A stretch of 64,000 nt of DNA from Haloferax elongans ATCC BAA-1513 (GTDB lineage: Archaea; Halobacteriota; Halobacteria; Halobacteriales; Haloferacaceae): contig NZ_AOLK01000022.1 in the NCBI RefSeq assembly GCF_000336755.1, positions 196,748 to 260,747 of the forward strand, given 5' to 3'. Of the stretch, positions 1 to 64,000 are shown piece after piece (within the stretch, counting starts at the first letter, position 1; each line of letters opens with the position of its first letter). The position numbers were made by a program, and so were the translations under genes. The notes under the pieces are model-generated. The model saw only the letters and a program-made list of their open reading frames with translations. It made no database searches and was not told the origin of the DNA.

Positions 1-17
1 GGACCTGACCCCCGCGT

Positions 18-851
18 ATGACACCTCGGCTTCGTCGCCTCCTCGCCGGTGGTGCCGTGATGACCGGCATTCTGATGGTCCTCGGCGTCTACACCGCCGC
101 GTCGGGCGCTGGACTCACCTGTGCCGGTCGCTGGCCGTTCTGCGACGGCTTTCTCGGCCTCTTCCCGGCCAACTGGGGCAGCTTCATCGAGTGGTTCCAC
201 CGCCTCGTCGCGATGCTCACTGGCTTCGTCATCCTCGGAACGACGGTGAAAGCGTGGCGCGAGGGCGTCGCTGCACGCGTCCGCTACGCGCTCGTCGTCG
301 CGACGGTCATCCTCCCGTTCCAAATCGTCCTCGGCGCGCTCACCGTCACCGAGTACGAGTGGGTCATCCTGACCGCCCACTACGTCGTCGCGACATCCAT
401 CTTCACCGCCGTCGTCGCCGCCGCCGCGTGGGGACTCGCCAACCGCGGTATCGGACGTACCGCTGACGCAGTCCGACTGGCACTCCTCGGGATGCCAATC
501 ATGCTCGTCCTCGCACCGCACAGCTTCCTCTCGTTCGGCCCGATGACGCAGGCGACCTACTACGTCGTCGGCCTCACGACCTACGCCGCACTCATCTGTG
601 CGACTCTTTGGGCGTCTGCGGCACACGGTACTCGGCAGGACGCGTACGGCAAACTGCGACTACTTGCCGCGCCCGCGAGCGTGATTGTCGTCGCACTCCT
701 CATCGTCGGTCGGCAGGTGTACGGGTCGACGCTCCAACTCGCTCACCTCGGCGGAACGGTCGTCGCACTCGTCCTCGTCGTCGCCGCGTTCTCCGTGGTT
801 CGCGGTGGCCTCCCCGCATCCCGGACCGCCGTCACCAACGACGCAGACTAA
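18..851 (+). CDS. ctaA: CtaA/Cox15-type heme A synthase-like membrane protein
   Basis: A 277-residue polytopic membrane protein with about seven to eight hydrophobic segments. Members of this family oxidise the C8 methyl group of heme O to give heme A for terminal oxidases. Visible family marks are an E-x-x-H-R motif near residue 60 (IEWFHR), a second membrane histidine in TAHYV and a third in LAHLGG near the C-terminus; these histidines normally ligate heme. A Cys pair (TCAG...FCDG, residues about 35-42) sits in the first external loop, as in CtaA. The start is the first ATG, only 17 bases into the window, so the promoter is not visible. Two T-runs follow the stop. The assignment is by family pattern; no cytochrome oxidase gene is in view. 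Confidence 0.85.
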   Translation: MTPRLRRLLAGGAVMTGILMVLGVYTAASGAGLTCAGRWPFCDGFLGLFPANWGSFIEWFHRLVAMLTGFVILGTTVKAWREGVAARVRYALVVATVILPFQIVLGALTVTEYEWVILTAHYVVATSIFTAVVAAAAWGLANRGIGRTADAVRLALLGMPIMLVLAPHSFLSFGPMTQATYYVVGLTTYAALICATLWASAAHGTRQDAYGKLRLLAAPASVIVVALLIVGRQVYGSTLQLAHLGGTVVALVLVVAAFSVVRGGLPASRTAVTNDAD

Positions 852-864
852 CTTCTCGACTCGA

Positions 865-882
865 TTTTTCACGACGATTTTT
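865..882 (+). terminator. T-runs after ctaA
   Basis: Two five-base T-runs (865-869 and 878-882) lie 14-31 bases after the ctaA stop. Archaeal RNA polymerase terminates at oligo-T, so this is a reasonable terminator. The following stretch to 1077 is AT-rich and otherwise empty. Confidence 0.5.
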
Positions 883-1077
883 CAGTTCGATGAATCAAAA
901 TATCCTTGCTATGTTGTATCATCGACCAAGATTCTTAACCTGAATTGATATATTTTCTATGATGTGCTTATTTCTTATTCATTCTCACGTTTTTCTGGCA
1001 AATTTCACCAAAACAAACGTGAATCGGGGGACGGACCGAAGAAGTGTTATAGGCGGATGTGCTACCTGTGCCTTGTT

Positions 1078-1881
1078 ATGCAACGTCGTACCTATCTGAA
1101 GGGTGCCGCAGGGGCTGCAGCCACGTTCACGATGGCCGGTTGTCTCGGCGGCGGCGGTGATACGATTACTATCGGGTCTGACATTCCATACCGTCCGTTC
1201 GAGTACAGGACGACCGAGAACGAACTCGTCGGTTTCGACGTTGACATCGCACAGGCCGTCTTCACTGATGAACTCGGTTACGAGCACGAGTTCCAAGAGA
1301 CAAGCTTCGATACCATCATCGGCTCGCTAAACAACGGGAACTTCCGCGTCATCATGTCCGCGATGACCATCACCGAAGACCGTGCAGAGGAGATTGACTT
1401 CTCAGACCCGTATTTCACGGCGTACCAGACGGCTATCGTCCTGAACAGCAGCGACATCTCCTCGAAAGAAGACCTCCGAGGCGTCGCCGTCGGTGTCCAG
1501 AAGGGGACGACCGGCGAGAGTGCCGCGAAGAGCCTCAAAGAAGAGTTTGACGGCGACCTGACGATTCAGAGCTACGACCAAGTAACCGGTGCGTTCGATG
1601 CGCTCCGAAACAACCAGGTCAGCGCGGTCATCAACGATAACACCGTCAACGCGGAGTTCGCCGAGCAAAGTGACAACGTCCGCTTCCTTGAAGGGACCGG
1701 TGCCGCCGAAGAACAGGGCAAAGAAAATGCCCCACCGTATCTCACCTTCACCGTCGAGGAGTACGGTATCGGATTCCGGAAAGACGACGACGAACTCCGC
1801 GAGGAGGTCAACGGCGCGCTGCAGACGATACGCGACAACGGGACGTACGACGAGATCTACTCCAAGTACTTCTCCGGGTAA
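1078..1881 (+). CDS. Amino-acid ABC transporter substrate-binding lipoprotein
   Basis: A 267-residue extracytoplasmic solute-binding protein (family 3, SBP_bac_3). The ATG at 1078 is chosen over in-frame upstream codons because it begins a signal with MQRRTYLKGAA, a Tat-like double arginine, ending in a lipobox (MAGCLGG), so the mature protein should be a lipid-anchored receptor on the outer face. The rest has the family pattern: FEYRTTENELVGFDVDIAQA at the ligand-contacting N-lobe and MTITEDRAEEIDFSDPY in the hinge region. It is the first gene of a receptor-permease-ATPase set and should recognise a polar or charged amino acid; specificity cannot be read from the sequence. Confidence 0.92.
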   Translation: MQRRTYLKGAAGAAATFTMAGCLGGGGDTITIGSDIPYRPFEYRTTENELVGFDVDIAQAVFTDELGYEHEFQETSFDTIIGSLNNGNFRVIMSAMTITEDRAEEIDFSDPYFTAYQTAIVLNSSDISSKEDLRGVAVGVQKGTTGESAAKSLKEEFDGDLTIQSYDQVTGAFDALRNNQVSAVINDNTVNAEFAEQSDNVRFLEGTGAAEEQGKENAPPYLTFTVEEYGIGFRKDDDELREEVNGALQTIRDNGTYDEIYSKYFSG

Positions 1882-1896
1882 GCCAAACCAGACGCA

Positions 1897-1905
1897 TTTT
1901 TTATC
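1897..1905 (+). promoter_or_regulatory. T-run/TATA-like element between receptor and permease genes
   Basis: Six T bases followed by AT lie 16 bases after the receptor stop and 24-32 bases before the permease ATG. The element can act as a partial terminator for the receptor mRNA, as a TATA box for the permease-ATPase pair, or both. That would make more receptor than membrane components, a common ABC-importer stoichiometry. Confidence 0.4.
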
Positions 1906-1928
1906 CCACTATTGTGAGAAAAAACACC

Positions 1929-2762
1929 ATGGCCGAATCTTACTCAGAGGGGCGAACAAGAGACGGGGAGTACCAAGAACAGTTTTTGAACGACAAAACA
2001 CTCAGGCGACTGGGCGCGACCATCGCGGGGCTATTTACGCTCGGGGTCGGCGGGCTAATTGCGGTGATTATCTTCACGCAGGTCGATTTCGAACTCTTCG
2101 TGGAGATCATCTACCCGCAGTTCTTCGAGGCGTTCCTACGGGTGCTCGGTATCGTCCTCGTCGGCAGTATGTTGTCTGTTACCGCAGGTGTCATCGTCGG
2201 TCTCGGTAGGGTGTCAAACACGAGATTCACGAACGCCGTTGCGACCGGGTACGTCGAGTTCTTCCGGGGCACACCGCTTTTGTTCCAGTTACTCGTCATT
2301 TTCACTGGAATCCCAGCGTTCTGGCCGCCTGGTCAATTTCCTATCTCCGACTGGGCGATTCCGACCGCGATTATCGGTCTGACGCTCAACCACGCGGCCT
2401 ACGTCGGTGAGGCCGTCCGCGGCGGCATCGACGCCGTTCCGGAAGGACAGATGGAAGCCGCCCGCTCGCTTGGGATGTCCTACGTTCAGGGCATGCGCGA
2501 GGTCGTCCTCCCACAAGCGTGGCGCAACGCGCTTGCTGCAATCGGTAACGACCAAGTTATTTTGGTGAAGGACACTTCACTCCTGACAGTTATCGCCGTC
2601 CCCGAACTTATCAGTGCGTTCCGCAACGTCAACTCGGCTACGTTCGACCCGTGGACACCGATTATTCTCGTCGCTATCGCATACCTCATGATTACGATTC
2701 CGCTTGGAAAAATCGTCAGTCACCTCGAAACCCGCTCGGACTGGGGAGGTGACCGCCGATGA
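1929..2762 (+). CDS. Amino-acid ABC transporter permease
   Basis: A 277-residue HisM/GlnP-type inner-membrane permease of a polar amino-acid importer. It has about five to six hydrophobic segments and the EAA coupling loop seen as EAARSLGMSYVQGMREVVLP, which docks onto the ATPase. YVEFFRGTPLLFQL is the usual conserved segment after the first helices. The ATG at 1929 is preferred to the GTG at 1914. The stop overlaps the ATPase start in an ATGA junction, so the two are co-translated. Confidence 0.92.
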   Translation: MAESYSEGRTRDGEYQEQFLNDKTLRRLGATIAGLFTLGVGGLIAVIIFTQVDFELFVEIIYPQFFEAFLRVLGIVLVGSMLSVTAGVIVGLGRVSNTRFTNAVATGYVEFFRGTPLLFQLLVIFTGIPAFWPPGQFPISDWAIPTAIIGLTLNHAAYVGEAVRGGIDAVPEGQMEAARSLGMSYVQGMREVVLPQAWRNALAAIGNDQVILVKDTSLLTVIAVPELISAFRNVNSATFDPWTPIILVAIAYLMITIPLGKIVSHLETRSDWGGDRR

Positions 2763-3487
2763 GTCTTCTTGAATTCGACAAGGTTGACAAATACTTCGGC
2801 GAGACGCACGTCCTCAAGGATGTCGACCTCGAAGTCGAAGAGGGCGAAGTGTGCGTCATCATCGGGCCATCCGGCTCGGGGAAGTCCACGCTCCTTCGCT
2901 GTGCCAACCGACTCGAAGAGATTCAGGACGGAGAGATTCGACTCGACGGCACCTCGATATCCGACCCTGACGCAGACATCAATCACCTTCGGCAGCGCAT
3001 CGGGATGGTGTTCCAGAGCTTCAATCTCTTCCCGCACAAGACGGCGCTGGAGAACGTGACTCTCGCTCCGAAGAAGGTAAAGGACCTCGACGAAGGGGTC
3101 GCCGTACAGCGAGCAGAAGAGTTGCTCGACCGAGTCGGCCTCGAAAACCAAGCCGCCTCCTACCCGAACCAACTCTCCGGCGGGCAGCAACAGCGCGTCG
3201 CCATCGCCCGCGCACTGGCGATGGACCCGCACGTCATGCTCTTCGACGAGGTCACAAGTGCACTCGACCCCGAACTCGTCGGGGAAGTGCTCGACGTCAT
3301 GCACGGCCTCGCCGACGAGGGCATGACCATGCTCGTCGTCACCCACGAAATGGGCTTCGCTCGGGAAGTGGGCGACCGTATCGTCCTCATGGCCGACGGG
3401 CGCGTCGTCGAGGACTCTCCGCCCGAGCAGTTCTTCGAGGACCCCGAGACCGAACGCGGGAAGCAGTTCCTCTCGAAGCTGTTCTGA
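2759..3487 (+). CDS. Amino-acid ABC transporter ATP-binding protein
   Basis: A 242-residue GlnQ/HisP-type ABC ATPase of full family length. Walker A is GPSGSGKST (about residues 36-44), the Q-loop is in MVFQSFNLFPH, the signature is LSGGQQQRVAIARAL, Walker B is VMLFDEVTSALD and the switch histidine is in VVTHEMGFA. It powers the importer formed with the two preceding genes and overlaps the permease by four bases. Confidence 0.96.
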   Translation: MSLLEFDKVDKYFGETHVLKDVDLEVEEGEVCVIIGPSGSGKSTLLRCANRLEEIQDGEIRLDGTSISDPDADINHLRQRIGMVFQSFNLFPHKTALENVTLAPKKVKDLDEGVAVQRAEELLDRVGLENQAASYPNQLSGGQQQRVAIARALAMDPHVMLFDEVTSALDPELVGEVLDVMHGLADEGMTMLVVTHEMGFAREVGDRIVLMADGRVVEDSPPEQFFEDPETERGKQFLSKLF

Positions 3488-3545
3488 GCCACTCGGGAAC
3501 ACACCTCCCAACAGTCTTATTGCCGGAAATCACGGTTGTGGCGGC

Positions 3546-3779
3546 ATGAGCGATACACCCGGCGAATTCAGTACCGACCCCCCCGATTTCGACCACCGCA
3601 AGGCGATACTGTTCTGCCAAACCTGTGGCCGCGCAGCAGCGCTCGGTGACTGGCCTACACACGAAGTAGACGGCCAACTCCAGCGTATCGACTGTCCAGA
3701 CTGCGGAGCGACCGTGTGGCGTGGGTTTACCGCTGACGACGACAGCGCGGGCCGCACCGTGTCGGCACCGATTCCCTGA
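3546..3779 (+). CDS. Small zinc-ribbon protein
   Basis: A 77-residue acidic protein with two CxxC knuckles (CQTCG near residue 23 and CPDCG near residue 54) that should bind one zinc ion. Function is unknown. A TATA-like stretch (CTTATT, 3516-3521) sits 25-30 bases upstream of the ATG, so it probably has its own leaderless promoter rather than being read through from the ABC operon. Confidence 0.75.
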   Translation: MSDTPGEFSTDPPDFDHRKAILFCQTCGRAAALGDWPTHEVDGQLQRIDCPDCGATVWRGFTADDDSAGRTVSAPIP

Positions 3780-4140
3780 GTTCGAGTCTCCACGCCCCCA
3801 ACACACCGTTTCGGAACCGAACTGACTGCGACTCTTTTGTCGAGACAGACAGCAGAGGAAGCCCAGCCCGTCGCGGTAGTACTCCCAAAATCGAATTACA
3901 ATCACAACTGTGAAATTCGGCTCGTCAACAGGTTTTGGCGACCGCGATTAATACACCAATAATCAGACATACCGGTGGTATCTCGTGTAGACATATACCG
4001 TCTACTGTGTCCCTTTCTTTATATTTCATTTTTATCGGGTTTTTATATACCCCTCTCGTGTCTGTTGTCAATAGATAGAAAACTTGACCATCAAGTAGGC
4101 GAACAATTGAATAGCACCCTCCAGAATTGCACACGTGCGA
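3780..4140. other. Intergenic region before the histidine kinase
   Basis: No convincing gene. The second half is AT-rich (about 3940-4110), unlike the coding DNA around it. It contains a perfect 6-bp inverted repeat with a 3-bp spacer (4082-4096) and AT-rich boxes suited to a promoter for the kinase. Confidence 0.6.
4082..4096. promoter_or_regulatory. Inverted repeat upstream of the histidine kinase
   Basis: ACTTGA-CCA-TCAAGT is a perfect dyad about 45 bases before the kinase ATG and just upstream of an AT-rich box (about 4103-4113). Position and symmetry fit a dimeric regulator site; the regulator is unknown. Confidence 0.35.
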
Positions 4141-5838
4141 ATGGAAAGTTGGCTCACTCCCGAAATTGCTATCGCTTTGATGTATCTTGGAGTGATTCCA
4201 TCGATAGCTAACAGTTACGTCCTCTGGGGAGACCGACGCAAACCCGGTGTGCTCTGGTTCATCCTGTCGATGGCAACCGGTGGTGCGTGGGCGTTCCTCT
4301 TTGCGACGTTTACGCTCGTCTCCGACCCAGGGCTCACACTCGCCCTCGCGAACTTCTTCTGGGTGATGATACCGACCGCAGCGGTCACGATGTTCCTGCT
4401 CGCCTACGAGTTCGTCTTCAAGCACAACGTTTCACGAAGGGTCGCCGTCGCTTCGTTCCTCCCGATACTCGTGTTGTTTGTCGTGTCGTGGTTCAATCCC
4501 GATAACCTGGTGTACACACCAGAATACCACGTCGGACCAAACGGCTACTTGCATGCCCCTGATTTGGGCGGTCCGCTCAAAATCTTCGTCACGAAAATAT
4601 ACGGATACTTGCTGGTGTTCTTAGCCGCGGGGATGTTCGTCGGCGAAGCACTCCGAACGAATGGCACCCACCGCCGGCAGACGCTCTATCTCTTAGTTAT
4701 CTTCTCGATGCTCGTTCTCTCGACGGTCGTCAAGGTCGCGGAGTTGGTACCGGTATACTTCGACTTGACTTCCGTGGTCTACTCGTTTTCCGGCGTGTTT
4801 TTCGCGTTCTCTATCAGCAAAAACGGATTCATGAAGTTCGTCCCCGTCGCCCGAGAACAGACGTTCCAGGAGGTCTCTGATGCGATATTTGTCATCAATC
4901 CCGAAGGGAATATCGTCGACGTGAACGACGCCGCCGGGCAGTTGTTCGGGGCCGGAATCATCGGCCAACAAATCGACGCCGTCCTCTCTGAGCACGTGAC
5001 CTCGACTGGTGGTGCTGCCTCGACCCTCGAATTCCGGCGCAACGACGAGACACGGTTCTTCTCGGTGCAGACCTCTACGATTGCGTACGGGAGAGGCCTC
5101 GAAGGTGAGATAATGGTGTTGAGTGATATCACTGCGCTCAAGAAACGCGAAAACGAGTTGGACCTCCTCAAACAGATTCTCTCTCGTGTCTTCCGCCACA
5201 ACATCCGCAACGACCTCAATGTCATCTCCGGGTACGCACAAATCATCGAAGACGCGTCCAGTGGAGACATTGCCGAATGGGCGGAGAGAATCAACGACCG
5301 GTCGACAAAAATCGTCAAGCAAGCCGAGAAGGCGGGGAAAATCGAGTCGGTGTTTTCGTACGACGAGACAGTCCAGCGACCACTCAGAGAAGACATCGAG
5401 AAAGCCCGGGAAGGATATCAGGTTACACCCCCCGCGGCCGTCTCGTTCGATATTGACGACGTAGAAGTCGAGGTCCACCCACGGTTCGACCTTGCTGTAT
5501 TGGAACTCATCGACAACGCCCTCACACACCACCACGGCTCAGAACCGGCGGACATCGTCGTCTCCACCGAGCTGACCGACACGAGTGTTACCCTCGTCGT
5601 CGAGGACAACGGACCAGGACTTCCATCGGTCGAAGTCAGCGTCCTAAAGGCGCAAGAAGAGACCGACCTACAACACGGCTCCGGAATCGGCTTGTGGTTA
5701 GTCCACTGGATCGTCGCCCGGTCGAACGGGGAACTGACGACGGAAGTGACCGAGTCGGGTACCAAAATCAAAATCCCCCTTCCACGACTGCCACAGAACC
5801 AAACGACGTCAGAAGCCGACGGCGTCCCAGCCCAGTAA
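4141..5838 (+). CDS. 7TM-PAS sensor histidine kinase
   Basis: A 565-residue membrane sensor kinase. The N-terminal ~220 residues form about seven hydrophobic helices of the histidine-kinase 7TM input type. A PAS domain follows (about 240-335, AIFVINPEGNIVDVNDAAG). The phospho-acceptor H353 lies in RVFRHNIRNDLNVISGYAQ, the haloarchaeal form of the HisKA box. The ATPase domain has ELIDNALTHH (N box), VEDNGPGLP (G1) and GSGIGLWLV (G2). The ATG at 4141 is taken; a GTG two codons earlier is possible. No response regulator is adjacent, which is common for haloarchaeal kinases. The signal sensed is unknown. Confidence 0.93.
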   Translation: MESWLTPEIAIALMYLGVIPSIANSYVLWGDRRKPGVLWFILSMATGGAWAFLFATFTLVSDPGLTLALANFFWVMIPTAAVTMFLLAYEFVFKHNVSRRVAVASFLPILVLFVVSWFNPDNLVYTPEYHVGPNGYLHAPDLGGPLKIFVTKIYGYLLVFLAAGMFVGEALRTNGTHRRQTLYLLVIFSMLVLSTVVKVAELVPVYFDLTSVVYSFSGVFFAFSISKNGFMKFVPVAREQTFQEVSDAIFVINPEGNIVDVNDAAGQLFGAGIIGQQIDAVLSEHVTSTGGAASTLEFRRNDETRFFSVQTSTIAYGRGLEGEIMVLSDITALKKRENELDLLKQILSRVFRHNIRNDLNVISGYAQIIEDASSGDIAEWAERINDRSTKIVKQAEKAGKIESVFSYDETVQRPLREDIEKAREGYQVTPPAAVSFDIDDVEVEVHPRFDLAVLELIDNALTHHHGSEPADIVVSTELTDTSVTLVVEDNGPGLPSVEVSVLKAQEETDLQHGSGIGLWLVHWIVARSNGELTTEVTESGTKIKIPLPRLPQNQTTSEADGVPAQ

Positions 5839-5932
5839 CACCATCAGTATGACGACTGTAACCGACAAACCGACCCGGTTTGGCCGACAGCACTGGCAAC
5901 AAGCTTAACAGACCAACTACAGACCAATTCAT

Positions 5933-6706
5933 ATGTCCCTCCACGAGATACGGTTTCTGTTTTTGAAATTGAATATCTGGTTGTGTCTGGCGTCGTCGCT
6001 GATGGTCGCAATCTCTGCGGTGGCACTCTCGATTCCGCTTTCGTCTGTCGGCGTCGGATTGGTTCTTCCCCCGTTGTTGTTCTATTTCATCTACGTCGAA
6101 GACAGACGGCGAGTCGCTCCAGAAGACGAGGTGAACCAGCCGTACCGAACCGAATTGGTTCGACGGCATCAGTCTGCCCTCCTCGTGACTGAACTGCTCG
6201 CGTTGCTCGGATACGTCGCCCTCTCGGGGATGCTCGTTCTCGAACGCCCGGACCTCGGCGTCGAGTACCTCGCTCTCGGGCAACTTCCGCTGCTCGTCTT
6301 GCTCGTCTACGGCCACCTCAAGCAACATCCGACGTTCGACTCACTGGCTGTCGGGGCGACGTGGGCGTTCGTCGTCGTCTTCTCCCTTTTGGTTTCGACG
6401 ACGGTCACGGTTGGCTGGGAACTCGGTGGCGTCTTCGTCGGCTGGTTTCTGATTGCGTTTGCCGGCGTCGAATCGCGGAATATCCAAGATATCGACGGTG
6501 ATTCGAAGTCGAACAAGACCACGCTGGCGGGGTATCTCGGTCGCAAGCCAACCATCGCGCTGGTCGGACTCGTAAAATCGCTCGGTGTGATTACGTTCTG
6601 GGTCGTTTCGGGCCGTGCCGTCGCTGGGTTGGCGCTCTGTTATCTCATCGTCCTCCGGCTCTTTCGGGCGTTGACTCGGTGGGAGACGCCCCACGTCGGA
6701 GAGTGA
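5933..6706 (+). CDS. UbiA-family prenyltransferase-like membrane protein
   Basis: A 257-residue protein with about eight hydrophobic helices. The loop SRNIQDIDGDSKSNKTTLAG (about residues 181-200) matches the second Asp-rich motif of UbiA prenyltransferases. The first motif, normally NDxxDxxxD, is not standard; the corresponding loop reads FIYVEDRRRVAPEDE. UbiA enzymes attach prenyl chains to aromatic or lipid acceptors in the membrane. Because the first Mg-pyrophosphate site is altered, an unusual substrate or loss of activity is possible. It is convergent with rfcL. Confidence 0.75.
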   Translation: MSLHEIRFLFLKLNIWLCLASSLMVAISAVALSIPLSSVGVGLVLPPLLFYFIYVEDRRRVAPEDEVNQPYRTELVRRHQSALLVTELLALLGYVALSGMLVLERPDLGVEYLALGQLPLLVLLVYGHLKQHPTFDSLAVGATWAFVVVFSLLVSTTVTVGWELGGVFVGWFLIAFAGVESRNIQDIDGDSKSNKTTLAGYLGRKPTIALVGLVKSLGVITFWVVSGRAVAGLALCYLIVLRLFRALTRWETPHVGE

Positions 6707-6736
6707 CCAGCTACCGATGGCTGACGCCGCTCGAAG

Positions 6737-8200
6737 TCAGAAGAAGTCGGACAGACCAGCCTGTCCGTCGTCCGTCGCAGACGCCTCACCCGTCTCGTCT
6801 GTCTCGTCGGCGTCTCTATCGAGGACGTCGTCGGAGCCGGTGTCGGCGTCGCCATCGGCTCGTCCTCCGTCACCCGGCTCGCCAGTTTCGAGGTCGTCCA
6901 TCCCGGCGAAGGCACCCCCGGCGTGCTCTTCGACTAATTCCTCGCGCAGTTCCTCGGCGTCTTCGACGATGGACTGGACCTTGTTCGTCGTCTCGCCGCT
7001 TCCGGTGACGAACGAGACGTGCGAGGTGTCGAAGTCGTAGTACGCCGTCATCGCCACAGTCAACTCACGCGGTTTGCAGTGGTGCGTGATAGCCGAGAGG
7101 AACGGCAGCACTTCACGCCGCGCCGTGGCCATGCTGAATCCGCCGTGTTCGGCAATCTTCCGTACGACAGTGTCGCGCGTCTTGTCTCGCGTCGAGCGAT
7201 ACGGTGCGCCACCGTATCGGGTCCACCCACCACGGGTACGGTCTCGTGAGGCGGCGACGCCAGCGGCGAGGTTGTCAGTCGCATAACGCCAATAGGAGTA
7301 GTTCTGCGTGGCGCGGACGCGACCCAGCCAGCGGTCCGCGTTGGCGAGGAACTCGTATGCCCGTGCGAGTTCGTCCGGTTCGTAGACGAGAGAGACCTTG
7401 TCCTCTATCCACTTCGTGAGGTCGTCCGGCGTCTCGTCCACGTCGTATGCGGTGTAGAGTGCTTCCTGTGCGGATTTCTCTTTGAGGACGGCGTCGAGGA
7501 ATTCGAAGAGACCGACCGAGCGGTCTCGGTCGCCCATCACGACGTTCTCTTCGGTGATTTGGTCGCGACCTTCGGCGATTGCCTGGAGGTCGTTGACCGC
7601 CGACCGGAGGTCGCCGCTGTTCATGTCCGCGATGCGTTCGAGGGCCGCCGAGTCGAACTCGACGCCCTCTTTTCGACAGATGTCGCGGAGGACGGGGACG
7701 ATAGAGCGCGCCGACACGTCTCGGAACTCGATTTCGCGGCAGGCGTTCCGCAGGCCGCGACTCATGTCGTAGAACTCGTTGGCGATGAGAACGATAGGCT
7801 GGCTCGACGACTTGACGAGTTTCGTGATGGCGCTGGCACCGCCGCGGTCGTAGTTGCCGTGGATGTTGTCCGCCTCGTCGAGGATGACTAACTGCCGTGT
7901 GGACGTGCCCGCCGACGACCCGGCGAGCGTGGCGTTCTTCGCGGCCCGACCGGCGAAGCGCTCGATGACGTCGGCAGTCCGCTGGTCCGAGGCGTTCAAC
8001 TCGACTGTCTCCCACCCCATGTCGGCCGCGAGCGCGTGGGCGGCGGAGGTCTTCCCGATACCCGGACTGCCGTGGACGATAGCCGCCTCTCGGTGGTCAT
8101 CCCACGATTTGCCCCACTCGGCGAGTGCGTCCCGGGCCTTGTTGTTCCCGCGCACCTCCGAGAGCGTCGATGGGCGGTACTTCTCCGTCCAATCTACCAT
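6737..8200 (-). CDS. rfcL: Replication factor C large subunit
   Basis: A 487-residue clamp-loader large subunit that with RfcS loads PCNA onto primed DNA. It begins MVDWTEKYRPSTLSEVRGN, typical of archaeal RfcL, has Walker A GSPGIGKTSAA (about 44-54), Walker B VILDEADNIHG and a C-terminal collar domain. The last ~60 residues are acidic and low in complexity and end in GLSDFF, a PCNA-binding (PIP-like) tail. An upstream in-frame start at 8257 was rejected because the 19 extra residues do not fit the family. Confidence 0.97.
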   Translation of the reverse strand: MVDWTEKYRPSTLSEVRGNNKARDALAEWGKSWDDHREAAIVHGSPGIGKTSAAHALAADMGWETVELNASDQRTADVIERFAGRAAKNATLAGSSAGTSTRQLVILDEADNIHGNYDRGGASAITKLVKSSSQPIVLIANEFYDMSRGLRNACREIEFRDVSARSIVPVLRDICRKEGVEFDSAALERIADMNSGDLRSAVNDLQAIAEGRDQITEENVVMGDRDRSVGLFEFLDAVLKEKSAQEALYTAYDVDETPDDLTKWIEDKVSLVYEPDELARAYEFLANADRWLGRVRATQNYSYWRYATDNLAAGVAASRDRTRGGWTRYGGAPYRSTRDKTRDTVVRKIAEHGGFSMATARREVLPFLSAITHHCKPRELTVAMTAYYDFDTSHVSFVTGSGETTNKVQSIVEDAEELREELVEEHAGGAFAGMDDLETGEPGDGGRADGDADTGSDDVLDRDADETDETGEASATDDGQAGLSDFF

Positions 8201-8341
8201 TACCGGAGGAAGGACCGAGGCGCGTTTAGTGGTTGCGGAGCGCTGTTCGACGAGCACCGTCTTCGGAGTAAACGGCCGAGAACGGTCGTCGATAGTGTCA
8301 CCGCTAGATTACATTATGGTTCGGACTGTATGGACAGTACT

Positions 8342-9079
8342 ATGCGGAAGAAAACGTGCGTGGTCACGGGGTCGTCGCGTGGAATCGGTCGTGGAATCGC
8401 AGAGCGGTTTGGGAACGAAGGCTGTGAGGTCGCGGTCAACTACCGGTCCTCCCCGGAAGCGGCCGAAGCAGTCGTCGACGCAATCGAGTCGTCAGGTGGG
8501 TCAGCTATCGCGGTGCAGGCTGACGTGACCGACGTCGACCAAGTCGAACGAATGCGCGAGGAGGTCCACGAGACCTTTGGACCGGTCGACGTGCTGGTGA
8601 ACAATGCAGGTATCAATCAGGACATCCTGTTCAAGGAGATGTCCCACGAAGACTGGGACGTCGTTCTCGACGTGCACCTCGACGGGACGTTTCACTGCAC
8701 GCAGACGTTCTACGACGATTTGGTCGCTGCCGAACAAGGCCGCCTCATCAACATCTCCAGTATCGTGGGCAAGGGCGGCAATTTCGGGCAGGCGAACTAC
8801 GCGACTGCCAAGGCCGGAATCTTCGGCTTCACCCGGACGCTCGCCCTCGAACTCGCTCGTGAAGGCACGACTGCCAACTGCGTCGCACCGGGGTTCATCT
8901 CGACGCAGATGGTCGAGGAACTCCCCGAGAAAATAAAAGACCGCATCCGTGAGGACACGCCTCTCGGGCGACTCGGCACCGTCGAGGAAGTCGCCGAGGT
9001 CGTCGCGTTCCTCGCGAGCGACCGCTCGTCGTTCATCACTGGCGAGGTCATCGACGTTAACGGGGGCAAAGACCTCTAA
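8342..9079 (+). CDS. SDR-family 3-oxoacyl/acetoacetyl-CoA reductase (FabG/PhaB-like)
   Basis: A 245-residue short-chain dehydrogenase using NAD(P)H. Visible motifs are the nucleotide-binding TGSSRGIGRGIA, NNAG (VDVLVNNAGIN), catalytic Ser in NISSIVGKGG and YxxxK in ANYATAKAG. It most resembles 3-oxoacyl-ACP or acetoacetyl-CoA reductases; in Haloferax that activity supplies (R)-3-hydroxyacyl-CoA for polyhydroxyalkanoate. No PHA synthase is in the window, so the pathway is not settled. ATG at 8342 is used; 8330 is an alternative. An AT-rich element near 8308-8316 fits a leaderless promoter divergent from rfcL. Confidence 0.88.
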   Translation: MRKKTCVVTGSSRGIGRGIAERFGNEGCEVAVNYRSSPEAAEAVVDAIESSGGSAIAVQADVTDVDQVERMREEVHETFGPVDVLVNNAGINQDILFKEMSHEDWDVVLDVHLDGTFHCTQTFYDDLVAAEQGRLINISSIVGKGGNFGQANYATAKAGIFGFTRTLALELAREGTTANCVAPGFISTQMVEELPEKIKDRIREDTPLGRLGTVEEVAEVVAFLASDRSSFITGEVIDVNGGKDL

Positions 9080-9276
9080 CAACCTCGTCTTTCGAAATGC
9101 CGTCTTCGACAGACACTGGAAGAAAACATGGGGACTGGGAGCCAGACAACGCGACGACACAGCCAACTGATTCTCGTCGTGGGCTGGGTCGTCGCCGTCG
9201 GCGAGTATGACAGCCGAGAGCCTCGGTGGACGACCGACTAGCCGGTAGTCTCGGAGTGACTCGACCTGTACACTGT

Positions 9277-9303
9277 CCGGTGTTCACGTATGTCAACACA
9301 CGG
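9277..9303. promoter_or_regulatory. Palindrome upstream of tandem GNAT genes
   Basis: GTGTT (9280-9284) pairs with AACAC (9295-9299), extended by CCG/CGG with a one-base bulge. It abuts an AT-rich TATA-like element (AAAATTTATT, about 9304-9313) about 30 bases before the ATG at 9340. The position suggests a transcription-factor site. Confidence 0.4.
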
Positions 9304-9339
9304 AAAATTTATTACCACCCTCCGAGTGCGCTCTGGTCC

Positions 9340-9978
9340 ATGTTTCCCGACGAAATTGTCACCCCGCGGCTTCGGCTTCGCGCCTTGTCGCGGGAGGTTG
9401 TCGACCCTGTAGACGCATACGACTACTTCGCGGCGTCGCGGTCGGACACCATCGAAGAAGAGACTGAATACGTCACGTGGAACCCCCACCAGACTCCCAA
9501 AGAAGGGTTCGACTTCCTGAAGCAGGCCGAGAAGGGCCACCGAGAGGCTGAAAACGCCATCTACGCTATCTTTCCCCGCGAGGGAGAAGACGGCGCTGGC
9601 GAATTTGCTGGCACGACCGGATTCAACCCCGAGTGGGACACGCACCGAGCAGTCTTCGGCATGTGGCTTCGAAAGAAGTTCTGGGGGCGGGGCTACTCGG
9701 GCGAGCGCGCCGCCGCACTCTTTGCCACCGTCTTCGACGTGCTCGACCTCGACCTCGCCTACGTGCAGGTGCTCCCGGAGAACGAGCAGTCGATTCGGGC
9801 CATCGAGAAGTACATCGACCGCTTCGGTGGCCAACACGACGGTCTGTTCCGCAACGCCTCAGTCGACATGGACGGGACGCCCCACGACGCTCACACCTAC
9901 TCGGTGACGCGCGAGCAGTGGCTCGATGCGACTGGCGGCGACTACGACGCCGAATTCCATTGGGAGGACCGTCAATGA
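9340..9978 (+). CDS. GNAT-family N-acetyltransferase (first of a tandem pair)
   Basis: A 212-residue RimJ/RimL-like acetyltransferase that should transfer an acetyl group from acetyl-CoA to an N-terminus or small amine. It begins MFPDEIVTPRLRLRALSR; the acetyl-CoA loop is seen as KKFWGRGYSGERAAAL, followed by NEQSIRAIEKY. The start was set by this family N-terminus and a TATA-like element 30 bases upstream. It overlaps the next gene, a clear paralogue, by four bases. Confidence 0.85.
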   Translation: MFPDEIVTPRLRLRALSREVVDPVDAYDYFAASRSDTIEEETEYVTWNPHQTPKEGFDFLKQAEKGHREAENAIYAIFPREGEDGAGEFAGTTGFNPEWDTHRAVFGMWLRKKFWGRGYSGERAAALFATVFDVLDLDLAYVQVLPENEQSIRAIEKYIDRFGGQHDGLFRNASVDMDGTPHDAHTYSVTREQWLDATGGDYDAEFHWEDRQ

Positions 9979-10700
9979 GTCACCTCTTTCCCGAGGTCAT
10001 CGAGACCGAGCGCCTGCGACTCGTGGCTGCCCGCCCCGAGAACGTCCACCCGCTCGACGTGTACGAAGCCTGTTCGCAACCGGAGATGGACGACGTGGCA
10101 ACGTACATGCCGTGGTCGCGCCACGAGACGCCGAAAGTCTCGAAAGACTTCCTCGACGACTGCGCGTCGAAGTGGGACGACGCCGAGAGCGCCCAGTACG
10201 CGGTCTACCCGCGCGATGGTGAGGACGGTGCAGGCGAACTCGCTGGCTTCGGTGGCATCCACACCGAGTGGCCCCGTCGGGTTGGCACGCTCGGCTTCTG
10301 GCTCCGCCCGCAATTCTGGGGCCGAGGCTACTCGGGTGAGCGCGCCGAAGCCCTCACCGCACTGGCGTTCGACGTACTCGACCTCGAAGTCGTCGAGGTC
10401 AAACACGCCGTCGAGAACGAGAAGTCCCAACGCGCCATCGAGAAGTACATGGACGCACTCGGCGGTGGCCGCGACGGGCGGGACCGAAACAGCCTGCCAG
10501 TCGAAGACGGCGTCGCCGACCAGTTCGTCTACAGTGTCTCACAGGACGAGTGGCTGGATGCGACCGGCGGCGACTTTGACGCCGAGCTCTCTTGGGATGG
10601 CGCTGCCGACGCCAGCATCGCTACCGACACCACTCCGGACGACAACACCAGCGCCGCCATCGACACCACCGCAGACGACGACGCCAACGCCGACCACTGA
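9975..10700 (+). CDS. GNAT-family N-acetyltransferase (second of a tandem pair)
   Basis: A 241-residue paralogue of the preceding protein: FPEVIETERLRLVAARPENV at the N-terminus, PQFWGRGYSGERAEAL at the acetyl-CoA loop and WLDATGGDFDAELSW matching WLDATGGDYDAEFHW in the neighbour. It has an extra Asp/Thr/Ala-rich tail of about 35 residues with no recognisable domain. The ATGA overlap implies translational coupling and possibly a heterodimer. Confidence 0.85.
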   Translation: MSHLFPEVIETERLRLVAARPENVHPLDVYEACSQPEMDDVATYMPWSRHETPKVSKDFLDDCASKWDDAESAQYAVYPRDGEDGAGELAGFGGIHTEWPRRVGTLGFWLRPQFWGRGYSGERAEALTALAFDVLDLEVVEVKHAVENEKSQRAIEKYMDALGGGRDGRDRNSLPVEDGVADQFVYSVSQDEWLDATGGDFDAELSWDGAADASIATDTTPDDNTSAAIDTTADDDANADH

Positions 10701-10802
10701 CTCGTCTCGTTGCGGCGTGATTCAGTGGCGCACGCGTCACGAGCACGCCTCGCACGGCGGCCACGAGACATATACCGGCGACCCACAATCGCTTCCGACA
10801 CA

Positions 10803-11384
10803 ATGTCAGTGACAACCGGGTCAGCCAGCGATTCGACGCAATCGACGGCGAAAACGGTCGGTATCGGTGCGGTGGCCGGGCTGGGTGCGGCCCTCCTCGG
10901 GTACCTCGCTACCTACGTCGCAACCGCGTCGACCATCGAGAATTCGACCGCGAGCCAAGTGCTCGAAGCACTCGGGTCGAACATCTCCACGTGGAAGGTC
11001 GTGGGGTGGGTGTTCATGAACGCCCACGGTGTGACGACGAACTTCCCCGGCCTGTTCGGAACGACGTCCTCGACGAACCTCATCGAAGGTGCCGAAGCGT
11101 TCTCAGCCGCGCTGTACGCCGTCCCCGCGGTGGCACTCCTCGCGGCAGGTGTCGTCGCGGCCGTCGCCTGCGGCGCATCGTCGGCCAAATCGGGGGCGAT
11201 AGCAGGCGGGTCGACCGTACTGGGCTATCTCCCCGTCGCGCTCGCCGGACTCGCGCTGTTCGCTATCACCATCGGCGACGCTGTCGCCCGGCCCGACCCG
11301 GTGACGTCAGTGCTCCTCGCCGGTATCGTCTACCCCGCCGTCCTCGGCACCGTGGGCGGTGTGGCAGCCTCCGCGATTCGATAA
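10803..11384 (+). CDS. Multi-pass membrane protein of unknown function
   Basis: A 193-residue protein with a short Ser/Thr-rich N-terminus and about five hydrophobic segments (near 20-45, 65-80, 102-125, 130-155 and 165-193). No enzymatic motif is seen. The ATG at 10803 is preceded by an AT-rich patch and removes a basic, out-of-character extension. I do not recognise the family. Confidence 0.65.
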   Translation: MSVTTGSASDSTQSTAKTVGIGAVAGLGAALLGYLATYVATASTIENSTASQVLEALGSNISTWKVVGWVFMNAHGVTTNFPGLFGTTSSTNLIEGAEAFSAALYAVPAVALLAAGVVAAVACGASSAKSGAIAGGSTVLGYLPVALAGLALFAITIGDAVARPDPVTSVLLAGIVYPAVLGTVGGVAASAIR

Positions 11385-11408
11385 TTCTCCCTGCCGTTCG
11401 CAGCCGCC

Positions 11409-11936
11409 TCAGAGGTCGCGTGCCACGAGTTCGCCCCAGTGGTCGAACCCGTAGCGGTCGTAGAAGGCCCGCGCCCGGTCGTTTGCCTCGTCGACGTCGA
11501 GGACCATCCGGTCTAACGGGAGGTCCTGCGAGCGCGCGTGGTCGAGCACGGCCTGCATGAGCGCGTCGGCAACACCCGTCCCACGGAACTCGGGTGCGAC
11601 GAATATCTCGTTGAGCACCGCCGCGTCCCAGATGAACGTCATCTCCTCGGGGAGTGCGAAGGCGTACCCGGCGAGAGATGACTCCGTGTCGTCTTCGCCC
11701 CTCTCTGCCTCGGCGACGACGACACACCCGTGGTCCTCGGTCGTACAGCGCTCGACCCACGAGAGATATCGCTCGCGGTAGTCGTCGGTGAGTTTCGCCT
11801 CGTACGTGTCGAGTTTGTCGTCGCCGCCGGTCCCCTCGCCGATTCCGAGTTCGAACCCGCGTTTGAGTTCCCAAAATGCGTCGGCGTCGGTCGGCTCGTA
11901 CGGGCGTACCGCGACGCCCTCGGGTAGGTCGCTCAT
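11409..11936 (-). CDS. GNAT-family N-acetyltransferase
   Basis: A 175-residue single-domain acetyltransferase starting MSDLPEGVAVRPYEPTDADA. Core motifs are LNEIFVAPEFRGTGVADALM (acetyl-CoA pyrophosphate loop) and LDVDEANDRARAFYDRYGF at the C-terminal strand and helix. It is unrelated in detail to the tandem pair upstream and convergent with the membrane protein before it. Substrate unknown. Confidence 0.85.
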   Translation of the reverse strand: MSDLPEGVAVRPYEPTDADAFWELKRGFELGIGEGTGGDDKLDTYEAKLTDDYRERYLSWVERCTTEDHGCVVVAEAERGEDDTESSLAGYAFALPEEMTFIWDAAVLNEIFVAPEFRGTGVADALMQAVLDHARSQDLPLDRMVLDVDEANDRARAFYDRYGFDHWGELVARDL

Positions 11937-11986
11937 GGAAAGCGGTGGGTCGGCATTCGTTATGAACTCTCGGAGACCGGCCGCGC

Positions 11987-12625
11987 TTACTCCGACGACC
12001 GCCGCCACCGCTCCGAGAGAAGTCGCCCCCCGACGACACCGCCGCCGAGTAACACCAGCATGAGTTCCAGCCCCGAGGAGGCGAGTGGGGCAATTCGCTC
12101 GACGTTCTCGGGTTCGGCTCCCGGCGTCGGGTCGACAGCGGTGCTGTAGTGGAAGTTCTCCGTCGTCGGCGGAGCCGATTCGGTCTGGAGTTCGAAGAAC
12201 GTCTGGACGAACCCCTGCGTACTCGATAACTCGGCTTTCCCAGTCACCGAGTAAAACGCGTCGTGGACGGGATAGAAGGCGTTGACGCCGTTGGTAAACA
12301 GGTCGGGGAAGATACCGCCACCGAGAAGTGCGGCGATGGCGACCCACGCGACGACGACGCCGCGGAACCCCCACCGACCTCGAATCTGTGAGTTCTCGCG
12401 TATTCTGGTGTCGTACAGCACGACCGCGCCGAGTACGAGCGGGAGCAACAATGTGTGCAGGAGGGCTCGATGACTACCGGGGAGGAGCGTGCTGGTAAAC
12501 GAGTCGAGGTCCGGCACCGCCGCTGCGACCAGGACGACGGCGATGCTTCGCGTGTCGAACCAGCGACCGAGCAACGCCGCCCCGACGAGTCCGCCCACCG
12601 CGACGTGGACGAGTGTCGATGGCAT
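11987..12625 (-). CDS. YdjM-like membrane-bound metal-dependent hydrolase
   Basis: A 212-residue membrane protein of the YdjM/DUF457 type. Family marks are an early histidine (STLVHVAVGGLVG), the PDLD motif (AAVPDLDSF) and an H-x-x-x-x-H segment (GSHRALLHTLL) that together look like a metal site at the membrane surface. About four to five hydrophobic helices are present. Biochemical function is not established for the family. ATG at 12625 is used rather than the GTG at 12631. Confidence 0.75.
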   Translation of the reverse strand: MPSTLVHVAVGGLVGAALLGRWFDTRSIAVVLVAAAVPDLDSFTSTLLPGSHRALLHTLLLPLVLGAVVLYDTRIRENSQIRGRWGFRGVVVAWVAIAALLGGGIFPDLFTNGVNAFYPVHDAFYSVTGKAELSSTQGFVQTFFELQTESAPPTTENFHYSTAVDPTPGAEPENVERIAPLASSGLELMLVLLGGGVVGGRLLSERWRRSSE

Positions 12626-12751
12626 ACCCACTCGTGGAACGCGATAGACTTGAAGCGTTCCCCGAAAGATTCGTCAGGCGACGATGTCCCCTTTCGACAC
12701 GCTTTTGCGGGACACTCTCGCACTGTCTCGCATGTCCGACCTCCCCGTCGT

Positions 12752-13474
12752 ATGGAGGTGCGCCCGGTGACCGCAGCACCTCGCGACGACCTCGCTCGCC
12801 GAATCGCGGGCGAGATTACGCTCTCTAACGACCCCGGCGCAACCCTCCGCAAGTGGCGCACGGACTTCGATATCTCGCAGACTGCCCTCGCCGAGCAACT
12901 CGACGTCTCTTCGTCGGTCGTCTCGGACTACGAAAGCGGCCGTCGCGAGAGCCCCGGAATCGGTGTCATCCGCCGGATGGTCGAGGCACTCCTCGACATC
13001 GACGAAGCCCGCGGCGGCAGTCGCATCCGACAGTACGCGCGCGTCCTCTCGGCTGGCTTCGAAAGCGACATCGTCCAAGACCTGCGGGAGTATCCGACGT
13101 CGATTCCGCTGGACACTTTCTACGACGCCATCGGTGCAACCGAAATCGTCAGCGGTGACGAAGACCGGATCAGCGGCCACACCGTCATCAACAGCATCCA
13201 GGCGATTACGCGCCTCTCTTCCGAGGAGTTCTACCGCCTCTACGGCCAATCGACGAGTCGCTCGCTCGTCTTCACCGACGTCACCCGCGGTGAGTCGCCG
13301 CTTGTCGCCATGCGGGTCGTCACCCCCACGCCGAACGCGGTCGTCCTGCACGGACTCACCGAAGACGACCTCTGGGAACACGCGCCGTCGCTCGCGACCA
13401 TCGACGGCTTCGGTCTCGCCGTGACCAACCGCGACCTCGACGAGATGCTCGAAGCGCTGCGGAAGCTCCCATAA
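12752..13474 (+). CDS. XRE-type HTH transcriptional regulator, archaeal
   Basis: A 240-residue regulator. A Cro/C1 helix-turn-helix lies at about residues 35-85 (DISQTALAEQLDVSSSVVSD then YESGRRESPG). The C-terminal ~150 residues are a conserved archaeal effector-type region containing HTVINSIQAITRLSSEEFYR. Archaeal proteins of this layout are usually annotated only as putative transcription factors. The basic N-terminal extension possible from 12455 was rejected. Confidence 0.85.
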   Translation: MEVRPVTAAPRDDLARRIAGEITLSNDPGATLRKWRTDFDISQTALAEQLDVSSSVVSDYESGRRESPGIGVIRRMVEALLDIDEARGGSRIRQYARVLSAGFESDIVQDLREYPTSIPLDTFYDAIGATEIVSGDEDRISGHTVINSIQAITRLSSEEFYRLYGQSTSRSLVFTDVTRGESPLVAMRVVTPTPNAVVLHGLTEDDLWEHAPSLATIDGFGLAVTNRDLDEMLEALRKLP

Positions 13475-13613
13475 CCGGCTCGAACCACGCGTTTCTCGGT
13501 TTCTCGCCCACTTTGACCCCACCGTGTTAGGATATTCCAACTCCCTCTGTCTTTCCTGACTGTCACCGCGAAGGCAAAAAACACCGAAACGTCGCGCGCG
13601 ACAAGGATTGTTC

Positions 13614-13916
13614 ATGAATCTTCACGAACTCGCTTCGTTCGTCGAACGGGAGTTCACGTACCCAGTCACCACCGACTACGTCGTCGCGCAGGCAGGCCAC
13701 GTTGCCGTCGACGCGCCGGACCACGAAGACTCCGAGACTATCGAGTCGATTCTCGCTCGACTGGGGTCGGAGACCTACACCTCGGGGAACGAACTGTTCA
13801 CGACGATTATCGGGAGCGTGACCGACGACTACATCGGTCGCAAGTTCTACGACGACCGCGGCGGCGACCCGGCGGAGTCGTGGGGTGTCGTAAACGAGAA
13901 AAACAGGTCGTTCTGA
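13614..13916 (+). CDS. Small acidic protein, DUF5789/DUF2795-like
   Basis: A 100-residue acidic protein starting MNLHELASFVEREFTYPVTT and containing a conserved-looking GRKFYDDRGG segment. The pattern (hydrophobic-acidic N-terminal helix, then VDAPDHEDSETIESILARLG) resembles haloarchaeal proteins grouped as DUF5789/DUF2795; I am only moderately sure. Function unknown. Confidence 0.7.
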   Translation: MNLHELASFVEREFTYPVTTDYVVAQAGHVAVDAPDHEDSETIESILARLGSETYTSGNELFTTIIGSVTDDYIGRKFYDDRGGDPAESWGVVNEKNRSF

Positions 13917-13921
13917 CGAGT

Positions 13922-14023
13922 CCCGCTACTCCACGTATTCGTATTTCCGAAGCGCCAGCGGGCGCTTCGTCTCCGCACTCACTTCGTTCGCGCGGACGGT
14001 CCCCGCTACTCCACGTATTCGTA
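13922..14023. repeat. Direct repeat of the HMG-CoA synthase 3' end
   Basis: A 22-base sequence at 13922-13943 is repeated exactly at 14002-14023, where it encodes the last residues and stop of HMG-CoA synthase on the minus strand. The 58 bases between the copies hold a perfect 6-bp hairpin (AGCGCC-AGCG-GGCGCT, 13951-13966). It looks like a partial gene-tail duplication around a terminator hairpin. Confidence 0.8.
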
Positions 14024-15343
14024 GCGGCGCTCGTTCATCCGACCCCACCCGGTGAAGACGAACTCGTCTTCGGGCTGGGTGAGTTCCTCGACTTCGACTT
14101 CCTTTTCGTGGTTGTGGACGTCGTGGATGAGTTCGTACTCGTCGAAGGTAATCTCCTTGCGTGCGGCGAGTTGCTCGTCCACGTTGAGGGCTTCGATTTC
14201 GTCGAGCCACGTCTCTTGGACGGTCTCGGCGTGAATCTCGGCCTGTGCACCGGAGCCGTAGGAACCGACGAGGAGCTTCTTGCCGACCATGTCCTTGCCC
14301 TCTTCGGCGGCGGCTTTCAGTGCCGACGCGCGGGCGATGTGGACAGAGCCAGTGTACCAGTTGCCGACGCGACTGGAGATGTCGAGCGTCGGCTCGATGA
14401 CGCGACCGTACCAGTCGCGGTACTCCTCGGTCGTTTTCAGCTTGTCCATGTACGCGCGGATGGCCTCCTCGTAGTCGTCCCACGTCTCGAAGTCAGCCTC
14501 GCGCGGCTGGCGACCGATTTCCGATTCGAGGTCGTCCTCGATGTCGGTGTCGCGGGTCATGTGACGGAACCCGAGGAGCGCGGCCTTGCGCACCATGCCC
14601 GGGAAGGGCGTGTGGAACGGGATGTACTCGAAGAGGTCGGGGTGTGTGCGACCCGCGACGCTCTCGTAATCTTCGAGCGCCTCGCGCATGCGTGCGAGGT
14701 ACACCTGCATGGAGCGCTTGCCGTCAACGGACGGGAACTGCTGGTTGGGCTTCAGGAAGTCCGTCTCGTCCATGCTGCCGTAGCCCTGCTCGGTCGAGAG
14801 TTCGACGAGGTCTGGGTCCTCGTCGATGAGCATCGCGACCGCACCGGCACCCTGCGTCGCCTCGCCCGGGTCACCGCGCTCGTAGAGGGCGGTGTCGGTG
14901 GCGATGACGAGTGCAGCGCGTCCGCGGTTGCGACCGGCCTTAATCCAGTTGTACGCGTCGTCGAGACTCTGCGTCCCGGCGATGCAGGCGAACTTGCGCT
15001 CGCCTTTGTTGGCGTGACGGAAGTCGCCCTCGAACACCTGTTCGAGACAGCCAGCGATGTACGTCGACACCGGCTTGGAGTTGTCGAACGCCGACTCGGT
15101 GGCCACGTCGATGCGGCCGATGTCTTCGGGCGAGAGACCCTTTCGGACCATCAGGTTCTTGGCGGCGTTCGCACCCATGGTCACGATGTCCTCGTAGACG
15201 TCGGGGAACGACGATTTCTCCAGCCCGAGGCCTTTCGTGTACTTTTCCGGGTCTTCGCCCTTCACCGGCGCGAAGGTGTTAGGAAGGTCTAAAACGAGTT
15301 TCCCCGTCCAAATCTCGATGGCGTCGATGCCGACGGAAGTCAT
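14006..15343 (-). CDS. hmgB: Hydroxymethylglutaryl-CoA synthase
   Basis: A 445-residue HMG-CoA synthase, condensing acetyl-CoA with acetoacetyl-CoA in the mevalonate pathway that feeds archaeal ether lipids, carotenoids and quinones. The catalytic Cys is C120 in FACIAGTQSL, the Glu is in VATESAFDNS (about residue 83) and the His in IPFHTPFPGMVRKA (about 250). Length is normal. The gene is monocistronic here; many other archaea pair it with a thiolase and an OB-fold partner. Its 3' end is duplicated downstream (13922-13943). Confidence 0.95.
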   Translation of the reverse strand: MTSVGIDAIEIWTGKLVLDLPNTFAPVKGEDPEKYTKGLGLEKSSFPDVYEDIVTMGANAAKNLMVRKGLSPEDIGRIDVATESAFDNSKPVSTYIAGCLEQVFEGDFRHANKGERKFACIAGTQSLDDAYNWIKAGRNRGRAALVIATDTALYERGDPGEATQGAGAVAMLIDEDPDLVELSTEQGYGSMDETDFLKPNQQFPSVDGKRSMQVYLARMREALEDYESVAGRTHPDLFEYIPFHTPFPGMVRKAALLGFRHMTRDTDIEDDLESEIGRQPREADFETWDDYEEAIRAYMDKLKTTEEYRDWYGRVIEPTLDISSRVGNWYTGSVHIARASALKAAAEEGKDMVGKKLLVGSYGSGAQAEIHAETVQETWLDEIEALNVDEQLAARKEITFDEYELIHDVHNHEKEVEVEELTQPEDEFVFTGWGRMNERRYEYVE

Positions 15344-15406
15344 GGTCGGCCATACAGAACCGGGGGATAAGATTTTGTCGATGAGGACTTACGTCGAACG
15401 TCGAAA

Positions 15407-18154
15407 TTACGGGTCGTTCCCGTCGGCCGTGTCGGTCACGACTTGTTCGTCCACGACGATACCATCGCTATCGACGACGCGGACGACGATATCGTACGAA
15501 TCGTCCTCGACGCCACCCTGTCGGTATCGTAGCACAGCGTTCTTCTGCGTACTCGACTCGGTGCGAGTCGCCCACGAGTGGTCGTTGTTCTGGAAGATGA
15601 CTTCCGTACGAGAGAACTCGTCGTCGCTATCCTCGACCTTGACCTTGACCTGATAGTCGCCGTTGTCGCGCTTGGTCTTGTCTTTGACCGAGACACTCTC
15701 TATCGTCGGACTAGTGGGTTTGGTGAGGGTCCCCTTCTGCGGCGGGTCGGTGCCGTCCGCAACGTCGACGATGGACTCTTCCGTGAGAAGCGTCCCGTCA
15801 GCGCCGTACGCGCGAACCGTGATTTCGTACGTGTCGCCCATCGTCCCGCCGTTGGAATACTGTAACGTTCCTCGGGTATCAGTTGACTCCAAGAGGCGAT
15901 CGGACCACGTGTTCTGCCGGTTGTCGACAGAGACCTCAACCCGGCCGTCGGGGTCGGCGTTCGAGATGTCGTAGGAGATGTCGTACTCGGCGTTCGAGTA
16001 CTGACTCTGGTCTTCGAGACGGAGTCCGCGGACCGAGGTGTCGTCGCTCGAGTCGTCGCCACCATCCGTGAACGTGAATTCGTGTTCACCGCTTCCCGAC
16101 CCGCCGACGTACTCGTACGAGACCCGGACAGTCACGTCCTCGCCGTCGAGGTCGATTGGCTGCGTCGCGCCGGGATTCCGATAGAGTGAGCCGATAGTCA
16201 TCGTGGCCGTCTCGCTCGAGTCCAGTGTGCGACTCCCCACAAACGGTACAGTGTCGACGATGGGGATGTATCTCGGGTCCGAGGCGAGTTCGTTCTGGGT
16301 CCCGGTGTCGTACAGTAGCGCTGCAAACAGCCCCTCCAAGCGGGTCCAATCGTCGTTGAACCCTCCCGAGACCTCTACGGCCGTCTCGATGGTCGGGTTG
16401 TCGAACGGCCAGTCGTCTTCCCGGACGTACACGTCGTCGGTTCCAGCGTCGACGATACTCACACCCGTGATTCGAATCGCCTCGCCGGCACCGTTTCGGA
16501 CGTCGAATCGGACGTGGTCGTCGTCGTCACCGGTGCAGTCTCCGCCCCCGTTTGCCTCGTCGCGACAGATCGCAGTTCCGGTGCCGTCGACGTACTGGAG
16601 CGACCCCAACTGAACCGTCATCGTCGCCGTATCCGACGCAACACCGTCTGAGACGGTCACGCTCGCGTCATACGTGCCGCTTTCGTCGTAGGTGTGAGAA
16701 ACCGTCGGTGAGTCAGTGGTCTGCGTCGTTCCGTCGCCGAACGCCCATTCGTAGGTCAGGTTTTGTTCGTCGTCAGGGAGCAAACCAAGGTCTGGGTCTG
16801 AGGAGCCACTGGCGTCGAACTCACACGTGAGGCCAGTACAGTCGGCGATCAGGTCTGCCTCGGGTGCCTCGTTGTTCGGCAGGAGCGTGACGTTGACCGT
16901 ATCGGTGTCAGTCGCCCCGTCGTCGTCCGTAACCGTGAGTTCGACTTCGACCGTTCGGCTCTGGAGTAACAACAGCGGGTCGACGCTGAGTTGTGCGGTC
17001 TGGCTCCCAACGTTCGACAGCGTGAGTGCGTTCTGGAGCAGCGGGGGAAGCGACCCCTCGTTGGCGATAGACCACTGATACGTCAGTGGGTCGCCGTCAG
17101 GGTCAGAACTGTTCGACCCGTCGAGGGAGAAGGTCAGTAGTCCAGTCCCGCCGAGTTGGTACACCGGCTTCTCGACACGCTCGAATACGACCTCGCTCTC
17201 ACTCGCGGACGGATCGGCTCGCTCGACCACCGAGGCTGACGGGTTGCGAACGGCCCCTTGGCTGCCGCCATCGGAGTCCGGCGTCCCGTTTTTATCTTCG
17301 CCTGCATCCGCGTTCGGCGGGCGGTTTATCTTCTCGACGCTGACGTTCACTCGGTCGGTCGCTGTGTCTCCTTCGTCGTCTTTGACGGTCAACTCGACGA
17401 CGACCGTGTGGTTTCGGTCGGTGACGTTCTCCGTGACTTCGACCGTCGCACGCTCGGCCTGTCGAGTCGAATCGCGGATTCCAACCTCGTCGTCGAGCCC
17501 ATCGTACTCCACAACCTGCCACTCGTAGGACACTGGACCGCCGTCGGGGTCGTAGCTCCCGCCACCGTCGAGTGTCTGTGTCTCGTCTTCTTCGCCGGTG
17601 ATAGACACGTCGCTCCCAGCGTCGGCCTCGGGGGCGTCAGTTGGTTCGGGTGTTGGGGTAGGCGTGGGCTCGGGTGTCGGCGTTTGCGTCGAGGTTGCAG
17701 CGGTCTCTCCGTCGAGTGACTGCTCGTAGACGACTTCGTTTGCATCTGCGTTGACGACTCGGTAGAATTTGTCGTCGTCGGTGGCTGCATCCACCAGTCG
17801 CCAGCGTTCACCGGGTTCGAACAGGTCGTCTCCGTCGGCACTCAACGGCGACCCGTCTGCGAGTGACCGCCGAACTGACCCGTTCGCTCCCTGAACAACC
17901 ACCTCGGTCTCTGCTATCGGGAGTGGGTCACCACCCTCGTGAACGACGATGAGATCGGCACCGTCGCGTTCGAGAGAGAGGTCCGCGACGGACGCTTCGT
18001 CCGTCGGAACGGTTCCGAGATACGCGAACCCGAAGATGAAGACACCGACGAGTACGACTCCGACGAGTGTAACAACGCCGATTGTCTCTGACTGGGCACG
18101 GCACTCGGAAAGCACGTCTAGCCGTCTGCGGACGATAGTAAAAAAGGCTCGCAC
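15407..18154 (-). CDS. Large PKD-domain surface protein with archaeal type IV pilin N-terminus
   Basis: A 915-residue surface protein starting with GTG. Residues ~20-48 carry a prepilin-like segment (CRAQSETIGVVTLVGVVLVG) with a possible PibD cleavage after RA. A Pro/Thr/Glu linker lies near 155-172, then PKD-type Ig repeats (about 175-275, 325-410 and 415-500; DGGGSYDPDGGPVSYEWQVV is typical). The last ~200 residues hold two tandem copies of a ~100-residue beta domain, each ending alike (VADGTDP, TADGNDP). The protein should be anchored by its N-terminal helix with adhesive domains outside. It is the third gene of a minus-strand row with 20282 and 18216. Confidence 0.85.
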   Translation of the reverse strand: MRAFFTIVRRRLDVLSECRAQSETIGVVTLVGVVLVGVFIFGFAYLGTVPTDEASVADLSLERDGADLIVVHEGGDPLPIAETEVVVQGANGSVRRSLADGSPLSADGDDLFEPGERWRLVDAATDDDKFYRVVNADANEVVYEQSLDGETAATSTQTPTPEPTPTPTPEPTDAPEADAGSDVSITGEEDETQTLDGGGSYDPDGGPVSYEWQVVEYDGLDDEVGIRDSTRQAERATVEVTENVTDRNHTVVVELTVKDDEGDTATDRVNVSVEKINRPPNADAGEDKNGTPDSDGGSQGAVRNPSASVVERADPSASESEVVFERVEKPVYQLGGTGLLTFSLDGSNSSDPDGDPLTYQWSIANEGSLPPLLQNALTLSNVGSQTAQLSVDPLLLLQSRTVEVELTVTDDDGATDTDTVNVTLLPNNEAPEADLIADCTGLTCEFDASGSSDPDLGLLPDDEQNLTYEWAFGDGTTQTTDSPTVSHTYDESGTYDASVTVSDGVASDTATMTVQLGSLQYVDGTGTAICRDEANGGGDCTGDDDDHVRFDVRNGAGEAIRITGVSIVDAGTDDVYVREDDWPFDNPTIETAVEVSGGFNDDWTRLEGLFAALLYDTGTQNELASDPRYIPIVDTVPFVGSRTLDSSETATMTIGSLYRNPGATQPIDLDGEDVTVRVSYEYVGGSGSGEHEFTFTDGGDDSSDDTSVRGLRLEDQSQYSNAEYDISYDISNADPDGRVEVSVDNRQNTWSDRLLESTDTRGTLQYSNGGTMGDTYEITVRAYGADGTLLTEESIVDVADGTDPPQKGTLTKPTSPTIESVSVKDKTKRDNGDYQVKVKVEDSDDEFSRTEVIFQNNDHSWATRTESSTQKNAVLRYRQGGVEDDSYDIVVRVVDSDGIVVDEQVVTDTADGNDP

Positions 18155-18215
18155 GAGTGGAATTCACTCGGTGGAGAAGGTGGTGATTCTCACTCAGTCC
18201 AGAGAGTGATGGCTC

Positions 18216-20237
18216 TCACTCGGTCGAGAGCGTGGTGATTCGCACGTCGTCTACGTACCATCTGTCCCCATCGGCCGTGGAAGCTGGCTGCCGGAACCTG
18301 ATAGCGACGGTGTCGTGGAGGGCGTTCGCGTTGTCGATTCGGACTCGGCGGAACCAGCTGTCTTGGTTCTGGCCCGACTGGGGAGCCACTCTGTCGACTT
18401 CAGTCCACCCGCCGCCCGGGCGGCGATATTCGACGATTAGGTCTTCTGGCGGTGAGTCATCTGACTCAGGCCCACCCTGTGAGTCGCCCTGCTGGACCCA
18501 GTACTCGACGGTGAGGAGGTCTGTACCGGCGGCGTCAACGTCTGGTGAGACGAGCGCCGCGTTCGTCTCGTCGTTGTTACCATTGCCGTGGTCGTTTACG
18601 ATGCGGACGCTTCGGCTCCCGGAGTTCGAGGTCTCCGTATTCGGGCCAACGAGCCGCGCATCGTTGTTCCCCGGACGGTCTGCCGTCTTCGTCCACCCCG
18701 GCGGAAGCGACCCAGATTCGAACTGCTCGACGATGTGATTCTCGACGGTCAGTGAGTCTGACCCATCGTCTGTCGAGACCGTGAGCGCCGCGGTCCCAGT
18801 TCCAGCCGACCAGTACTGACCGGAGTCGGTCGTGACGGCCACGCGTCCGCCACCGCCGGTCGTCGCAGTCGACCGATTCAGACTCACGATTCCCGAATCG
18901 TTCGTGGAAAACGTCACGTCGACGTTGGCGTCCTTCGGGGAGACAGTCGCTTCGAGGTCGATACCACCCGACTGCGACGTGGGGTCGAACGTCCCTGCGC
19001 CGGACCCAGGGGTCGTGTCAGGGGCGGTCCACGACGGCGTGTACGTCACCCCCGGTGGTCCACCGCCACTGTTCGAAATCACGGTCACGTCGAAGACGAC
19101 TCGCCGCTCTGCTCCCGGACCGAAGGAGATGGTGATACTGTCGGTTCCGGTCCCCTGGGCCTGATAGAGAATGCGTGCCTGTCCCTCTCCGTCGGTAGTC
19201 ACAGCCGTTTGCGAGAGCCCACCGTTCGGCCCGTCAGCATCGTCGCTCACTGTGAGTTCGACCCCGCTTTCCGGGTTACTGTACTCGTCTCTCGCCTCGA
19301 CGACCATCTCGTAGGTCGTACCGTTCCGAATCGTCGCCCGCGTCGACGACACACCCGTGAGGTATCGTTCGCCGGGAGCTGTGAGGTCGCGACCGATGCC
19401 GACACGACTCGTCTTGAGGTTGTACGTCACACCCGGTTCGAGTTCGAGGGTGAGCGTCCCGCCGGCTACCAAGAGAGACTGGACGTGGCCGTCCGGTGCC
19501 ATCTCGTCTTCGAGGAGTCGCCGCCACGTCGGTTCCGAGAGGTCTGTCGAGATCTTCAGCACGAGCGGTCCGGAACTACTGTTCGTCACCGCGACTGTCC
19601 TGACGGACATCGACTCGGGGCTCAGCGCGCGGGCATCGACCGAGACAGGGTCGACACCGCCCCTCGATATGTTCCCGTCCAGAGTCACGACCGAGAGCGT
19701 CCGGTCTTCGACGAGTCGCTGCTCGGTCAGCGCACGGGAGGTATTCGAGTCGGAAAAGTTGTTGTAGAGGACGGTATTCTCGAATTTCGTCGTCGGTGCA
19801 GCGCCGTATCTCGTGTAGTCGGGGCTGTACACCAACCCGGCCGTTGGGAACGAAAGCGTTCCCGTGACGTACTCCTTCGTCTCGTCGTCGTGGGCTTCGA
19901 CGTTCTGAATCGAAGCCTGGCTTCCGCTCGGGAGACGTTTCATAGACAACGTCCCACTCGCTGGGGGCGGGTTGACGGCGACGACTCGTCCGGGGAATCG
20001 CGTTCCGAGCGTGACGAGCGCCGAGTGCGTTCGCCCGGTCGTCGCGGTCCCGACGATGGCGTTCCGTACGTCTTGGAGTTCTCCTTGCACCTGTTGGTTG
20101 TGCCTGAACTCCGTCTGTTCTGTCTCCATCGGGACGACCGCTGCCTGGTACACCGAGAGGGCAACGACGAGAAATCCGAGCAGGAGGACAGCACCGACCT
20201 GGGCTGTCACTGCACGGTCGTCCCGGTGAAGTCGCAT
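18216..20237 (-). CDS. Long prepilin-like surface protein with Ig-like and MAM-like domains
   Basis: A 673-residue protein starting MRLHRDDRAVTAQVG, followed by a 25-residue hydrophobic helix ending QAAVVP; this aligns with MMNFRDDRRGVAVQVA of the upstream gene, so the ATG at 20237 is chosen over 20273. A shared beta-rich core (about 40-310, with LSEPTWRRLLEDE) is followed by an Ig-like domain (VVEARDEYSNPESGVELTV) and a C-terminal jelly-roll (about 500-673, NHIVEQFESGSLPPGWTKT to DGDRWYVDDVRI) of the MAM/carbohydrate-binding type. Function is inferred as a membrane-anchored adhesin or pilus-associated protein. It starts 44 bases after the upstream paralogue. Confidence 0.8.
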   Translation of the reverse strand: MRLHRDDRAVTAQVGAVLLLGFLVVALSVYQAAVVPMETEQTEFRHNQQVQGELQDVRNAIVGTATTGRTHSALVTLGTRFPGRVVAVNPPPASGTLSMKRLPSGSQASIQNVEAHDDETKEYVTGTLSFPTAGLVYSPDYTRYGAAPTTKFENTVLYNNFSDSNTSRALTEQRLVEDRTLSVVTLDGNISRGGVDPVSVDARALSPESMSVRTVAVTNSSSGPLVLKISTDLSEPTWRRLLEDEMAPDGHVQSLLVAGGTLTLELEPGVTYNLKTSRVGIGRDLTAPGERYLTGVSSTRATIRNGTTYEMVVEARDEYSNPESGVELTVSDDADGPNGGLSQTAVTTDGEGQARILYQAQGTGTDSITISFGPGAERRVVFDVTVISNSGGGPPGVTYTPSWTAPDTTPGSGAGTFDPTSQSGGIDLEATVSPKDANVDVTFSTNDSGIVSLNRSTATTGGGGRVAVTTDSGQYWSAGTGTAALTVSTDDGSDSLTVENHIVEQFESGSLPPGWTKTADRPGNNDARLVGPNTETSNSGSRSVRIVNDHGNGNNDETNAALVSPDVDAAGTDLLTVEYWVQQGDSQGGPESDDSPPEDLIVEYRRPGGGWTEVDRVAPQSGQNQDSWFRRVRIDNANALHDTVAIRFRQPASTADGDRWYVDDVRITTLSTE

Positions 20238-20281
20238 TACCCTATCTCGCAGCGCGCCCGGTAAAAAACGCATCGTCGGTC

Positions 20282-22477
20282 TCACCCAATCTCCACCCGG
20301 GAGACTGCTGGCCGCTGTGTGGGGTCCGTGACCGTGAAGTTGAGTTGCACCGCGAACGAGTCGTGCGACGACCCCCACGAGAGCGACTCGCTCTCCGAGC
20401 CACTGCCAGTGAGCGTCACCGTCTTTGACCGCTCTTCCCCGGATTCACCCGGCGAGCCGATAACCTGGACGTGGATACTCCCCCCATCAGCGTCGTACGT
20501 GATGTTTTGGATGTCCGGGCGACGGTCAGACGTGAAGTTGAGCGTGGCCGTCCGATAACTCGCCGCGTCGACAGGGTCGTACAGCGCGAGCGCCTCTGAC
20601 TGCGACAAGTCTCGGTCGTACACTCGGACCTCGTCCAGCGTTCCAGGGAAGTACTCCGGTGACGGGCTAGTGTCCTCGATTCGGCCAATCGAGGAGAAGT
20701 CCGTTGTCTTGACACCGGTCGTGGAGACGCTGCTGTCGACGAGTGACCCGTCGAGATACATTCTAAGCCGTCCAGTCGTGGCGTTTCGCGTCAACACGAG
20801 GTGGTGCCACGCGCTGTCGTCCACACGAGACGGACTCTTGACTTCGCCGCCGCTGTCGTCACCGACCGTGAACCCAATTCGCCCTTGGCCGTCGAGCCAT
20901 CCCCAGAAGATGTCGTTCACGTCGCCGTTCGATTCGACGCCCGTGATTCCGGGCTGTCGCCAGTTGACGTCCCCATCGCCAGTCTGGTTCGTCTTAAACC
21001 ACACCGACAGGGATGCAGTGCCGCCGAGTGGATCCTGAAGGCTCCGATTGACACCGATGTAATCGTCGTTCCCGTCGAACTCGTATGCGTTCCCGCCGAG
21101 GACGCCACTCGTCGGGGCCGCACCGACAACGGTTCCAGAGTAGTTTCCGGTTGCGTCGTCGGGCGAATCGTCGAACGCCCAGTATCCATTGGGACCGACG
21201 TCCCACCGCGAGCCGTTCTTCGGGTAGCCAACAGCGACCTCCGCAGGGTCATGATTCCCGCCGTCGTCGTGGACGACTCCTCGTTCGCCTGTTTTCGACG
21301 CTGCGTCCCACTCCGCCAGCGACCACGAAAGCGAATCGACACCGGCCACAGAAATCGTGAACGTGACGCGTTCTGCGGCGGTCGAGTCGTCGTCGATAGA
21401 TGCCGTTACCGTCGCAATACCTGCAGTTCTTGGCGGCGTGTACCGGACTGTCGCCTGTCCTGACTCGTCCGACGGGGAGTCAACATTCTCAATCGTGCCG
21501 CCGGTTGCACGGCTGTCGACCGCGACACCACTCACAGGGTTGTTGAACCCATCTCTCACCTCGACTGTCAGCGATTGCGTCTCGCTCGGTGCGACGGTTC
21601 TATTAGTCGCTCCGACGGCCGTCACGTACTGTCCGTCGGGTTGTGTCGCATTCGGTGAGACAGCAACCTCGGCGAGTCGGAGTTCGTACTCGCCGGGGTC
21701 GAGGACGATTCGGGCGTACCCACCGGCGACACTGACGTTCGCGTTCTCGACATCTTCGAATCGTTTCTCCCACGTCGATTGCGCTAGGTCTGTTGGGAGT
21801 TCGATGACGACGTTCTCACCGGTTTCGTTGCGGATACGAACGACACGAGTAGTCGCACTGGTCGCTCGAACGTCGAGTGTAGTCGTCGTGCTCGACGAGG
21901 TGTCGACCGACCCGTCGATAGACGTCAGAGAGAGCCGCTGGCCGTCGACGAGCGGTGTTGAGGTACCAACGAGGAGTTCCTTCCCGTTGTCGAACTGCTT
22001 CACCAGCGCACCGTGTTCGTAGTGGTACCGGGGTGCCCCTTCGAACTCGTTGTACTCGGCTTCGTACTCGACTACCTGCGTCGAGAACGTCTTCGTCGAG
22101 TTGTTCCAGTAATCTGCCGTCTCCGAGTCGACAGCCACTGCGTTCTCGACGCGAATTGGCCCGCTATTACTCTGTGTCGCTGTTAGGCGGCCACTCGCTG
22201 GTGGCGGCGTGACGAAAAGCACGCGGGGCCGGTAGTTCGTTCCAAGCGCTACCGAGACAGGGACAGACCCACCAGTTCGAGCCGTGGTCTCGACTGTTCG
22301 CTGGAGGGTTTCGAGATTCCGTTCGACGATTCGATTGTGGGCTGCTTCGGTCCGCTTTGTGTCGTTTGGGACGACTGTCGCCTGATAGAGTGAGGCGCTG
22401 ATGACGAAAAAGCCGAACAAGACGATAACAGCGACTTGTACGGCGACGCCTCGTCGGTCGTCCCGAAAGTTCATCAT
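20282..22477 (-). CDS. Long prepilin-like surface protein with LamG-type domain
   Basis: A 731-residue paralogue of the preceding entry. The N-terminus has a short basic DRRG stretch then a hydrophobic helix (VAVIVLFGFFVISASLYQA). The shared core contains LPTDLAQSTWEKRFED; an Ig-like domain follows (VEVRDGFNNPVSGVAVDSR), then a laminin-G/concanavalin-like domain (about 440-640: GNAYEFDGNDDYIGVN, WHHLVLTRNATTGRLRMYLD). LamG domains usually bind glycans or proteins. Two adjacent ATGs (22477, 22474) are possible starts. First gene of the three-gene minus-strand row. Confidence 0.82.
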   Translation of the reverse strand: MMNFRDDRRGVAVQVAVIVLFGFFVISASLYQATVVPNDTKRTEAAHNRIVERNLETLQRTVETTARTGGSVPVSVALGTNYRPRVLFVTPPPASGRLTATQSNSGPIRVENAVAVDSETADYWNNSTKTFSTQVVEYEAEYNEFEGAPRYHYEHGALVKQFDNGKELLVGTSTPLVDGQRLSLTSIDGSVDTSSSTTTTLDVRATSATTRVVRIRNETGENVVIELPTDLAQSTWEKRFEDVENANVSVAGGYARIVLDPGEYELRLAEVAVSPNATQPDGQYVTAVGATNRTVAPSETQSLTVEVRDGFNNPVSGVAVDSRATGGTIENVDSPSDESGQATVRYTPPRTAGIATVTASIDDDSTAAERVTFTISVAGVDSLSWSLAEWDAASKTGERGVVHDDGGNHDPAEVAVGYPKNGSRWDVGPNGYWAFDDSPDDATGNYSGTVVGAAPTSGVLGGNAYEFDGNDDYIGVNRSLQDPLGGTASLSVWFKTNQTGDGDVNWRQPGITGVESNGDVNDIFWGWLDGQGRIGFTVGDDSGGEVKSPSRVDDSAWHHLVLTRNATTGRLRMYLDGSLVDSSVSTTGVKTTDFSSIGRIEDTSPSPEYFPGTLDEVRVYDRDLSQSEALALYDPVDAASYRTATLNFTSDRRPDIQNITYDADGGSIHVQVIGSPGESGEERSKTVTLTGSGSESESLSWGSSHDSFAVQLNFTVTDPTQRPAVSRVEIG

Positions 22478-22553
22478 TGAGAAGGGCGGCTTGAACTATA
22501 AAAAGGCTATCCCCCGTATCGAGCGGAGGGCAACGAAACGAGAGAGGCCGAGT

Positions 22554-23141
22554 TCAGTCTTCCTCTTCGACGACTTCGGGCTCCGCCAGTCCGCTCTGGA
22601 GGCTCTCGATGCCGTCGACCCACTCGGTCACGAGACCGAACTCGATGTCTTCGAGCACATCGAGGTCGAGTTCCTCGCCGGCGATGACGTTCGTGCCGAC
22701 CTGCACGATGTAGCCGAGTGCAGCGTCGAGGTCGTCTGCTTCTTCGGCGTCTGCGGCGGCGATGATGTACGCCGACATCTCGTCTTCGAGGTCAGACGGA
22801 CCTGCGACGAGGTACTCTTCGGCCGCGAAGAACGCACACGAGAGACTCGTCTGGACGCTTCCGATGAGAATCTCCGCCTCTTCGTTCTCGGACTCGAACT
22901 CGGGCTCCGCCATGACGATGTCGTGGACGGTCGCGAGTTCGTCGAGCGCTTCTTCTTCGTCGAGCGTGTCGTCGTCGTGCGCGGTCAGAATCTTGGCGAG
23001 AGCGATGGCGGCGTCGTTCTGAATGTTCATCAGAAGCCGACCCGTCTCCTCGCTTTCGAGGTCCAGGTCTTCTTCTTCGACGCGCGTCAACCAATTCTGC
23101 CAGCGTTCCGGGGAGTAGTATCGTTCCTCGGCCTCGGTCAT
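22554..23141 (-). CDS. DUF2150 family protein
   Basis: A 195-residue, very acidic cytoplasmic protein (MTEAEERYYSPERWQNWLTR at the start, mostly helical, Glu-rich C-terminus). It fits the archaeal DUF2150 family, whose function is not known. Upstream in-frame residues were removed because the ATG at 23141 gives the family N-terminus. Confidence 0.8.
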   Translation of the reverse strand: MTEAEERYYSPERWQNWLTRVEEEDLDLESEETGRLLMNIQNDAAIALAKILTAHDDDTLDEEEALDELATVHDIVMAEPEFESENEEAEILIGSVQTSLSCAFFAAEEYLVAGPSDLEDEMSAYIIAAADAEEADDLDAALGYIVQVGTNVIAGEELDLDVLEDIEFGLVTEWVDGIESLQSGLAEPEVVEEED

Positions 23142-23279
23142 ACCTACACCCTCCCGTGCCGGACTCAAATGCCTTTCTTATCCTCTTGGCAACTGTGTGT
23201 GATTCGGAAGCGTGTGTTCCAACGACAGGGGACCCGAACCGACTGTGTCTCTCGTTTCCCCCTGTTCTATGCGCCCGAG

Positions 23280-24128
23280 TTATCTATCGAGCGTCGATTC
23301 GGTGTCGATATCGTAGACGAGCGCCGGCGTCTCGACGTGCGCGTTTCGGACCGCGTCGTCGTGACCCTCGTCGAGGAGCCAATCTACTCGCCGGGGTACC
23401 GTCTTTGGGCCCATCACTGCGCCGGGACGGTCCGGGTCGTCGACGAAGTCAGTCTCCATGAGGAACGGAACGCCACGCTCGGCCGCGTCTTCGAGACGGT
23501 CTTTGTTGCTCATGACGCTCGGCGTGCCGCCGGTGAGATGTCCCTGCGCGTAGTGTTTCACGACGCGCTCGCGTGGGACGTCGCGCTCGTCGGCCCACTC
23601 GGCAACGTCCGAGAGGTCAGTCGTCGATTCCGTGTGGAGTTGGAGCGCGCAGTCGCAGTCGGCGGCGAGGTCGAGTCCGTGTCTGAGAACCGCGTTCGAG
23701 GCGTCCCAGACGGCGTCGGTGACGTCGTAGTGCGGCCGACCTGATTTGAGTGCGAGCGCGTCGCCAGCGCGCACGTACTCGGCAGCGACGTCCAGACCGG
23801 CGCACATGAGGTCGCGCGCGTCGGCCGGGTCGTAGCCCCGGTCGTCGACGAGTTTCGAGACAAGTCCGGGGTGGACACCGAGGACGGGCCACGCTTTGCC
23901 GTCGAGAAGTTCGGACGCGTCACGAACAACGTCGATAGTCGTCTCGAAGACCGGCCGGAAGTCCTCGCCCGTCTCGACCTCGTGGCCCAGCAGCCACGAC
24001 GGTTTGTTCACGACCAACAGGTGTGTGCCGCCGCTTCGAGCGAAGTCTTTCACCGCCTCTACCCCGCGACCGTGGTCCGGGTCGAGGTGGAGGTGGTTGT
24101 CCACGACCGGCGTATCGAACGTTTGCAT
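23280..24128 (-). CDS. TatD-related metal-dependent hydrolase
   Basis: A 282-residue TIM-barrel hydrolase. The N-terminal metal-binding HLHLD motif (VVDNHLHLDPD, about residues 9-19) is present, with further candidate metal ligands in GVHPG, LQLHTES, VVKHYAQGH and METDF. TatD-type proteins are Mg-dependent nucleases or deoxyribonucleases; archaeal members like this one are uncharacterised. It is followed, 52 bases upstream in the same orientation, by a NYN-domain gene, which also suggests nucleic-acid chemistry. Confidence 0.85.
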   Translation of the reverse strand: MQTFDTPVVDNHLHLDPDHGRGVEAVKDFARSGGTHLLVVNKPSWLLGHEVETGEDFRPVFETTIDVVRDASELLDGKAWPVLGVHPGLVSKLVDDRGYDPADARDLMCAGLDVAAEYVRAGDALALKSGRPHYDVTDAVWDASNAVLRHGLDLAADCDCALQLHTESTTDLSDVAEWADERDVPRERVVKHYAQGHLTGGTPSVMSNKDRLEDAAERGVPFLMETDFVDDPDRPGAVMGPKTVPRRVDWLLDEGHDDAVRNAHVETPALVYDIDTESTLDR

Positions 24129-24180
24129 GGTCGAGTGGTCGAGTGGCGCAGGAAAAAAACGAACCGTTCGCGTGCGACTC

Positions 24181-24657
24181 TCAGTCGTCGCTGTCGGAGA
24201 GTTCGTCGAGCGTCACGGCGTGGTTCGCCGCGTTCTGGAGCGCGTCTGACCGGCCGTAGCTCCCCGGTGCGATAGCGACCGTTCGGACACCGTACTCGTT
24301 TGCGACTTCCAGTGCGGGCTTGAAATCGGTGTCTCGCGAGGCGACCGCGACAACGTCCGCGCACCCGTCGGCCGCAAAGCGCGTGAGGTCGACCGCGAGT
24401 TTCACGTCCACGTCGCCGCTCGTGATGACGACTTCGAAGCCGCGGGCTTCGGCCGCCTGAATGAGTCCCGGCGTGGCGTGCTCGTCGAGATAGAGTCGCA
24501 TCGCGCTCGTCTGGTCGCCGAGCGACCGCGCAGCGTTCCGAATATCGTCGAGGTCGACGTCGAACTCGTCGCGGAGGACGTTCGGCCCGTCCACGAAGAG
24601 GGCGACACGTCCCGAGGGAAGGCCCTCAGGACCGAACAATCGCCGCAGGAGGTCCAT
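24181..24657 (-). CDS. NYN (LabA/DUF88-like) domain protein
   Basis: A 158-residue PIN-fold NYN protein. Acidic residues expected at the nuclease site are seen in ALFVDGPNVLRDEFDVD (about residues 20-36), SGDVDVKLAVD and ASRDTDF. NYN domains are often RNases; activity here is inferred. Start ATG at 24657. Read toward the TatD-like gene and probably co-transcribed with it. Confidence 0.85.
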   Translation of the reverse strand: MDLLRRLFGPEGLPSGRVALFVDGPNVLRDEFDVDLDDIRNAARSLGDQTSAMRLYLDEHATPGLIQAAEARGFEVVITSGDVDVKLAVDLTRFAADGCADVVAVASRDTDFKPALEVANEYGVRTVAIAPGSYGRSDALQNAANHAVTLDELSDSDD

Positions 24658-24834
24658 ACACAACCTCTCCCAGTTTCCGGTTTATACATTTCGAGCGAGT
24701 CTCCGACAGTCGGAACACTGCACGCCGAACCCAATTGTTCGAATCTAACCAAAATCGTTATAGAATTTATTTAGGTTTACTAGGTTCTTCCAATTGTACC
24801 TTGAAACCAATGGTGAAATCCGAATTTCAGTCAA

Positions 24835-24852
24835 GCTAACAAATATTGCCTT
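24835..24852 (+). promoter_or_regulatory. Putative halolysin promoter
   Basis: An AT-rich block (CTAACAAATATTG) centred about 30 bases before the halolysin ATG, inside a generally AT-rich 100-base upstream region, fits a haloarchaeal TATA box for a leaderless mRNA. Confidence 0.45.
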
Positions 24853-24875
24853 ACCCCACTGAGCATTGTTTGCCC

Positions 24876-26435
24876 ATGGCAGGCACACCGAACTTCGACA
24901 GACGAACGTTCCTGAAACTGTCCGCAGCTGCAGGTCTCGCCGGAATGGCTGGCGTGACCTCCGCGACGCCCGGACGCGACCCCGGGCCGAAGAAAGACGA
25001 GATTCTCGTTGGTGTCTCCAAGACTGCCGACAGTCCGCAAGCGGCCGTCGAACAACACGTTCCGGGTAACGCCGAGGTTGTTCACGAAAACAAGTCGCTC
25101 AGCTACGCGGCAGTCAAGTTCCCCTCGAATGCTCCCTCGCACGCTCGGGAGAACTTCATCGAGGCAATCACGAAGAAAGACGAAGTAAAGTACGCCGAAG
25201 AGAACGCGACGCTCGAAGCACTCTATACGGCGAACGACCCCAAGTACGGCAGCCAGTATGCCCCACAGCAGGTCAACGCGGACTCCGCGTGGGATACGAC
25301 GCTCGGTAGCTCCAACGTGACTATCGCCGTCGTCGACCAGGGCGTCATGTACGACCACCCCGACCTCTCCTCGCAGTTCGGGTCGGACAAAGGCCAAGAC
25401 TTCGTCGACAACGACAACGACCCGTACCCGGACGTGCTCTCCGACGAGTACCACGGGACGCACGTCGCCGGTATCGCTGCCGGGACGACGGACAACAACG
25501 AGGGTATTGGCGGCATCAGTAACTCGACGCTTCTCTCCGGGCGCGCGCTCTCCGAGGGCGGCTCTGGCGCTACCAGTGACATCGCGGACGCCGTCGAGTG
25601 GGCCGCAGACCAGGGCGCAGACGTCATCAACCTCTCGCTGGGTGGTGGCGGCTACTCCTCGACGATGAAGAACGCCGTGACCTACGCGACCCAGCAGGGC
25701 TCGCTCGTCGTCGCCGCTGCCGGTAACGACGGTCGCCGCAACGTCTCCTACCCGGCCGCCTACAGCGAGTGTCTCGCTGTCTCGGCGCTCGACCCCGACG
25801 AGACGCTCGCACGCTACTCCAACTACGGCGACGAAATCGACGTCGCCGCACCCGGTACCAACGTGCTCTCCTGCTGGACGACCAGCACCGAGTACAAGGA
25901 AATCTCCGGTACGTCGATGGCGACGCCCGTCGTCTCCGGTGTGGCCGGACTCGCACTCGACGTCTACGACCTCTCGCCGTCCGACCTTCGGAACCACCTG
26001 AAGAACACGGCGGTCAACGTCGGACTGAGCAGCGCGAAGCAGGGTTCAGGCCGCGTCGACGCTGCCAACGCTGTCACCACTGACCCAGGAAGTGGCGGCG
26101 GCGGTGGCGGCGGTGGGTCGACCACCACGACCATCGACGATTCGCTCTCGTCGAACGCTGACTCCGACTGCTGGTCCTACACGTGGGAGTACAGCTCCCC
26201 GTCCCAGGTCGTCGTCGAACTCAGTGGCCCGTCCAACGCTGACTTCGACCTCTACGTCAACGAGGGCTCCGGCACGTGCCCCTCGACGAGCACCTACGAC
26301 TACCGCTCGTGGACCACCGACAGCAACGAGCAGATTACCATCGACAACCCCGACACGGCTGCCGACCTCGCCATGATGGTCGACAGCTACTCGGGAAGTG
26401 GCAGCTACACGGTGACCATCACCGAAAAGGAGTAA
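24876..26435 (+). CDS. hly: Halolysin, Tat-exported subtilisin-like serine protease
   Basis: A 519-residue extracellular protease. The Tat signal is MAGTPNFDRRTFLKLSAAAG, followed by an inhibitor-type propeptide to about residue 118. The catalytic triad is D154 (IAVVDQGV), H193 (YHGTHVAGIAAG) and S347 (SGTSMATPVVSG). A Gly-rich linker leads to a C-terminal PPC-type domain with paired Cys (SDCWSY, GTCPST), typical of halolysins and needed for activity in high salt. The protein closely matches halolysin R4 of Haloferax mediterranei from memory. It has its own promoter and a hairpin after the stop. Confidence 0.97.
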   Translation: MAGTPNFDRRTFLKLSAAAGLAGMAGVTSATPGRDPGPKKDEILVGVSKTADSPQAAVEQHVPGNAEVVHENKSLSYAAVKFPSNAPSHARENFIEAITKKDEVKYAEENATLEALYTANDPKYGSQYAPQQVNADSAWDTTLGSSNVTIAVVDQGVMYDHPDLSSQFGSDKGQDFVDNDNDPYPDVLSDEYHGTHVAGIAAGTTDNNEGIGGISNSTLLSGRALSEGGSGATSDIADAVEWAADQGADVINLSLGGGGYSSTMKNAVTYATQQGSLVVAAAGNDGRRNVSYPAAYSECLAVSALDPDETLARYSNYGDEIDVAAPGTNVLSCWTTSTEYKEISGTSMATPVVSGVAGLALDVYDLSPSDLRNHLKNTAVNVGLSSAKQGSGRVDAANAVTTDPGSGGGGGGGGSTTTTIDDSLSSNADSDCWSYTWEYSSPSQVVVELSGPSNADFDLYVNEGSGTCPSTSTYDYRSWTTDSNEQITIDNPDTAADLAMMVDSYSGSGSYTVTITEKE

Positions 26436-26448
26436 GCACCACACCATC

Positions 26449-26482
26449 GGCGACGGCAGGGTAAGTCATTCCCGCCGTCACC
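26449..26482 (+). terminator. Hairpin downstream of halolysin
   Basis: A 12-bp stem with one mismatch and one bulged A surrounds a 9-base loop, starting 14 bases after the stop. No T-run follows directly, so it may stabilise the mRNA 3' end rather than terminate. Nothing else is seen before 26689. Confidence 0.45.
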
Positions 26483-26688
26483 GGTTTCGGCCGAGCAGGT
26501 ACCAGAATCACCACGCGAGAGAGTGGTGCTAGTGTCCATGACTGTGACATCTTCATGAGCACGGTGGGGCCGAGTTCCCGCGCGCCATCACAGGCGGCAG
26601 TCCGTCGTCTGGGCTGACGCCGTTGCGAACGACCGTCTCCCATCACAGGCCCCGACGTGCTGATACACCTTCGTCGCCTACGTCTCGT

Positions 26689-27981
26689 ATGTCTGAGGAC
26701 TCGGCGACAGTGACGGTTGGAATTCTGTCGTTTCACAATAGCCGTGAGACGAAGGCGATTAGCAACGCGGTCGCAGCAGTCGGCCACGACGCCGTCTGGC
26801 TCCACGAGGAGGCAATCGGTATCGACGTCTCGGAGTCGGGTGTTGCATTCGAACCGGACGTAGACGTCGTCGTCAATCGACTCCTCCTTTCGAAGTCGTC
26901 GACACCGCTCGAAGATCTCTCTATCGCCAGTTGTTACGCCGCCGCGCGTCCCGTCCTCAACGACCCGAGAAACGTCCTCTTCGCAATCCACAAGCACGCG
27001 ACTGCGACCCGACTCGCTGCGGCAGACGTTCCTGTCCCGCACAGTTACCTCGCGACCGACGAAGCGCATCTGAACGACGCGCGCTCGGCGTTCGAACTCC
27101 CGTTCGTCTACAAGACCGCCATCGGAACCAACGGCGGTGGCGCGTGGTTGGTCGACCACGATAAGACGATTTCACCGACCGTGGATAGTCGGCGTGCGTT
27201 CATCCAGACGTATCTCGACCCCAACGACGACGACCACCGCGACCTGCGCGTCTACATCGTCGGCGACGAAATCATCGGGGCCATGTATCGGTACGCTCCG
27301 GCAGGGGATTGGCGAACGAACGTCGCCCTCGGCGGGACAGTCGAAGACGCTACCGACGACCTGTCCCAGCAGGCTACTAGTATCGCACTCCGAGCAGTTC
27401 GAGCGCTCAACCTCGACTACGCGGGTGTCGACCTCATCGAAGGACCAAACGGATGGCTCGTCTTAGAGGTCAATCCGACCGCCGGGTTCCGCGGACTCTT
27501 CCGGGCGACTGGACGCTCTCCGGCGGTGCACATCGCCCGCCTCGCGCTCGAACGTGTTGGTCACACTGTTGACGACGAGACAGTCGAACGCCTGTCGCAC
27601 GTCCTCGACGGGTCGCCCCCGGAAGACGCCCCGTCGTCAGTCCGCGACGACCGTGTTCCAGTCGTCGGCTACGCAGAGCGCGTCACCGTCACGGGAATCA
27701 GCGGTTCGAAGGAAGTGCTCGCCCGCATCGACACGGGAGCGGCCAAGACGCGTCTCGACGCAGTGCTCGCGACCGAAGTCGGCGCCGAGCCCCCATCAGT
27801 CCTCGACGACGAGGACGTCCAACCACAGGTCGATGTCGTCGTCGAACTCGCAGACCAACGCCAGACCGTGACGGCTGTCCTCGTCGAAGACCCCGACGAC
27901 CCACTCCACATCGGCCGCGACGTCCTGCGGAATTTCTACGTCGACGTTCGTCGCCGCGTCAAAGACGACTCGGACACGTAA
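26689..27981 (+). CDS. RimK-like ATP-grasp ligase fused to a retropepsin-like (RimB/ATP-dependent zinc protease) domain
   Basis: A 430-residue two-domain protein. Residues ~1-305 are a RimK-type ATP-grasp ligase (FVYKTAIGTNGGGAWLVDHD for the ATP lid; LDYAGVDLIEG and VLEVNPTAGFRGLF for the Mg site); such enzymes add glutamate or other amino acids to peptides or proteins. Residues ~320-430 form an aspartyl-protease-like domain with D348 in ARIDTGAAKTRLDAV, as in RimB-type proteins. The fusion suggests one polypeptide that adds and trims an amino-acid tag. ATG at 26689 used. The substrate is unknown. Confidence 0.85.
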   Translation: MSEDSATVTVGILSFHNSRETKAISNAVAAVGHDAVWLHEEAIGIDVSESGVAFEPDVDVVVNRLLLSKSSTPLEDLSIASCYAAARPVLNDPRNVLFAIHKHATATRLAAADVPVPHSYLATDEAHLNDARSAFELPFVYKTAIGTNGGGAWLVDHDKTISPTVDSRRAFIQTYLDPNDDDHRDLRVYIVGDEIIGAMYRYAPAGDWRTNVALGGTVEDATDDLSQQATSIALRAVRALNLDYAGVDLIEGPNGWLVLEVNPTAGFRGLFRATGRSPAVHIARLALERVGHTVDDETVERLSHVLDGSPPEDAPSSVRDDRVPVVGYAERVTVTGISGSKEVLARIDTGAAKTRLDAVLATEVGAEPPSVLDDEDVQPQVDVVVELADQRQTVTAVLVEDPDDPLHIGRDVLRNFYVDVRRRVKDDSDT

Positions 27982-28340
27982 ACTGACCTTGCTATATCAA
28001 GCCTGTTTGTTTTCCTTCGTTCCTTCATAGATTATTCGAGCCCGGGCCCTCCGATGCTGACAGACCGTACTCGTGTGGCGTGTCGACTCCCACGACACCA
28101 CCATTCTTCTGGATGGTGTCCACCCCCGCGAGATGTCCCACTCCACCCATCCCACAATCGGTCGGAGAACGGTATTCGTTCACGGAGCGGCTTCGGGTTC
28201 GAACCTTTCTGCCGCCCGTCGAACACTCACCACCCGGTAGTTGTATACTTGTACGCATATAAGCAACAGAACGACAACAATCTTCGTGTTTATTGATTTT
28301 CTAGGCAGATTTATTGGCAATGTGTCCGTGATTCACAACC
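27982..28340. other. Intergenic region with hairpin
   Basis: No gene I can defend. Features seen: an inverted repeat at 28094-28120 (GACACCA/TGGTGTC with an inner CCA/TGG) and an isolated GGTTCGAACC palindrome at 28196-28205, which is not part of a foldable tRNA. Short minus-strand frames exist but lack family features. Confidence 0.6.
28309..28316 (+). promoter_or_regulatory. TATA-like box of the 88-residue protein gene
   Basis: ATTTATTG lies about 25-32 bases upstream of the ATG at 28341, the spacing expected for a leaderless haloarchaeal transcript. Confidence 0.45.
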
Positions 28341-28607
28341 ATGTCTCAGACAATGGTGGTGGGGGAGCCGGAAGTGTACACGGTCGTTCGAGAAGTAAAC
28401 GACCACGGAGCAGCGACAGTCCGGGGGGACAACGGGTCGACCTATCACGTCGCGGCGTACGCCGACGAGATGCTTCGTGCGTACCTCGCGGACCTCCGGG
28501 CTGGTGACCGGGTTCGGATGGACCTCGTGAGAGCAGGAGTCAGAGCGAACGTTTGGAAGGTGTCGGCACTCTACTCGGGGGAGCCCATCACCGAGAGCAA
28601 TCGCTAA
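28341..28607 (+). CDS. Conserved-looking small protein, function unknown
   Basis: An 88-residue protein (MSQTMVVGEPEVYTVVREVN...). The pattern of short beta strands with Gly turns (AATVRGDNGSTYHV, LRAGDRVRMDLVRAG, VWKVSALYSG) suggests a small beta-barrel, possibly OB-like, but no family is recognised. It has a good promoter and is convergent with the EF-1 alpha gene. Confidence 0.7.
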   Translation: MSQTMVVGEPEVYTVVREVNDHGAATVRGDNGSTYHVAAYADEMLRAYLADLRAGDRVRMDLVRAGVRANVWKVSALYSGEPITESNR

Positions 28608-28659
28608 CTGTCCTGCGAGTGCGAGAAAATAGCTGAGTGGGGCGCTGCCAGCGAGAGGC

Positions 28660-29922
28660 TCACTCGTGGACTTCGAGGACTTTGCCGGCCGCGATGGTCT
28701 GTCCCATGTCGCGGATGGCGAAGCTTCCGAGTTCGGCGATTTCTGACGACGGCTCGATGCTGAGTGGCTTCTGCGGCCGGAGCGTCACGATTGCGGCGTC
28801 GCCAGCCTTGATGAAGTCCGGGTTCTCCTCAGCGACCTCACCCGACGCGGGGTCGAGCTTCTGGTCGATTGATTCGAACGTACACGCGACCTGTGCCGTG
28901 TGAGCGTGGATGACCGGCGTGTACCCGGCGGTGATGACCGAAGGGTGCTGCATGACGACGATTTGTGCCTGGAAGGTCTTGGCGACCGACGGCGGGTCCT
29001 CGGCTGGACCACAGACGTCCCCGCGGCGGATGTCGTCTTTGCCGACACCGCGAACGTTGAATCCGACGTTGTCACCGGGGCCTGCTTCCGGGACCTCCTC
29101 GTGGTGCATCTCGATAGTCTTGACCTCGCCGCCCGCATCCGAGGGCATGAACCTCACATTGTCACCGGTTTTGAGAATGCCCGTCTCGACGCGGCCGACG
29201 GGAACCGTCCCGATACCGGAAATCGTGTACACGTCCTGAATCGGGATGCGAAGCGGTGCGTCGGTCGGCGGCGACGGTTCTGGAAGGTTGTTCAGCGACT
29301 CTAACACCGTCGGTCCATCGAACCACGACATGTTCTCCGAGTGCTCGGAGATGTTGTCCCCCTCGAACGCTGAGATGGGGATGAAGTGGGCGTCGTCCGA
29401 GTCGAACCGGACCTGCTGGAGGAGTTGCTGAACCTCCTCTTTGACCTGTTTGTAGGTGTTTTCGCTGTAGTCGACGACGTCCATCTTGTTGACCCCAACG
29501 ATGAGCGTCTCGATGCCCAGCGTCCGGGCGAGGAAGACGTGCTCGCGGGTCTGCGGCGCGACACCGTCGTCGGCGGCGACGACGAGAAGTGCGTGGTCCG
29601 CCTGCGACGCGCCCGTAATCATGTTCTTGACGAAGTCGCGGTGACCGGGCGTGTCGACGATGGTGAAGTAGTACTTGTCCGTATCGAACCGCTGGTGGGC
29701 GATGTCGATGGTGACGCCGCGCTCGCGCTCCTCTGCGAGGTTGTCCATCACGTACGCGAACTCGAACCCGGACTTCCCCTTCTCTTCAGCCTCTTCTCGG
29801 TGCTGCTCGATGATGTGCTCGGGTATACTGCCTGTCTCGAACAAGAGTCGGCCGACGAGGGTCGATTTCCCGTGGTCGACGTGCCCGATGATGGCCAGGT
29901 TTTGGTGTGGTTTGTCTGCCAT
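28660..29922 (-). CDS. tuf: Translation elongation factor EF-1 alpha
   Basis: A 420-residue GTPase that delivers aminoacyl-tRNA to the ribosome. G motifs: GHVDHGKST (G1, about 12-20), GVTIDIAH (G2), VDTPGHRD (G3), NKMD (G4) and SAFEGD (G5). Domains 2 and 3 are complete ([38 protein letters not shown]). Start ATG at 29922. It stands alone: no rpsL/rpsG/fusA/rpsJ nearby, where archaeal EF-1 alpha is normally found. It may be a second copy. A bacterial-type ProRS gene lies divergently upstream. Confidence 0.96.
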
Positions 29923-30138
29923 AGTATCCAGGGCGCTGTCGCCCATTCTAGTTGAATATGACATCCAAGAGTATATCCGTTGTCCCGAAATGTACGCTGT
30001 GAGAACCTGAAATTCGCCCGTTTAGATTTATCAATCAAGCTGATATTTCTTCCAGAACATATGTTCCTAGACACGATGTGTTAGAATACCGACGTGCGAT
30101 TGTCGGAGCCAAGTGCCAAGCTAGGTGTAACTGTCAGG

Positions 30139-30157
30139 AGTGACTGTCGGAGTCACT
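30139..30157. repeat. Inverted repeat
   Basis: AGTGACT (30139-30145) and AGTCACT (30151-30157) form a perfect 7-bp stem with a 5-base loop in the intergenic region upstream of ProRS. Confidence 0.5.
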
Positions 30158-30476
30158 AAAGTGGTCAAAACGCCGAAAAGGAGTGGATAAGTTCAAGCAA
30201 TCAGATGTTCCGCATCGTTTCGGCCATTTCGGCGAAGGTGGCCGTGCGGCGGAGGGGTGTCTGGCGAGCGGTAGTGTCGAGTTCGGAATTCTTTACAACT
30301 ATCATAGTAACCAAATCGTGTCCCGAGTTGATAAATCTATCTGCGGTTGCTGGAACTATCGAGCGTCCGAGACGGCAGTCGAAGCGCCCGGTCTCGCCGG
30401 TACTGTCCTGTGGTTTTAATAATCGGAACTGAGTCGTTCCGGGCGCATGACTCGAAGCAACCGAACCTGCATTCGA

Positions 30477-30504
30477 AGCCGTGAGTCGGACGTGGCTCAC
30501 GGCT
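30477..30504. repeat. Perfect 9-bp inverted repeat upstream of ProRS
   Basis: AGCCGTGAG (30477-30485) and CTCACGGCT (30496-30504) flank a 10-base loop, about 107 bases before the ProRS start. It could be an RNA hairpin in a leader or a protein-binding dyad. Confidence 0.5.
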
Positions 30505-30610
30505 GGGTTCCGCGATAGTCGTATCGACGCTGTTTCTCCCCGAGTACTGACGAGCAGTTCACTGTCATCTGTCGAGTTTCGTAGCAGCCGCCACGCCCGA
30601 GGTGAGCGCA

Positions 30611-31867
30611 ATGCGGCGTAGCGACGCGACGCTATTCACCAGCCGCGAGACCGAGGGCTGGGAGAACGACACAGTCGAACTCGCGGTGCGCGCCGGGCTC
30701 GTCAGACAGTTCGGAAGCGGGCTATTCGGGTTCACACCCACGGGCGAGCGCGTCCGGCGAAAACTCATCTCCCGAATCAGAACGGCGATGGACGGCATCG
30801 GTGGACAGGCAATCAGCCTCCCCAACCTCCAATACAGCGACGTCTGGAGACAGAGCGGTCGCTGGGAGAGTTTTGAAGGCGAGATGTTCACCTTCGAAAA
30901 CCGCGAGGGGCAGGCGATGTGTCTCGCACCTTCGCACGAAGAAGGAATCGTTCACCTCGTAGAGGGCACCGTTCGGTCCTACGAGGACGTTCCCTGCCTC
31001 CTGTATCAGGTCGAGCGGAAACACCGCGACGACCACCCCCGAAACGGGCTCTTGCGGACGAAAGAGTTCACGATGAAAGACGCCTACAGCCTCCACGCGA
31101 CCGACGCGTCGCTGGACGGGTGGTACGCTCGCGTCCGCGACGCCTACTGTCGCATCTTCGATGCCGTCGGCCTCGACTTCGTCGTCGTCGACGCGTCGAA
31201 CAGCGTGATGGGTGGCTCCACCTCCGAGGAGTTCGTCGCACCCGTCGAAACCGGGTCCGAGGAACTCGTCTACTGCCAAACTGACGGATGTCGCGTCGGC
31301 GTCACCGACGAATCACCCGGCACCACTCTCAGGGAGGGCGACACCTGCCCTGATTGCGGGGCGACCCTCGTCGCGGGCGAGGGCATCGAAGTCGGCCACG
31401 TGTTCAAACTCGGGACGCGATACTCCGAGCCCGCCGACCTCACGCTCGACACGGCCGACGGCTCGAAGCAACTCGTTCGAATGGGAAGCTACGGCATCGG
31501 CGTCGAGCGCCTCCTCCACACGCTCGTCGAACAACACGGCGACGACGACGGCCTCCGGTGGCCCGTCACCGACCACGGAAGCGTGGCCCCCTACGAGGTT
31601 TCGATTATCCCCCTCGAATACGAGGGCGACCTCGCAGACGCGGCCGACCGCATCTACGACGCGTGCGGTCGCGACGAGGTGCTTCTGTTCGACGACGACG
31701 ACCAGACTATCGGCGAGCGATTCGCCGAGAGCGACCTCCTCGGAATTCCCCGAAAGGTCATCCTCGGAAACAGCTTCCGTGAGACGGGCGATGTCGAACT
31801 CGAAACGCGAGACGGCGAGACGCGCTTCGTCGCACCCGAGGTGGTTTCGGACGTCGTCTCCGAGTAG
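30611..31867 (+). CDS. Bacterial-type prolyl-tRNA synthetase lacking the INS editing domain
   Basis: A 418-residue class II synthetase following the bacterial ProRS order, not the archaeal/eukaryal one. It has AGLVRQFGSGLFGFTPTGER, motif 1 to 2 region LAPSHEEGIVHLV, motif 2 LLYQVERKHRDDHPRNGLLR then KEFTMKDAYSLHA, motif 3 GSYGIGVERLL, and a complete anticodon-binding domain (VAPYEVSIIPLEY to LLGIPRKVILG). Bacterial ProRS normally carries a ~180-residue editing insertion between motifs 2 and 3; here that place holds ~45 residues with CQTDGC and CPDCG, a zinc ribbon. The usual RDE of motif 2 reads RDD. ATG at 30611 is used; GTG at 30602 is possible. It could charge tRNA-Pro or have a specialised role. 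Confidence 0.88.
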   Translation: MRRSDATLFTSRETEGWENDTVELAVRAGLVRQFGSGLFGFTPTGERVRRKLISRIRTAMDGIGGQAISLPNLQYSDVWRQSGRWESFEGEMFTFENREGQAMCLAPSHEEGIVHLVEGTVRSYEDVPCLLYQVERKHRDDHPRNGLLRTKEFTMKDAYSLHATDASLDGWYARVRDAYCRIFDAVGLDFVVVDASNSVMGGSTSEEFVAPVETGSEELVYCQTDGCRVGVTDESPGTTLREGDTCPDCGATLVAGEGIEVGHVFKLGTRYSEPADLTLDTADGSKQLVRMGSYGIGVERLLHTLVEQHGDDDGLRWPVTDHGSVAPYEVSIIPLEYEGDLADAADRIYDACGRDEVLLFDDDDQTIGERFAESDLLGIPRKVILGNSFRETGDVELETRDGETRFVAPEVVSDVVSE

Positions 31868-31939
31868 TCGTACCCCCGGGTGACTCTCCCAGTTAGCCGA
31901 ACCCACCACCTCGAATGACTACCGTAGATGGTGTCGGTA

Positions 31940-32170
31940 TCAGAGGCCTGCTTTCAAAAGCGAGTACGAGATGACCAGTGCGACCGTCGCTCCACCGAGA
32001 ATCATCGTGACGACGACGAGAACGTCAGGAGCGCTGACGACGGTCGTAGCGACATCTTCGATCAACATCATTCCGAGGCCAACGAATAACCCAACAATTA
32101 GAGCGCTCACTAGTGGGTGCTCGAACCGCTGATTAACTACCTCCCAGACGTTTCCCATCTCTTTTTCCAT
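31940..32170 (-). CDS. Small two-helix membrane protein
   Basis: A 76-residue protein starting MEKEMGNVWEVVNQRFEHPL with two hydrophobic segments (about 20-37 and 48-72) separated by a short loop. No family recognised. It is convergent with ProRS and has an AT-rich upstream region (32180-32240). Confidence 0.6.
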   Translation of the reverse strand: MEKEMGNVWEVVNQRFEHPLVSALIVGLFVGLGMMLIEDVATTVVSAPDVLVVVTMILGGATVALVISYSLLKAGL

Positions 32171-32573
32171 AGGTAGTTGTCATTTGTTCGTGGCCGTTTA
32201 TTCAAACATATTGGTAATTTTATACACACTAATTTATGGTGGAAATTGAAGTCTCAGCTCGTACAGACGGTGGCGCGAGGTTCGACCTAGGTTGCTAGCC
32301 ACACTTTTCACCGCACTCACCTAGGTGGCTAGGTATCGAATTCGTATCGGAGGAGAGCGTTCGTGCGAGTACCGTCTACACGGTGGACCACGAAATAGTG
32401 CTGTGGTGGGCACGACTCCGGTCCAGTCTTCATGATGGGTGACTCAGTCGTCTCAGTTTGGTCGTGGGCCAGACTGGTCGTGGTGCACCTGTGTGGTCGG
32501 TGCGATTGGTGACAGAAACCATGAACCTCGGCGAAACGCTCGGACAGTGCGGTGGGGGGAGGGTCGATACGGA
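32171..32573. other. Intergenic region with paired CCTAGG-containing repeats
   Basis: No convincing gene in about 400 bases. The first ~80 bases are AT-rich. Two near-identical 14-base direct repeats are at 32285-32298 and 32319-32332. Confidence 0.6.
32285..32332. repeat. Two direct repeats, ACCTAGGTKGCTAG
   Basis: Copies at 32285-32298 (with T) and 32319-32332 (with G) are identical otherwise and start 34 bases apart, about three helical turns. Each contains the palindrome CCTAGG. The arrangement suggests a paired protein-binding site. Confidence 0.6.
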
Positions 32574-32786
32574 ATGAACGCTTGGTACTCCGGCTCGGAC
32601 GGGCAGTATTACTCGGATACCGAAATCTGGGAGCGATTGGAGGACGGTATCTGGCGTGTCTGCTGTTGGAACGCAGAGACAGGCGAAGAGTGGATGGAAA
32701 CGGACGCCGGAGAACTCGTACACTTGGCTCCGGCTCCCGACGAACAGTCCCGGCAGAGTACTCCCTCTGAATCGAAGCCCAACTGA
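32574..32786 (+). CDS. Small Trp-rich protein, uncertain
   Basis: A 70-residue acidic frame (MNAWYSGSDGQYYSDTEIW...) with four Trp, adjacent Cys (RVCCWN) and a Ser/Pro/Glu tail. Composition is protein-like and halophilic, but no family is recognised and no clear promoter is seen. Confidence 0.5.
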   Translation: MNAWYSGSDGQYYSDTEIWERLEDGIWRVCCWNAETGEEWMETDAGELVHLAPAPDEQSRQSTPSESKPN

Positions 32787-33131
32787 GCGGTGTGCTCAGT
32801 AGTTGGAAATTGGCTGTGCTCCGTTTTCAGAACTCGTTGATGATGTCCGCGACGTGCTGGCGGTCGAACAGCTGCTCGTCGGCAGATATCTCTGGGGACA
32901 GTCGTTTTCGTCGGTCGATCACCCGTCGAACCCAGATTTTGTATCGCACTATCTAGTTTACCTCCCTATTCGCCAGCGGTTCCAAGACCGACTTCGATGG
33001 CAATTTTTCGCACGTGAGTTGCGGGATTGTGGTGTTTTTACCCACTAACAAGTACTAATTGATACACTATCGTGCATACACTGGGAGAGAAGATACCAAA
33101 GCATTACTTACCGTAGTTCGCAGTGGCCTGT
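32787..33131. other. Intergenic region before the glycine cleavage operon
   Basis: Contains a possible gene remnant on the minus strand (32827-32949) and, near the end, an AT-rich box (CATTACTTA, about 33101-33109) 23-31 bases before gcvT that fits its promoter. Nothing else recognised. Confidence 0.5.
32827..32949 (-). pseudogene. Possible C-terminal remnant of an unidentified protein
   Basis: A 40-codon frame after an in-frame TAG reads like a natural protein end: VRYKIWVRRVIDRRKRL, then SPEISADEQLFDRQHV and ADIINEF before a TGA. It is too short for the usual frame cut-off and has no start context. It could be a decayed gene tail or chance; its family is unknown. Confidence 0.3.
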
Positions 33132-34223
33132 ATGGGCCTTCGCAAGCCGCCGTTGTACGATGTCCACGCCGACGCGGGGGCACAGTTCACCGAGTTCGGC
33201 GGATGGGACATGCCCGTGGAGTACGACTCCATCAGGGCTGAACACGCGGCCGTTCGCGAGTCCGTGGGTATCTTCGACGTCTCACACATGAGTGAGATAG
33301 AAGTCTCCGGGCCGGACGGCACCGCACTGATGCAACGCCTGACGACGAACGACGTGGCGGTCCTCGAACCGGGTGACTCGCAGTACTCGGCCATCGTGGA
33401 CGACGATGGACTCATCATCGACGACACCGTCGTCTACCGTCTTCCTGACCGGGACGACCCGGTGTACCTCTTCATCCCGAACGCGGGGCACGACGAAGAG
33501 ATGTACGACCGGTGGACCTCGTTCCGCGACGAGTGGGACCTCGATGCGACCGTCGAAGACGTGACCGAAGACTGGGCCATGTTCGCGGTACAGGGTCCAG
33601 ATGCGCTCGAAACCGTCTCTGCGACGACCGACGCGCCGGTCGGCGACCTCTCGAAGTTCCAAGCGCAGTACGCCGACGTGGCTGGCGTCGAGTGCTGGGT
33701 CGCCCGAACGGGCTACACGGGCGAGGACGGCTTCGAAGTCCTCTGTCCGTGGGACGACGCTGAGACCGTGTGGTCGGCACTGGACGCCACCCCGTGTGGA
33801 CTCGGCTCCCGCGACACCCTCCGCATGGAGATGGGGTTCCTGCTCTCCGGGCAGGACTTCGACCCCGAGGACGAACCGCGCACGCCGTACGAGGCCGGAA
33901 TCGGCTTCGTCGTCAAACTGGACACCGAGTTCGTGGGACGCGACGCTCTCGAACAGCAGCACGAAGCTGGCGTCGACGAGACGTTCGTCGGCTTCACGCT
34001 CCTCGACAGAGGCGTCCCCCGACACGGCTACGACATCGCGACTGAGGATGGCGACGTCATCGGGACCGTGACGAGCGGAACCATGAGTCCGACGCTCTCG
34101 GAGCCTATCGGACTCGGATACGTCCCCGTCGAGTACGCCGACGACGGAACAGCACTCATCGTCCTCGCTCGTGGCCGTGAGAAACGCGCAGAAATCGTTA
34201 CACCACCCTTCATCGACAACTAA
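33132..34223 (+). CDS. gcvT: Glycine cleavage system T protein (aminomethyltransferase)
   Basis: A 363-residue folate-dependent aminomethyltransferase that releases ammonia from the lipoyl-bound aminomethyl group and forms 5,10-methylene-tetrahydrofolate (or the archaeal pterin equivalent). Family marks: [51 protein letters not shown] and a [12 protein letters not shown] segment. ATG at 33132 is used. First gene of a tight four-gene operon; its stop TAA shares a base with the gcvH ATG. Confidence 0.96.
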
Positions 34224-34603
34224 TGTTCGAAATTCCCGACGACCGAAAGTACCTGGAATCGCACGAATGGACGACCACTGACGGCGACACCGTCAAAATC
34301 GGCATCTCCGACTTCGCACAGGACGAACTGGGCGACGTCGTGTTCGTCGAACTCCCCGACGAGGGCGACGAGATTACCGCCGGCGACGAATTCGGCGTCG
34401 TCGAGAGTATCAAGGCTGTCTCCGACCTCTATGCACCCATCTCGGGGACGGTCGTCGCCGTTAACGAGGACCTCTTCGACGCACCGGAACTCGTCAACGA
34501 AGACCCCTACGGCGACGGCTGGATGCTCGAACTCGAACCGTCTTCCTCCGACGAGTTCGACGACCTCCTCTCGCCGGAGGAGTACCGCGAGCAGACGGAG
34601 TGA
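34223..34603 (+). CDS. gcvH: Glycine cleavage system H protein
   Basis: A 126-residue lipoyl carrier that shuttles the aminomethyl group between P, T and L proteins. The lipoylated lysine is K64 in [18 protein letters not shown]; the N-terminus [20 protein letters not shown] is typical. Normal length. It starts at the last base of the gcvT stop codon. Confidence 0.97.
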
Positions 34604-34604
34604 G

Positions 34605-35948
34605 ATGACGGCTGGAAACGGACGCCGGGACGGCAGTCCCTACGCGCCACACACTGACGCCGACGAAGCCGCCATGCTCGACGCCGTCGGGGTCGAGAGC
34701 GCCGAATCGCTCTTCGACATCCCCGAAGACGTTCGATTCGATGGCGAGTTCGGCATCGACGCCACCGACGAACGCGACCTTCGCGAGTCTATCGCGAACC
34801 TCTTCGCTCGCAACGAGGAGCTGACCGAGTTCCTCGGTCGCGGCCACCACGCACACTACGTGCCCGCGCTAGTCGACGACCTCTCGCGTCGCTCGGAGTT
34901 CCTCACCTCCTATACGCAGTACCAGCCGGAAATCGCACAGGGCTTCCTGCAAGCCCTGTTCGAGTACCAGTCGATGCTGGTCGAACTGACCGGCCTCCCG
35001 GTCGCGAACTGCTCGATGTACGACGCCGCGACGGCCCTCGCAGAGGCCGCGCTGCTCGCGAACCGCCTTCGACGCGGTGCGAGCGGCCACCGCGTGCTCG
35101 TTCCAGAACACCTCCAAGAAGGTCGCCTCGGCGTCCTCGAAAACTACCTCGACGGTGCCGACATGGAAATCGGCAACTACCCGATGGATGACGGCGCTGT
35201 CGACCTCGACGCCCTCTCGGACCTCGTCGACGACGAGACCGTGATGGTGTACGCCGAGAGTCCGACCGTCCGGGGCGTTATCGAAGAGAACCTGTCTGAA
35301 ATCGGCGACCTCGCCCACGAGAACGACGCGCTGTTCTGTCTCGGAAGCGACGTGGTCGCGCTGGCGCTCCTCGAAGAACCCGCGAGCGTCGGTGCTGACG
35401 TCGTCGTCGGCGAGGCCGACGCCCTCGGGCTTGGCACCTCCTACGGCATGGGACTGGGAATCTTCGCGACACGCGAGAAGTTCCTCCGGCAGGTTCCGGG
35501 TCGTCTCGTCGGTGCCTCTGAAGACGCCGAAGACATGCGTGCGTTCACGCTGACGCTCCAGACGCGCGAACAGCACATTCGGAAGGAGCGCGCCACGTCC
35601 AACATCTGTACGAATCAGGCGTGGGTCGCGCTCCGAACCGCCATGCACATCGCGTGGCTCGGCCCGGACCGCCTCGTCAACCTCGCGACCCGCGCAGTCA
35701 CCGACGCGCGTGACCTCGCGGCGCGACTCGACGATATTTCCGGCCTGCAGGCCCCGGTCTACGACCGACATCACTTCCGGGAGTTCGTCGTCCACACGGA
35801 CCAACCAGCACCGGCCATCGCGAACGACCTCGCGGGGCGCGGCTTCGCGGTCCACACGCTCGACGACCACCACCTGCAAGTCTGTATCACCGACGTGAAC
35901 GCCGATGCCGCCGACAGACTGGTCGCGGCCTTCGAGGAGGTAGCCTGA
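34605..35948 (+). CDS. gcvPA: Glycine dehydrogenase (decarboxylating) subunit 1
   Basis: A 447-residue N-terminal half of the split P protein found in archaea and many bacteria; with subunit 2 it decarboxylates glycine using pyridoxal phosphate. Recognisable segments: [38 protein letters not shown] and [15 protein letters not shown]. The ATG at 34605 lies one base after the gcvH stop. It overlaps gcvPB by one base. Confidence 0.96.
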
Positions 35949-37369
35949 TGAACTTCGACCAAGCACGCTTCAGCCGCGACGACCACTACGAACCGCTCCT
36001 CTCGGAGAAGGACAGCACGACGGTCGAAGTGGACGACGACGGCGTCCTGCCTGACGACCTGACGCGTGACGAACTCACGCTGCCGGGACTGTCCGAACCC
36101 CAACTTGCGCGTCACTACACGCGCCTGTCGCAAATGAACTACAGCGTCGAGCTGGGTCCATACCCGCTCGGCTCCTGTACGATGAAGTACAACCCCTCGT
36201 TCACCGAGGACGTTGCGGCCGACCCGAATGCCGCAGTCCACCCGGACCGGTCGGACCGGACGATTCAGGGGACGCTCGGTCTGCTCCACGACCTTCAGGA
36301 GCAACTCGCCGAAATCGGCGGCATGGACGCCGTGACGCTCCAGCCCCCCGCTGGTGCCGCGGGCGAGTTCACCGGTATCCTCATCGCAAAAGCGTACCAC
36401 GAGGCCCGAGGCGACGACCGCTCGGAAATCATCATTCCGGCGTCCGCCCACGGGACGAACTTCGCGTCCGCTGCGTTGGCGGGCTACGACGTGGTCGAAC
36501 TCCCATCTGACGAGGACGGTCGCGTCGATATCGAGGCGCTCGACGCCGCCATCTCCGAGGAGACGGCCGCGCTCATGCTCACGAACCCGAACACGCTCGG
36601 ATTGTTCGAGCGCGACATCCTCGAAATCTCGGAGATGGTCCACGACGCCGGTGGCCTGCTCTACTATGACGGCGCGAACTTCAACGCCCTTCTGGGCCGC
36701 GCTCGACCCGGTGACATGGGCTTCGACATCATGCACTACAACGTGCACAAGACGTTCGCCACGCCGCACGGCGGCGGTGGACCCGGTGCCGGACCGGTCG
36801 GTGTCGTCGAGGAACTCGCCGAGTACCTTCCGAGTCCGATGGTCCAAGAGACGGCCGCAGGCTACGAACTCACCGAGCCTGAGTCGTCTATCGGCAAGGT
36901 CCACGGCTTCGGTGGTAACTGGCTCGTCCTCGTGAAAGCCTACGCCTACATCGCTCGACTCGGCGATTCAGGCCTGTCGGACGCCAGCGCCAAGGCCGTC
37001 TTGAACGCCAACTATCTGGCCTCGCAACTCGACCTCGAAGTCCCGTACGGACCGTTCCACCACGAGTTCGCGGCCACGTCGGGCGACCGTGATGCTGCGG
37101 ACGTTGCGAAGCGCATGCTGGACTACGGGGTCCACCCACCGACGACGAAGTGGCCCGAACTCGTCTCGCAGGCGATGCTCACCGAACCGACGGAAGTCGA
37201 AGACAAGGCGTCGCTGGACGACCTCGCGCACGCCTTCAACGCCGCCTACGCGGACTCCGACGAAGCGCTCGAAACCGCACCAACGAAGACGAGCGCCCGC
37301 CGCATCGACCAGGTGTCGGCGGCGCGGAACCCGCGGCTCTCGTGGCAGGCGCTCGGCGACGACGAATAA
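35948..37369 (+). CDS. gcvPB: Glycine dehydrogenase (decarboxylating) subunit 2
   Basis: A 473-residue PLP-bearing half of the P protein. The Schiff-base lysine is K268 in NVHKTFATPHGGGGPGAGP; SPLGSCTMKYN-like PYPLGSCTMKYNPSF and PASAHGTNFASA are also conserved. Completes the gcvT-H-PA-PB operon. The L protein (dihydrolipoamide dehydrogenase) is not in this operon; the disulfide reductase at 47699 is not an obvious substitute. Confidence 0.97.
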   Translation: MNFDQARFSRDDHYEPLLSEKDSTTVEVDDDGVLPDDLTRDELTLPGLSEPQLARHYTRLSQMNYSVELGPYPLGSCTMKYNPSFTEDVAADPNAAVHPDRSDRTIQGTLGLLHDLQEQLAEIGGMDAVTLQPPAGAAGEFTGILIAKAYHEARGDDRSEIIIPASAHGTNFASAALAGYDVVELPSDEDGRVDIEALDAAISEETAALMLTNPNTLGLFERDILEISEMVHDAGGLLYYDGANFNALLGRARPGDMGFDIMHYNVHKTFATPHGGGGPGAGPVGVVEELAEYLPSPMVQETAAGYELTEPESSIGKVHGFGGNWLVLVKAYAYIARLGDSGLSDASAKAVLNANYLASQLDLEVPYGPFHHEFAATSGDRDAADVAKRMLDYGVHPPTTKWPELVSQAMLTEPTEVEDKASLDDLAHAFNAAYADSDEALETAPTKTSARRIDQVSAARNPRLSWQALGDDE

Positions 37370-37391
37370 CGAAAAACCCTCTTTTACGGTC

Positions 37392-37574
37392 TTACGCTTC
37401 TGCTTCCGCTTTCGCGTACGTCTCGATATCGTCCGTGATGTGGATGTACCCGTAGTCGCACTCGGTGCAGCTCCACTTGGTCTTCTTGCCGAGGTGAATC
37501 TCCATGCTGGCGGCGAGGTAGAACGTGTCGTTGCCGCACTCGGGGCAGTCGCGTTCGATTTCGAGGTCGCTCAT
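37392..37574 (-). CDS. 60-residue zinc-ribbon protein
   Basis: A 60-residue acidic protein with CPECG (residues 10-14) and CTECD (residues 35-39), giving a four-Cys zinc ribbon, and a charged helical tail. Such very small zinc proteins are common in haloarchaea; function unknown. Convergent with the gcv operon; a short AT-rich gap holds T-runs for both strands. Confidence 0.8.
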   Translation of the reverse strand: MSDLEIERDCPECGNDTFYLAASMEIHLGKKTKWSCTECDYGYIHITDDIETYAKAEAEA

Positions 37575-37749
37575 GGGGTCGAATCCGTTGTAGTCGTTGT
37601 TGAAGATATTGGTTCGCGGGCGCTGTGACAGCCTGCATAAATCAAATAACGCGATATGAAATAGTGATTGGTCTCGAAAGCAGGCGCGCTCGGACCACTA
37701 TCCGGCGTGGACGGCGTCTGCTCGACGAACGTCGGCTCGCAACCCAAGC

Positions 37750-38145
37750 ATGATGTGTCAAAAGATTATCCTCGCCCGAGACGAAACGCTGGCCGTGCTC
37801 GCCTTCCTCGACCCAACCGCACGAAACGCTCGGAGACTTGCGTTCGGCCTGCTCACGATTCTCCTCGGTGCGATGACGGTCTGGTCGTTCCTCCGTGGAC
37901 AAGCAGTGATTCGCGTCATACTTCTCGCCTCGCTGACGGCGTACGCCGGGAGCAACCTCCTCTCGCAGCGGATACCGCACATCAGCCGCATCGCTGCGGT
38001 TCCTCTCGGCGTCATCGGCGTGGGAGCGTACATCCTCGGCGCACCGACAGACCTGCCCATTTTGCTCATCCTGCTCGGTATCGGCAGCGTCGTCGACCTC
38101 GTCTGGGACCCGACAGGCAACGTCTACGGAAGTGACTCGAAGTGA
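37750..38145 (+). CDS. Small multi-pass membrane protein
   Basis: A 131-residue protein with about four hydrophobic helices (approximately 30-46, 52-70, 80-98 and 102-116) after a charged N-terminus MMCQKIILARDETLAV. Not recognised. An ATG pair forms the start; the Met at 37753 is equally possible. Confidence 0.6.
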   Translation: MMCQKIILARDETLAVLAFLDPTARNARRLAFGLLTILLGAMTVWSFLRGQAVIRVILLASLTAYAGSNLLSQRIPHISRIAAVPLGVIGVGAYILGAPTDLPILLILLGIGSVVDLVWDPTGNVYGSDSK

Positions 38146-38155
38146 GAGACCGGAT

Positions 38156-39211
38156 TCAGCGAACGATTCGGACGAGTTCACTCGCAATCACACGCGCCCG
38201 CTTTTCGTACAGTTCGCTCTCGGGGTCGTACCAAAAGGGAAGCGCCGCCACCGACCGCCCCATCGCGAGCACGCGATAGAAGTCACGTCTCGGAATAGCT
38301 GGACCGAACGGCAATGGGTCGTAGAGCGCCTCACGAACTGGCTCCGGGTCGTCGACGTAGCGCGTCAACAGATACTCGGCGTTGACGGCCGCAAACTCCA
38401 GCGGGCCGATTTTCGCTCGTTCGAGGTCGATAACGCCGGTGAGTCCCGCGGCGCTCTCTGGTGGGGTTCCATCTCGACTCATCAGATTCGCCGGTGAGAA
38501 GTCGGTGACGAGAATCGACGGCGATGGGGATTCTGAGAGTCGGTCGCGGCTCGCTTGGAGGTAGTCGAACACGTCCGGGACGAGAGGGTCAAGTTGCTCG
38601 TGTTCGGCCGCCGCCTCGTAGAGTTCGGTTCCGTAGTCGACGAGCCACGTCGTGCAGTCGTCGTACTCGCCGACCGCGACAGGACTTCCGTCCCGATAGT
38701 CGGTGCGCTCGATATACCCATAGCCGTCGGTGGCGTGTGCAGGAATCGACCCGAACGCGACCATGACCGCGCCGAGGAGTCGAACTGCGCCGGGGTTCGT
38801 CGCCCGCTCGATGTCGGGAAACCCACCGGCCAGTGCCGTGCCGGGGCGGTACTCCATCACCACGAACGGGAGAGTTTGGTCGTCTCCCTCGTCAAGCGCG
38901 ACGACGCCGGGGACTGGGAGGTCGGTGAACTTGGCGAGGAGTTGGTACGCGGCCACGCCCGAGCGGAGGTGTCCCGGTTCGGAGTACGTCCCGAATTTGG
39001 CGACGAGTCGGTCGGCGTCTCGGTCGTCTTGGGGTTCGGCTCGGCTGTCACCTTGGGTCGGAGAGAGGACGAACACGTCGTTGACACCGTCGCCAACGTG
39101 AATCATCGATGCCTCCGAGAGCGGGAGATATGCTTCGAGTTCCGGCGCGTCCACCCGATGGAGCGCCTGAGAAACGTCGGCACGCGTGAGAGACGACGAT
39201 GGTGTCGACAT
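38156..39211 (-). CDS. Aminoglycoside phosphotransferase (APH)-family kinase-like protein
   Basis: A 351-residue protein of the APH/choline-kinase fold. VVMEYRPGTALAG is the hinge, VTDFSPANLMS corresponds to the catalytic loop (usually HGDxxxxN) and GVIDLERAKIGPLEFAAVN to the metal-binding DxD loop. The Asp and Asn of the catalytic loop are kept but the His is Val. Probable small-molecule kinase; there is no reason to call it an antibiotic-resistance gene. ATG at 39211. Convergent with the small membrane protein before it. Confidence 0.75.
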   Translation of the reverse strand: MSTPSSSLTRADVSQALHRVDAPELEAYLPLSEASMIHVGDGVNDVFVLSPTQGDSRAEPQDDRDADRLVAKFGTYSEPGHLRSGVAAYQLLAKFTDLPVPGVVALDEGDDQTLPFVVMEYRPGTALAGGFPDIERATNPGAVRLLGAVMVAFGSIPAHATDGYGYIERTDYRDGSPVAVGEYDDCTTWLVDYGTELYEAAAEHEQLDPLVPDVFDYLQASRDRLSESPSPSILVTDFSPANLMSRDGTPPESAAGLTGVIDLERAKIGPLEFAAVNAEYLLTRYVDDPEPVREALYDPLPFGPAIPRRDFYRVLAMGRSVAALPFWYDPESELYEKRARVIASELVRIVR

Positions 39212-39358
39212 GGCAACCACCACACAGTAACGGCACAATACGGTTTCGGAGCCACGGTGTTGTCTCCGCTAACCGGTAGCTCGTGGTTCCCCGGGGCGAA
39301 ATCAACGACGACCGGCTATCTCGTGGTGAGAGTTCGGTTGCTCCCGAGAACGGTCGTT

Positions 39359-39487
39359 CTAGTCACTGAACAGCCAGTAGAGCGCGAGACCCAGTACTGC
39401 TTCGAGCGGGCCGATAATCACTGTACTAAGGAGGAAAAGCGAGTATACGAGAATGCCACCGATACCACCACGTGAGTGAGTGCTCAT
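39359..39487 (-). CDS. 42-residue membrane peptide
   Basis: Starts MSTHSRGGIGGILVYSLFLL and ends LALYWLFSD, with one long or two short hydrophobic helices. Upstream in-frame residues lack membrane-protein character, so the ATG at 39487 is chosen. Function unknown; small proteins of this kind are often missed in annotation. Confidence 0.5.
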   Translation of the reverse strand: MSTHSRGGIGGILVYSLFLLSTVIIGPLEAVLGLALYWLFSD

Positions 39488-39610
39488 CGTATGTCTCCAG
39501 TTCTGTTGGATTCGTGGTATCTTTTTCGGGAATAGAATCGGTACGTTCGCCACCACCCGATATCGAACTACGAGCACGAACCGAATCGCCGCAGCGTTCA
39601 GAGTGGTTGG

Positions 39611-40609
39611 TTACGCTTCGGTGGAGTCGATGCTTCCCAGTTCGGGGACGGAATCGTCGCTCGCGCGTTCCTGCAGTTTGCCGACGATGACGGAGACGGC
39701 GTAGATGGCGACGGCGACGAGGACGATGACGCCCCCGGCGGTCGCACCGCCGTAGTACGACACGCCGATACCGAGGAGAACCGCGAGTTCAGCGAGGACT
39801 ACGGAGACCAGAAGCGACTGGGTGAAACTCTTCGAGACCTGCGCCGCGCCCGCGACGGGGACGACGAGCATCGCGGCGACGAGGATGACACCCATAATCT
39901 GCATCGCACCGACGACGACCAGCGCTGTCAGCATGACCATCACGCGGTTGTACCACGTGACCGAGATGCCCGAGACCGCGGCCGCGGTCTCGTCGAAGGT
40001 GACGTAGAGCAGTTGGTTCCGGGTGAGGGCAATCGTTGCGACGATGATACCGAAGAGAACGAGCAGGATGGCCGCGTTCTCGGCGGAGACCGTCGAGAGG
40101 TTCCCGAAGAGGTACTGATTGATGCCGACCGCGAGACCGCCCGCGTTGAGGCTGATGAGGACGGTCCCCAGTGCGAACCCGGTCGAGAGCACGATTGCCA
40201 TCGACACGTCGTTGTAGGCGTCGGTCGCCTCGGAGATGAGTTCGATGAGCAGCGCCGCGATGACGGCCACGATGACGGCAGTCAGGTACGGCGAGACGCC
40301 GAGGCTGAACACGCCGTTGAGGAACAACCCGACGGCGACACCGGCGAAGGCGGTGTGTGCCAACGCGTCACCGATGAGTGCGAGTTGCCTGTGGACGAGG
40401 AACGTCCCGATGAGGGGAGCCATCACGCCGATACAGAGTCCGACGAGGATGGCACGGTGCATGAACTGGTACTGGAGGAACTCCAATCCAGTCACGCCCT
40501 CGACGAAGAACAGCAGGTCCGACCAAAGCGAGAGGAACCAGTAGAGCGGTGCGAGCACCGTGTCTAACGGCCCCGCCTGCAACAAAGTGAACAGTTCGAC
40601 GTGCATCAC
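39611..40609 (-). CDS. znuB: Metal (zinc/manganese) ABC transporter permease
   Basis: A 332-residue ABC-3 family permease with about eight to nine hydrophobic helices (GVMAPLIGTFLVHRQLALIG, then DALAHTAFAGVAVG, are typical of the family). It forms the channel for a divalent metal with the ATPase and receptor encoded just upstream; its start overlaps the ATPase stop by four bases. Choice between zinc and manganese is not possible from the permease. Confidence 0.92.
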   Translation of the reverse strand: MMHVELFTLLQAGPLDTVLAPLYWFLSLWSDLLFFVEGVTGLEFLQYQFMHRAILVGLCIGVMAPLIGTFLVHRQLALIGDALAHTAFAGVAVGLFLNGVFSLGVSPYLTAVIVAVIAALLIELISEATDAYNDVSMAIVLSTGFALGTVLISLNAGGLAVGINQYLFGNLSTVSAENAAILLVLFGIIVATIALTRNQLLYVTFDETAAAVSGISVTWYNRVMVMLTALVVVGAMQIMGVILVAAMLVVPVAGAAQVSKSFTQSLLVSVVLAELAVLLGIGVSYYGGATAGGVIVLVAVAIYAVSVIVGKLQERASDDSVPELGSIDSTEA

Positions 40610-41406
40610 GTCTCACCCATCACCGTCGCGGCCGTCCCGAACGCCCGGGCGAGAGCGTCGCTCTCGACGAAGTCGTCGGTCGGGCCGTCGAAGTACACTT
40701 CGCGGTTGAGACAGATAATGCGCTTTGCGTGGTCGGTGACTGCGCCGAGGTCGTGCTCGATGAGGAGGATAGTGATACCCTCGTCGTTGAGCGATTCGAG
40801 CAGGTTGTAGAATGCGTCGACCGACTCTGCGTCGACACCGACAGTCGGCTCGTCGAGGACGAGCAAGTCGGCTTCTCCCGCGAGTGCGCGGGCGATGAAT
40901 GCTCGCTGGCGCTGGCCGCCGGAGAGTTGCGTCACTCGTCGGTTGGCGAAGTCCGACATCCCGACTGTCGCGAGTGCTTCGTCCACGATTTTGTGGTCTT
41001 CGGCCGAGAGCATCCCGAAGCCGACGTGGGGGAACCGACCCATCTTCACGACTTCGCGGACCGTGATGGGCATCTCCTTCGAGGCGCTCGCGTGCTGGGC
41101 GACGTACCCGATTCGGGCACCGTCGTCGAACGTGTGCGACGGTTCACCGAAGATGGATGCAGAGCCCTCGTCGGGGCGGAGCAAGCCGAGGATGAGCTTC
41201 ATCAGCGTCGACTTGCCCGACCCGTTCGGGCCGACGATGGCGACGTACTCGCCCTCAGTGATACTGAGCGAGATGTTCTCCACGACGGGTGCCGCGGTGT
41301 AGCCGAACTCGACATCCGACAGTTCGATAAGCGGGTCCGCTGGCTCGGCTGGCGAGTCGGCGGTCGACTCCGCTTCGGACTGTTCTTCACCGTTCAGGAT
41401 GCTCAT
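40606..41406 (-). CDS. znuC: Metal ABC transporter ATP-binding protein
   Basis: A 266-residue ABC ATPase. Walker A GPNGSGKST, signature LSGGQRQRAFIARAL, Walker B DLLVLDEPTVGVD and switch His in LLIEHDLGAV are intact. An acidic N-terminal extension of ~25 residues precedes the domain. The ATG at 41406 forms an ATGA overlap with the receptor gene. Confidence 0.94.
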   Translation of the reverse strand: MSILNGEEQSEAESTADSPAEPADPLIELSDVEFGYTAAPVVENISLSITEGEYVAIVGPNGSGKSTLMKLILGLLRPDEGSASIFGEPSHTFDDGARIGYVAQHASASKEMPITVREVVKMGRFPHVGFGMLSAEDHKIVDEALATVGMSDFANRRVTQLSGGQRQRAFIARALAGEADLLVLDEPTVGVDAESVDAFYNLLESLNDEGITILLIEHDLGAVTDHAKRIICLNREVYFDGPTDDFVESDALARAFGTAATVMGET

Positions 41407-42494
41407 TCGAAGTTCCTCCACTCACTGTCCCACCCGTCGTAGCCCGCCTCGGCCGGGGACTTGTTGCCGAGGACGACTTCGAAGGTGGGCATGTTGATTT
41501 TGTACGCAATCTCTTCGTAGCCCCAGTTGTTCTCGACCCAGTCCTTGCGAACGCCCGCGTACGGAGTCACGGGGTAGTACGCCTCGACTGCAGTCTCGGC
41601 GATGAGCTGTTTCGCGGGCTTTCGGGTCTCGAAGACCCCAGCACCGATGTACTTGATGTTGTTGTCGCTGATGACCTCCTTTGCCTCCGTGATGTCGGAG
41701 GGTTTCACGTCGCCGCTGGCCGCGAGGTTGACGACGAGTGGGCGCATCTCGACGCCGTAGCGGACGCCGATGTACTGGAACGCGTTGTGGGCGGCCAGTT
41801 GGACGACGTCTCGCGATGCACGGTCGAAGATGTCCTGGTAGTCTTGGTCGATTCGGTCGAGAACGTCGGTCTTGTAGGCCGACGCGTTCTCTCGGAACGT
41901 CTCTTCGTGGTCGGGGGAGAGTTCGACGAGACCTTCCGTGATGTTGTCCACAGAGGTTTTCGCGCGCTGTGGGTCGAGCCAGAAGTGCGGGTCCTTGCCG
42001 CGTCCCTCACCGACACCCTCTTCGTCCCTGTCGAGGCTGGCGGCGAGTTCGACGAGTTCGACGCCCTCGCGGACGTTGATGAGCTGGGTGTCGACATCGT
42101 CGTCTTTCAGTGTCTGAATCGCACGGTCGGCCCACGGCTGGAAGTCCTTGCCGACGTGGATGAACGCGTCCGCTTCGATGATGTCGCGCGTGACGCTTGC
42201 GTCGGGTTCCCAGCCGTGACCGTGAAGCCCGGTCGGAATCAGGTTCTTCACCGTGACCGGGGTGTCTTTTGCGATTTTGCGAGCGAAGTCGTAGAAACTA
42301 AAGAAAGACGCGACAGCGACGGGACCATCTTCTGAGTCGGCGTTCTCGCCCGACCCGGAGCTCTCGTCATTGTCTCCGCTTACAGCGCCACCGGTACACC
42401 CGGCGAGCCCTGCTGCGACGAGGCTCGAACCTGCTGCGAGAACACGTCTGCGAGAGAGATACGATCCGTCTGTGCGGGTTTCGTCTTTCATCAT
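41403..42494 (-). CDS. znuA: Metal ABC transporter substrate-binding lipoprotein (ZnuA-like)
   Basis: A 363-residue cluster A-I receptor. Its signal combines a Tat-like SRRRVLAAGSSLVAAG with a lipobox (LAGCTGG). Metal ligands fit HGHGWEPD, IHVGKDFQPW, DPHFWLDPQ and the Asp/Glu region near the C-terminus. The His-rich loop common in zinc receptors is absent; a short acidic segment (DRDEEGVGEGRG) stands in its place. First gene of the znuACB operon. Two adjacent ATGs (42494, 42491) are candidates. Confidence 0.9.
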   Translation of the reverse strand: MMKDETRTDGSYLSRRRVLAAGSSLVAAGLAGCTGGAVSGDNDESSGSGENADSEDGPVAVASFFSFYDFARKIAKDTPVTVKNLIPTGLHGHGWEPDASVTRDIIEADAFIHVGKDFQPWADRAIQTLKDDDVDTQLINVREGVELVELAASLDRDEEGVGEGRGKDPHFWLDPQRAKTSVDNITEGLVELSPDHEETFRENASAYKTDVLDRIDQDYQDIFDRASRDVVQLAAHNAFQYIGVRYGVEMRPLVVNLAASGDVKPSDITEAKEVISDNNIKYIGAGVFETRKPAKQLIAETAVEAYYPVTPYAGVRKDWVENNWGYEEIAYKINMPTFEVVLGNKSPAEAGYDGWDSEWRNFE

Positions 42495-42513
42495 TTCAGT
42501 TGTAGTACAGTGA

Positions 42514-42526
42514 CAGTATTTATGAT
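42514..42526 (-). promoter_or_regulatory. TATA-like box of znuA
   Basis: On the minus strand the sequence reads CAATCATAAATAC, about 20-32 bases before the znuA ATG, matching leaderless promoter spacing. Confidence 0.45.
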
Positions 42527-42544
42527 TGCTGTTCTAATCTGATG

Positions 42545-42560
42545 TTTAGACGAATCTAAA
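42545..42560. promoter_or_regulatory. Candidate metalloregulator operator upstream of znuA
   Basis: TTTAGA-CGAA-TCTAAA is a perfect 6-bp inverted repeat just upstream of the TATA-like box of znuA (about 50-65 bases from the start). DtxR/MntR/SirR-family metalloregulators use AT-edged dyads of this type before metal-uptake genes. The regulator is not in the window. Confidence 0.55.
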
Positions 42561-42693
42561 AAGCGCAAAAACACCACTCAATAAGCCTGAAAGGCGGGCA
42601 GAGAGAATCTGAAAACGTGATTTTCGCTGAGCAGGCTGAACGAGAGCAGGAGCCTCCAGTATCTCTTTGGCCGCGGGGACCGAACGCCGGACT

Positions 42694-42936
42694 ATGGAAA
42701 CCGTGCTGTACGCGCTCGATGGGTGTCCGTACTGTGAAGCGGTCCACGACGCCCTCCAGACCGCCGACATCGACTACGAGACGAACTGGGTCGATCCACT
42801 CCACTCCGACCGCAACGAGGTCAAGCGAGTGAGTGGCCAGCGCGCCGTTCCCGTCCTCGTCGACGAAGAGCGCGGCGTGACGATGGCAGAAAGCGAGAAC
42901 ATCCTGCAGTACATCGAGCAGACACTAGCACAATGA
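42694..42936 (+). CDS. Glutaredoxin-like protein
   Basis: An 80-residue thioredoxin-fold protein starting METVLYALDGCPYCEAVHDA: the CPYC active site is residues 11-14, cis-Pro lies in RAVPVLVDEE and the end YIEQTLAQ is typical. It reduces protein or small-molecule disulfides; haloarchaea use gamma-glutamylcysteine rather than glutathione. It overlaps the cobalamin adenosyltransferase start by four bases. Confidence 0.9.
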   Translation: METVLYALDGCPYCEAVHDALQTADIDYETNWVDPLHSDRNEVKRVSGQRAVPVLVDEERGVTMAESENILQYIEQTLAQ

Positions 42937-43466
42937 AGGTCTACACCGGCCGCGGCGACGAGGGGATGACTGACCTCCGGGACATGACTCGGGTGTCGAA
43001 GACGGGCCACCGAATCGAGGCCTATGGCACCGTCGACGAGCTTAATGCGCTGCTCGGAACGGTCCGGCCGACGGGGTACGACGACGTGGACGAAGTGCTC
43101 GAACTGGTTCAGAACCACCTCCACATCGTGCAGGCTGACCTCGCGAACCCGGACCCGGACGAAGACGACCCGCAGATTCGAGACGAACACGTCGACGACC
43201 TCGAAGACTGGATCGACACCGCGGACGAGGAACTCGACCCACTCACGTCGTTTATCCTCCCCGGCGGAAGCGAGTCGGGGGCAAAGCTTCACCACGCACG
43301 GGCAGTGAGCCGTCGCGCGGAACGCCGCGTCGTCGCGCTCGCCGGTGAAGAGTCGGTCAACGAGTCGGTCGTCGCGTATCTCAATCGCCTCTCGGACGCG
43401 CTGTTCGTCTACGCTCGACTGGTGAACGCGCGCGACGGCGTGCCCGAAGAATCGCCGACATACTGA
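42933..43466 (+). CDS. Cob(I)alamin adenosyltransferase, PduO type
   Basis: A 177-residue ATP:cob(I)alamin adenosyltransferase, helical trimer family. MKVYTGRGDEGMTDL at the N-terminus is the ATP-binding segment (KIYTKTGDxGxT in relatives); FILPGGSESGAKLHHARAVS and RRAERRVVAL are the conserved later motifs. It attaches the adenosyl ligand to make coenzyme B12. Translationally coupled to the glutaredoxin gene. Confidence 0.94.
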   Translation: MKVYTGRGDEGMTDLRDMTRVSKTGHRIEAYGTVDELNALLGTVRPTGYDDVDEVLELVQNHLHIVQADLANPDPDEDDPQIRDEHVDDLEDWIDTADEELDPLTSFILPGGSESGAKLHHARAVSRRAERRVVALAGEESVNESVVAYLNRLSDALFVYARLVNARDGVPEESPTY

Positions 43467-43512
43467 GATTCTGAACGGAACCCGTCTATGGTTGGGTATC
43501 CTTTCCTATCCG

Positions 43513-43641
43513 ATGGCGCGTGACCGACTGCGTACGATGACACGACAACCGTGCCCAAACTGCGGCGGAGAGACCACGCTCGTAACCGGAATCGACCGCT
43601 GTATCGAGTGTTCGTGGTGGGAACCACAAGGTGCAGACTAA
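43513..43641 (+). CDS. 42-residue zinc-finger microprotein
   Basis: Starts MARDRLRTMTRQPCPNCGG and contains a second knuckle CIECSW before the end WWEPQGAD. Four Cys in CxxC pairs make a one-zinc ribbon. An internal ATG at 43537 would give a 34-residue form. It is too short for routine gene calling but sits in a tight row of same-strand genes (46 bases after the adenosyltransferase, 4 bases before the next gene). Confidence 0.65.
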   Translation: MARDRLRTMTRQPCPNCGGETTLVTGIDRCIECSWWEPQGAD

Positions 43642-43645
43642 CGCG

Positions 43646-43837
43646 ATGGACCTCGACGCGCGAGTGATCGAGGTACTCGAACGCCGGGGACCGCTCCACG
43701 CCTCCGAAGTCGCACTCATGCTGGACTCGCACCTGTTCAGCGTCGAGGCCTGTTGCGCGCGACTGGTCGCGGCGGGCGAGATAACCACGACGAGTTGCGG
43801 CGTGTACGACCGGGTGCCGGACGACGAATCGGAGTGA
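43646..43837 (+). CDS. Small winged-helix-like protein
   Basis: A 63-residue protein (MDLDARVIEVLERRGPLHAS...) whose helix-turn-helix-like pattern (ASEVALMLDSHLFSVEACCA, RLVAAGEITTT, then a beta wing CGVYDRV) suggests a minimal winged helix. It has adjacent Cys (ACCA) and a Cys in the wing. Probably a small DNA-binding or adaptor protein; not assigned. Confidence 0.65.
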   Translation: MDLDARVIEVLERRGPLHASEVALMLDSHLFSVEACCARLVAAGEITTTSCGVYDRVPDDESE

Positions 43838-43994
43838 GACGACGCGGGCGAGACCGCTGTACGGGAGTTTAGACGCACTGCTCGGCGAGAGAAGAGGTCC
43901 AGGACGGATGAATCGTGCCCACGGTTCTACCGTCCCGGAGGGACAGACGCATGACGGGGGTGTCGGCAAAGCCGGTGGCCGACTTGCCCGTGTT

Positions 43995-44008
43995 TTAGGC
44001 ATGCCTAA
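43995..44008. promoter_or_regulatory. Perfect 14-bp palindrome, DtxR-like
   Basis: TTAGGCATGCCTAA is a perfect palindrome with the TTAGGC/GCCTAA half-sites known for DtxR/SirR-type metalloregulator operators. It lies between the winged-helix gene and the 82-residue protein gene, 93 bases before the latter. Confidence 0.6.
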
Positions 44009-44047
44009 GAATTACTAAAGTGTATCGCTCTTTCAGAGAAATATGAT

Positions 44048-44061
44048 ACTCGGTACCGAGT
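44048..44061. promoter_or_regulatory. Perfect 14-bp palindrome next to a TATA-like box
   Basis: ACTCGGTACCGAGT is a perfect palindrome ending two bases before a TATA-like GCATAATGG (44063-44071), which is about 30 bases upstream of the ATG at 44101. Placement is ideal for a regulator site. Confidence 0.55.
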
Positions 44062-44100
44062 GGCATAATGGTTTTCTTTTCTCCGAGACTATCAGTAGGT

Positions 44101-44349
44101 ATGAATCGACACTTCAGCGATGCACGGTACTACTTCCGACGCGGGTTCGACCACCTCTACACTGGCCTGAAAGAGGAGAGCGAGCCACTGCGCCGGCGCA
44201 TCATGAAAGCGATGGGACGAGAGATGGAAGAAGAAGAGATAGAGCCGCAGTCGCGGCGCGAGCGCGTGGAGTACGGTGCGCGCCGGGCGGCCACTCGTGG
44301 GCGGCGGGCTGCCAGAAAGGTTCGCCGTCGCGTCGAGCGGACTGAGTAG
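44101..44349 (+). CDS. Small basic-tailed protein, DUF7553-like
   Basis: An 82-residue protein starting MNRHFSDARYYFRRGFDHLY with a helical, Glu-rich middle and an Arg/Ala-rich C-terminus. The basic tail is unusual in an acidic proteome and suggests nucleic-acid or membrane contact. I recall similar haloarchaeal proteins as DUF7553. Two perfect palindromes precede it. Confidence 0.7.
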   Translation: MNRHFSDARYYFRRGFDHLYTGLKEESEPLRRRIMKAMGREMEEEEIEPQSRRERVEYGARRAATRGRRAARKVRRRVERTE

Positions 44350-44419
44350 TGGCTCGGCTCCCTAATCGGGTCACAACGTAAGTCTTAATTGACGGCGAAG
44401 GGAAGCAGACTTTGTAGCC

Positions 44420-44494
44420 GGGTTGGTGGTCTAGCCAGGTTATGACGGCTCCTTCACACGGAGCAGGTCGGCAGTTCGAATCTGCCCCAACCCA
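44420..44494 (+). tRNA. tRNA-Val(CAC)
   Basis: A full cloverleaf of 75 nt: acceptor GGGTTGG/CCAACCC with discriminator A, anticodon stem GCTCC/GGAGC with loop TTCACAC (anticodon CAC at 44455-44457), T stem GGCAG/CTGCC with loop TTCGAAT. No intron; the CCA end is not encoded. An AT-rich box (TCTTAATT, 44383-44390) lies about 30-37 bases upstream. A T-run follows directly. Confidence 0.97.
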
Positions 44495-44583
44495 TTTTCT
44501 GATTCCTCGCAACGACGAGCGTCGCGTCCGTGAGCGAAGCGAACGAAGCGGAGCGAGGAGTCCGTGGGATCGAAAATGGTGAC

Positions 44584-44633
44584 GGCAGTTCGAACTCGGG
44601 AGCGAAGCGACCAAAGTTCGAATCTGCCCCAAC
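44584..44633 (+). repeat. Partial duplication of the tRNA-Val 3' end
   Basis: Downstream of the tRNA, 44584-44594 repeats the 5' part of its T arm (GGCAGTTCGAA), then 20 unrelated bases, then 44615-44633 repeats 19 bases of the tRNA 3' end (copy in the tRNA: 44473-44491). This resembles a leftover att site at a tRNA gene. Confidence 0.7.
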
Positions 44634-44646
44634 AAGCAAAACCCCC

Positions 44647-45048
44647 CTACGACGACTCGACGACGCCCTGCGCCTTCCGCAACGTCCGCCCGGCGTAGCC
44701 CACGCCAAAGCCCATCCCGCCGAGGAGGACTGAGATGAGCACTCCACTCCCGAGAGGGTAGAGAACCCACATAATCGACTCCATCGCGGAGACGGGGATG
44801 AACAAATTGAACGCGAACGCGAGACTCGGGCCAAGCGCGAGTATCCAACTCTCGATGGCACCGCCGCCCCGGTAGACGAAGTATGCGATGGCGGCGACGA
44901 GCAGGAGGAGCGCCACGTCGACGACGAGCGATTGAACAGACGTCGGGGGCGCTGCCTGCAACTCCCGCAGCGCGGTCAACGCCCCGAAGCAGACGGCGAA
45001 GGCAAGGGCCGAGAGACCGACGACGCTCCGGCGGGATGCGTTCTCCAT
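44647..45048 (-). CDS. Multi-pass membrane protein of unknown function
   Basis: A 133-residue protein starting MENASRRSVVGLSALAFAVC with about four hydrophobic helices and a short charged C-terminus. No motif recognised. The ATG at 45048 is preferred because the upstream extension contains no membrane or family features. Confidence 0.65.
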   Translation of the reverse strand: MENASRRSVVGLSALAFAVCFGALTALRELQAAPPTSVQSLVVDVALLLLVAAIAYFVYRGGGAIESWILALGPSLAFAFNLFIPVSAMESIMWVLYPLGSGVLISVLLGGMGFGVGYAGRTLRKAQGVVESS

Positions 45049-45162
45049 GGCAGGACAGTATGCGAGGAAGGATATGTGCTTTCGGGGGTGGGGAAACCGA
45101 GTGACAGCCGCGGAAATCACAGAACAAAATCATTTACCAGCCTCGTCTAAAATGAAACTCAA

Positions 45163-45642
45163 ATGCCACGAATTGCCCTCCAGGCTGTCCTTGTGGTGAG
45201 TTTGGTGCTTCTCGCAGGCTGTGCCACAACGACTCCGACAGCGCCGCCCGCAGCAACGAGCGCGGCTGAACACTCGACTGCGGCACCTCCGGAATCGACT
45301 TCGGCGGCGACAACCTCAACTTCGGGAACGACCACGACGACCGCGACTTCGACCACCGCGACACCCACATCGACCTCGGCAACGTCGGGATACGGCCACG
45401 GCACGCAGTTCGTCTCGATAAGCCAGAACGACCCCGGCAACTGTTCGTCGGAGGCCGTCACCTGCCGCACCTTCGAGAATCTCACGGCCGACCAGCGACA
45501 GACGTTCCAGCGAGTCCGTGACCACGGCCAACTCACCTTCCGGCCGAACGAGACCAATCCATTCGACTACTACGACGAGAGCCGCCCCGAGTTCGTGAAC
45601 CACGAAGGCACGTGGTACTTCGTCCGCGTGGCTGTCAGGTGA
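45163..45642 (+). CDS. Secreted lipoprotein with Thr/Ser-rich linker
   Basis: A 159-residue lipoprotein: signal MPRIALQAVLVVSLVLLAGC with lipobox LLAGC, then ~55 residues almost wholly Thr/Ser/Ala/Pro (probable O-glycosylated spacer), then a ~80-residue globular domain with two Cys (NCSSEAVTCRTF) ending VNHEGTWYFVRVAVR. The end resembles a small haloarchaeal extracellular domain (DUF7979-like from memory). Function unknown. Confidence 0.75.
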   Translation: MPRIALQAVLVVSLVLLAGCATTTPTAPPAATSAAEHSTAAPPESTSAATTSTSGTTTTTATSTTATPTSTSATSGYGHGTQFVSISQNDPGNCSSEAVTCRTFENLTADQRQTFQRVRDHGQLTFRPNETNPFDYYDESRPEFVNHEGTWYFVRVAVR

Positions 45643-45836
45643 GTTCGCTCTCGAACCGGACACTACCGAATCACCTCCTCGGGAGTTGGTGGGATGGAAC
45701 CTCTCCTCCACAACATAGACAATAGTTAACATTGAACACATCAAAGTACAAACGGTGCTCGCAGGGAGACCGGGTGGGTCGCAGTGAGACCGGTAGAAGG
45801 GGCACCAGAATCGACCGAGCACCGGAGGGGGAGAAG

Positions 45837-46271
45837 ATGGCAACGACCGAAGCCGAGAAGAAAGACGTAGTCCATCGCCTACACAGCGAAATCTGGAGCG
45901 AGGGAGACCTCGACCTCGTAGACGAAATCGTGGCTGCGGACTACGTCGAACACAATCCGACAGTCCCGCACGATGCTCGCGGGCCGGACGACTACAAAGA
46001 GTCGGTTCAGATGTTCCGAGCGGCGTTTCCCGACCTGACGCTCACCGAAGAAGACACGATTGTCGAGGGGGACAAAGTCGTCAGCCGGGTGACGCTCCGA
46101 GGCACTCACGAAGGTGCGTTCATGGGCATCGAACCAACCGGAGTCGAAGTCGAATCCGAGGGCATCGTCATCAACCGTATCGTAGACAACCAACTCGTCG
46201 AATCGTGGCCGCTGGCAGATATGATGGGTGTCATGCAGCAGCTTGGAGTCGTCGAGTCACCTGCCGACTGA
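45837..46271 (+). CDS. SnoaL-like (ester cyclase/NTF2-fold) protein
   Basis: A 144-residue NTF2-like protein. The pattern HRLHSEIWSEGDLDLVDEIV, then YVEHNPTVPHDARGPDDYKE and GTHEGAFMGIEPTGVEV, is typical of SnoaL-like polyketide-cyclase relatives, which in archaea are mostly uncharacterised. The ATG at 45837 follows GGAGGGGGAGAAG, which contains a Shine-Dalgarno-like GGAGG. A strong terminator hairpin follows. Confidence 0.88.
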   Translation: MATTEAEKKDVVHRLHSEIWSEGDLDLVDEIVAADYVEHNPTVPHDARGPDDYKESVQMFRAAFPDLTLTEEDTIVEGDKVVSRVTLRGTHEGAFMGIEPTGVEVESEGIVINRIVDNQLVESWPLADMMGVMQQLGVVESPAD

Positions 46272-46670
46272 GTTTCGTTCCCGCCTTCCGAGGCGGGATT
46301 TTCGTCGTGTACTCGTCCGAGAGCTGGTGAGCCGGTGTACTTCAGGACCAACTGCTCGGAGTGACGACAGACACCCGGAGACGATGCTGACGAGCGACCC
46401 GCCGGCTCATTGGCCGGAGTGAGCCACGCTGAGGTGACTCTCTCGCGAACGACACAGACTCGGTAGAGTGACAATTAACCGACACAGTCGTGCGTAAAAT
46501 ATCGTGGGTCTCGACAAGTCACGATTCGAAAATCGACCCACTGCTGAACGGCTATCAAACGGTGTCTAACCGGGTATGTAGTCACGTAACTCGACACGTG
46601 GGTCGAAAAATCAGTGAAACGGTCGCACTGGTATTTGTCAGTTCGCTCGGTAGCGTGTCGTCGCAGGAAC
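46272..46670. other. Intergenic region with terminator hairpin
   Basis: About 400 bases without a defensible gene. It starts with the terminator at 46280-46301; the second half (about 46480-46620) is comparatively AT-rich and probably holds the promoter of the surface-protein gene at 46671. Confidence 0.6.
46280..46301 (+). terminator. Stem-loop terminator after the SnoaL-like gene
   Basis: CCCGCCT-TCCG-AGGCGGG is a perfect 7-bp stem with a four-base loop (46280-46297), followed directly by ATTTT. It begins nine bases after the stop codon. Confidence 0.7.
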
Positions 46671-47591
46671 ATGAGTTTCCGAATGTACCTCACTGGCACG
46701 CTCGTCGTCGTCGCGGTCGTCACCGCGGTGGCCGCTGCCCCCGGCATCGGGACCGTCGACGACGGCACACACGCCACTGACCGAGCAGTACAGACAGCCA
46801 ATCAAGCACAGCACGGACAGACACAGGCGACGTGTCCGTTCCCCGCGAACGCGTCGTCCGAGTCGTTCGACGTGTCGAACCTCTCGGCACCATCGACCGT
46901 CCAACCGGGCGACGAGGTGGTAGTCTCGGCGGATATCTCCAATCCGAACGACGCTCCGTTGATTCAGTGCGTCGAGTTCCGGTTCGAAGGTGACGTCGTC
47001 GAGCGACGAGGATGGGCGTTGAACCCGAACGAGACGGAGACGATTACGTTCACGCTGACCGCTGAGGGTCTCGACGACGGAACGTACATCCACGGTATCG
47101 AAGCGCGAGACACGGGTGAGGTGGCGACCCTGACGGTGTCAGAGACGCCACCCTCGACGGCTACCGTCGTGTTCGACAACCAGACCAGCGATGGGACGTC
47201 GGTAACCGTCGCGAACGCGACGCTCTCTGACGGAGGATTCGTCGCAATCCACAACGAGAGCGGCGCAATTGTCGGTGCATCGACGTATCTCGCTCCCGGA
47301 ACCCACACGAACGTGTCGGTGGTGCTCGACACTCCGGTGGTCGAAAACACCACCCTAACCGCGATGCCGCACCTCGACACCAACGGTAACGAGACGTTCG
47401 ACTTCGTGCAGACCAACGGAGACGAAGATGGTCCCTACACGGACGACGGAACGCCGGTCACCGACGACGGGGTCGTAACTGTCGTGTCGGAGCCGACGAC
47501 GACGCCAAACGAAACCACAACTACACCGAACGAGACGGCGACGACGACGCCAAACGAAACCACAACCGTCCAGTCCGTCCTCGTCGTGTGA
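46671..47591 (+). CDS. Secreted surface protein with CARDB-like and DUF7282-like domains
   Basis: A 306-residue exported protein: hydrophobic signal (MSFRMYLTGTLVVVAVVTAV), an Ala/Gln-rich spacer, a CARDB-like beta domain (about 55-155, containing DEVVVSADISNPNDAPLIQC), then a domain of the DUF7282/BGGF kind (about 160-275, FDNQTSDGTSVTVANATLSD). The tail repeats TTTPNETT several times, giving many N-glycosylation sequons. Unlike haloarchaeal relatives it shows no C-terminal PGF or transmembrane anchor, so it is probably released or held by other means. Confidence 0.75.
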   Translation: MSFRMYLTGTLVVVAVVTAVAAAPGIGTVDDGTHATDRAVQTANQAQHGQTQATCPFPANASSESFDVSNLSAPSTVQPGDEVVVSADISNPNDAPLIQCVEFRFEGDVVERRGWALNPNETETITFTLTAEGLDDGTYIHGIEARDTGEVATLTVSETPPSTATVVFDNQTSDGTSVTVANATLSDGGFVAIHNESGAIVGASTYLAPGTHTNVSVVLDTPVVENTTLTAMPHLDTNGNETFDFVQTNGDEDGPYTDDGTPVTDDGVVTVVSEPTTTPNETTTTPNETATTTPNETTTVQSVLVV

Positions 47592-47698
47592 CGACGGGTC
47601 GGAACGGACTGGTGGGTGACGGGCACAGACACACCGTTTGTGCGACCGGACTCCCAGAGCGGCGTGAGCTTATTCGAGAATCCCGAGTTTGTCAACAT

Positions 47699-49081
47699 AT
47701 GACAGACTTCGACCTCGTCGTCATCGGCGGCGGGACCGGAAACACGGTGGCCTCGAACGCGGCCGCCGAGGGGTTGGAAACCGCACTCGTCGAACCCGGA
47801 CCACTCGGCGGCACTTGCCTCAACCGCGGGTGCAATCCATCGAAGATGCTGATTCAGCATGCGACGCGCCTGAACCAGATTCGGAATGCGGCCCGATTCA
47901 GAATCGAAGCCAGCGTCGAATCGGTGGACGTGCCCGGTATCGTCGACGACGTGTTCGGCACGCTCGACCCCATCGCCGAGCGAATGGCATCCCAGAAAGT
48001 CGAACAAGCAAACCTCACGCTATTCAAACACGAAGCACAGTTCGTCGACGACCACACCGTCAAAATCGACGGACAGGAGTACACCGCAGACCAGATTCTT
48101 ATCGCGGCAGGGAGTCGGCCACTGGTTCCGGGTGCAATCGACGGTCTTCGAGAGACTGATTATCTCACGAGCGCCGAGGCGCTCCGACTCCGCGACCTAC
48201 CCGACCGACTTGTCATCCTCGGCGGTGGGTACATCGCCGCCGAACTCGGCTACTACTTCCAGTCGCTCGGGACCGACGTGGCGCTCGTCGAGATGATGGA
48301 CACACTCCTCCCGCGCGAGGACGAAGACGTTGCCGCGGCGTTCACCGACATCGCCGAGACGAGACACGAGGTGTACACCGGCTACCGAGCGACCAGCGTT
48401 TCCGCAGACGGCGAGACAGTCACCGTCCACGCCGAGAACGAGTCGGGCGAGACAATCGCTGTCTCCGGCGACGACCTCCTCGTGGCGCTCGGTCGGCGAC
48501 CGAACACCGACCGTCTGAATCTCGACGCAACGGGCGTCGAACTCGACGAGCGTGGATTCGTTCGAACGAACGACCGACTGGAGACGAGCGTCGAGGGCGT
48601 CTGGGCGTCAGGTGACATCGCTGGCAACGCGATGTTCAAACACTCGGCCGACTACGAAGTCGAGGTCGTCACGGACAACATCGTCCACGGGAAGGCCCGC
48701 GAAGCGAACTTCGACGGGCTCACCCACGCAGTGTTCACCGACCCGCAAGTCGCGGGCGTCGGTGCGACAGAAAAGCAGGTACGTGAGAACGGCACGGACT
48801 ACGTCGTCGGACGGGCGGCGTTCACCGCTACGGCGATGTCGCGGGCGCTGAAGCTCGAAGACGGGTTCGTCAAGGTTCTCGCGTCACCGACCGACGGGGA
48901 GATTCTCGGAGTCCACGCCATCGGCCACGAGGCGTCGATGCTCATTCACGAGGCGACGATTGCGGTCAGACACAACCTGTCGGTCCACCAACTGGCCGAT
49001 ACCATCCACGTCCATCCGGCGTTGAACAAGGTGATGGCGAAAGCGTTCTCGGATGCGAGCGAGCGAGTGGCTCACGAGTAG
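47699..49081 (+). CDS. FAD-dependent pyridine nucleotide-disulfide oxidoreductase
   Basis: A 460-residue class I flavoprotein disulfide reductase. FAD-binding GGGTGN near the N-terminus, redox-active GGTCLNRGCNPSKML (two Cys, residues about 40-45), NAD(P) motif GGGYIAAELG, FAD motif ASGDIAG and the C-terminal HVHPALNKV with the catalytic His. Family members reduce lipoamide, mycothione, Hg(II) or small disulfides. Haloarchaea have a bis-gamma-glutamylcystine reductase in this superfamily that was first annotated as mercuric reductase; this gene is a candidate, as it lacks the N-terminal heavy-metal domain and C-terminal Cys pair of MerA. Confidence 0.9.
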   Translation: MTDFDLVVIGGGTGNTVASNAAAEGLETALVEPGPLGGTCLNRGCNPSKMLIQHATRLNQIRNAARFRIEASVESVDVPGIVDDVFGTLDPIAERMASQKVEQANLTLFKHEAQFVDDHTVKIDGQEYTADQILIAAGSRPLVPGAIDGLRETDYLTSAEALRLRDLPDRLVILGGGYIAAELGYYFQSLGTDVALVEMMDTLLPREDEDVAAAFTDIAETRHEVYTGYRATSVSADGETVTVHAENESGETIAVSGDDLLVALGRRPNTDRLNLDATGVELDERGFVRTNDRLETSVEGVWASGDIAGNAMFKHSADYEVEVVTDNIVHGKAREANFDGLTHAVFTDPQVAGVGATEKQVRENGTDYVVGRAAFTATAMSRALKLEDGFVKVLASPTDGEILGVHAIGHEASMLIHEATIAVRHNLSVHQLADTIHVHPALNKVMAKAFSDASERVAHE

Positions 49082-49153
49082 CGGGCGGGAAAAGAGGATT
49101 TCGGGTCCGATGGTGCGGTCTTCCAGAGCGGTGGCGTGGGTGTCTCCGGTAGT

Positions 49154-50074
49154 TTATCTGCCACGTCCACGCCCACGACCACGTCCGCGACCACGCCCAC
49201 GACCACGACGGCGTCCGCGCTCGGGGCCGCGCTCTGGACTGGGGGCGTCCGCGGCGTTCTTTACCTTTTTACGGCTGCCGCAGGCAGCCGTCCAGATGTG
49301 TTCGAGGTCGAATTCGAGGGTTTCGTAGTCTCCTTCGACCGTGTCACGCCACCGAACCGCACAGTTATTCGGGTTGAGGATAACTCCGTCAGAGGTCTTC
49401 AGACCCACGATACCGTAGGGCTCGGAGACCTCCTTGTTGACGAGTCCGTCACTGTCGGCGGCGACGAACATGGTGTGGAGTTCGCTGCTTCCCTCTTTCT
49501 TCAAGACGAGGGTGAAGCCGTGTTCGCCGTTGCCATTTTCGGGGCAGTGCGCGCTGACCTGACTGCAGCCACAGAACCACACGTCGTCTGGGGCTGGGCA
49601 GAGTTCATCGCAGTCAGTCGTGACAGTGCCGTCGGGTTCGAGTGCGCCTTCTGGAACGCTCCCGAGTTCGTCGAGTCCCTCGTCCGCGCAGTCGTTGGGA
49701 TTCAGGTAGTACTGATAGTCTGTTCCCGAACCGGTGTCGACGTCGATGCGGAATGCGATGATATACACCCCGGTGGCCGCCTCGTAGGCGAATTCGAGTT
49801 TTCCGTTGTACGGGTCGAACTCCGTTATCTCCTCGTATGAGATACTCGACCCGTCGTAGAGGACGACCTCAATCGTGTCGAAGGCCTCAGATTTGAACCC
49901 GTTGGCGTACACTTCTTTACACAGACACCAGTTGATGTTGTCCGGTAAGTCGCCAGCCAGCGCCGTTCCGGCAAACGCACCAGCGCTCACACCGAGTGCA
50001 GTCGCCGTCCCAGCGGCCTTCAACAGTATCCGGCGCGTCAGTCCGTATGATTCGAGTTGTTCGTCGTGAGTCAT
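49154..50074 (-). CDS. Tat-exported Cys-rich protein with Arg-Gly repeat tail
   Basis: A 306-residue exported protein. The Tat signal is in LTRRILLKAAGTATALGVSA with an Ala-x-Ala site (GTALAG). The mature part has 12 Cys, several clustered (CLC, CDELC, CGC), a very high number for a haloarchaeal secreted protein and suited to disulfides or metal binding. The last ~25 residues are almost pure Arg-Gly (GRGRGR...) after a Pro/Glu spacer. I do not recognise the family. The start is the ATG at 50074; an ATG four codons upstream is possible. Confidence 0.75.
   Translation of the reverse strand: MTHDEQLESYGLTRRILLKAAGTATALGVSAGAFAGTALAGDLPDNINWCLCKEVYANGFKSEAFDTIEVVLYDGSSISYEEITEFDPYNGKLEFAYEAATGVYIIAFRIDVDTGSGTDYQYYLNPNDCADEGLDELGSVPEGALEPDGTVTTDCDELCPAPDDVWFCGCSQVSAHCPENGNGEHGFTLVLKKEGSSELHTMFVAADSDGLVNKEVSEPYGIVGLKTSDGVILNPNNCAVRWRDTVEGDYETLEFDLEHIWTAACGSRKKVKNAADAPSPERGPERGRRRGRGRGRGRGRGRGRGR
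49157..49216. repeat. Hexamer-type low-complexity repeat encoding the RG tail
   Basis: The plus strand is a run of CCACGN/CCGCGN-type units (CCACGCCCACGACCACG and similar), encoding the Arg-Gly tail on the minus strand. Such tandem hexamers can change length by slippage. Confidence 0.7.
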
Positions 50075-50225
50075 TGTTCGATTCAAGTGGCCTCACCACT
50101 ATACCTGAGAGACGACCCAAGCCGGTATTGTTATAAAACAATTGCCAGGAATTCCGGTCTATTCACCCTCAGATAACATGATACGAGTGGGGTTTACTCG
50201 GCGAAAACCGAACCAACAGTTACGC

Positions 50226-50603
50226 TTACGGACCGTTTCCCACGGCGCTGAGGAGACCGTCTGGGACGGTTAACACACCGTACCAGATGAGCGCGACCAC
50301 GACGAGCGTGTACCCGACAGAGAGCGCGAGGTCCTTCGCGAGGGCGTGTGTCGAATACGGTACGGGTTCGTCGGACACGACATCGAGCGCGCCCTTGTGC
50401 AGGAGCACGAAGCCGACGATATTGGTCAGCCAGTACCCTGCGACGACGCCCGGCAGAAACCACTCGCGGGCGACGAGCGCGACGAGGAGGCCGAATCCGT
50501 ACGCGAGCGGGAGATTGACCACGAGGTCGTTCCACCACGAAAGCGGCGAGAGAACGAAGCCGATGAGTGCAATAAGTCCTCCCTTGGCTCTGCGCGGTTC
50601 CAT
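50226..50603 (-). CDS. Four-helix membrane protein, DUF6653-like or unknown
   Basis: A 125-residue protein starting MEPRRAKGGLIALIGFVLSP with about four hydrophobic helices and two conspicuous Trp-rich segments (SPLSWWNDLVVNLPLAYGFG; REWFLPGVVAGYWLTN). Family not recognised with confidence. Lies between the Cys-rich secreted protein and the pilus-like operon, same strand, but not tightly spaced to either. Confidence 0.65.
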   Translation of the reverse strand: MEPRRAKGGLIALIGFVLSPLSWWNDLVVNLPLAYGFGLLVALVAREWFLPGVVAGYWLTNIVGFVLLHKGALDVVSDEPVPYSTHALAKDLALSVGYTLVVVALIWYGVLTVPDGLLSAVGNGP

Positions 50604-50688
50604 TGCTAGATGTTGTCTGCCAGATAAAATACTGTTACTATCATTTTACGGTGGAGACTGTTTCGAGAGGGACGCGATGGGAGTCGCG

Positions 50689-52473
50689 TCAGTCCTCCCA
50701 GAGCGTCACAAGGATGACGGCGTCTTGGAGGTCGTACGCACCGCTGTTTTCGTTTCTCGTCCCGAGTTCGAACAGGTAGATGGCCTGGTTGTCGTCGAGT
50801 TCCATCGTCTCGCCGTCGTCGCTGATGTAGGGTTTGACGAACTCTTCGGCGTCGTTTTGACCGTTGTAGCCCTTGATGTCCGGGACTGGGTCACCGTCGC
50901 GGAGCACTCTGACCTGGTCGTGGTCTTCCGAAGAGTTCGCTGTGACGTACCAATCCGTAGCTGCGACGACATGTATTCCTTCGTCGGCACTCCCAGTGGC
51001 ATTGAACGACCGCTTTTCGCCATCGTTGACGTTTTCCCACTCTGACGGCGAGTGCGTCGAATTCCCGACGATGAACGTCACTTCGACGGGGACATCCCAG
51101 TTTCCGCTCTTAATCGCGCTTCCGAGGAGTTCGAATTCTCCTCTGAAGTCCACCGAGGGCACGACTTCACCGTTGTCTATGTCGAAGTCGTCTTTATCCA
51201 CAGGCGTTGGCCCTGGGTCCGGGCCTGGGTCTGGGTCAGGGTCTGGGTCAGGGTCTGGGTCTGGGTCTGGGTCTGGGTCTGGACCGACATCCCCGATATC
51301 GTACGTTTCGCCAACACCGCGGACTTCCAGCGGAATCGTCACCGTCGCGCCGGGACCGCTCGCGCCGTCAAGCGTGACGGTAACAGTGTCAGACTGAATA
51401 TCGGTGACGTTGCTCGGAGCCGTGTACGAGAGCCGGATTCGCCCCGATTTGTCGGCGACAGCCGTAGTTCCGTGAGTTGGGGCGACAGTCCCACCGAGTG
51501 GCGTAGGTGACTGGATGGTCACCGTCGCACCTGCGGCGGGGGCGCCGTATCGGTCGAACGCCCGGACGACGAGTGTCTTAGACCCGCCAGTCGGAACCGC
51601 TGCGTTCTCACCCTCGACTGGAATCGCGTAGGCAGCGGGACTCGGCTCTATCGCTTCGCCAACACTGAGGCGGGCGATTCGGAAGTCGTACCGAACGCCT
51701 GCGTCGAGTTCGATAGTGACGATAGCGTGGTCACCACTCGGCGTGTACGAGACCACCTGTGCGTGCGGTTCGTCTGCCATGAGGTCGTTCCACTCCGCCT
51801 GCGATAGCGACGTCGGAAGCGAGATGCGAACCGGGTCGGTGGCGTTGTAGACCGAAAGCGACTCGGTGCGAACCGAGACTGGCGAGACCGAGACGGTGTC
51901 TCCGGCAGTCGTGTGTCCATCGAGGTCGCCTTCGAAGAAGACGAGCGTGACCGAGGTGCCACGGACGAGCGACTGGCGGTTGACGACGGCGTTTCCGTCG
52001 TCGTTGAGATACGACACGCCGCTTTCGATGATCAACTTGGATTCGTCGCGCTCGGCGTACTCAGGCACGTAGACGATGGAACTGGTCGTGTAGGTGTGGT
52101 CCGACCCGTTCCAGAAGACCGACTCCGGTCCGACGGCCGACACGCCCGTGATGGTGACCGAGTCCGTATCGTCGACCCGGAACGTTCCGGTGCTATCCGG
52201 CGGCGACACCACGATATACCGCTCGGGGTACGTGATGTCGCTGTCGACCGCGACGCGGCCGCCGGAGTCGACGCCTGACGCGCGGAAGATCTCAGTGTCG
52301 AGCGACGCGAGGTCGTTCGAGACGCGTTCGTTGTGGTCTGCTTCGTCACCGGCCGTCCAGACCGGCGCGCCCGCGAGTTGGACCATCGCGATGACGGACA
52401 CGACGAGTCCGAACGCGAAGACGAGTCCGAGGATTTCGGAGGTTCCGCGGTCGGAGATGATGAATCGAGACAT
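50689..52473 (-). CDS. Long prepilin-like surface protein with Asp-Pro linker
   Basis: A 594-residue paralogue of the surface proteins at 18216 and 20282. The N-terminus DRGTSEILGLVFAFGLVVSV is a prepilin-like helix (possible cleavage after RG). The shared core contains LPTSLSQAEWNDLMADE and LDAGVRYDFRIARLSVG, followed by an Ig-like domain (VRAFDRYGAPAAGATVTIQS). A Gly/Asp-Pro repeat linker lies near residues 397-418, then a C-terminal beta domain. Last gene of the ATPase/TadC operon, three bases after its upstream paralogue. Confidence 0.85.
   Translation of the reverse strand: MSRFIISDRGTSEILGLVFAFGLVVSVIAMVQLAGAPVWTAGDEADHNERVSNDLASLDTEIFRASGVDSGGRVAVDSDITYPERYIVVSPPDSTGTFRVDDTDSVTITGVSAVGPESVFWNGSDHTYTTSSIVYVPEYAERDESKLIIESGVSYLNDDGNAVVNRQSLVRGTSVTLVFFEGDLDGHTTAGDTVSVSPVSVRTESLSVYNATDPVRISLPTSLSQAEWNDLMADEPHAQVVSYTPSGDHAIVTIELDAGVRYDFRIARLSVGEAIEPSPAAYAIPVEGENAAVPTGGSKTLVVRAFDRYGAPAAGATVTIQSPTPLGGTVAPTHGTTAVADKSGRIRLSYTAPSNVTDIQSDTVTVTLDGASGPGATVTIPLEVRGVGETYDIGDVGPDPDPDPDPDPDPDPDPDPGPDPGPTPVDKDDFDIDNGEVVPSVDFRGEFELLGSAIKSGNWDVPVEVTFIVGNSTHSPSEWENVNDGEKRSFNATGSADEGIHVVAATDWYVTANSSEDHDQVRVLRDGDPVPDIKGYNGQNDAEEFVKPYISDDGETMELDDNQAIYLFELGTRNENSGAYDLQDAVILVTLWED
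51210..51283. repeat. Hexamer repeats encoding the Asp-Pro linker
   Basis: GGGTCT/GGGTCA units are repeated in tandem on the plus strand, encoding alternating Asp-Pro on the minus strand. The unit number is likely to vary between strains. Confidence 0.8.
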
Positions 52474-52476
52474 GGC

Positions 52477-54684
52477 TCAGACCTCCACCACCGGGGCGTT
52501 CAGTTCGGGACTATCCTTGTCCTCTATCGAGGAGTTTGGCAGGGAGATGCGCGTCGCGGCGGTGATGACGACGTCACGCTTCGCGGAGATGGCTGCTTCG
52601 CGACCGCTGACCATTCCGGTGTGGGACGTCAGGGTAACGTCGCTGTTCGCGCTTCCCTTCGAGGATGCGATGTTTGCCCCGACGACGTAGATGTTGGCCT
52701 CGGCGTCGATTTCGGTTCCTCCGTCGCCGAGGATGACCACGCCGTTGAGGTTGATGCCAGCGGATGCAGAGTCGATGTAGATACCGCGGTTGTCCTTGAC
52801 GCCCGAGACTGCGGCACCCGACAGGTCGACACCGTTCTCACCGATGACGCTGACGTCACCGTTCCCGCTGAAGTCGGCGCTTCGGGCGCTGATGACGCCC
52901 GCCGTCGACTCGACGGTGATGTCGCGGTTCGACTCGATAGAGCTGATACCGGCGTTGTCGAGGTCGAGGTCGTTGGTGGCGGTGACAGTGATGTCACCCT
53001 TGCCACCCTGGTTTATCGAGGCCCCAGAGAGGTCGATTTCGTCGCCTGCAGTCACCTCCACGTCCTTTCCTTTGACCGAGAGGAGTCCCACGCCGACAGC
53101 CTCCACGGATTTGGAGTGCGCGTCGACCGTGATTTCGCTGTTCGAACCGGTCGTCACCACGTCGACGTGGAGTGAGACGCCTTCGCCTTCCAGTGTCACG
53201 TCGCCGTCGGTGGCGATGGTTCCGACGCTCGGCGGCACGACGAGTCGGTCTGTGCCGGCGTCGTAGACCACGTCCGAACCGCTTCCGGTGTCGTTGACGC
53301 GGTAGTCTGCGCCGTTGAACTCACCGTTTTCGTCCACGTCCGCGTAGGCGAATCCGGGGTCACCCACGGCGGCGACGAGTCCGCGAAGTGGGTCGGTGAT
53401 ACCGCCTTGTTGCAGTTGCACGTCGAACGTCACGCGGTCGACCTCGGCTCCGGAGGAGTTCTCGACGATGACGTCGAACTGGTCGGAGACGACGCCGTCG
53501 ATGCTGCTCGTTGCGGTGTAGACGAACGTGGCTCGTCCGTCAGTGTCGGTGACAGTCGAGGTGGTTCCCGTGTCGCGGGCAGCGACCCGGCCGCTTTCGG
53601 CAGTCAATCCGGTGCTCGCTTTGACAGTCGCGTTCGGCACGGGGTTGTTCTGCGCGTCGCGCACTTCGACGACGACGCGGTGAGTCGCTCCCGGCGGGAC
53701 GACGGCGTCGTCGCCCTCGACGTCTACTATGTAAGCAGGCTCTTGGAGCGCTCCGGCCGTGTCGATGCCCACACGCGAGAGTTGGAGGTCGTACGTCTTT
53801 CCGGGCACGAGTTCGACAGTCAGCGTGTTGTAGTCGGTTCCGTTCGTGTACGTGATGGACTGGACGTTGGGTTCCGTAGCCAGCATCGACCGCCACGTCG
53901 ATTCCGAGAGGCGGGTCGGAACGGAGATGGTAATCGGCGTTCCGGTGTCAGAGACCGTGATGTAGTCGGTGCCCGCACTCAGCGGGACGACGCTGAACGT
54001 CTGGGCATCGCCAGCCGAGGTGTCGATGTTTCCTTCGAGGAAGACGAGCGAAATCTTCGTCCCGTCGATGAGCGACTGGGTCGCGCCGACTTCGCTCCCG
54101 GCGTAGGCGGTGTACTGCGTGGTTCCTTCGTGAACGAGTGAGGGTTCACTCTGGAGGTAGCGGTAGTCTGGACGGTAGACGAACTGCTGGGTGTCGAACG
54201 CGTGTTCTGAGCCGTCCCAGTAGGTGCTGGCGGCGCCGGTCGCAACCGCACCGTCGATTCGGGCTGTCGCGGGGGCAGTCGTCCGGAGGTTTCCGGACCC
54301 GGCTGCAGGCGACAGGAACAGCGCGCGGGTCGGGTAGTCGACGCCGGCGTCGATGGTCGCACGCGTCTGGCGGTTGTCGACCGCTTTCGACACGCTCTCG
54401 TCGAACGCGGCGAAGTCGGATTCTACCGCGGTGAGGTGTTGGAATTCGGTCTGTTGGTTCCACGCGGGGACCGCCGAGACCTGGACCATCGCGACAACCG
54501 AGACGACGAGCGCAAAGGCGAACATCGTCCCGAGGACGGCCGAAGCCGCTCGGTCGTCGGTTCGGAAGTGCGAGCAGCCGCGAACGACGTTCGCGACGAA
54601 TCCGCGGACGTTGTTCCTGCGTGACGATTGGTCGTGCCTGTGAGGCGAATGGTCGTGTCTGTTGGAGGGGGTATTTCGAGTCAT
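52477..54684 (-). CDS. Long prepilin-like surface protein with repetitive beta-solenoid-like tail
   Basis: A 735-residue paralogue of the neighbouring gene product. The N-terminus has a basic, His/Arg-rich stretch, then DRAASAVLGTMFAFALVVSV (prepilin-like helix at about 44-70). The common core (VPTRLSESTWRSMLATE; LVPGKTYDLQLSRVGID) and Ig-like domain (VVEVRDAQNNPVPNATVKAS) are followed, from about residue 500, by ~220 residues of short repeated strands (GDITVTATNDLDL, RDITVESTAGVIS, GDVSVIGENGVDL) typical of a right-handed beta-helix. No Cys-rich or enzymatic motif. Starts 4 bases after the membrane component gene. Confidence 0.85.
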   Translation of the reverse strand: MTRNTPSNRHDHSPHRHDQSSRRNNVRGFVANVVRGCSHFRTDDRAASAVLGTMFAFALVVSVVAMVQVSAVPAWNQQTEFQHLTAVESDFAAFDESVSKAVDNRQTRATIDAGVDYPTRALFLSPAAGSGNLRTTAPATARIDGAVATGAASTYWDGSEHAFDTQQFVYRPDYRYLQSEPSLVHEGTTQYTAYAGSEVGATQSLIDGTKISLVFLEGNIDTSAGDAQTFSVVPLSAGTDYITVSDTGTPITISVPTRLSESTWRSMLATEPNVQSITYTNGTDYNTLTVELVPGKTYDLQLSRVGIDTAGALQEPAYIVDVEGDDAVVPPGATHRVVVEVRDAQNNPVPNATVKASTGLTAESGRVAARDTGTTSTVTDTDGRATFVYTATSSIDGVVSDQFDVIVENSSGAEVDRVTFDVQLQQGGITDPLRGLVAAVGDPGFAYADVDENGEFNGADYRVNDTGSGSDVVYDAGTDRLVVPPSVGTIATDGDVTLEGEGVSLHVDVVTTGSNSEITVDAHSKSVEAVGVGLLSVKGKDVEVTAGDEIDLSGASINQGGKGDITVTATNDLDLDNAGISSIESNRDITVESTAGVISARSADFSGNGDVSVIGENGVDLSGAAVSGVKDNRGIYIDSASAGINLNGVVILGDGGTEIDAEANIYVVGANIASSKGSANSDVTLTSHTGMVSGREAAISAKRDVVITAATRISLPNSSIEDKDSPELNAPVVEV

Positions 54685-54688
54685 TGTC

Positions 54689-56821
54689 TTACACCAGTGC
54701 GAACGCGACGAGCGCCAGCGCAGCGAGACCGAGTGCGTACTTCAGCCCGCTGAGGGCGCTGTTGTCGGCGAGTTTTCCGGCGAGCAGCCCACTGCCAATC
54801 GCCTGAATGAGCGCGGAGTGGAGGAACACCATGTGGTAACTGCTGATTGGAATCGACGAGATGCCGATGGGGAGGCTCTGTCCGTTGGCGGCGGACGTCT
54901 CGGGGACGGTCATCTCGGCGAGCGGCGCGAGATAGCTCGCGCCGAGCATCAGGATGACAAACAGGTACACGAAGTACCCGATGACCACGATGGCGATGTA
55001 CGACCCCATGGCGCGACGCCGCGACTTCTCCAGTTTGTACCGGTTGCGGGTGTCCTCGGCGGCGACACTGAGGACGCGCGAGAGGTCACCGCTGGTCCGG
55101 CCACCACTGGCGATGAGACGGATGACTCGCGACAGTTGCGGGACGCCGAGTCGCTTGGCGAAGGCCATGAGCGCGGCGTGTGCGTCGTGATTCCACCGGA
55201 TGTCGTTTCGGAGTGCGCGGAGTTCGTCCGCGAGGGCACCGTTCGACCAGCGTGCGACGAGCGCAAGCGACTCGACGAGTGAGATACCCATCTGGTTGGC
55301 ACTCGAAAGCAGGTTGAGCGTGTCCGGGAACCGACGTTCGAGGTTTCGCTCGCGACGGACGCGCATCTCGTGGAACACCATGAGCGGGACCGCGACAATG
55401 CCGAAAGGCACCACAGCCAGCCACACGGTGGTGTTGTAGGGGTTCGCGAGCATCGCGTCGAGGGTCGGCGTCGCCAGTCCGAGCACGAGCACTGCGACCA
55501 GCGCTGCGAGCGCGAGTGGGACCGTGACGATAGCCGAGAGGTACGGTTGTCGCTTCATCAGGTCGACAGGGTTGCCGACGAGGTCACGGAGCGTGTACAG
55601 CACGTTCGAGCGGCGGTACGTGTCGTATCGAACATCGACGATTCCCCCGTCGGAGGCGACGGCGCTGCCGTCACCCCAGCGTTCCGCTCGGGTGCGTTCT
55701 ATCTCGCGGCGGATGACCGTGGCTGCGTCGCTGATTGCGTCTCGAATCTCTTCGACGACAGTCACGTCGTGTTGGGTTTCGACCGTGTCCTGCGTGTACG
55801 GGGCCGACAGCACGTCGACGAGGAGCAGGAACAACGCCATCCCGAGTGGGAAGATGAGGTAGTTCAGCGCGTACAGTTGGACGAGCGTGTCGCCGCCGAG
55901 GAAGCTGATGACCATCAGCGTCACGATGAGCAAGAGCGGCGCGGCGACGAACGCCGCGACGAACACCTCCGAGAGCATCGAGAGCGTCTCGATGAACTCT
56001 TCTTGTTCGTCGCGGGCCTCTTCGAGGTAGGTTGACGATTCGCGGTCTAAGAACGCGGTGACGTCGCCGCCGGAGTCGAGCACCGACAGCAAGTCGTCGA
56101 GGAACTGCTCGAAGTTGAGCGATGGCGTGAGGTTCCGAGAGTTGCGGAGTGCGGTGAACAGGTCGTTGCCGAACAGTTCCATGTCGCGAGCAATCATCTC
56201 GAACTCGCGGGAGACCTCGCCGTAGTCGTCTGCCTCAGCGACAGACCGAATGACTTCGAGGAAGCTCATGCCACCGTGGCTCAGGGCGTACATGTAGACG
56301 ATGGCGTGCGGGAGCAGGATGTCGATGCTCCGGCCGCGCATCTCGGCTCGGCTCTTCGGGATGTAGTATCGAGCGTAGTAGGTCCCGCCTCCGAAGATAA
56401 GCCCTGCGAGGAGCACGAGTGCCCACGCGAGGATGGCGACTTTGTACTGGAGGAGCGGCGCGATGAGTCCGGATGAGAGACCGAGCCGCAGGGGACTGGA
56501 GACGTTCGCGAGGATGCCCAGACGGGCCAGTACCACAGCCGCAACGCCTCCGAGGACAGCCCCGACGAGCGTCGTAATGAGGGCCAGCTTGATAGACTGA
56601 GTGAGGTAGATATCGTAGGTCGTTCCCACCCGTGCCTGGTTCAGCCAGCGCTGCAAGTCGCGGTGCCCAGACGGGTGGCGCTTGAAGTACGCCCGGATGT
56701 ATCCGTATCGGTCACGGAGTCGGCGGACTTCTTCGGGTGACTCGTCGAGGTGTTCTCGGGGGAAGTACTGCTCGACCTCGTAGTCGGGCAGCGGGACCGA
56801 AGTCTCGGTATCAGAGCTCAT
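54689..56821 (-). CDS. pilC: Type II/IV secretion TadC/PilC-like membrane assembly protein
   Basis: A 710-residue membrane platform protein with two T2SS-F domains and about nine hydrophobic helices. Conserved-looking pieces: MYALSHGGMSFLEVIRSVAE in the first domain and LLSSANQMGISLVESLALVA in the second. It is the inner-membrane base on which the ATPase acts to insert pilin subunits. The ATG at 56821 overlaps the ATPase gene end by 11 bases; longer starts lie inside the ATPase gene and give basic non-family residues. Confidence 0.92.
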   Translation of the reverse strand: MSSDTETSVPLPDYEVEQYFPREHLDESPEEVRRLRDRYGYIRAYFKRHPSGHRDLQRWLNQARVGTTYDIYLTQSIKLALITTLVGAVLGGVAAVVLARLGILANVSSPLRLGLSSGLIAPLLQYKVAILAWALVLLAGLIFGGGTYYARYYIPKSRAEMRGRSIDILLPHAIVYMYALSHGGMSFLEVIRSVAEADDYGEVSREFEMIARDMELFGNDLFTALRNSRNLTPSLNFEQFLDDLLSVLDSGGDVTAFLDRESSTYLEEARDEQEEFIETLSMLSEVFVAAFVAAPLLLIVTLMVISFLGGDTLVQLYALNYLIFPLGMALFLLLVDVLSAPYTQDTVETQHDVTVVEEIRDAISDAATVIRREIERTRAERWGDGSAVASDGGIVDVRYDTYRRSNVLYTLRDLVGNPVDLMKRQPYLSAIVTVPLALAALVAVLVLGLATPTLDAMLANPYNTTVWLAVVPFGIVAVPLMVFHEMRVRRERNLERRFPDTLNLLSSANQMGISLVESLALVARWSNGALADELRALRNDIRWNHDAHAALMAFAKRLGVPQLSRVIRLIASGGRTSGDLSRVLSVAAEDTRNRYKLEKSRRRAMGSYIAIVVIGYFVYLFVILMLGASYLAPLAEMTVPETSAANGQSLPIGISSIPISSYHMVFLHSALIQAIGSGLLAGKLADNSALSGLKYALGLAALALVAFALV

Positions 56822-58901
56822 CGGCATCCTCCTCGTCGTCGACGTCCCCAGTGCCAGCATCGGTGGCATCTGGGTCGCCGTTCGCAACCTCGGGGTCCGG
56901 TTCACCGAATAGCATCTCGGAGTCCGAGTCGTCGTCGGTCTCAGAGCCATCGTCACCGGTAGCCGCGTCGCCGATGTGGAGGTCGAAGAGGTCTTCGAGA
57001 AGTTCCTCCGTCTCGGTAGAGAGTTCGTCGGCGTCGTCGTCGGACTCCTCCGCCGAGTCCTCGTCTGCGTCTTCGACCGTCGCGAGCGACGTGTTTTCGT
57101 AGACGAGCGAGAGAACACCCTCGCGGTCGCGTTCGAACCGGCGAATCATCGCAGCCACGTCGCGGTAGTCGTCGATACCTTCTGCGGCAAGGTACCGGAG
57201 GACGTCGGCGCGGATGTCCAGTTCGTACTCGAGGTCGGCCTTGGTCCAGCCGCGTTCGGCAGCAATGCCAGCGAGCACCTCGGAGTCGGCGACTTTCTCG
57301 TGGGCGTCGTTCGTCGGGTTCCGCTGGAACACGTTGTGGAGGTCGACCGACCCTTCTCCGTCCGCATCGACGATTTCCGTGACGCCGACGTTGCGTCGGG
57401 TTCGGTCACCGTCGAGGTAGATTTGCTTTTGGACCGAGATGATGTCGAGGTCCGACAGCATCTGTTCGGGCACTCCGAGCGGTTCGTTCTGCATCCGGTG
57501 GACCACGCCCTCCGCGGAGTCGGCGTGGAACGTCGTGTACGCGGTGTGGCCCGTGGCGATGGCGTGGAAGAACGTCAGGGCGACGCGCTCTTCGGTCCGG
57601 ATTTCCCCCACGAGGAGGTATTCGGGACGCTGCCGGAGGGCAGCCTGCAAGAGCGCGTACATCGAGACTTCACCGCGACCGTCGGCGGTGAAGGTGTCGC
57701 GCGTGACCGACTGAATCCAGTTTTCGTGGGGGAGTGTGACTTCGCGGGTGTCCTCGATAGAGACCACTTTCGCGTGGCCGGGGACGAAGAAGGACACCGC
57801 GTTCATCGAGGTGGTCTTACCCGACCCCGTTCCGCCCGCGAAGATGAGAGAGCGGTTGTTCTCGATGGCGAGCCAGAAGTACGCCATCTGCTCGACGCTG
57901 AAAGTGTTCCACCGGACGAGGTCCACCGGCGACAGCGGCACGTCCGAGAACTTCCGGATGGTGAAGTTCGACCCGCGAGTGGCGATGTCAGAGCCGAGGG
58001 TCAACTGCACGCGCGACCCGTCGGGGAGGCTGGCGTCGACGAGTGGGTCCGAGACAGTCACCTGTTTGCCCGCGCGTTGCGCGAGGCGAATCGTGAACGA
58101 CGAGAGGTCGCCGTCGTCGAACACGACGTTCGTCGGCATGTCGCGGTAGACGCCGTGGAAGACGTACACCGGGACCTCGTCGCCATCACAGGAGATGTCT
58201 TCGATGCTCGGGTCACGCATCACGGGGTCGATACGACCGTAGTAGATGAAATCGCGGAGGAGGTAGTAGAACAGCTTCCAGAGAGAGCCGTCTTCGACCG
58301 TCGCGGCGTGCTCGGAGATGATATCCCGGGCTTCTTCGTCGAACACCTCCTCACGTTCGCCCTCGTTTTCGAGGTCACGGTACAGGAGGCTGTTGCGGAG
58401 AATCTTCGTGAGGTCGTCGCGGACGAAGTTCTCGAACGTGTCGAGTTGTGGTTCGCTCACGTGGTACCGGTGTTCGCGGAGTTCGGGGTCGTAGAGGATG
58501 GAGACGAACGCGAAGGGTTTGTTCACCCAGTAGTGTTCGACGTCTTCGGCACCCTCGAGGAACGAGAAGTCGAAAAATTGCGTCTCGATGAACTCCTCGG
58601 GAGGCGCTGGCGCGAAGGCAGTCTCGGGGTCGATGCCCGAGAAGTACTCCTTGACTTCCTTGAGGACCGCCTCGCGAAGCGTCTCCGGCCGTTCGGCTTC
58701 GTCTTCGTGTTTGAACGCTTCGGTGACGTTTTCGGTCGATCCGTACTCGATTCGGTCAGACGCTGGGATAGGAAGCTCCGACGCCCGCTCGGTTATCTCC
58801 TCTGGCCCAGTCGTTGGGGCCAGTTCCGTGCCGGAACCGTCGGTGCGGGCCGATTCGGTACCGTCTTCGTTGTTCGTCGGGTTAGTGTCAGGAGCCGTCA
58901 T
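56811..58901 (-). CDS. pilB: Type II/IV secretion system ATPase (PilB/GspE family)
   Basis: A 696-residue hexameric secretion ATPase. Walker A is AGGTGSGKTT (about 353-362), the Asp box and Walker B are near YLLVGEIRTEERVALTFFHA, and the His box is TTFHADSAEGVVHRM. The N-terminal ~150 residues and a ~90-residue acidic C-terminal tail are extra to the core. It powers extrusion of the pilin-like proteins encoded downstream. First gene of the pilB-pilC-surface protein operon. The PilB/C numbering used in Haloferax cannot be assigned here. Confidence 0.94.
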   Translation of the reverse strand: MTAPDTNPTNNEDGTESARTDGSGTELAPTTGPEEITERASELPIPASDRIEYGSTENVTEAFKHEDEAERPETLREAVLKEVKEYFSGIDPETAFAPAPPEEFIETQFFDFSFLEGAEDVEHYWVNKPFAFVSILYDPELREHRYHVSEPQLDTFENFVRDDLTKILRNSLLYRDLENEGEREEVFDEEARDIISEHAATVEDGSLWKLFYYLLRDFIYYGRIDPVMRDPSIEDISCDGDEVPVYVFHGVYRDMPTNVVFDDGDLSSFTIRLAQRAGKQVTVSDPLVDASLPDGSRVQLTLGSDIATRGSNFTIRKFSDVPLSPVDLVRWNTFSVEQMAYFWLAIENNRSLIFAGGTGSGKTTSMNAVSFFVPGHAKVVSIEDTREVTLPHENWIQSVTRDTFTADGRGEVSMYALLQAALRQRPEYLLVGEIRTEERVALTFFHAIATGHTAYTTFHADSAEGVVHRMQNEPLGVPEQMLSDLDIISVQKQIYLDGDRTRRNVGVTEIVDADGEGSVDLHNVFQRNPTNDAHEKVADSEVLAGIAAERGWTKADLEYELDIRADVLRYLAAEGIDDYRDVAAMIRRFERDREGVLSLVYENTSLATVEDADEDSAEESDDDADELSTETEELLEDLFDLHIGDAATGDDGSETDDDSDSEMLFGEPDPEVANGDPDATDAGTGDVDDEEDADEL

Positions 58902-59371
58902 TGTCTTGGAGAAGAGAACGGTAGGAATACCTGTAAGTATGGGGCGGCTACGGGTTCGAATTCAGCAGGTTAGGTCACACCTACTGCCCGAATTCGGCCA
59001 TCTTCTGATTTGTGGGTTGCGGCCTCTCCCGACGAAGTGAGCACGCGTTCAAACACGTGATTCCTGTCGAACGGGAACGGAATTTCTGTCGAATGAGAAC
59101 GATTTGTTACGCTCCTCGCACGCACGACATCACACCGTAATTGTCGATGCTATTCGGGCTGCCTGTCGTCGCTGCCCGGGACACTGGTCGGTGATGTACT
59201 CAGAGAATCATGTTGCCTCGAGCCATGACAATGTTAAACACAGTCATTGGGGCGTCTATCGTTCGAATTCGCGGGTTCTACCCCTCCGAGGCCTTGCGAT
59301 TTCGACGTTTCTTGTGGGGTAAAAATGGGACGAAGTTTCAAGAGAGGATGGGTCCTATATCAACGTGTATT
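58902..59371. other. Divergent intergenic region between pilB and the CBS gene
   Basis: About 470 bases without a supported gene. It must hold the pilB promoter near 58925-58935 on the minus strand and the CBS-gene promoter. An imperfect palindrome lies at 58965-58987. Longer in-frame starts for the CBS gene exist here but are rejected. Confidence 0.6.
58965..58987. promoter_or_regulatory. Imperfect palindrome upstream of pilB
   Basis: TAGGT-CAC-ACCTA (58971-58983) is a 5-bp dyad extended by GCAG/CTGC with small gaps, about 65-85 bases before the pilB start. Possible regulator site; weak evidence. Confidence 0.3.
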
Positions 59372-60514
59372 ATGGATATTGCTGATATCGCCACTCCTGA
59401 TTTCGTCGAGGTCGATGCCAACGAGCGATTAGGCAAGGTCCGCGCAATCTTCGAGCGCGAGAACCCTAAGGGCGTCATCGTTGGCGAGGGCGGCGAATAC
59501 GCGGGCGTGATTGGTGAGAAGCAACTCATCAACTCGCACGTCGAGGACAATACGAAGGCCTCGGCGCTGATGAAGCCCGTTCCGAAACTCGACCGGCACG
59601 AGAACGTGCGAGAGGTCGCTCGGATGCTCGTCGAGGGCGACACGAAGGTCGCTCCCGTCTACGAGGGTGAAAAGCAGTACGGCATCATCACCCAGGACGG
59701 CATCCTCGAAGCGGTCCTCGAAAATCTCGACACGCTGACTGTCGAGCAAATCTTCACGAGCGACGTCGTGACCATCGGCGAGCGCGACCACCTCGGACAG
59801 GCTATCAACCGGCTCCGCGAACACGGTATCTCGCGCCTGCCGGTCATCGACCGGGACGAGCGCCTCACCGGCGTTCTGACCACCTACGACCTCGTCGAGT
59901 TCATGGTTCGCGACGAGGGTCGACAGGGCAAGCAGGACCGCCGCGGCGACACCGACCGGATGCTCGACCTACCGGTCTACGACCTGATGACGAGTCCGGC
60001 GCTCACGGCGACGCCCGACGAGAGCGTCCGTGATGCGGTCGCCCGGATGCTCGAACAGGACATCGCCGGACTGGTCGTCACGCCCGAAGAAGACGACGGC
60101 GAGGTCCTCGGCGTCCTGACCAAGACCGACGTGCTCCGCGCGCTCACCTACACCGAAGAAGAACAGATGGACGTCCAGGTGACGAACATCGACCTGCTGG
60201 AGACGCTCCAGCGCGGCGATATCATCTCGGCCATCACGCAGGTGGCGGACAAGTACCAGCGGATGAACGTCCACCACGCCCACGTGCGCTTCCACGAACA
60301 CAAGGAGAAACTCCGCGGCACGCCCCTCATCCAGTGCCAGATTCGACTCCGCACGAGTCACGGCCAACTGGCAGGAAGCGGCGAAGGCTACGGTGCCGAA
60401 CACGCGTTCCACGTCGCGCTCGACAAGCTCGAACGCAACGTCCTCGAAGTGAAGGGCTTCGAAGCAGACGAGCGCTACCGCGGCCAACTCCTGCGGAAGC
60501 TCAACGAACTGTAA
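59372..60514 (+). CDS. Four-CBS-domain protein with HPF/RaiA-like C-terminal domain
   Basis: A 380-residue cytoplasmic protein. Four CBS motifs (about 1-60, 65-120, 125-190 and 205-270; e.g. GISRLPVIDRDERLTGVLTT) form two Bateman modules that usually bind adenine nucleotides. The C-terminal ~105 residues (VHHAHVRFHEHKEKLRG, IQCQIRLRTSHGQLAG, AEHAFHVALDKLERNVLEVK) have the beta-beta-alpha pattern of ribosome hibernation factors (HPF/RaiA). This suggests nucleotide-sensing control of ribosomes. The ATG at 59372 begins the first CBS domain. A six-T run (60560-60565) follows. Confidence 0.85.
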   Translation: MDIADIATPDFVEVDANERLGKVRAIFERENPKGVIVGEGGEYAGVIGEKQLINSHVEDNTKASALMKPVPKLDRHENVREVARMLVEGDTKVAPVYEGEKQYGIITQDGILEAVLENLDTLTVEQIFTSDVVTIGERDHLGQAINRLREHGISRLPVIDRDERLTGVLTTYDLVEFMVRDEGRQGKQDRRGDTDRMLDLPVYDLMTSPALTATPDESVRDAVARMLEQDIAGLVVTPEEDDGEVLGVLTKTDVLRALTYTEEEQMDVQVTNIDLLETLQRGDIISAITQVADKYQRMNVHHAHVRFHEHKEKLRGTPLIQCQIRLRTSHGQLAGSGEGYGAEHAFHVALDKLERNVLEVKGFEADERYRGQLLRKLNEL

Positions 60515-60559
60515 CTCGGCGACGACGCCGTCCAAACGCACCGAACCGCGCTCGAACGC

Positions 60560-60565
60560 TTTTTT
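60560..60565 (+). terminator. T6 terminator after the CBS-HPF gene
   Basis: Six consecutive T bases, 46 bases after the stop, at the junction with convergent radB. Confidence 0.45.
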
Positions 60566-60588
60566 GAGATCGAATCCAAACAGCGTCG

Positions 60589-61278
60589 CTAAAACTCAGT
60601 CCCGGCCAGTCCGCGGTCGGTGATTTTGAATGCTGCTTTCTCCCCGGCGGGCTTCGCGCGGTGTTTCTCTAGCGTCGCCCGGCGGTTGCCGCCCCGGAAG
60701 CGGTCGAGACGGAGCACCGTTCCCGTCCAGTGTTCGAGGGTGTGGCCGCCGAGTGCCCGCGTGCGGTCGGATTCGGGGTCGGAGTACACCTGATTCGTGA
60801 GGACGACCGCGATGTCGTGTTTGCGCGCAATCGAGAGGAGGTGCGTGACCTGTCGGGCGACGCGGCGAAGCGTTTCGCCGCCGTCGCCCTCACCGGCGCG
60901 TTCGAGGCGATAAAAGCCCGTCGCGGAGTCGACGACGATGAGGTCAGCCTGCTCGGCGAACTCACTGGCGTCGCGAACGGCTTGCTCTTGGTCTTCGAAG
61001 TCGTACGCCTCGCTTATCATCAGTCGCGATGTCACGGCCTCCACGTCGCCGGGGGCGACCGCTTCGGCGAGTTGTTGGAACCGGTCGACCGACAGTCCCT
61101 CGGTGTCGATGTAGACGACGGTTCCACCCTCGGCGGCGACGCGAACGGCTGCCGAGAGGGCGACGTTCGTCTTTCCGGCCGCTGGCGGGCCGTAGACTTG
61201 CGTGACCGTCCCGCGCTCGAAGCCGCCGTCGAGCAGGTCGTCGAGGGGTTTACACCCGGTGGAGACTGGCTCTGTCAC
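60589..61278 (-). CDS. radB: DNA repair and recombination protein RadB
   Basis: A 229-residue RecA-fold paralogue of RadA found in euryarchaea; it assists RadA in recombination. Walker A is GPPAAGKT (30-37), Walker B ADLIVVDS, and VVLTNQVYSD matches the RecA L2 region. It lacks the N-terminal helix-hairpin-helix domain of RadA, as expected. Start is GTG at 61278 (MTEPVSTGCKPLDDLLDGG); longer frames upstream run through the divergent gene and are rejected. A TATA-like ACTTTTTC on the minus strand (61300-61308) is well placed. Confidence 0.95.
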   Translation of the reverse strand: MTEPVSTGCKPLDDLLDGGFERGTVTQVYGPPAAGKTNVALSAAVRVAAEGGTVVYIDTEGLSVDRFQQLAEAVAPGDVEAVTSRLMISEAYDFEDQEQAVRDASEFAEQADLIVVDSATGFYRLERAGEGDGGETLRRVARQVTHLLSIARKHDIAVVLTNQVYSDPESDRTRALGGHTLEHWTGTVLRLDRFRGGNRRATLEKHRAKPAGEKAAFKITDRGLAGTEF

Positions 61279-61299
61279 GACGGAAGGTGTGCGCCACCG

Positions 61300-61352
61300 A
61301 CCGAAAAAGTCCTCGGTCCGGGTGGGGTGTGAAATCGCGATACGTTTTATCC
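61300..61352. promoter_or_regulatory. Divergent radB / RNase H-fold gene promoters
   Basis: On the minus strand ACTTTTTC (about 61301-61308) lies 23-30 bases before the radB GTG; on the plus strand ACGTTTTATC (about 61342-61351) lies 24-33 bases before the GTG at 61375. Both genes appear leaderless. Confidence 0.45.
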
Positions 61353-61374
61353 GCTCGGTCACGAAGCTCTCAGC

Positions 61375-62106
61375 GTGATAGTCGTCGCCACCGCGGACTT
61401 CGAACTCTACCACGAAGCCGTGGCCGAACTCCGAAGTCGCGGGGTCACCTTCACCACCGTCGAGCCGGGTGACCCCCTGCCGGACCGCGCCGAAGTCGTC
61501 ATCACCAGCCCCGACGACGAGGTCGAAACCGACTGCTCGCGAGTGACCGCGACCGGTGACGACGCTCGCCGCGCAGTCGACGAGGCACTCGCAACACTCC
61601 GCGGCGGCGGCGGGCGAATCGTCGTCGGCGTCGACCCGGGAACGAGACCCGGAATCGCCGTCCTCTCGGGCGAGACTGTCGTCGCGGCGTTCCACGTCCC
61701 GCTCGCAGACGCCGTCGATGTCATCCGAAGCGAGACGGACGACGCCGTCGACCCGCTGGTCCGAATTGGCGACGGCGCGCGCCTCCAGGGTGCGAAAATC
61801 ATCAACGACCTCGACGACGTCCCGGTCGAACTCGTCGACGAGACCGGAACGACCCCCTATCTCGGCTCCGGTGCGCGCGGGATGGGTGACGTGCTCGCCG
61901 CGGTCAACATCGCACGCATAGACGGTGAGCGAATCGACTCCCGCGAGATAGAACCGACCGACGGCGAACTCCAGCGCATCAAATCCAAGTCCCGCGAGCG
62001 CTCCAGTGACAACCGGACGATAGACGACGAACTGGCCCGCCGCGTCGCTGGCGGCGAGTTGAGTGTCGAGGAGGCACTGGACGAACACCGCGAGCGTGAA
62101 ACGTGA
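61375..62106 (+). CDS. RNase H-fold protein, probable nuclease
   Basis: A 243-residue protein starting with GTG. The C-terminal half contains IVVGVDPGTRPGIAVLSGE, an RNase H/RuvC-like first strand with a catalytic-type Asp, and later acidic residues in NDLDDVPVELVDE. The C-terminus is charged (KSKSRERSSDN). It is divergent from radB and shares its promoter region, hinting at DNA repair. The family is known to me only as an uncharacterised archaeal one. Confidence 0.75.
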   Translation: MIVVATADFELYHEAVAELRSRGVTFTTVEPGDPLPDRAEVVITSPDDEVETDCSRVTATGDDARRAVDEALATLRGGGGRIVVGVDPGTRPGIAVLSGETVVAAFHVPLADAVDVIRSETDDAVDPLVRIGDGARLQGAKIINDLDDVPVELVDETGTTPYLGSGARGMGDVLAAVNIARIDGERIDSREIEPTDGELQRIKSKSRERSSDNRTIDDELARRVAGGELSVEEALDEHRERET

Positions 62107-62241
62107 GTCGGTCGCCGGTGTCACGCTGGCAGTTCAACCACTCGTTTCGTCCCGAATTGTTCCGATTAGTCCGCGTCTAACTCCCGAATTCGCGTGTTTT
62201 GAGGTTCGGGCTTATACGGGTTCGGCGCGTATCTCCAGCCT

Positions 62242-63165
62242 ATGACATCCGTCAGCCCGAGCGCACTCGACGAGTCGCTCTCGTCAGTCCACGACGGAAC
62301 AGAGTGGGTCGACAGACACGCCTACCCGTTCGAATCGAAGTGTCTCGGTCTCTCGGCCGGTGCAGTTCACTTCGTCGATGAGGGACCGGACGACGGCGGG
62401 GAGGCGACGCTACTCATGCTCCACGGGAACCCGACGTGGTCGTTTCTCTACCGACACCTGATTCGCGGCCTGCGCGACGAGTACCGGTGTGTCGCACTCG
62501 ACTACCTCGGGTTCGGACTGTCGGACCGCCCCGACGACTTTTCGTACCAGCCCGAAGCCCAGGCTGCTGTCGTCGAGGAGTTCATCCACGAACTCGGACT
62601 CGAAGACGTCGTCCTCGTCGTCCAAGACTGGGGCGGCCCAATCGGTCTCTCGTACGCCATCGAGCGCCCCGACAACGTCCGCGGACTCGTCGTGATGAAC
62701 ACGTGGATGTGGCCCGTGAACGAGGAGACGCATTTCAGTCGCTTCTCGTCGCTCCTCGGAAGTCGCCTCGGACGCGAACTCATCGAACGGTTCGACCTCT
62801 TTACACGGGTGATGATGCCGATGGGGTTCGCCGACCGCTCGAAGCTCTCGGCGGCGGCACGCAAGCAGTACCGCATGGCGAACCGCGGCGACAGAACCGC
62901 AACAGCAGTGTTTCCGAAGGCGATTCTCGATTCGACCGCGTGGCTCTCGTCGCTGTGGGAACGCCGCGAGCGCATCGCGTTCCTCCCCGCGCGAATCATC
63001 TGGGGGATGGAAGACATGGCGTTCCGTCCGGCCGAACTTCGAACGTTCGAGGGGCTGTTCGCGAACTCCTCGTCGGTCCGACTCCACGGGGTCGGCCACT
63101 ACGTCCAAGAGGAGTTTGGCCCCGACCTCGTGCCGCTGGTTCGGGACTTCCTCGAAACGTTGTGA
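62242..63165 (+). CDS. Haloalkane dehalogenase-like alpha/beta hydrolase
   Basis: A 307-residue alpha/beta hydrolase. HGNPTWSFLYRHLIR, VQDWGGPIGLSYA and GVGHYVQEE give the oxyanion-hole/halide-binding Asn-Trp, an Asp nucleophile (in QDWGG) with adjacent Trp, and the catalytic His; the acid is probably Asp in WGMEDMAF. Asp nucleophile plus Trp is the haloalkane dehalogenase pattern rather than esterase (Ser). Physiological substrate in a haloarchaeon is unknown; epoxide hydrolysis is a less likely alternative. Confidence 0.88.
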   Translation: MTSVSPSALDESLSSVHDGTEWVDRHAYPFESKCLGLSAGAVHFVDEGPDDGGEATLLMLHGNPTWSFLYRHLIRGLRDEYRCVALDYLGFGLSDRPDDFSYQPEAQAAVVEEFIHELGLEDVVLVVQDWGGPIGLSYAIERPDNVRGLVVMNTWMWPVNEETHFSRFSSLLGSRLGRELIERFDLFTRVMMPMGFADRSKLSAAARKQYRMANRGDRTATAVFPKAILDSTAWLSSLWERRERIAFLPARIIWGMEDMAFRPAELRTFEGLFANSSSVRLHGVGHYVQEEFGPDLVPLVRDFLETL

Positions 63166-63211
63166 AGTCGCCCGCGCTGTGTTTATCACCGCACCGAGCA
63201 ACCGCTTCTGA

Positions 63212-63631
63212 ATGGACCCGAACATAACGGTCGTGACGCTCGGCGTGTCGGACCTCGACGAGTCGATTCGCTTCTACCGCGACGGTCTCGGATTTCCCCT
63301 GCGCGACCGCGACCCCGACAGTGACATCGCGTTCTTCACACTCGACGGGACGTGGCTCGCGCTCTACCCGTGGGACGCACTCGCCGAGGATGCGACCGTC
63401 CCGCCAGAGGCCGTCTCCTCCCCAGCAGAACGCGACTTCTCGGGCGTCACGATTGCCCACAACGTCTCCGAGAAATCGGACGTCGACGCCGCTCTCGAAA
63501 CGGCCGAAGCCGCGGGCGGAGAAATCGTCAAGCCCGCACAAGAGGTGTTTTGGGGCGGCTATTCCGGGTACTTCGCCGACCCGGACGGCCACCTGTGGGA
63601 AGTCGCGTATCCGAAACTCACCGACGACTGA
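63212..63631 (+). CDS. VOC-superfamily (glyoxalase/bleomycin resistance fold) protein
   Basis: A 139-residue vicinal-oxygen-chelate protein. The N-terminus MDPNITVVTLGVSDLDESIR, FYRDGLGFPL and the C-terminal GGYSGYFADPDGHLWEVAYP are typical. It starts 46 bases after the hydrolase and is probably co-transcribed. Substrate unknown; such proteins are dioxygenases, isomerases or binding proteins. Confidence 0.9.
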   Translation: MDPNITVVTLGVSDLDESIRFYRDGLGFPLRDRDPDSDIAFFTLDGTWLALYPWDALAEDATVPPEAVSSPAERDFSGVTIAHNVSEKSDVDAALETAEAAGGEIVKPAQEVFWGGYSGYFADPDGHLWEVAYPKLTDD

Positions 63632-63649
63632 ACAGCCGAATCGGTGCAG

Positions 63650-64000
63650 TCAGTCGTTCTCGACGACCGCATCGACCGCCCGGCGCATGACTTCCCGAAC
63701 TGCGAGGCCCGTCTCTTTCGCCACCGCGAGCGCGTCGTCGTACTCGGCGCTGCGGTCGTAGACATCGCCATCGACGTCGCTTGCGATTTTGACCGCGACC
63801 TCGTAGGTGTCGCCGTCGATATCCAGCGACGCCGTCTCGAACTCGCGGCGTGCCGTCCAGCGGTGGCCCGCGCCGTGTTCTCTGATTCCGAGGGTTCCCG
63901 TTTCGACCGCGAGGCGGTAGGCGACGCGCTCGACGTCGTCGGGTTTGACGATGACCTTCACGAGATGACCCGGTCGGGACTTCTTCATCGTCGTCGGCAG
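63650..64000 (-). CDS. larC: LarC (nickel insertion protein), C-terminal part
   Basis: The window holds the last 117 or so residues; the frame stays open to the window edge, so the 5' part lies outside. KKSRPGHLVKVIVKPDD, TGTLGIREH, a basic segment (HRWTARREFETA), then VAVKIASDVDGDVYDRSAEYDDALAVA match the C-terminus of LarC/DUF111, which inserts nickel into the pincer cofactor of lactate racemase-type enzymes. An ATG at 63988 is internal, not the start. LarA and LarB are not in view. Confidence 0.85.
   Translation of the reverse strand: MPTTMKKSRPGHLVKVIVKPDDVERVAYRLAVETGTLGIREHGAGHRWTARREFETASLDIDGDTYEVAVKIASDVDGDVYDRSAEYDDALAVAKETGLAVREVMRRAVDAVVEND

Follow-up and report, generated by a model that had tools for sequence, protein, structure and literature searches.

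The window analysed here is a 64-kb stretch of DNA from Haloferax elongans, the genome assembly of which spans 3.95 Mb in 27 contigs; the nearest named relatives are Haloferax larsenii (95%) and other Haloferax (77–78%). It contains a gene for a prolyl-tRNA synthetase (ProRS) of the bacterial type, called ProRS2, the neighbours of which are genes for a RimK-like protein and EF-1alpha, and the gcv operon. The features of the gene are:

30611..31867, + strand: bacterial-type (P-type) prolyl-tRNA synthetase without INS, ProRS2 (TIGR00409, PF00587, PF03129, Foldseek)
31013..31087, + strand: motif 2 and its shortened loop, ERKHRDDHPRNGLLRTKEFTMKDAY (alignment of 49 clade members)
31274..31360, + strand: putative zinc-ribbon remnant, Cx4C...CPDC, where INS is missing (conserved Cys)
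31595..31825, + strand: class IIa anticodon-binding domain, HGTP_anticodon (PF03129, residues 332–407, E 1.8e-8)

The open reading frame is intact. The longest frame, 30602–31867, starts with a GTG and encodes 421 amino acids. An ATG at 30611, three codons downstream of the GTG, gives a protein of 418 amino acids that begins MRRSDATLF. This ATG is the better start because it agrees with the consensus start of the clade (MRRS), and the coordinates 30611–31867 given in the preliminary description are therefore retained.

ProRS2 scores 357.6 bits against the bacterial NCBIfam model TIGR00409 (proS_fam_II), which is above the cut-off of 306.7, and 97.5 bits against the archaeal model TIGR00408, which is below the cut-off of 437. 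The Pfam matches are PF00587 and PF03129. The top matches in a sequence search of the PDB are bacterial ProRSs (5ucm, 8w8j, 5znj, 2j3l and 2i4l), and the best Foldseek match is the INS-less enzyme of R. palustris (2i4n, E 2.4e-35), which ranks above every E-type structure. The locus encodes a real P-type ProRS, and the initial assignment of a bacterial-type enzyme to an archaeon is borne out by the HMM scores, PDB search, fold and the tree described below. The order of motifs, catalytic residues, anticodon domain and fold are those of the INS-bearing bacterial P-type enzymes (TIGR00409; E. coli, P. aeruginosa 5ucm and E. faecalis 2j3l), to which ProRS2 is approximately 37–41% identical across the aligned parts. 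Unlike these enzymes, ProRS2 lacks INS, has a motif-2 loop that is one residue shorter (RDD-H-x-R instead of RDE-x-RPR) and resides in archaea with a G1:C72 tRNA-Pro. The archaeal/eukaryotic E-type ProRSs (TIGR00408; M. jannaschii 1nj8) also lack INS, and presumably share with ProRS2 the use of G1:C72 tRNA-Pro. They belong, however, to the other subfamily and have a C-terminal zinc domain; neither that domain nor the C-terminal extension is present in ProRS2.

The INS domain, which comprises approximately 180 residues, is absent between motifs 2 and 3 of ProRS2, leaving about 45 residues that contain a C-x4-C and a CPDC. In an alignment of 49 clade sequences, some of which are the same species taken from two collections, INS is missing from every member and a conventional INS is not seen. 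The linker that remains carries a C-x4-C followed by a C-x2-C in nearly all 49, and Cys225, Cys230, Cys249 and Cys252 (numbered from the GTG) are nearly invariant. Two sequences (L049 and L050) have a bacterial-like C-x2-C as the first pair, and one (L045) is missing the first Cys. An AlphaFold model of this region, residues 221–260, is confident, with a pLDDT of about 88–96.

Initially, the INS was proposed to have been replaced by a zinc ribbon. The absence of INS and the presence of the Cys motifs are both correct; the replacement is not, as Cys pairs are found at both edges of INS in 6 of the 19 sampled bacterial ProRSs, each of which retains the domain. These are the enzymes of Collinsella (CDDC...CPHCG), C. 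difficile, Streptantibioticus, Subdoligranulum, Paenibacillus and Nonomuraea (CHSC...CPRCG). Since bacteria that keep INS already carry these pairs, the alignment is most simply explained if the ribbon is ancestral and represents the base of the INS insertion, kept when INS itself was lost from the middle. This corrects the notion that a zinc ribbon was inserted. INS is also not universal among P-type ProRSs, as it is absent from the alphaproteobacterial enzymes (R. palustris 2i4l/2i4n, Caulobacter type; NF008979), which include the top structural match of ProRS2. In contrast to ProRS2, these enzymes form a separate clade, have no Cys pairs and retain RDE-x-RPR in motif 2. As the haloarchaeal clade is not nested with them, INS was lost independently.

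The second distinguishing feature of ProRS2 is motif 2, which reads KHRDDHPRNG, where 19 of 19 bacterial references have RDE-x-RPR. Throughout the clade, the loop is one residue short and follows the pattern RDD-H/R-x-R. In E. coli numbering, residue 143 is deleted and E142 is replaced by Asp in 49/49 sequences; R144 is replaced by His in 46 and is Arg in 3; and T109 is Ser in 46 and Thr in 3. R140, E111, R146 and G148 are invariant in all 49. Thus, the RPR motif with R144 that is typical of P-type ProRS is not present in the clade, and RDD in place of RDE, noticed at the outset, is diagnostic of it (49/49). Neither this change nor the absence of INS is due to chance or sequencing error, because both recur in relatives at 52–95% identity. 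The loop itself is modelled at low confidence (pLDDT <50, residues 142–156).

In bacterial ProRS, R144 of the motif-2 loop contacts G72, and its mutation lowers kcat/KM more than 1000-fold (PMC12152171, PMC10164551). Cross-charging of tRNA-Pro between the P and E types is described as not occurring, with the 1:72 pair being read differently (PMC12152171; PMC10164551). Loss of the Arg is not the whole switch, as three of the 49 members retain an Arg that is possibly equal to R144. The loss of this tRNA-contacting residue and the shorter loop could instead mean that productive charging has been lost, and that ProRS2 activates proline for another acceptor or has a regulatory role; a haloarchaeal LeuRS2 with reduced charging provides a precedent (PMC9437257). 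We regard this as improbable, since the anticodon-binding domain is present, the loop change suits the different 1:72 pair of the host tRNA and no ProRS besides ProRS2 was found in two genomes, as explained below.

A scan of named GTDB genomes returned 22 haloarchaeal relatives of ProRS2 at 53–95% identity. Among 292 Halobacteria genomes, 27 carry ProRS2 (54–100% identity), and these belong to 13 genera and five families; the others contain weak matches only (E 1e-18 or worse), mostly to frames the size of ThrRS or E-type ProRS. No P-type ProRS was found outside the clade in a phylum-wide sample of 393 genomes at 1e-60, nor in four archaeal control genomes. One scan of viral contigs showed no viral carriage of ProRS2, and the relatives found on plasmids are ordinary bacterial proS genes of at most 41% identity. 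Separately, two adjacent proS genes are annotated in a Clostridioides difficile plasmid record (L136), so that a pair of ProRSs is also seen in a bacterium. The open-access text searched contains no description of a bacterial-type ProRS in haloarchaea.

In a tree that included 19 bacterial sequences, the haloarchaeal ProRS2 clade is monophyletic (support 0.999–1.0) and branches next to all 19 on a long stem. Therefore, the ribbon-bearing version, with linker Cys in nearly all members, is a clade. A very long branch (2.0) separates the E-type sequences from the bacterial side of the tree, and it is on the latter that the clade lies, not among ordinary archaeal enzymes. Local support for the rooted node that joins bacteria and the clade is low (0.585) because the outgroup is distant. 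The GC3 of ProRS2 (0.80) and its acidic pI of 4.5 are host-like, so any transfer would be old. The closest precedent is the bacterial-form LeuRS of Halobacteriales, which is scattered across haloarchaea and branches outside the sampled bacteria (Andam et al. 2012, PMC3436685), as does ProRS2. It differs in the amino acid used and in being present in most haloarchaea, versus about 9% for ProRS2.

Within Haloferax, dN/dS is 0.13–0.20 for ProRS2 and 0.04–0.12 for the archaeal enzyme, ProRS1. ProRS2 is under purifying selection, yet it evolves faster than ProRS1. One Haloferax genome (G076) has no ProRS2 gene and contains a 29-codon remnant (L247:5626–5712, E 3e-8) between EF-1alpha copy 2 and gcvT; since the remnant lies between the same two neighbours, the gene was lost from an ancestor that had it. 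In another genome (G040) there is no remnant, and EF-1alpha copy 2 is flanked on this side by different genes. The remnant and the faster evolution are what would be expected if ProRS2 were left over from a transient transfer and decaying without a function. This is very unlikely, as the frame is intact in 27 of 27 carriers, dN/dS is in the range given above and the GC3 and pI are host-like.

The genome of the window also encodes a full archaeal E-type ProRS, which was recovered on contig C13 in the genome search that had been suggested (548 bits to TIGR00408, above the cut-off). Because of its presence elsewhere in the genome, ProRS2 is a second enzyme here. The archaeal enzyme accompanies ProRS2 in 25 of the 27 carriers. 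The two other genomes, G007 (one contig of 2,085,946 bases) and G001 (three contigs), are of the same genus, are each rated 99% complete and have no match to TIGR00408 at 1e-40. When the archaeal ProRS was used as the query against that genus, only a ThrRS frame and ProRS2 itself were matched, at ~1e-11. Thus, one genus apparently has no ProRS other than ProRS2, and the two alternatives originally offered, a second enzyme or the only ProRS, each apply, the former in the window genome and the latter, apparently, in another genus. The ProRS2 proteins of G001 and G007 are basal, divergent members, about 52–54% identical to that of the window, so that the function of sole ProRS need not extend unchanged to Haloferax.

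The tRNA-Pro genes were located by Rfam and BLAST searches. Those of G001 and G007 (UGG, CGG and GGG) start with GGG and end with CCA, which corresponds to G1:C72 and A73. The same ends are present in the UGG and CGG tRNAs of the window genome (the GGG isoacceptor is not among the genes recovered) and of two further carriers. As G001 and G007 must read proline codons with no other ProRS found, ProRS2 very probably works on archaeal G1:C72 tRNA-Pro; the argument is strong though indirect.

A different question is why most carriers keep both enzymes. ProRS2 may be an inhibitor- or stress-tolerant isoform, which charges tRNA-Pro and is kept because it escapes an agent that disables E-type ProRS, such as halofuginone-like Pro-A76 mimics or proline analogues. 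Such a role is consistent with the patchy distribution beside an intact archaeal ProRS, the loss of the gene in one Haloferax and the different active-site family, and duplicate synthetases that confer resistance are known, as for SerRS2 and albomycin (PMC9437257). Against this, the RimK-like, EF-1alpha and gcv neighbours do not form a resistance cluster, linked genes for biosynthesis or resistance were not seen, neighbourhoods vary between genera and ProRS2 is apparently the housekeeping enzyme in one genus. We offer tolerance tentatively, as the leading idea on why both enzymes are kept, and one that is compatible with the acquisition and remodelling proposed below.

The context of ProRS2 differs between genera and no neighbourhood is conserved beyond the genus level. 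The adjacent EF-1alpha gene (window 28660–29964, − strand) is a second copy, 86% identical to that on contig C11. Two copies are found in 14 of 14 sampled Haloferax, and one in most other sampled haloarchaea. A functional link to ProRS2 was considered and rejected, as all 14 have this copy with or without ProRS2. In a Haloarculaceae MAG (L017:1223–2470), EF-1alpha is directly downstream of ProRS2 in an arrangement unlike that of Haloferax, possibly by coincidence. Two full ThrRS genes are also present in the window genome (C13:14571–16238 and C18:104554–106212), the former ~16 kb from the archaeal ProRS, and ThrRS duplicates occur in G113, G076 and G276. Co-occurrence of ProRS2 with a second ThrRS was rejected, as only a few carriers have duplicates and so does a non-carrier.

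The tRNA genes near ProRS2 bear on a further possibility. According to PMC9437257, which cites Vargas-Rodriguez et al. 2021, the ProRSx of Streptomyces has its own tRNA-ProA. In that account, ProRSx is, like ProRS2, a second P-type ProRS beside a housekeeping one, an arrangement that would fit an orthogonal mistranslation pair in which a dedicated, unusual tRNA is charged with proline. The only tRNA in the window is a tRNA-Val, 13 kb from ProRS2. ARAGORN gave matches at 5 of 24 carrier loci: one Ala, two His, one Lys and a doubtful Pro of 88 nt, with no kind in common. No counterpart of tRNA-ProA, that is, no Pro-like tRNA with an Ala or other non-Pro anticodon, was shown in the window or near ProRS2 at the 24 loci, and such a pair is extremely improbable. 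The earlier suggestions of an altered tRNA or a non-translational role are likewise unsupported, given the absence of an unusual tRNA near ProRS2 and the purifying selection.

If Ala- or Cys-tRNA-Pro is proofread at all, a separate YbaK-like protein would do this in trans. Twelve genomes, made up of carriers and one non-carrier, were searched for a free-standing YbaK/INS-like protein (PF04073), and 11 have one. The two that were examined resemble TIGR00011 (YbaK), with scores far below the cut-off. One carrier of both ProRSs (G052) has no detectable free-standing tRNA_edit (PF04073) protein.

Taken together, it is likely that ProRS2 is a catalytically competent ProRS of bacterial lineage that was acquired by haloarchaea. 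The INS editing domain would have been lost and the motif-2 loop remodelled, so that archaeal tRNA-Pro (G1:C72, A73) is charged instead of the bacterial form (C1:G72, A73). The enzyme would be a second isoform that Haloferax and most carriers, which also have the archaeal ProRS, can dispense with; in one lineage, it would have displaced the native enzyme to become the sole ProRS. For the more specific proposal of a natural P-to-E switch, in which the one-residue loop deletion and, in most members, the loss of Arg144 permit charging of archaeal tRNA-Pro and full displacement of the native ProRS in one lineage, we consider the chances to be even.

The interest of ProRS2 is that it appears to be a P-type enzyme that has crossed the 1:72 barrier. 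If true, a P-type ProRS would be working on a G1:C72 tRNA in nature, and the small loop change found throughout the clade would be the candidate cause. Some species possess both enzymes, some the native one only and some, apparently, the newcomer only, which gives a testable system for the cross-domain replacement of an essential synthetase.
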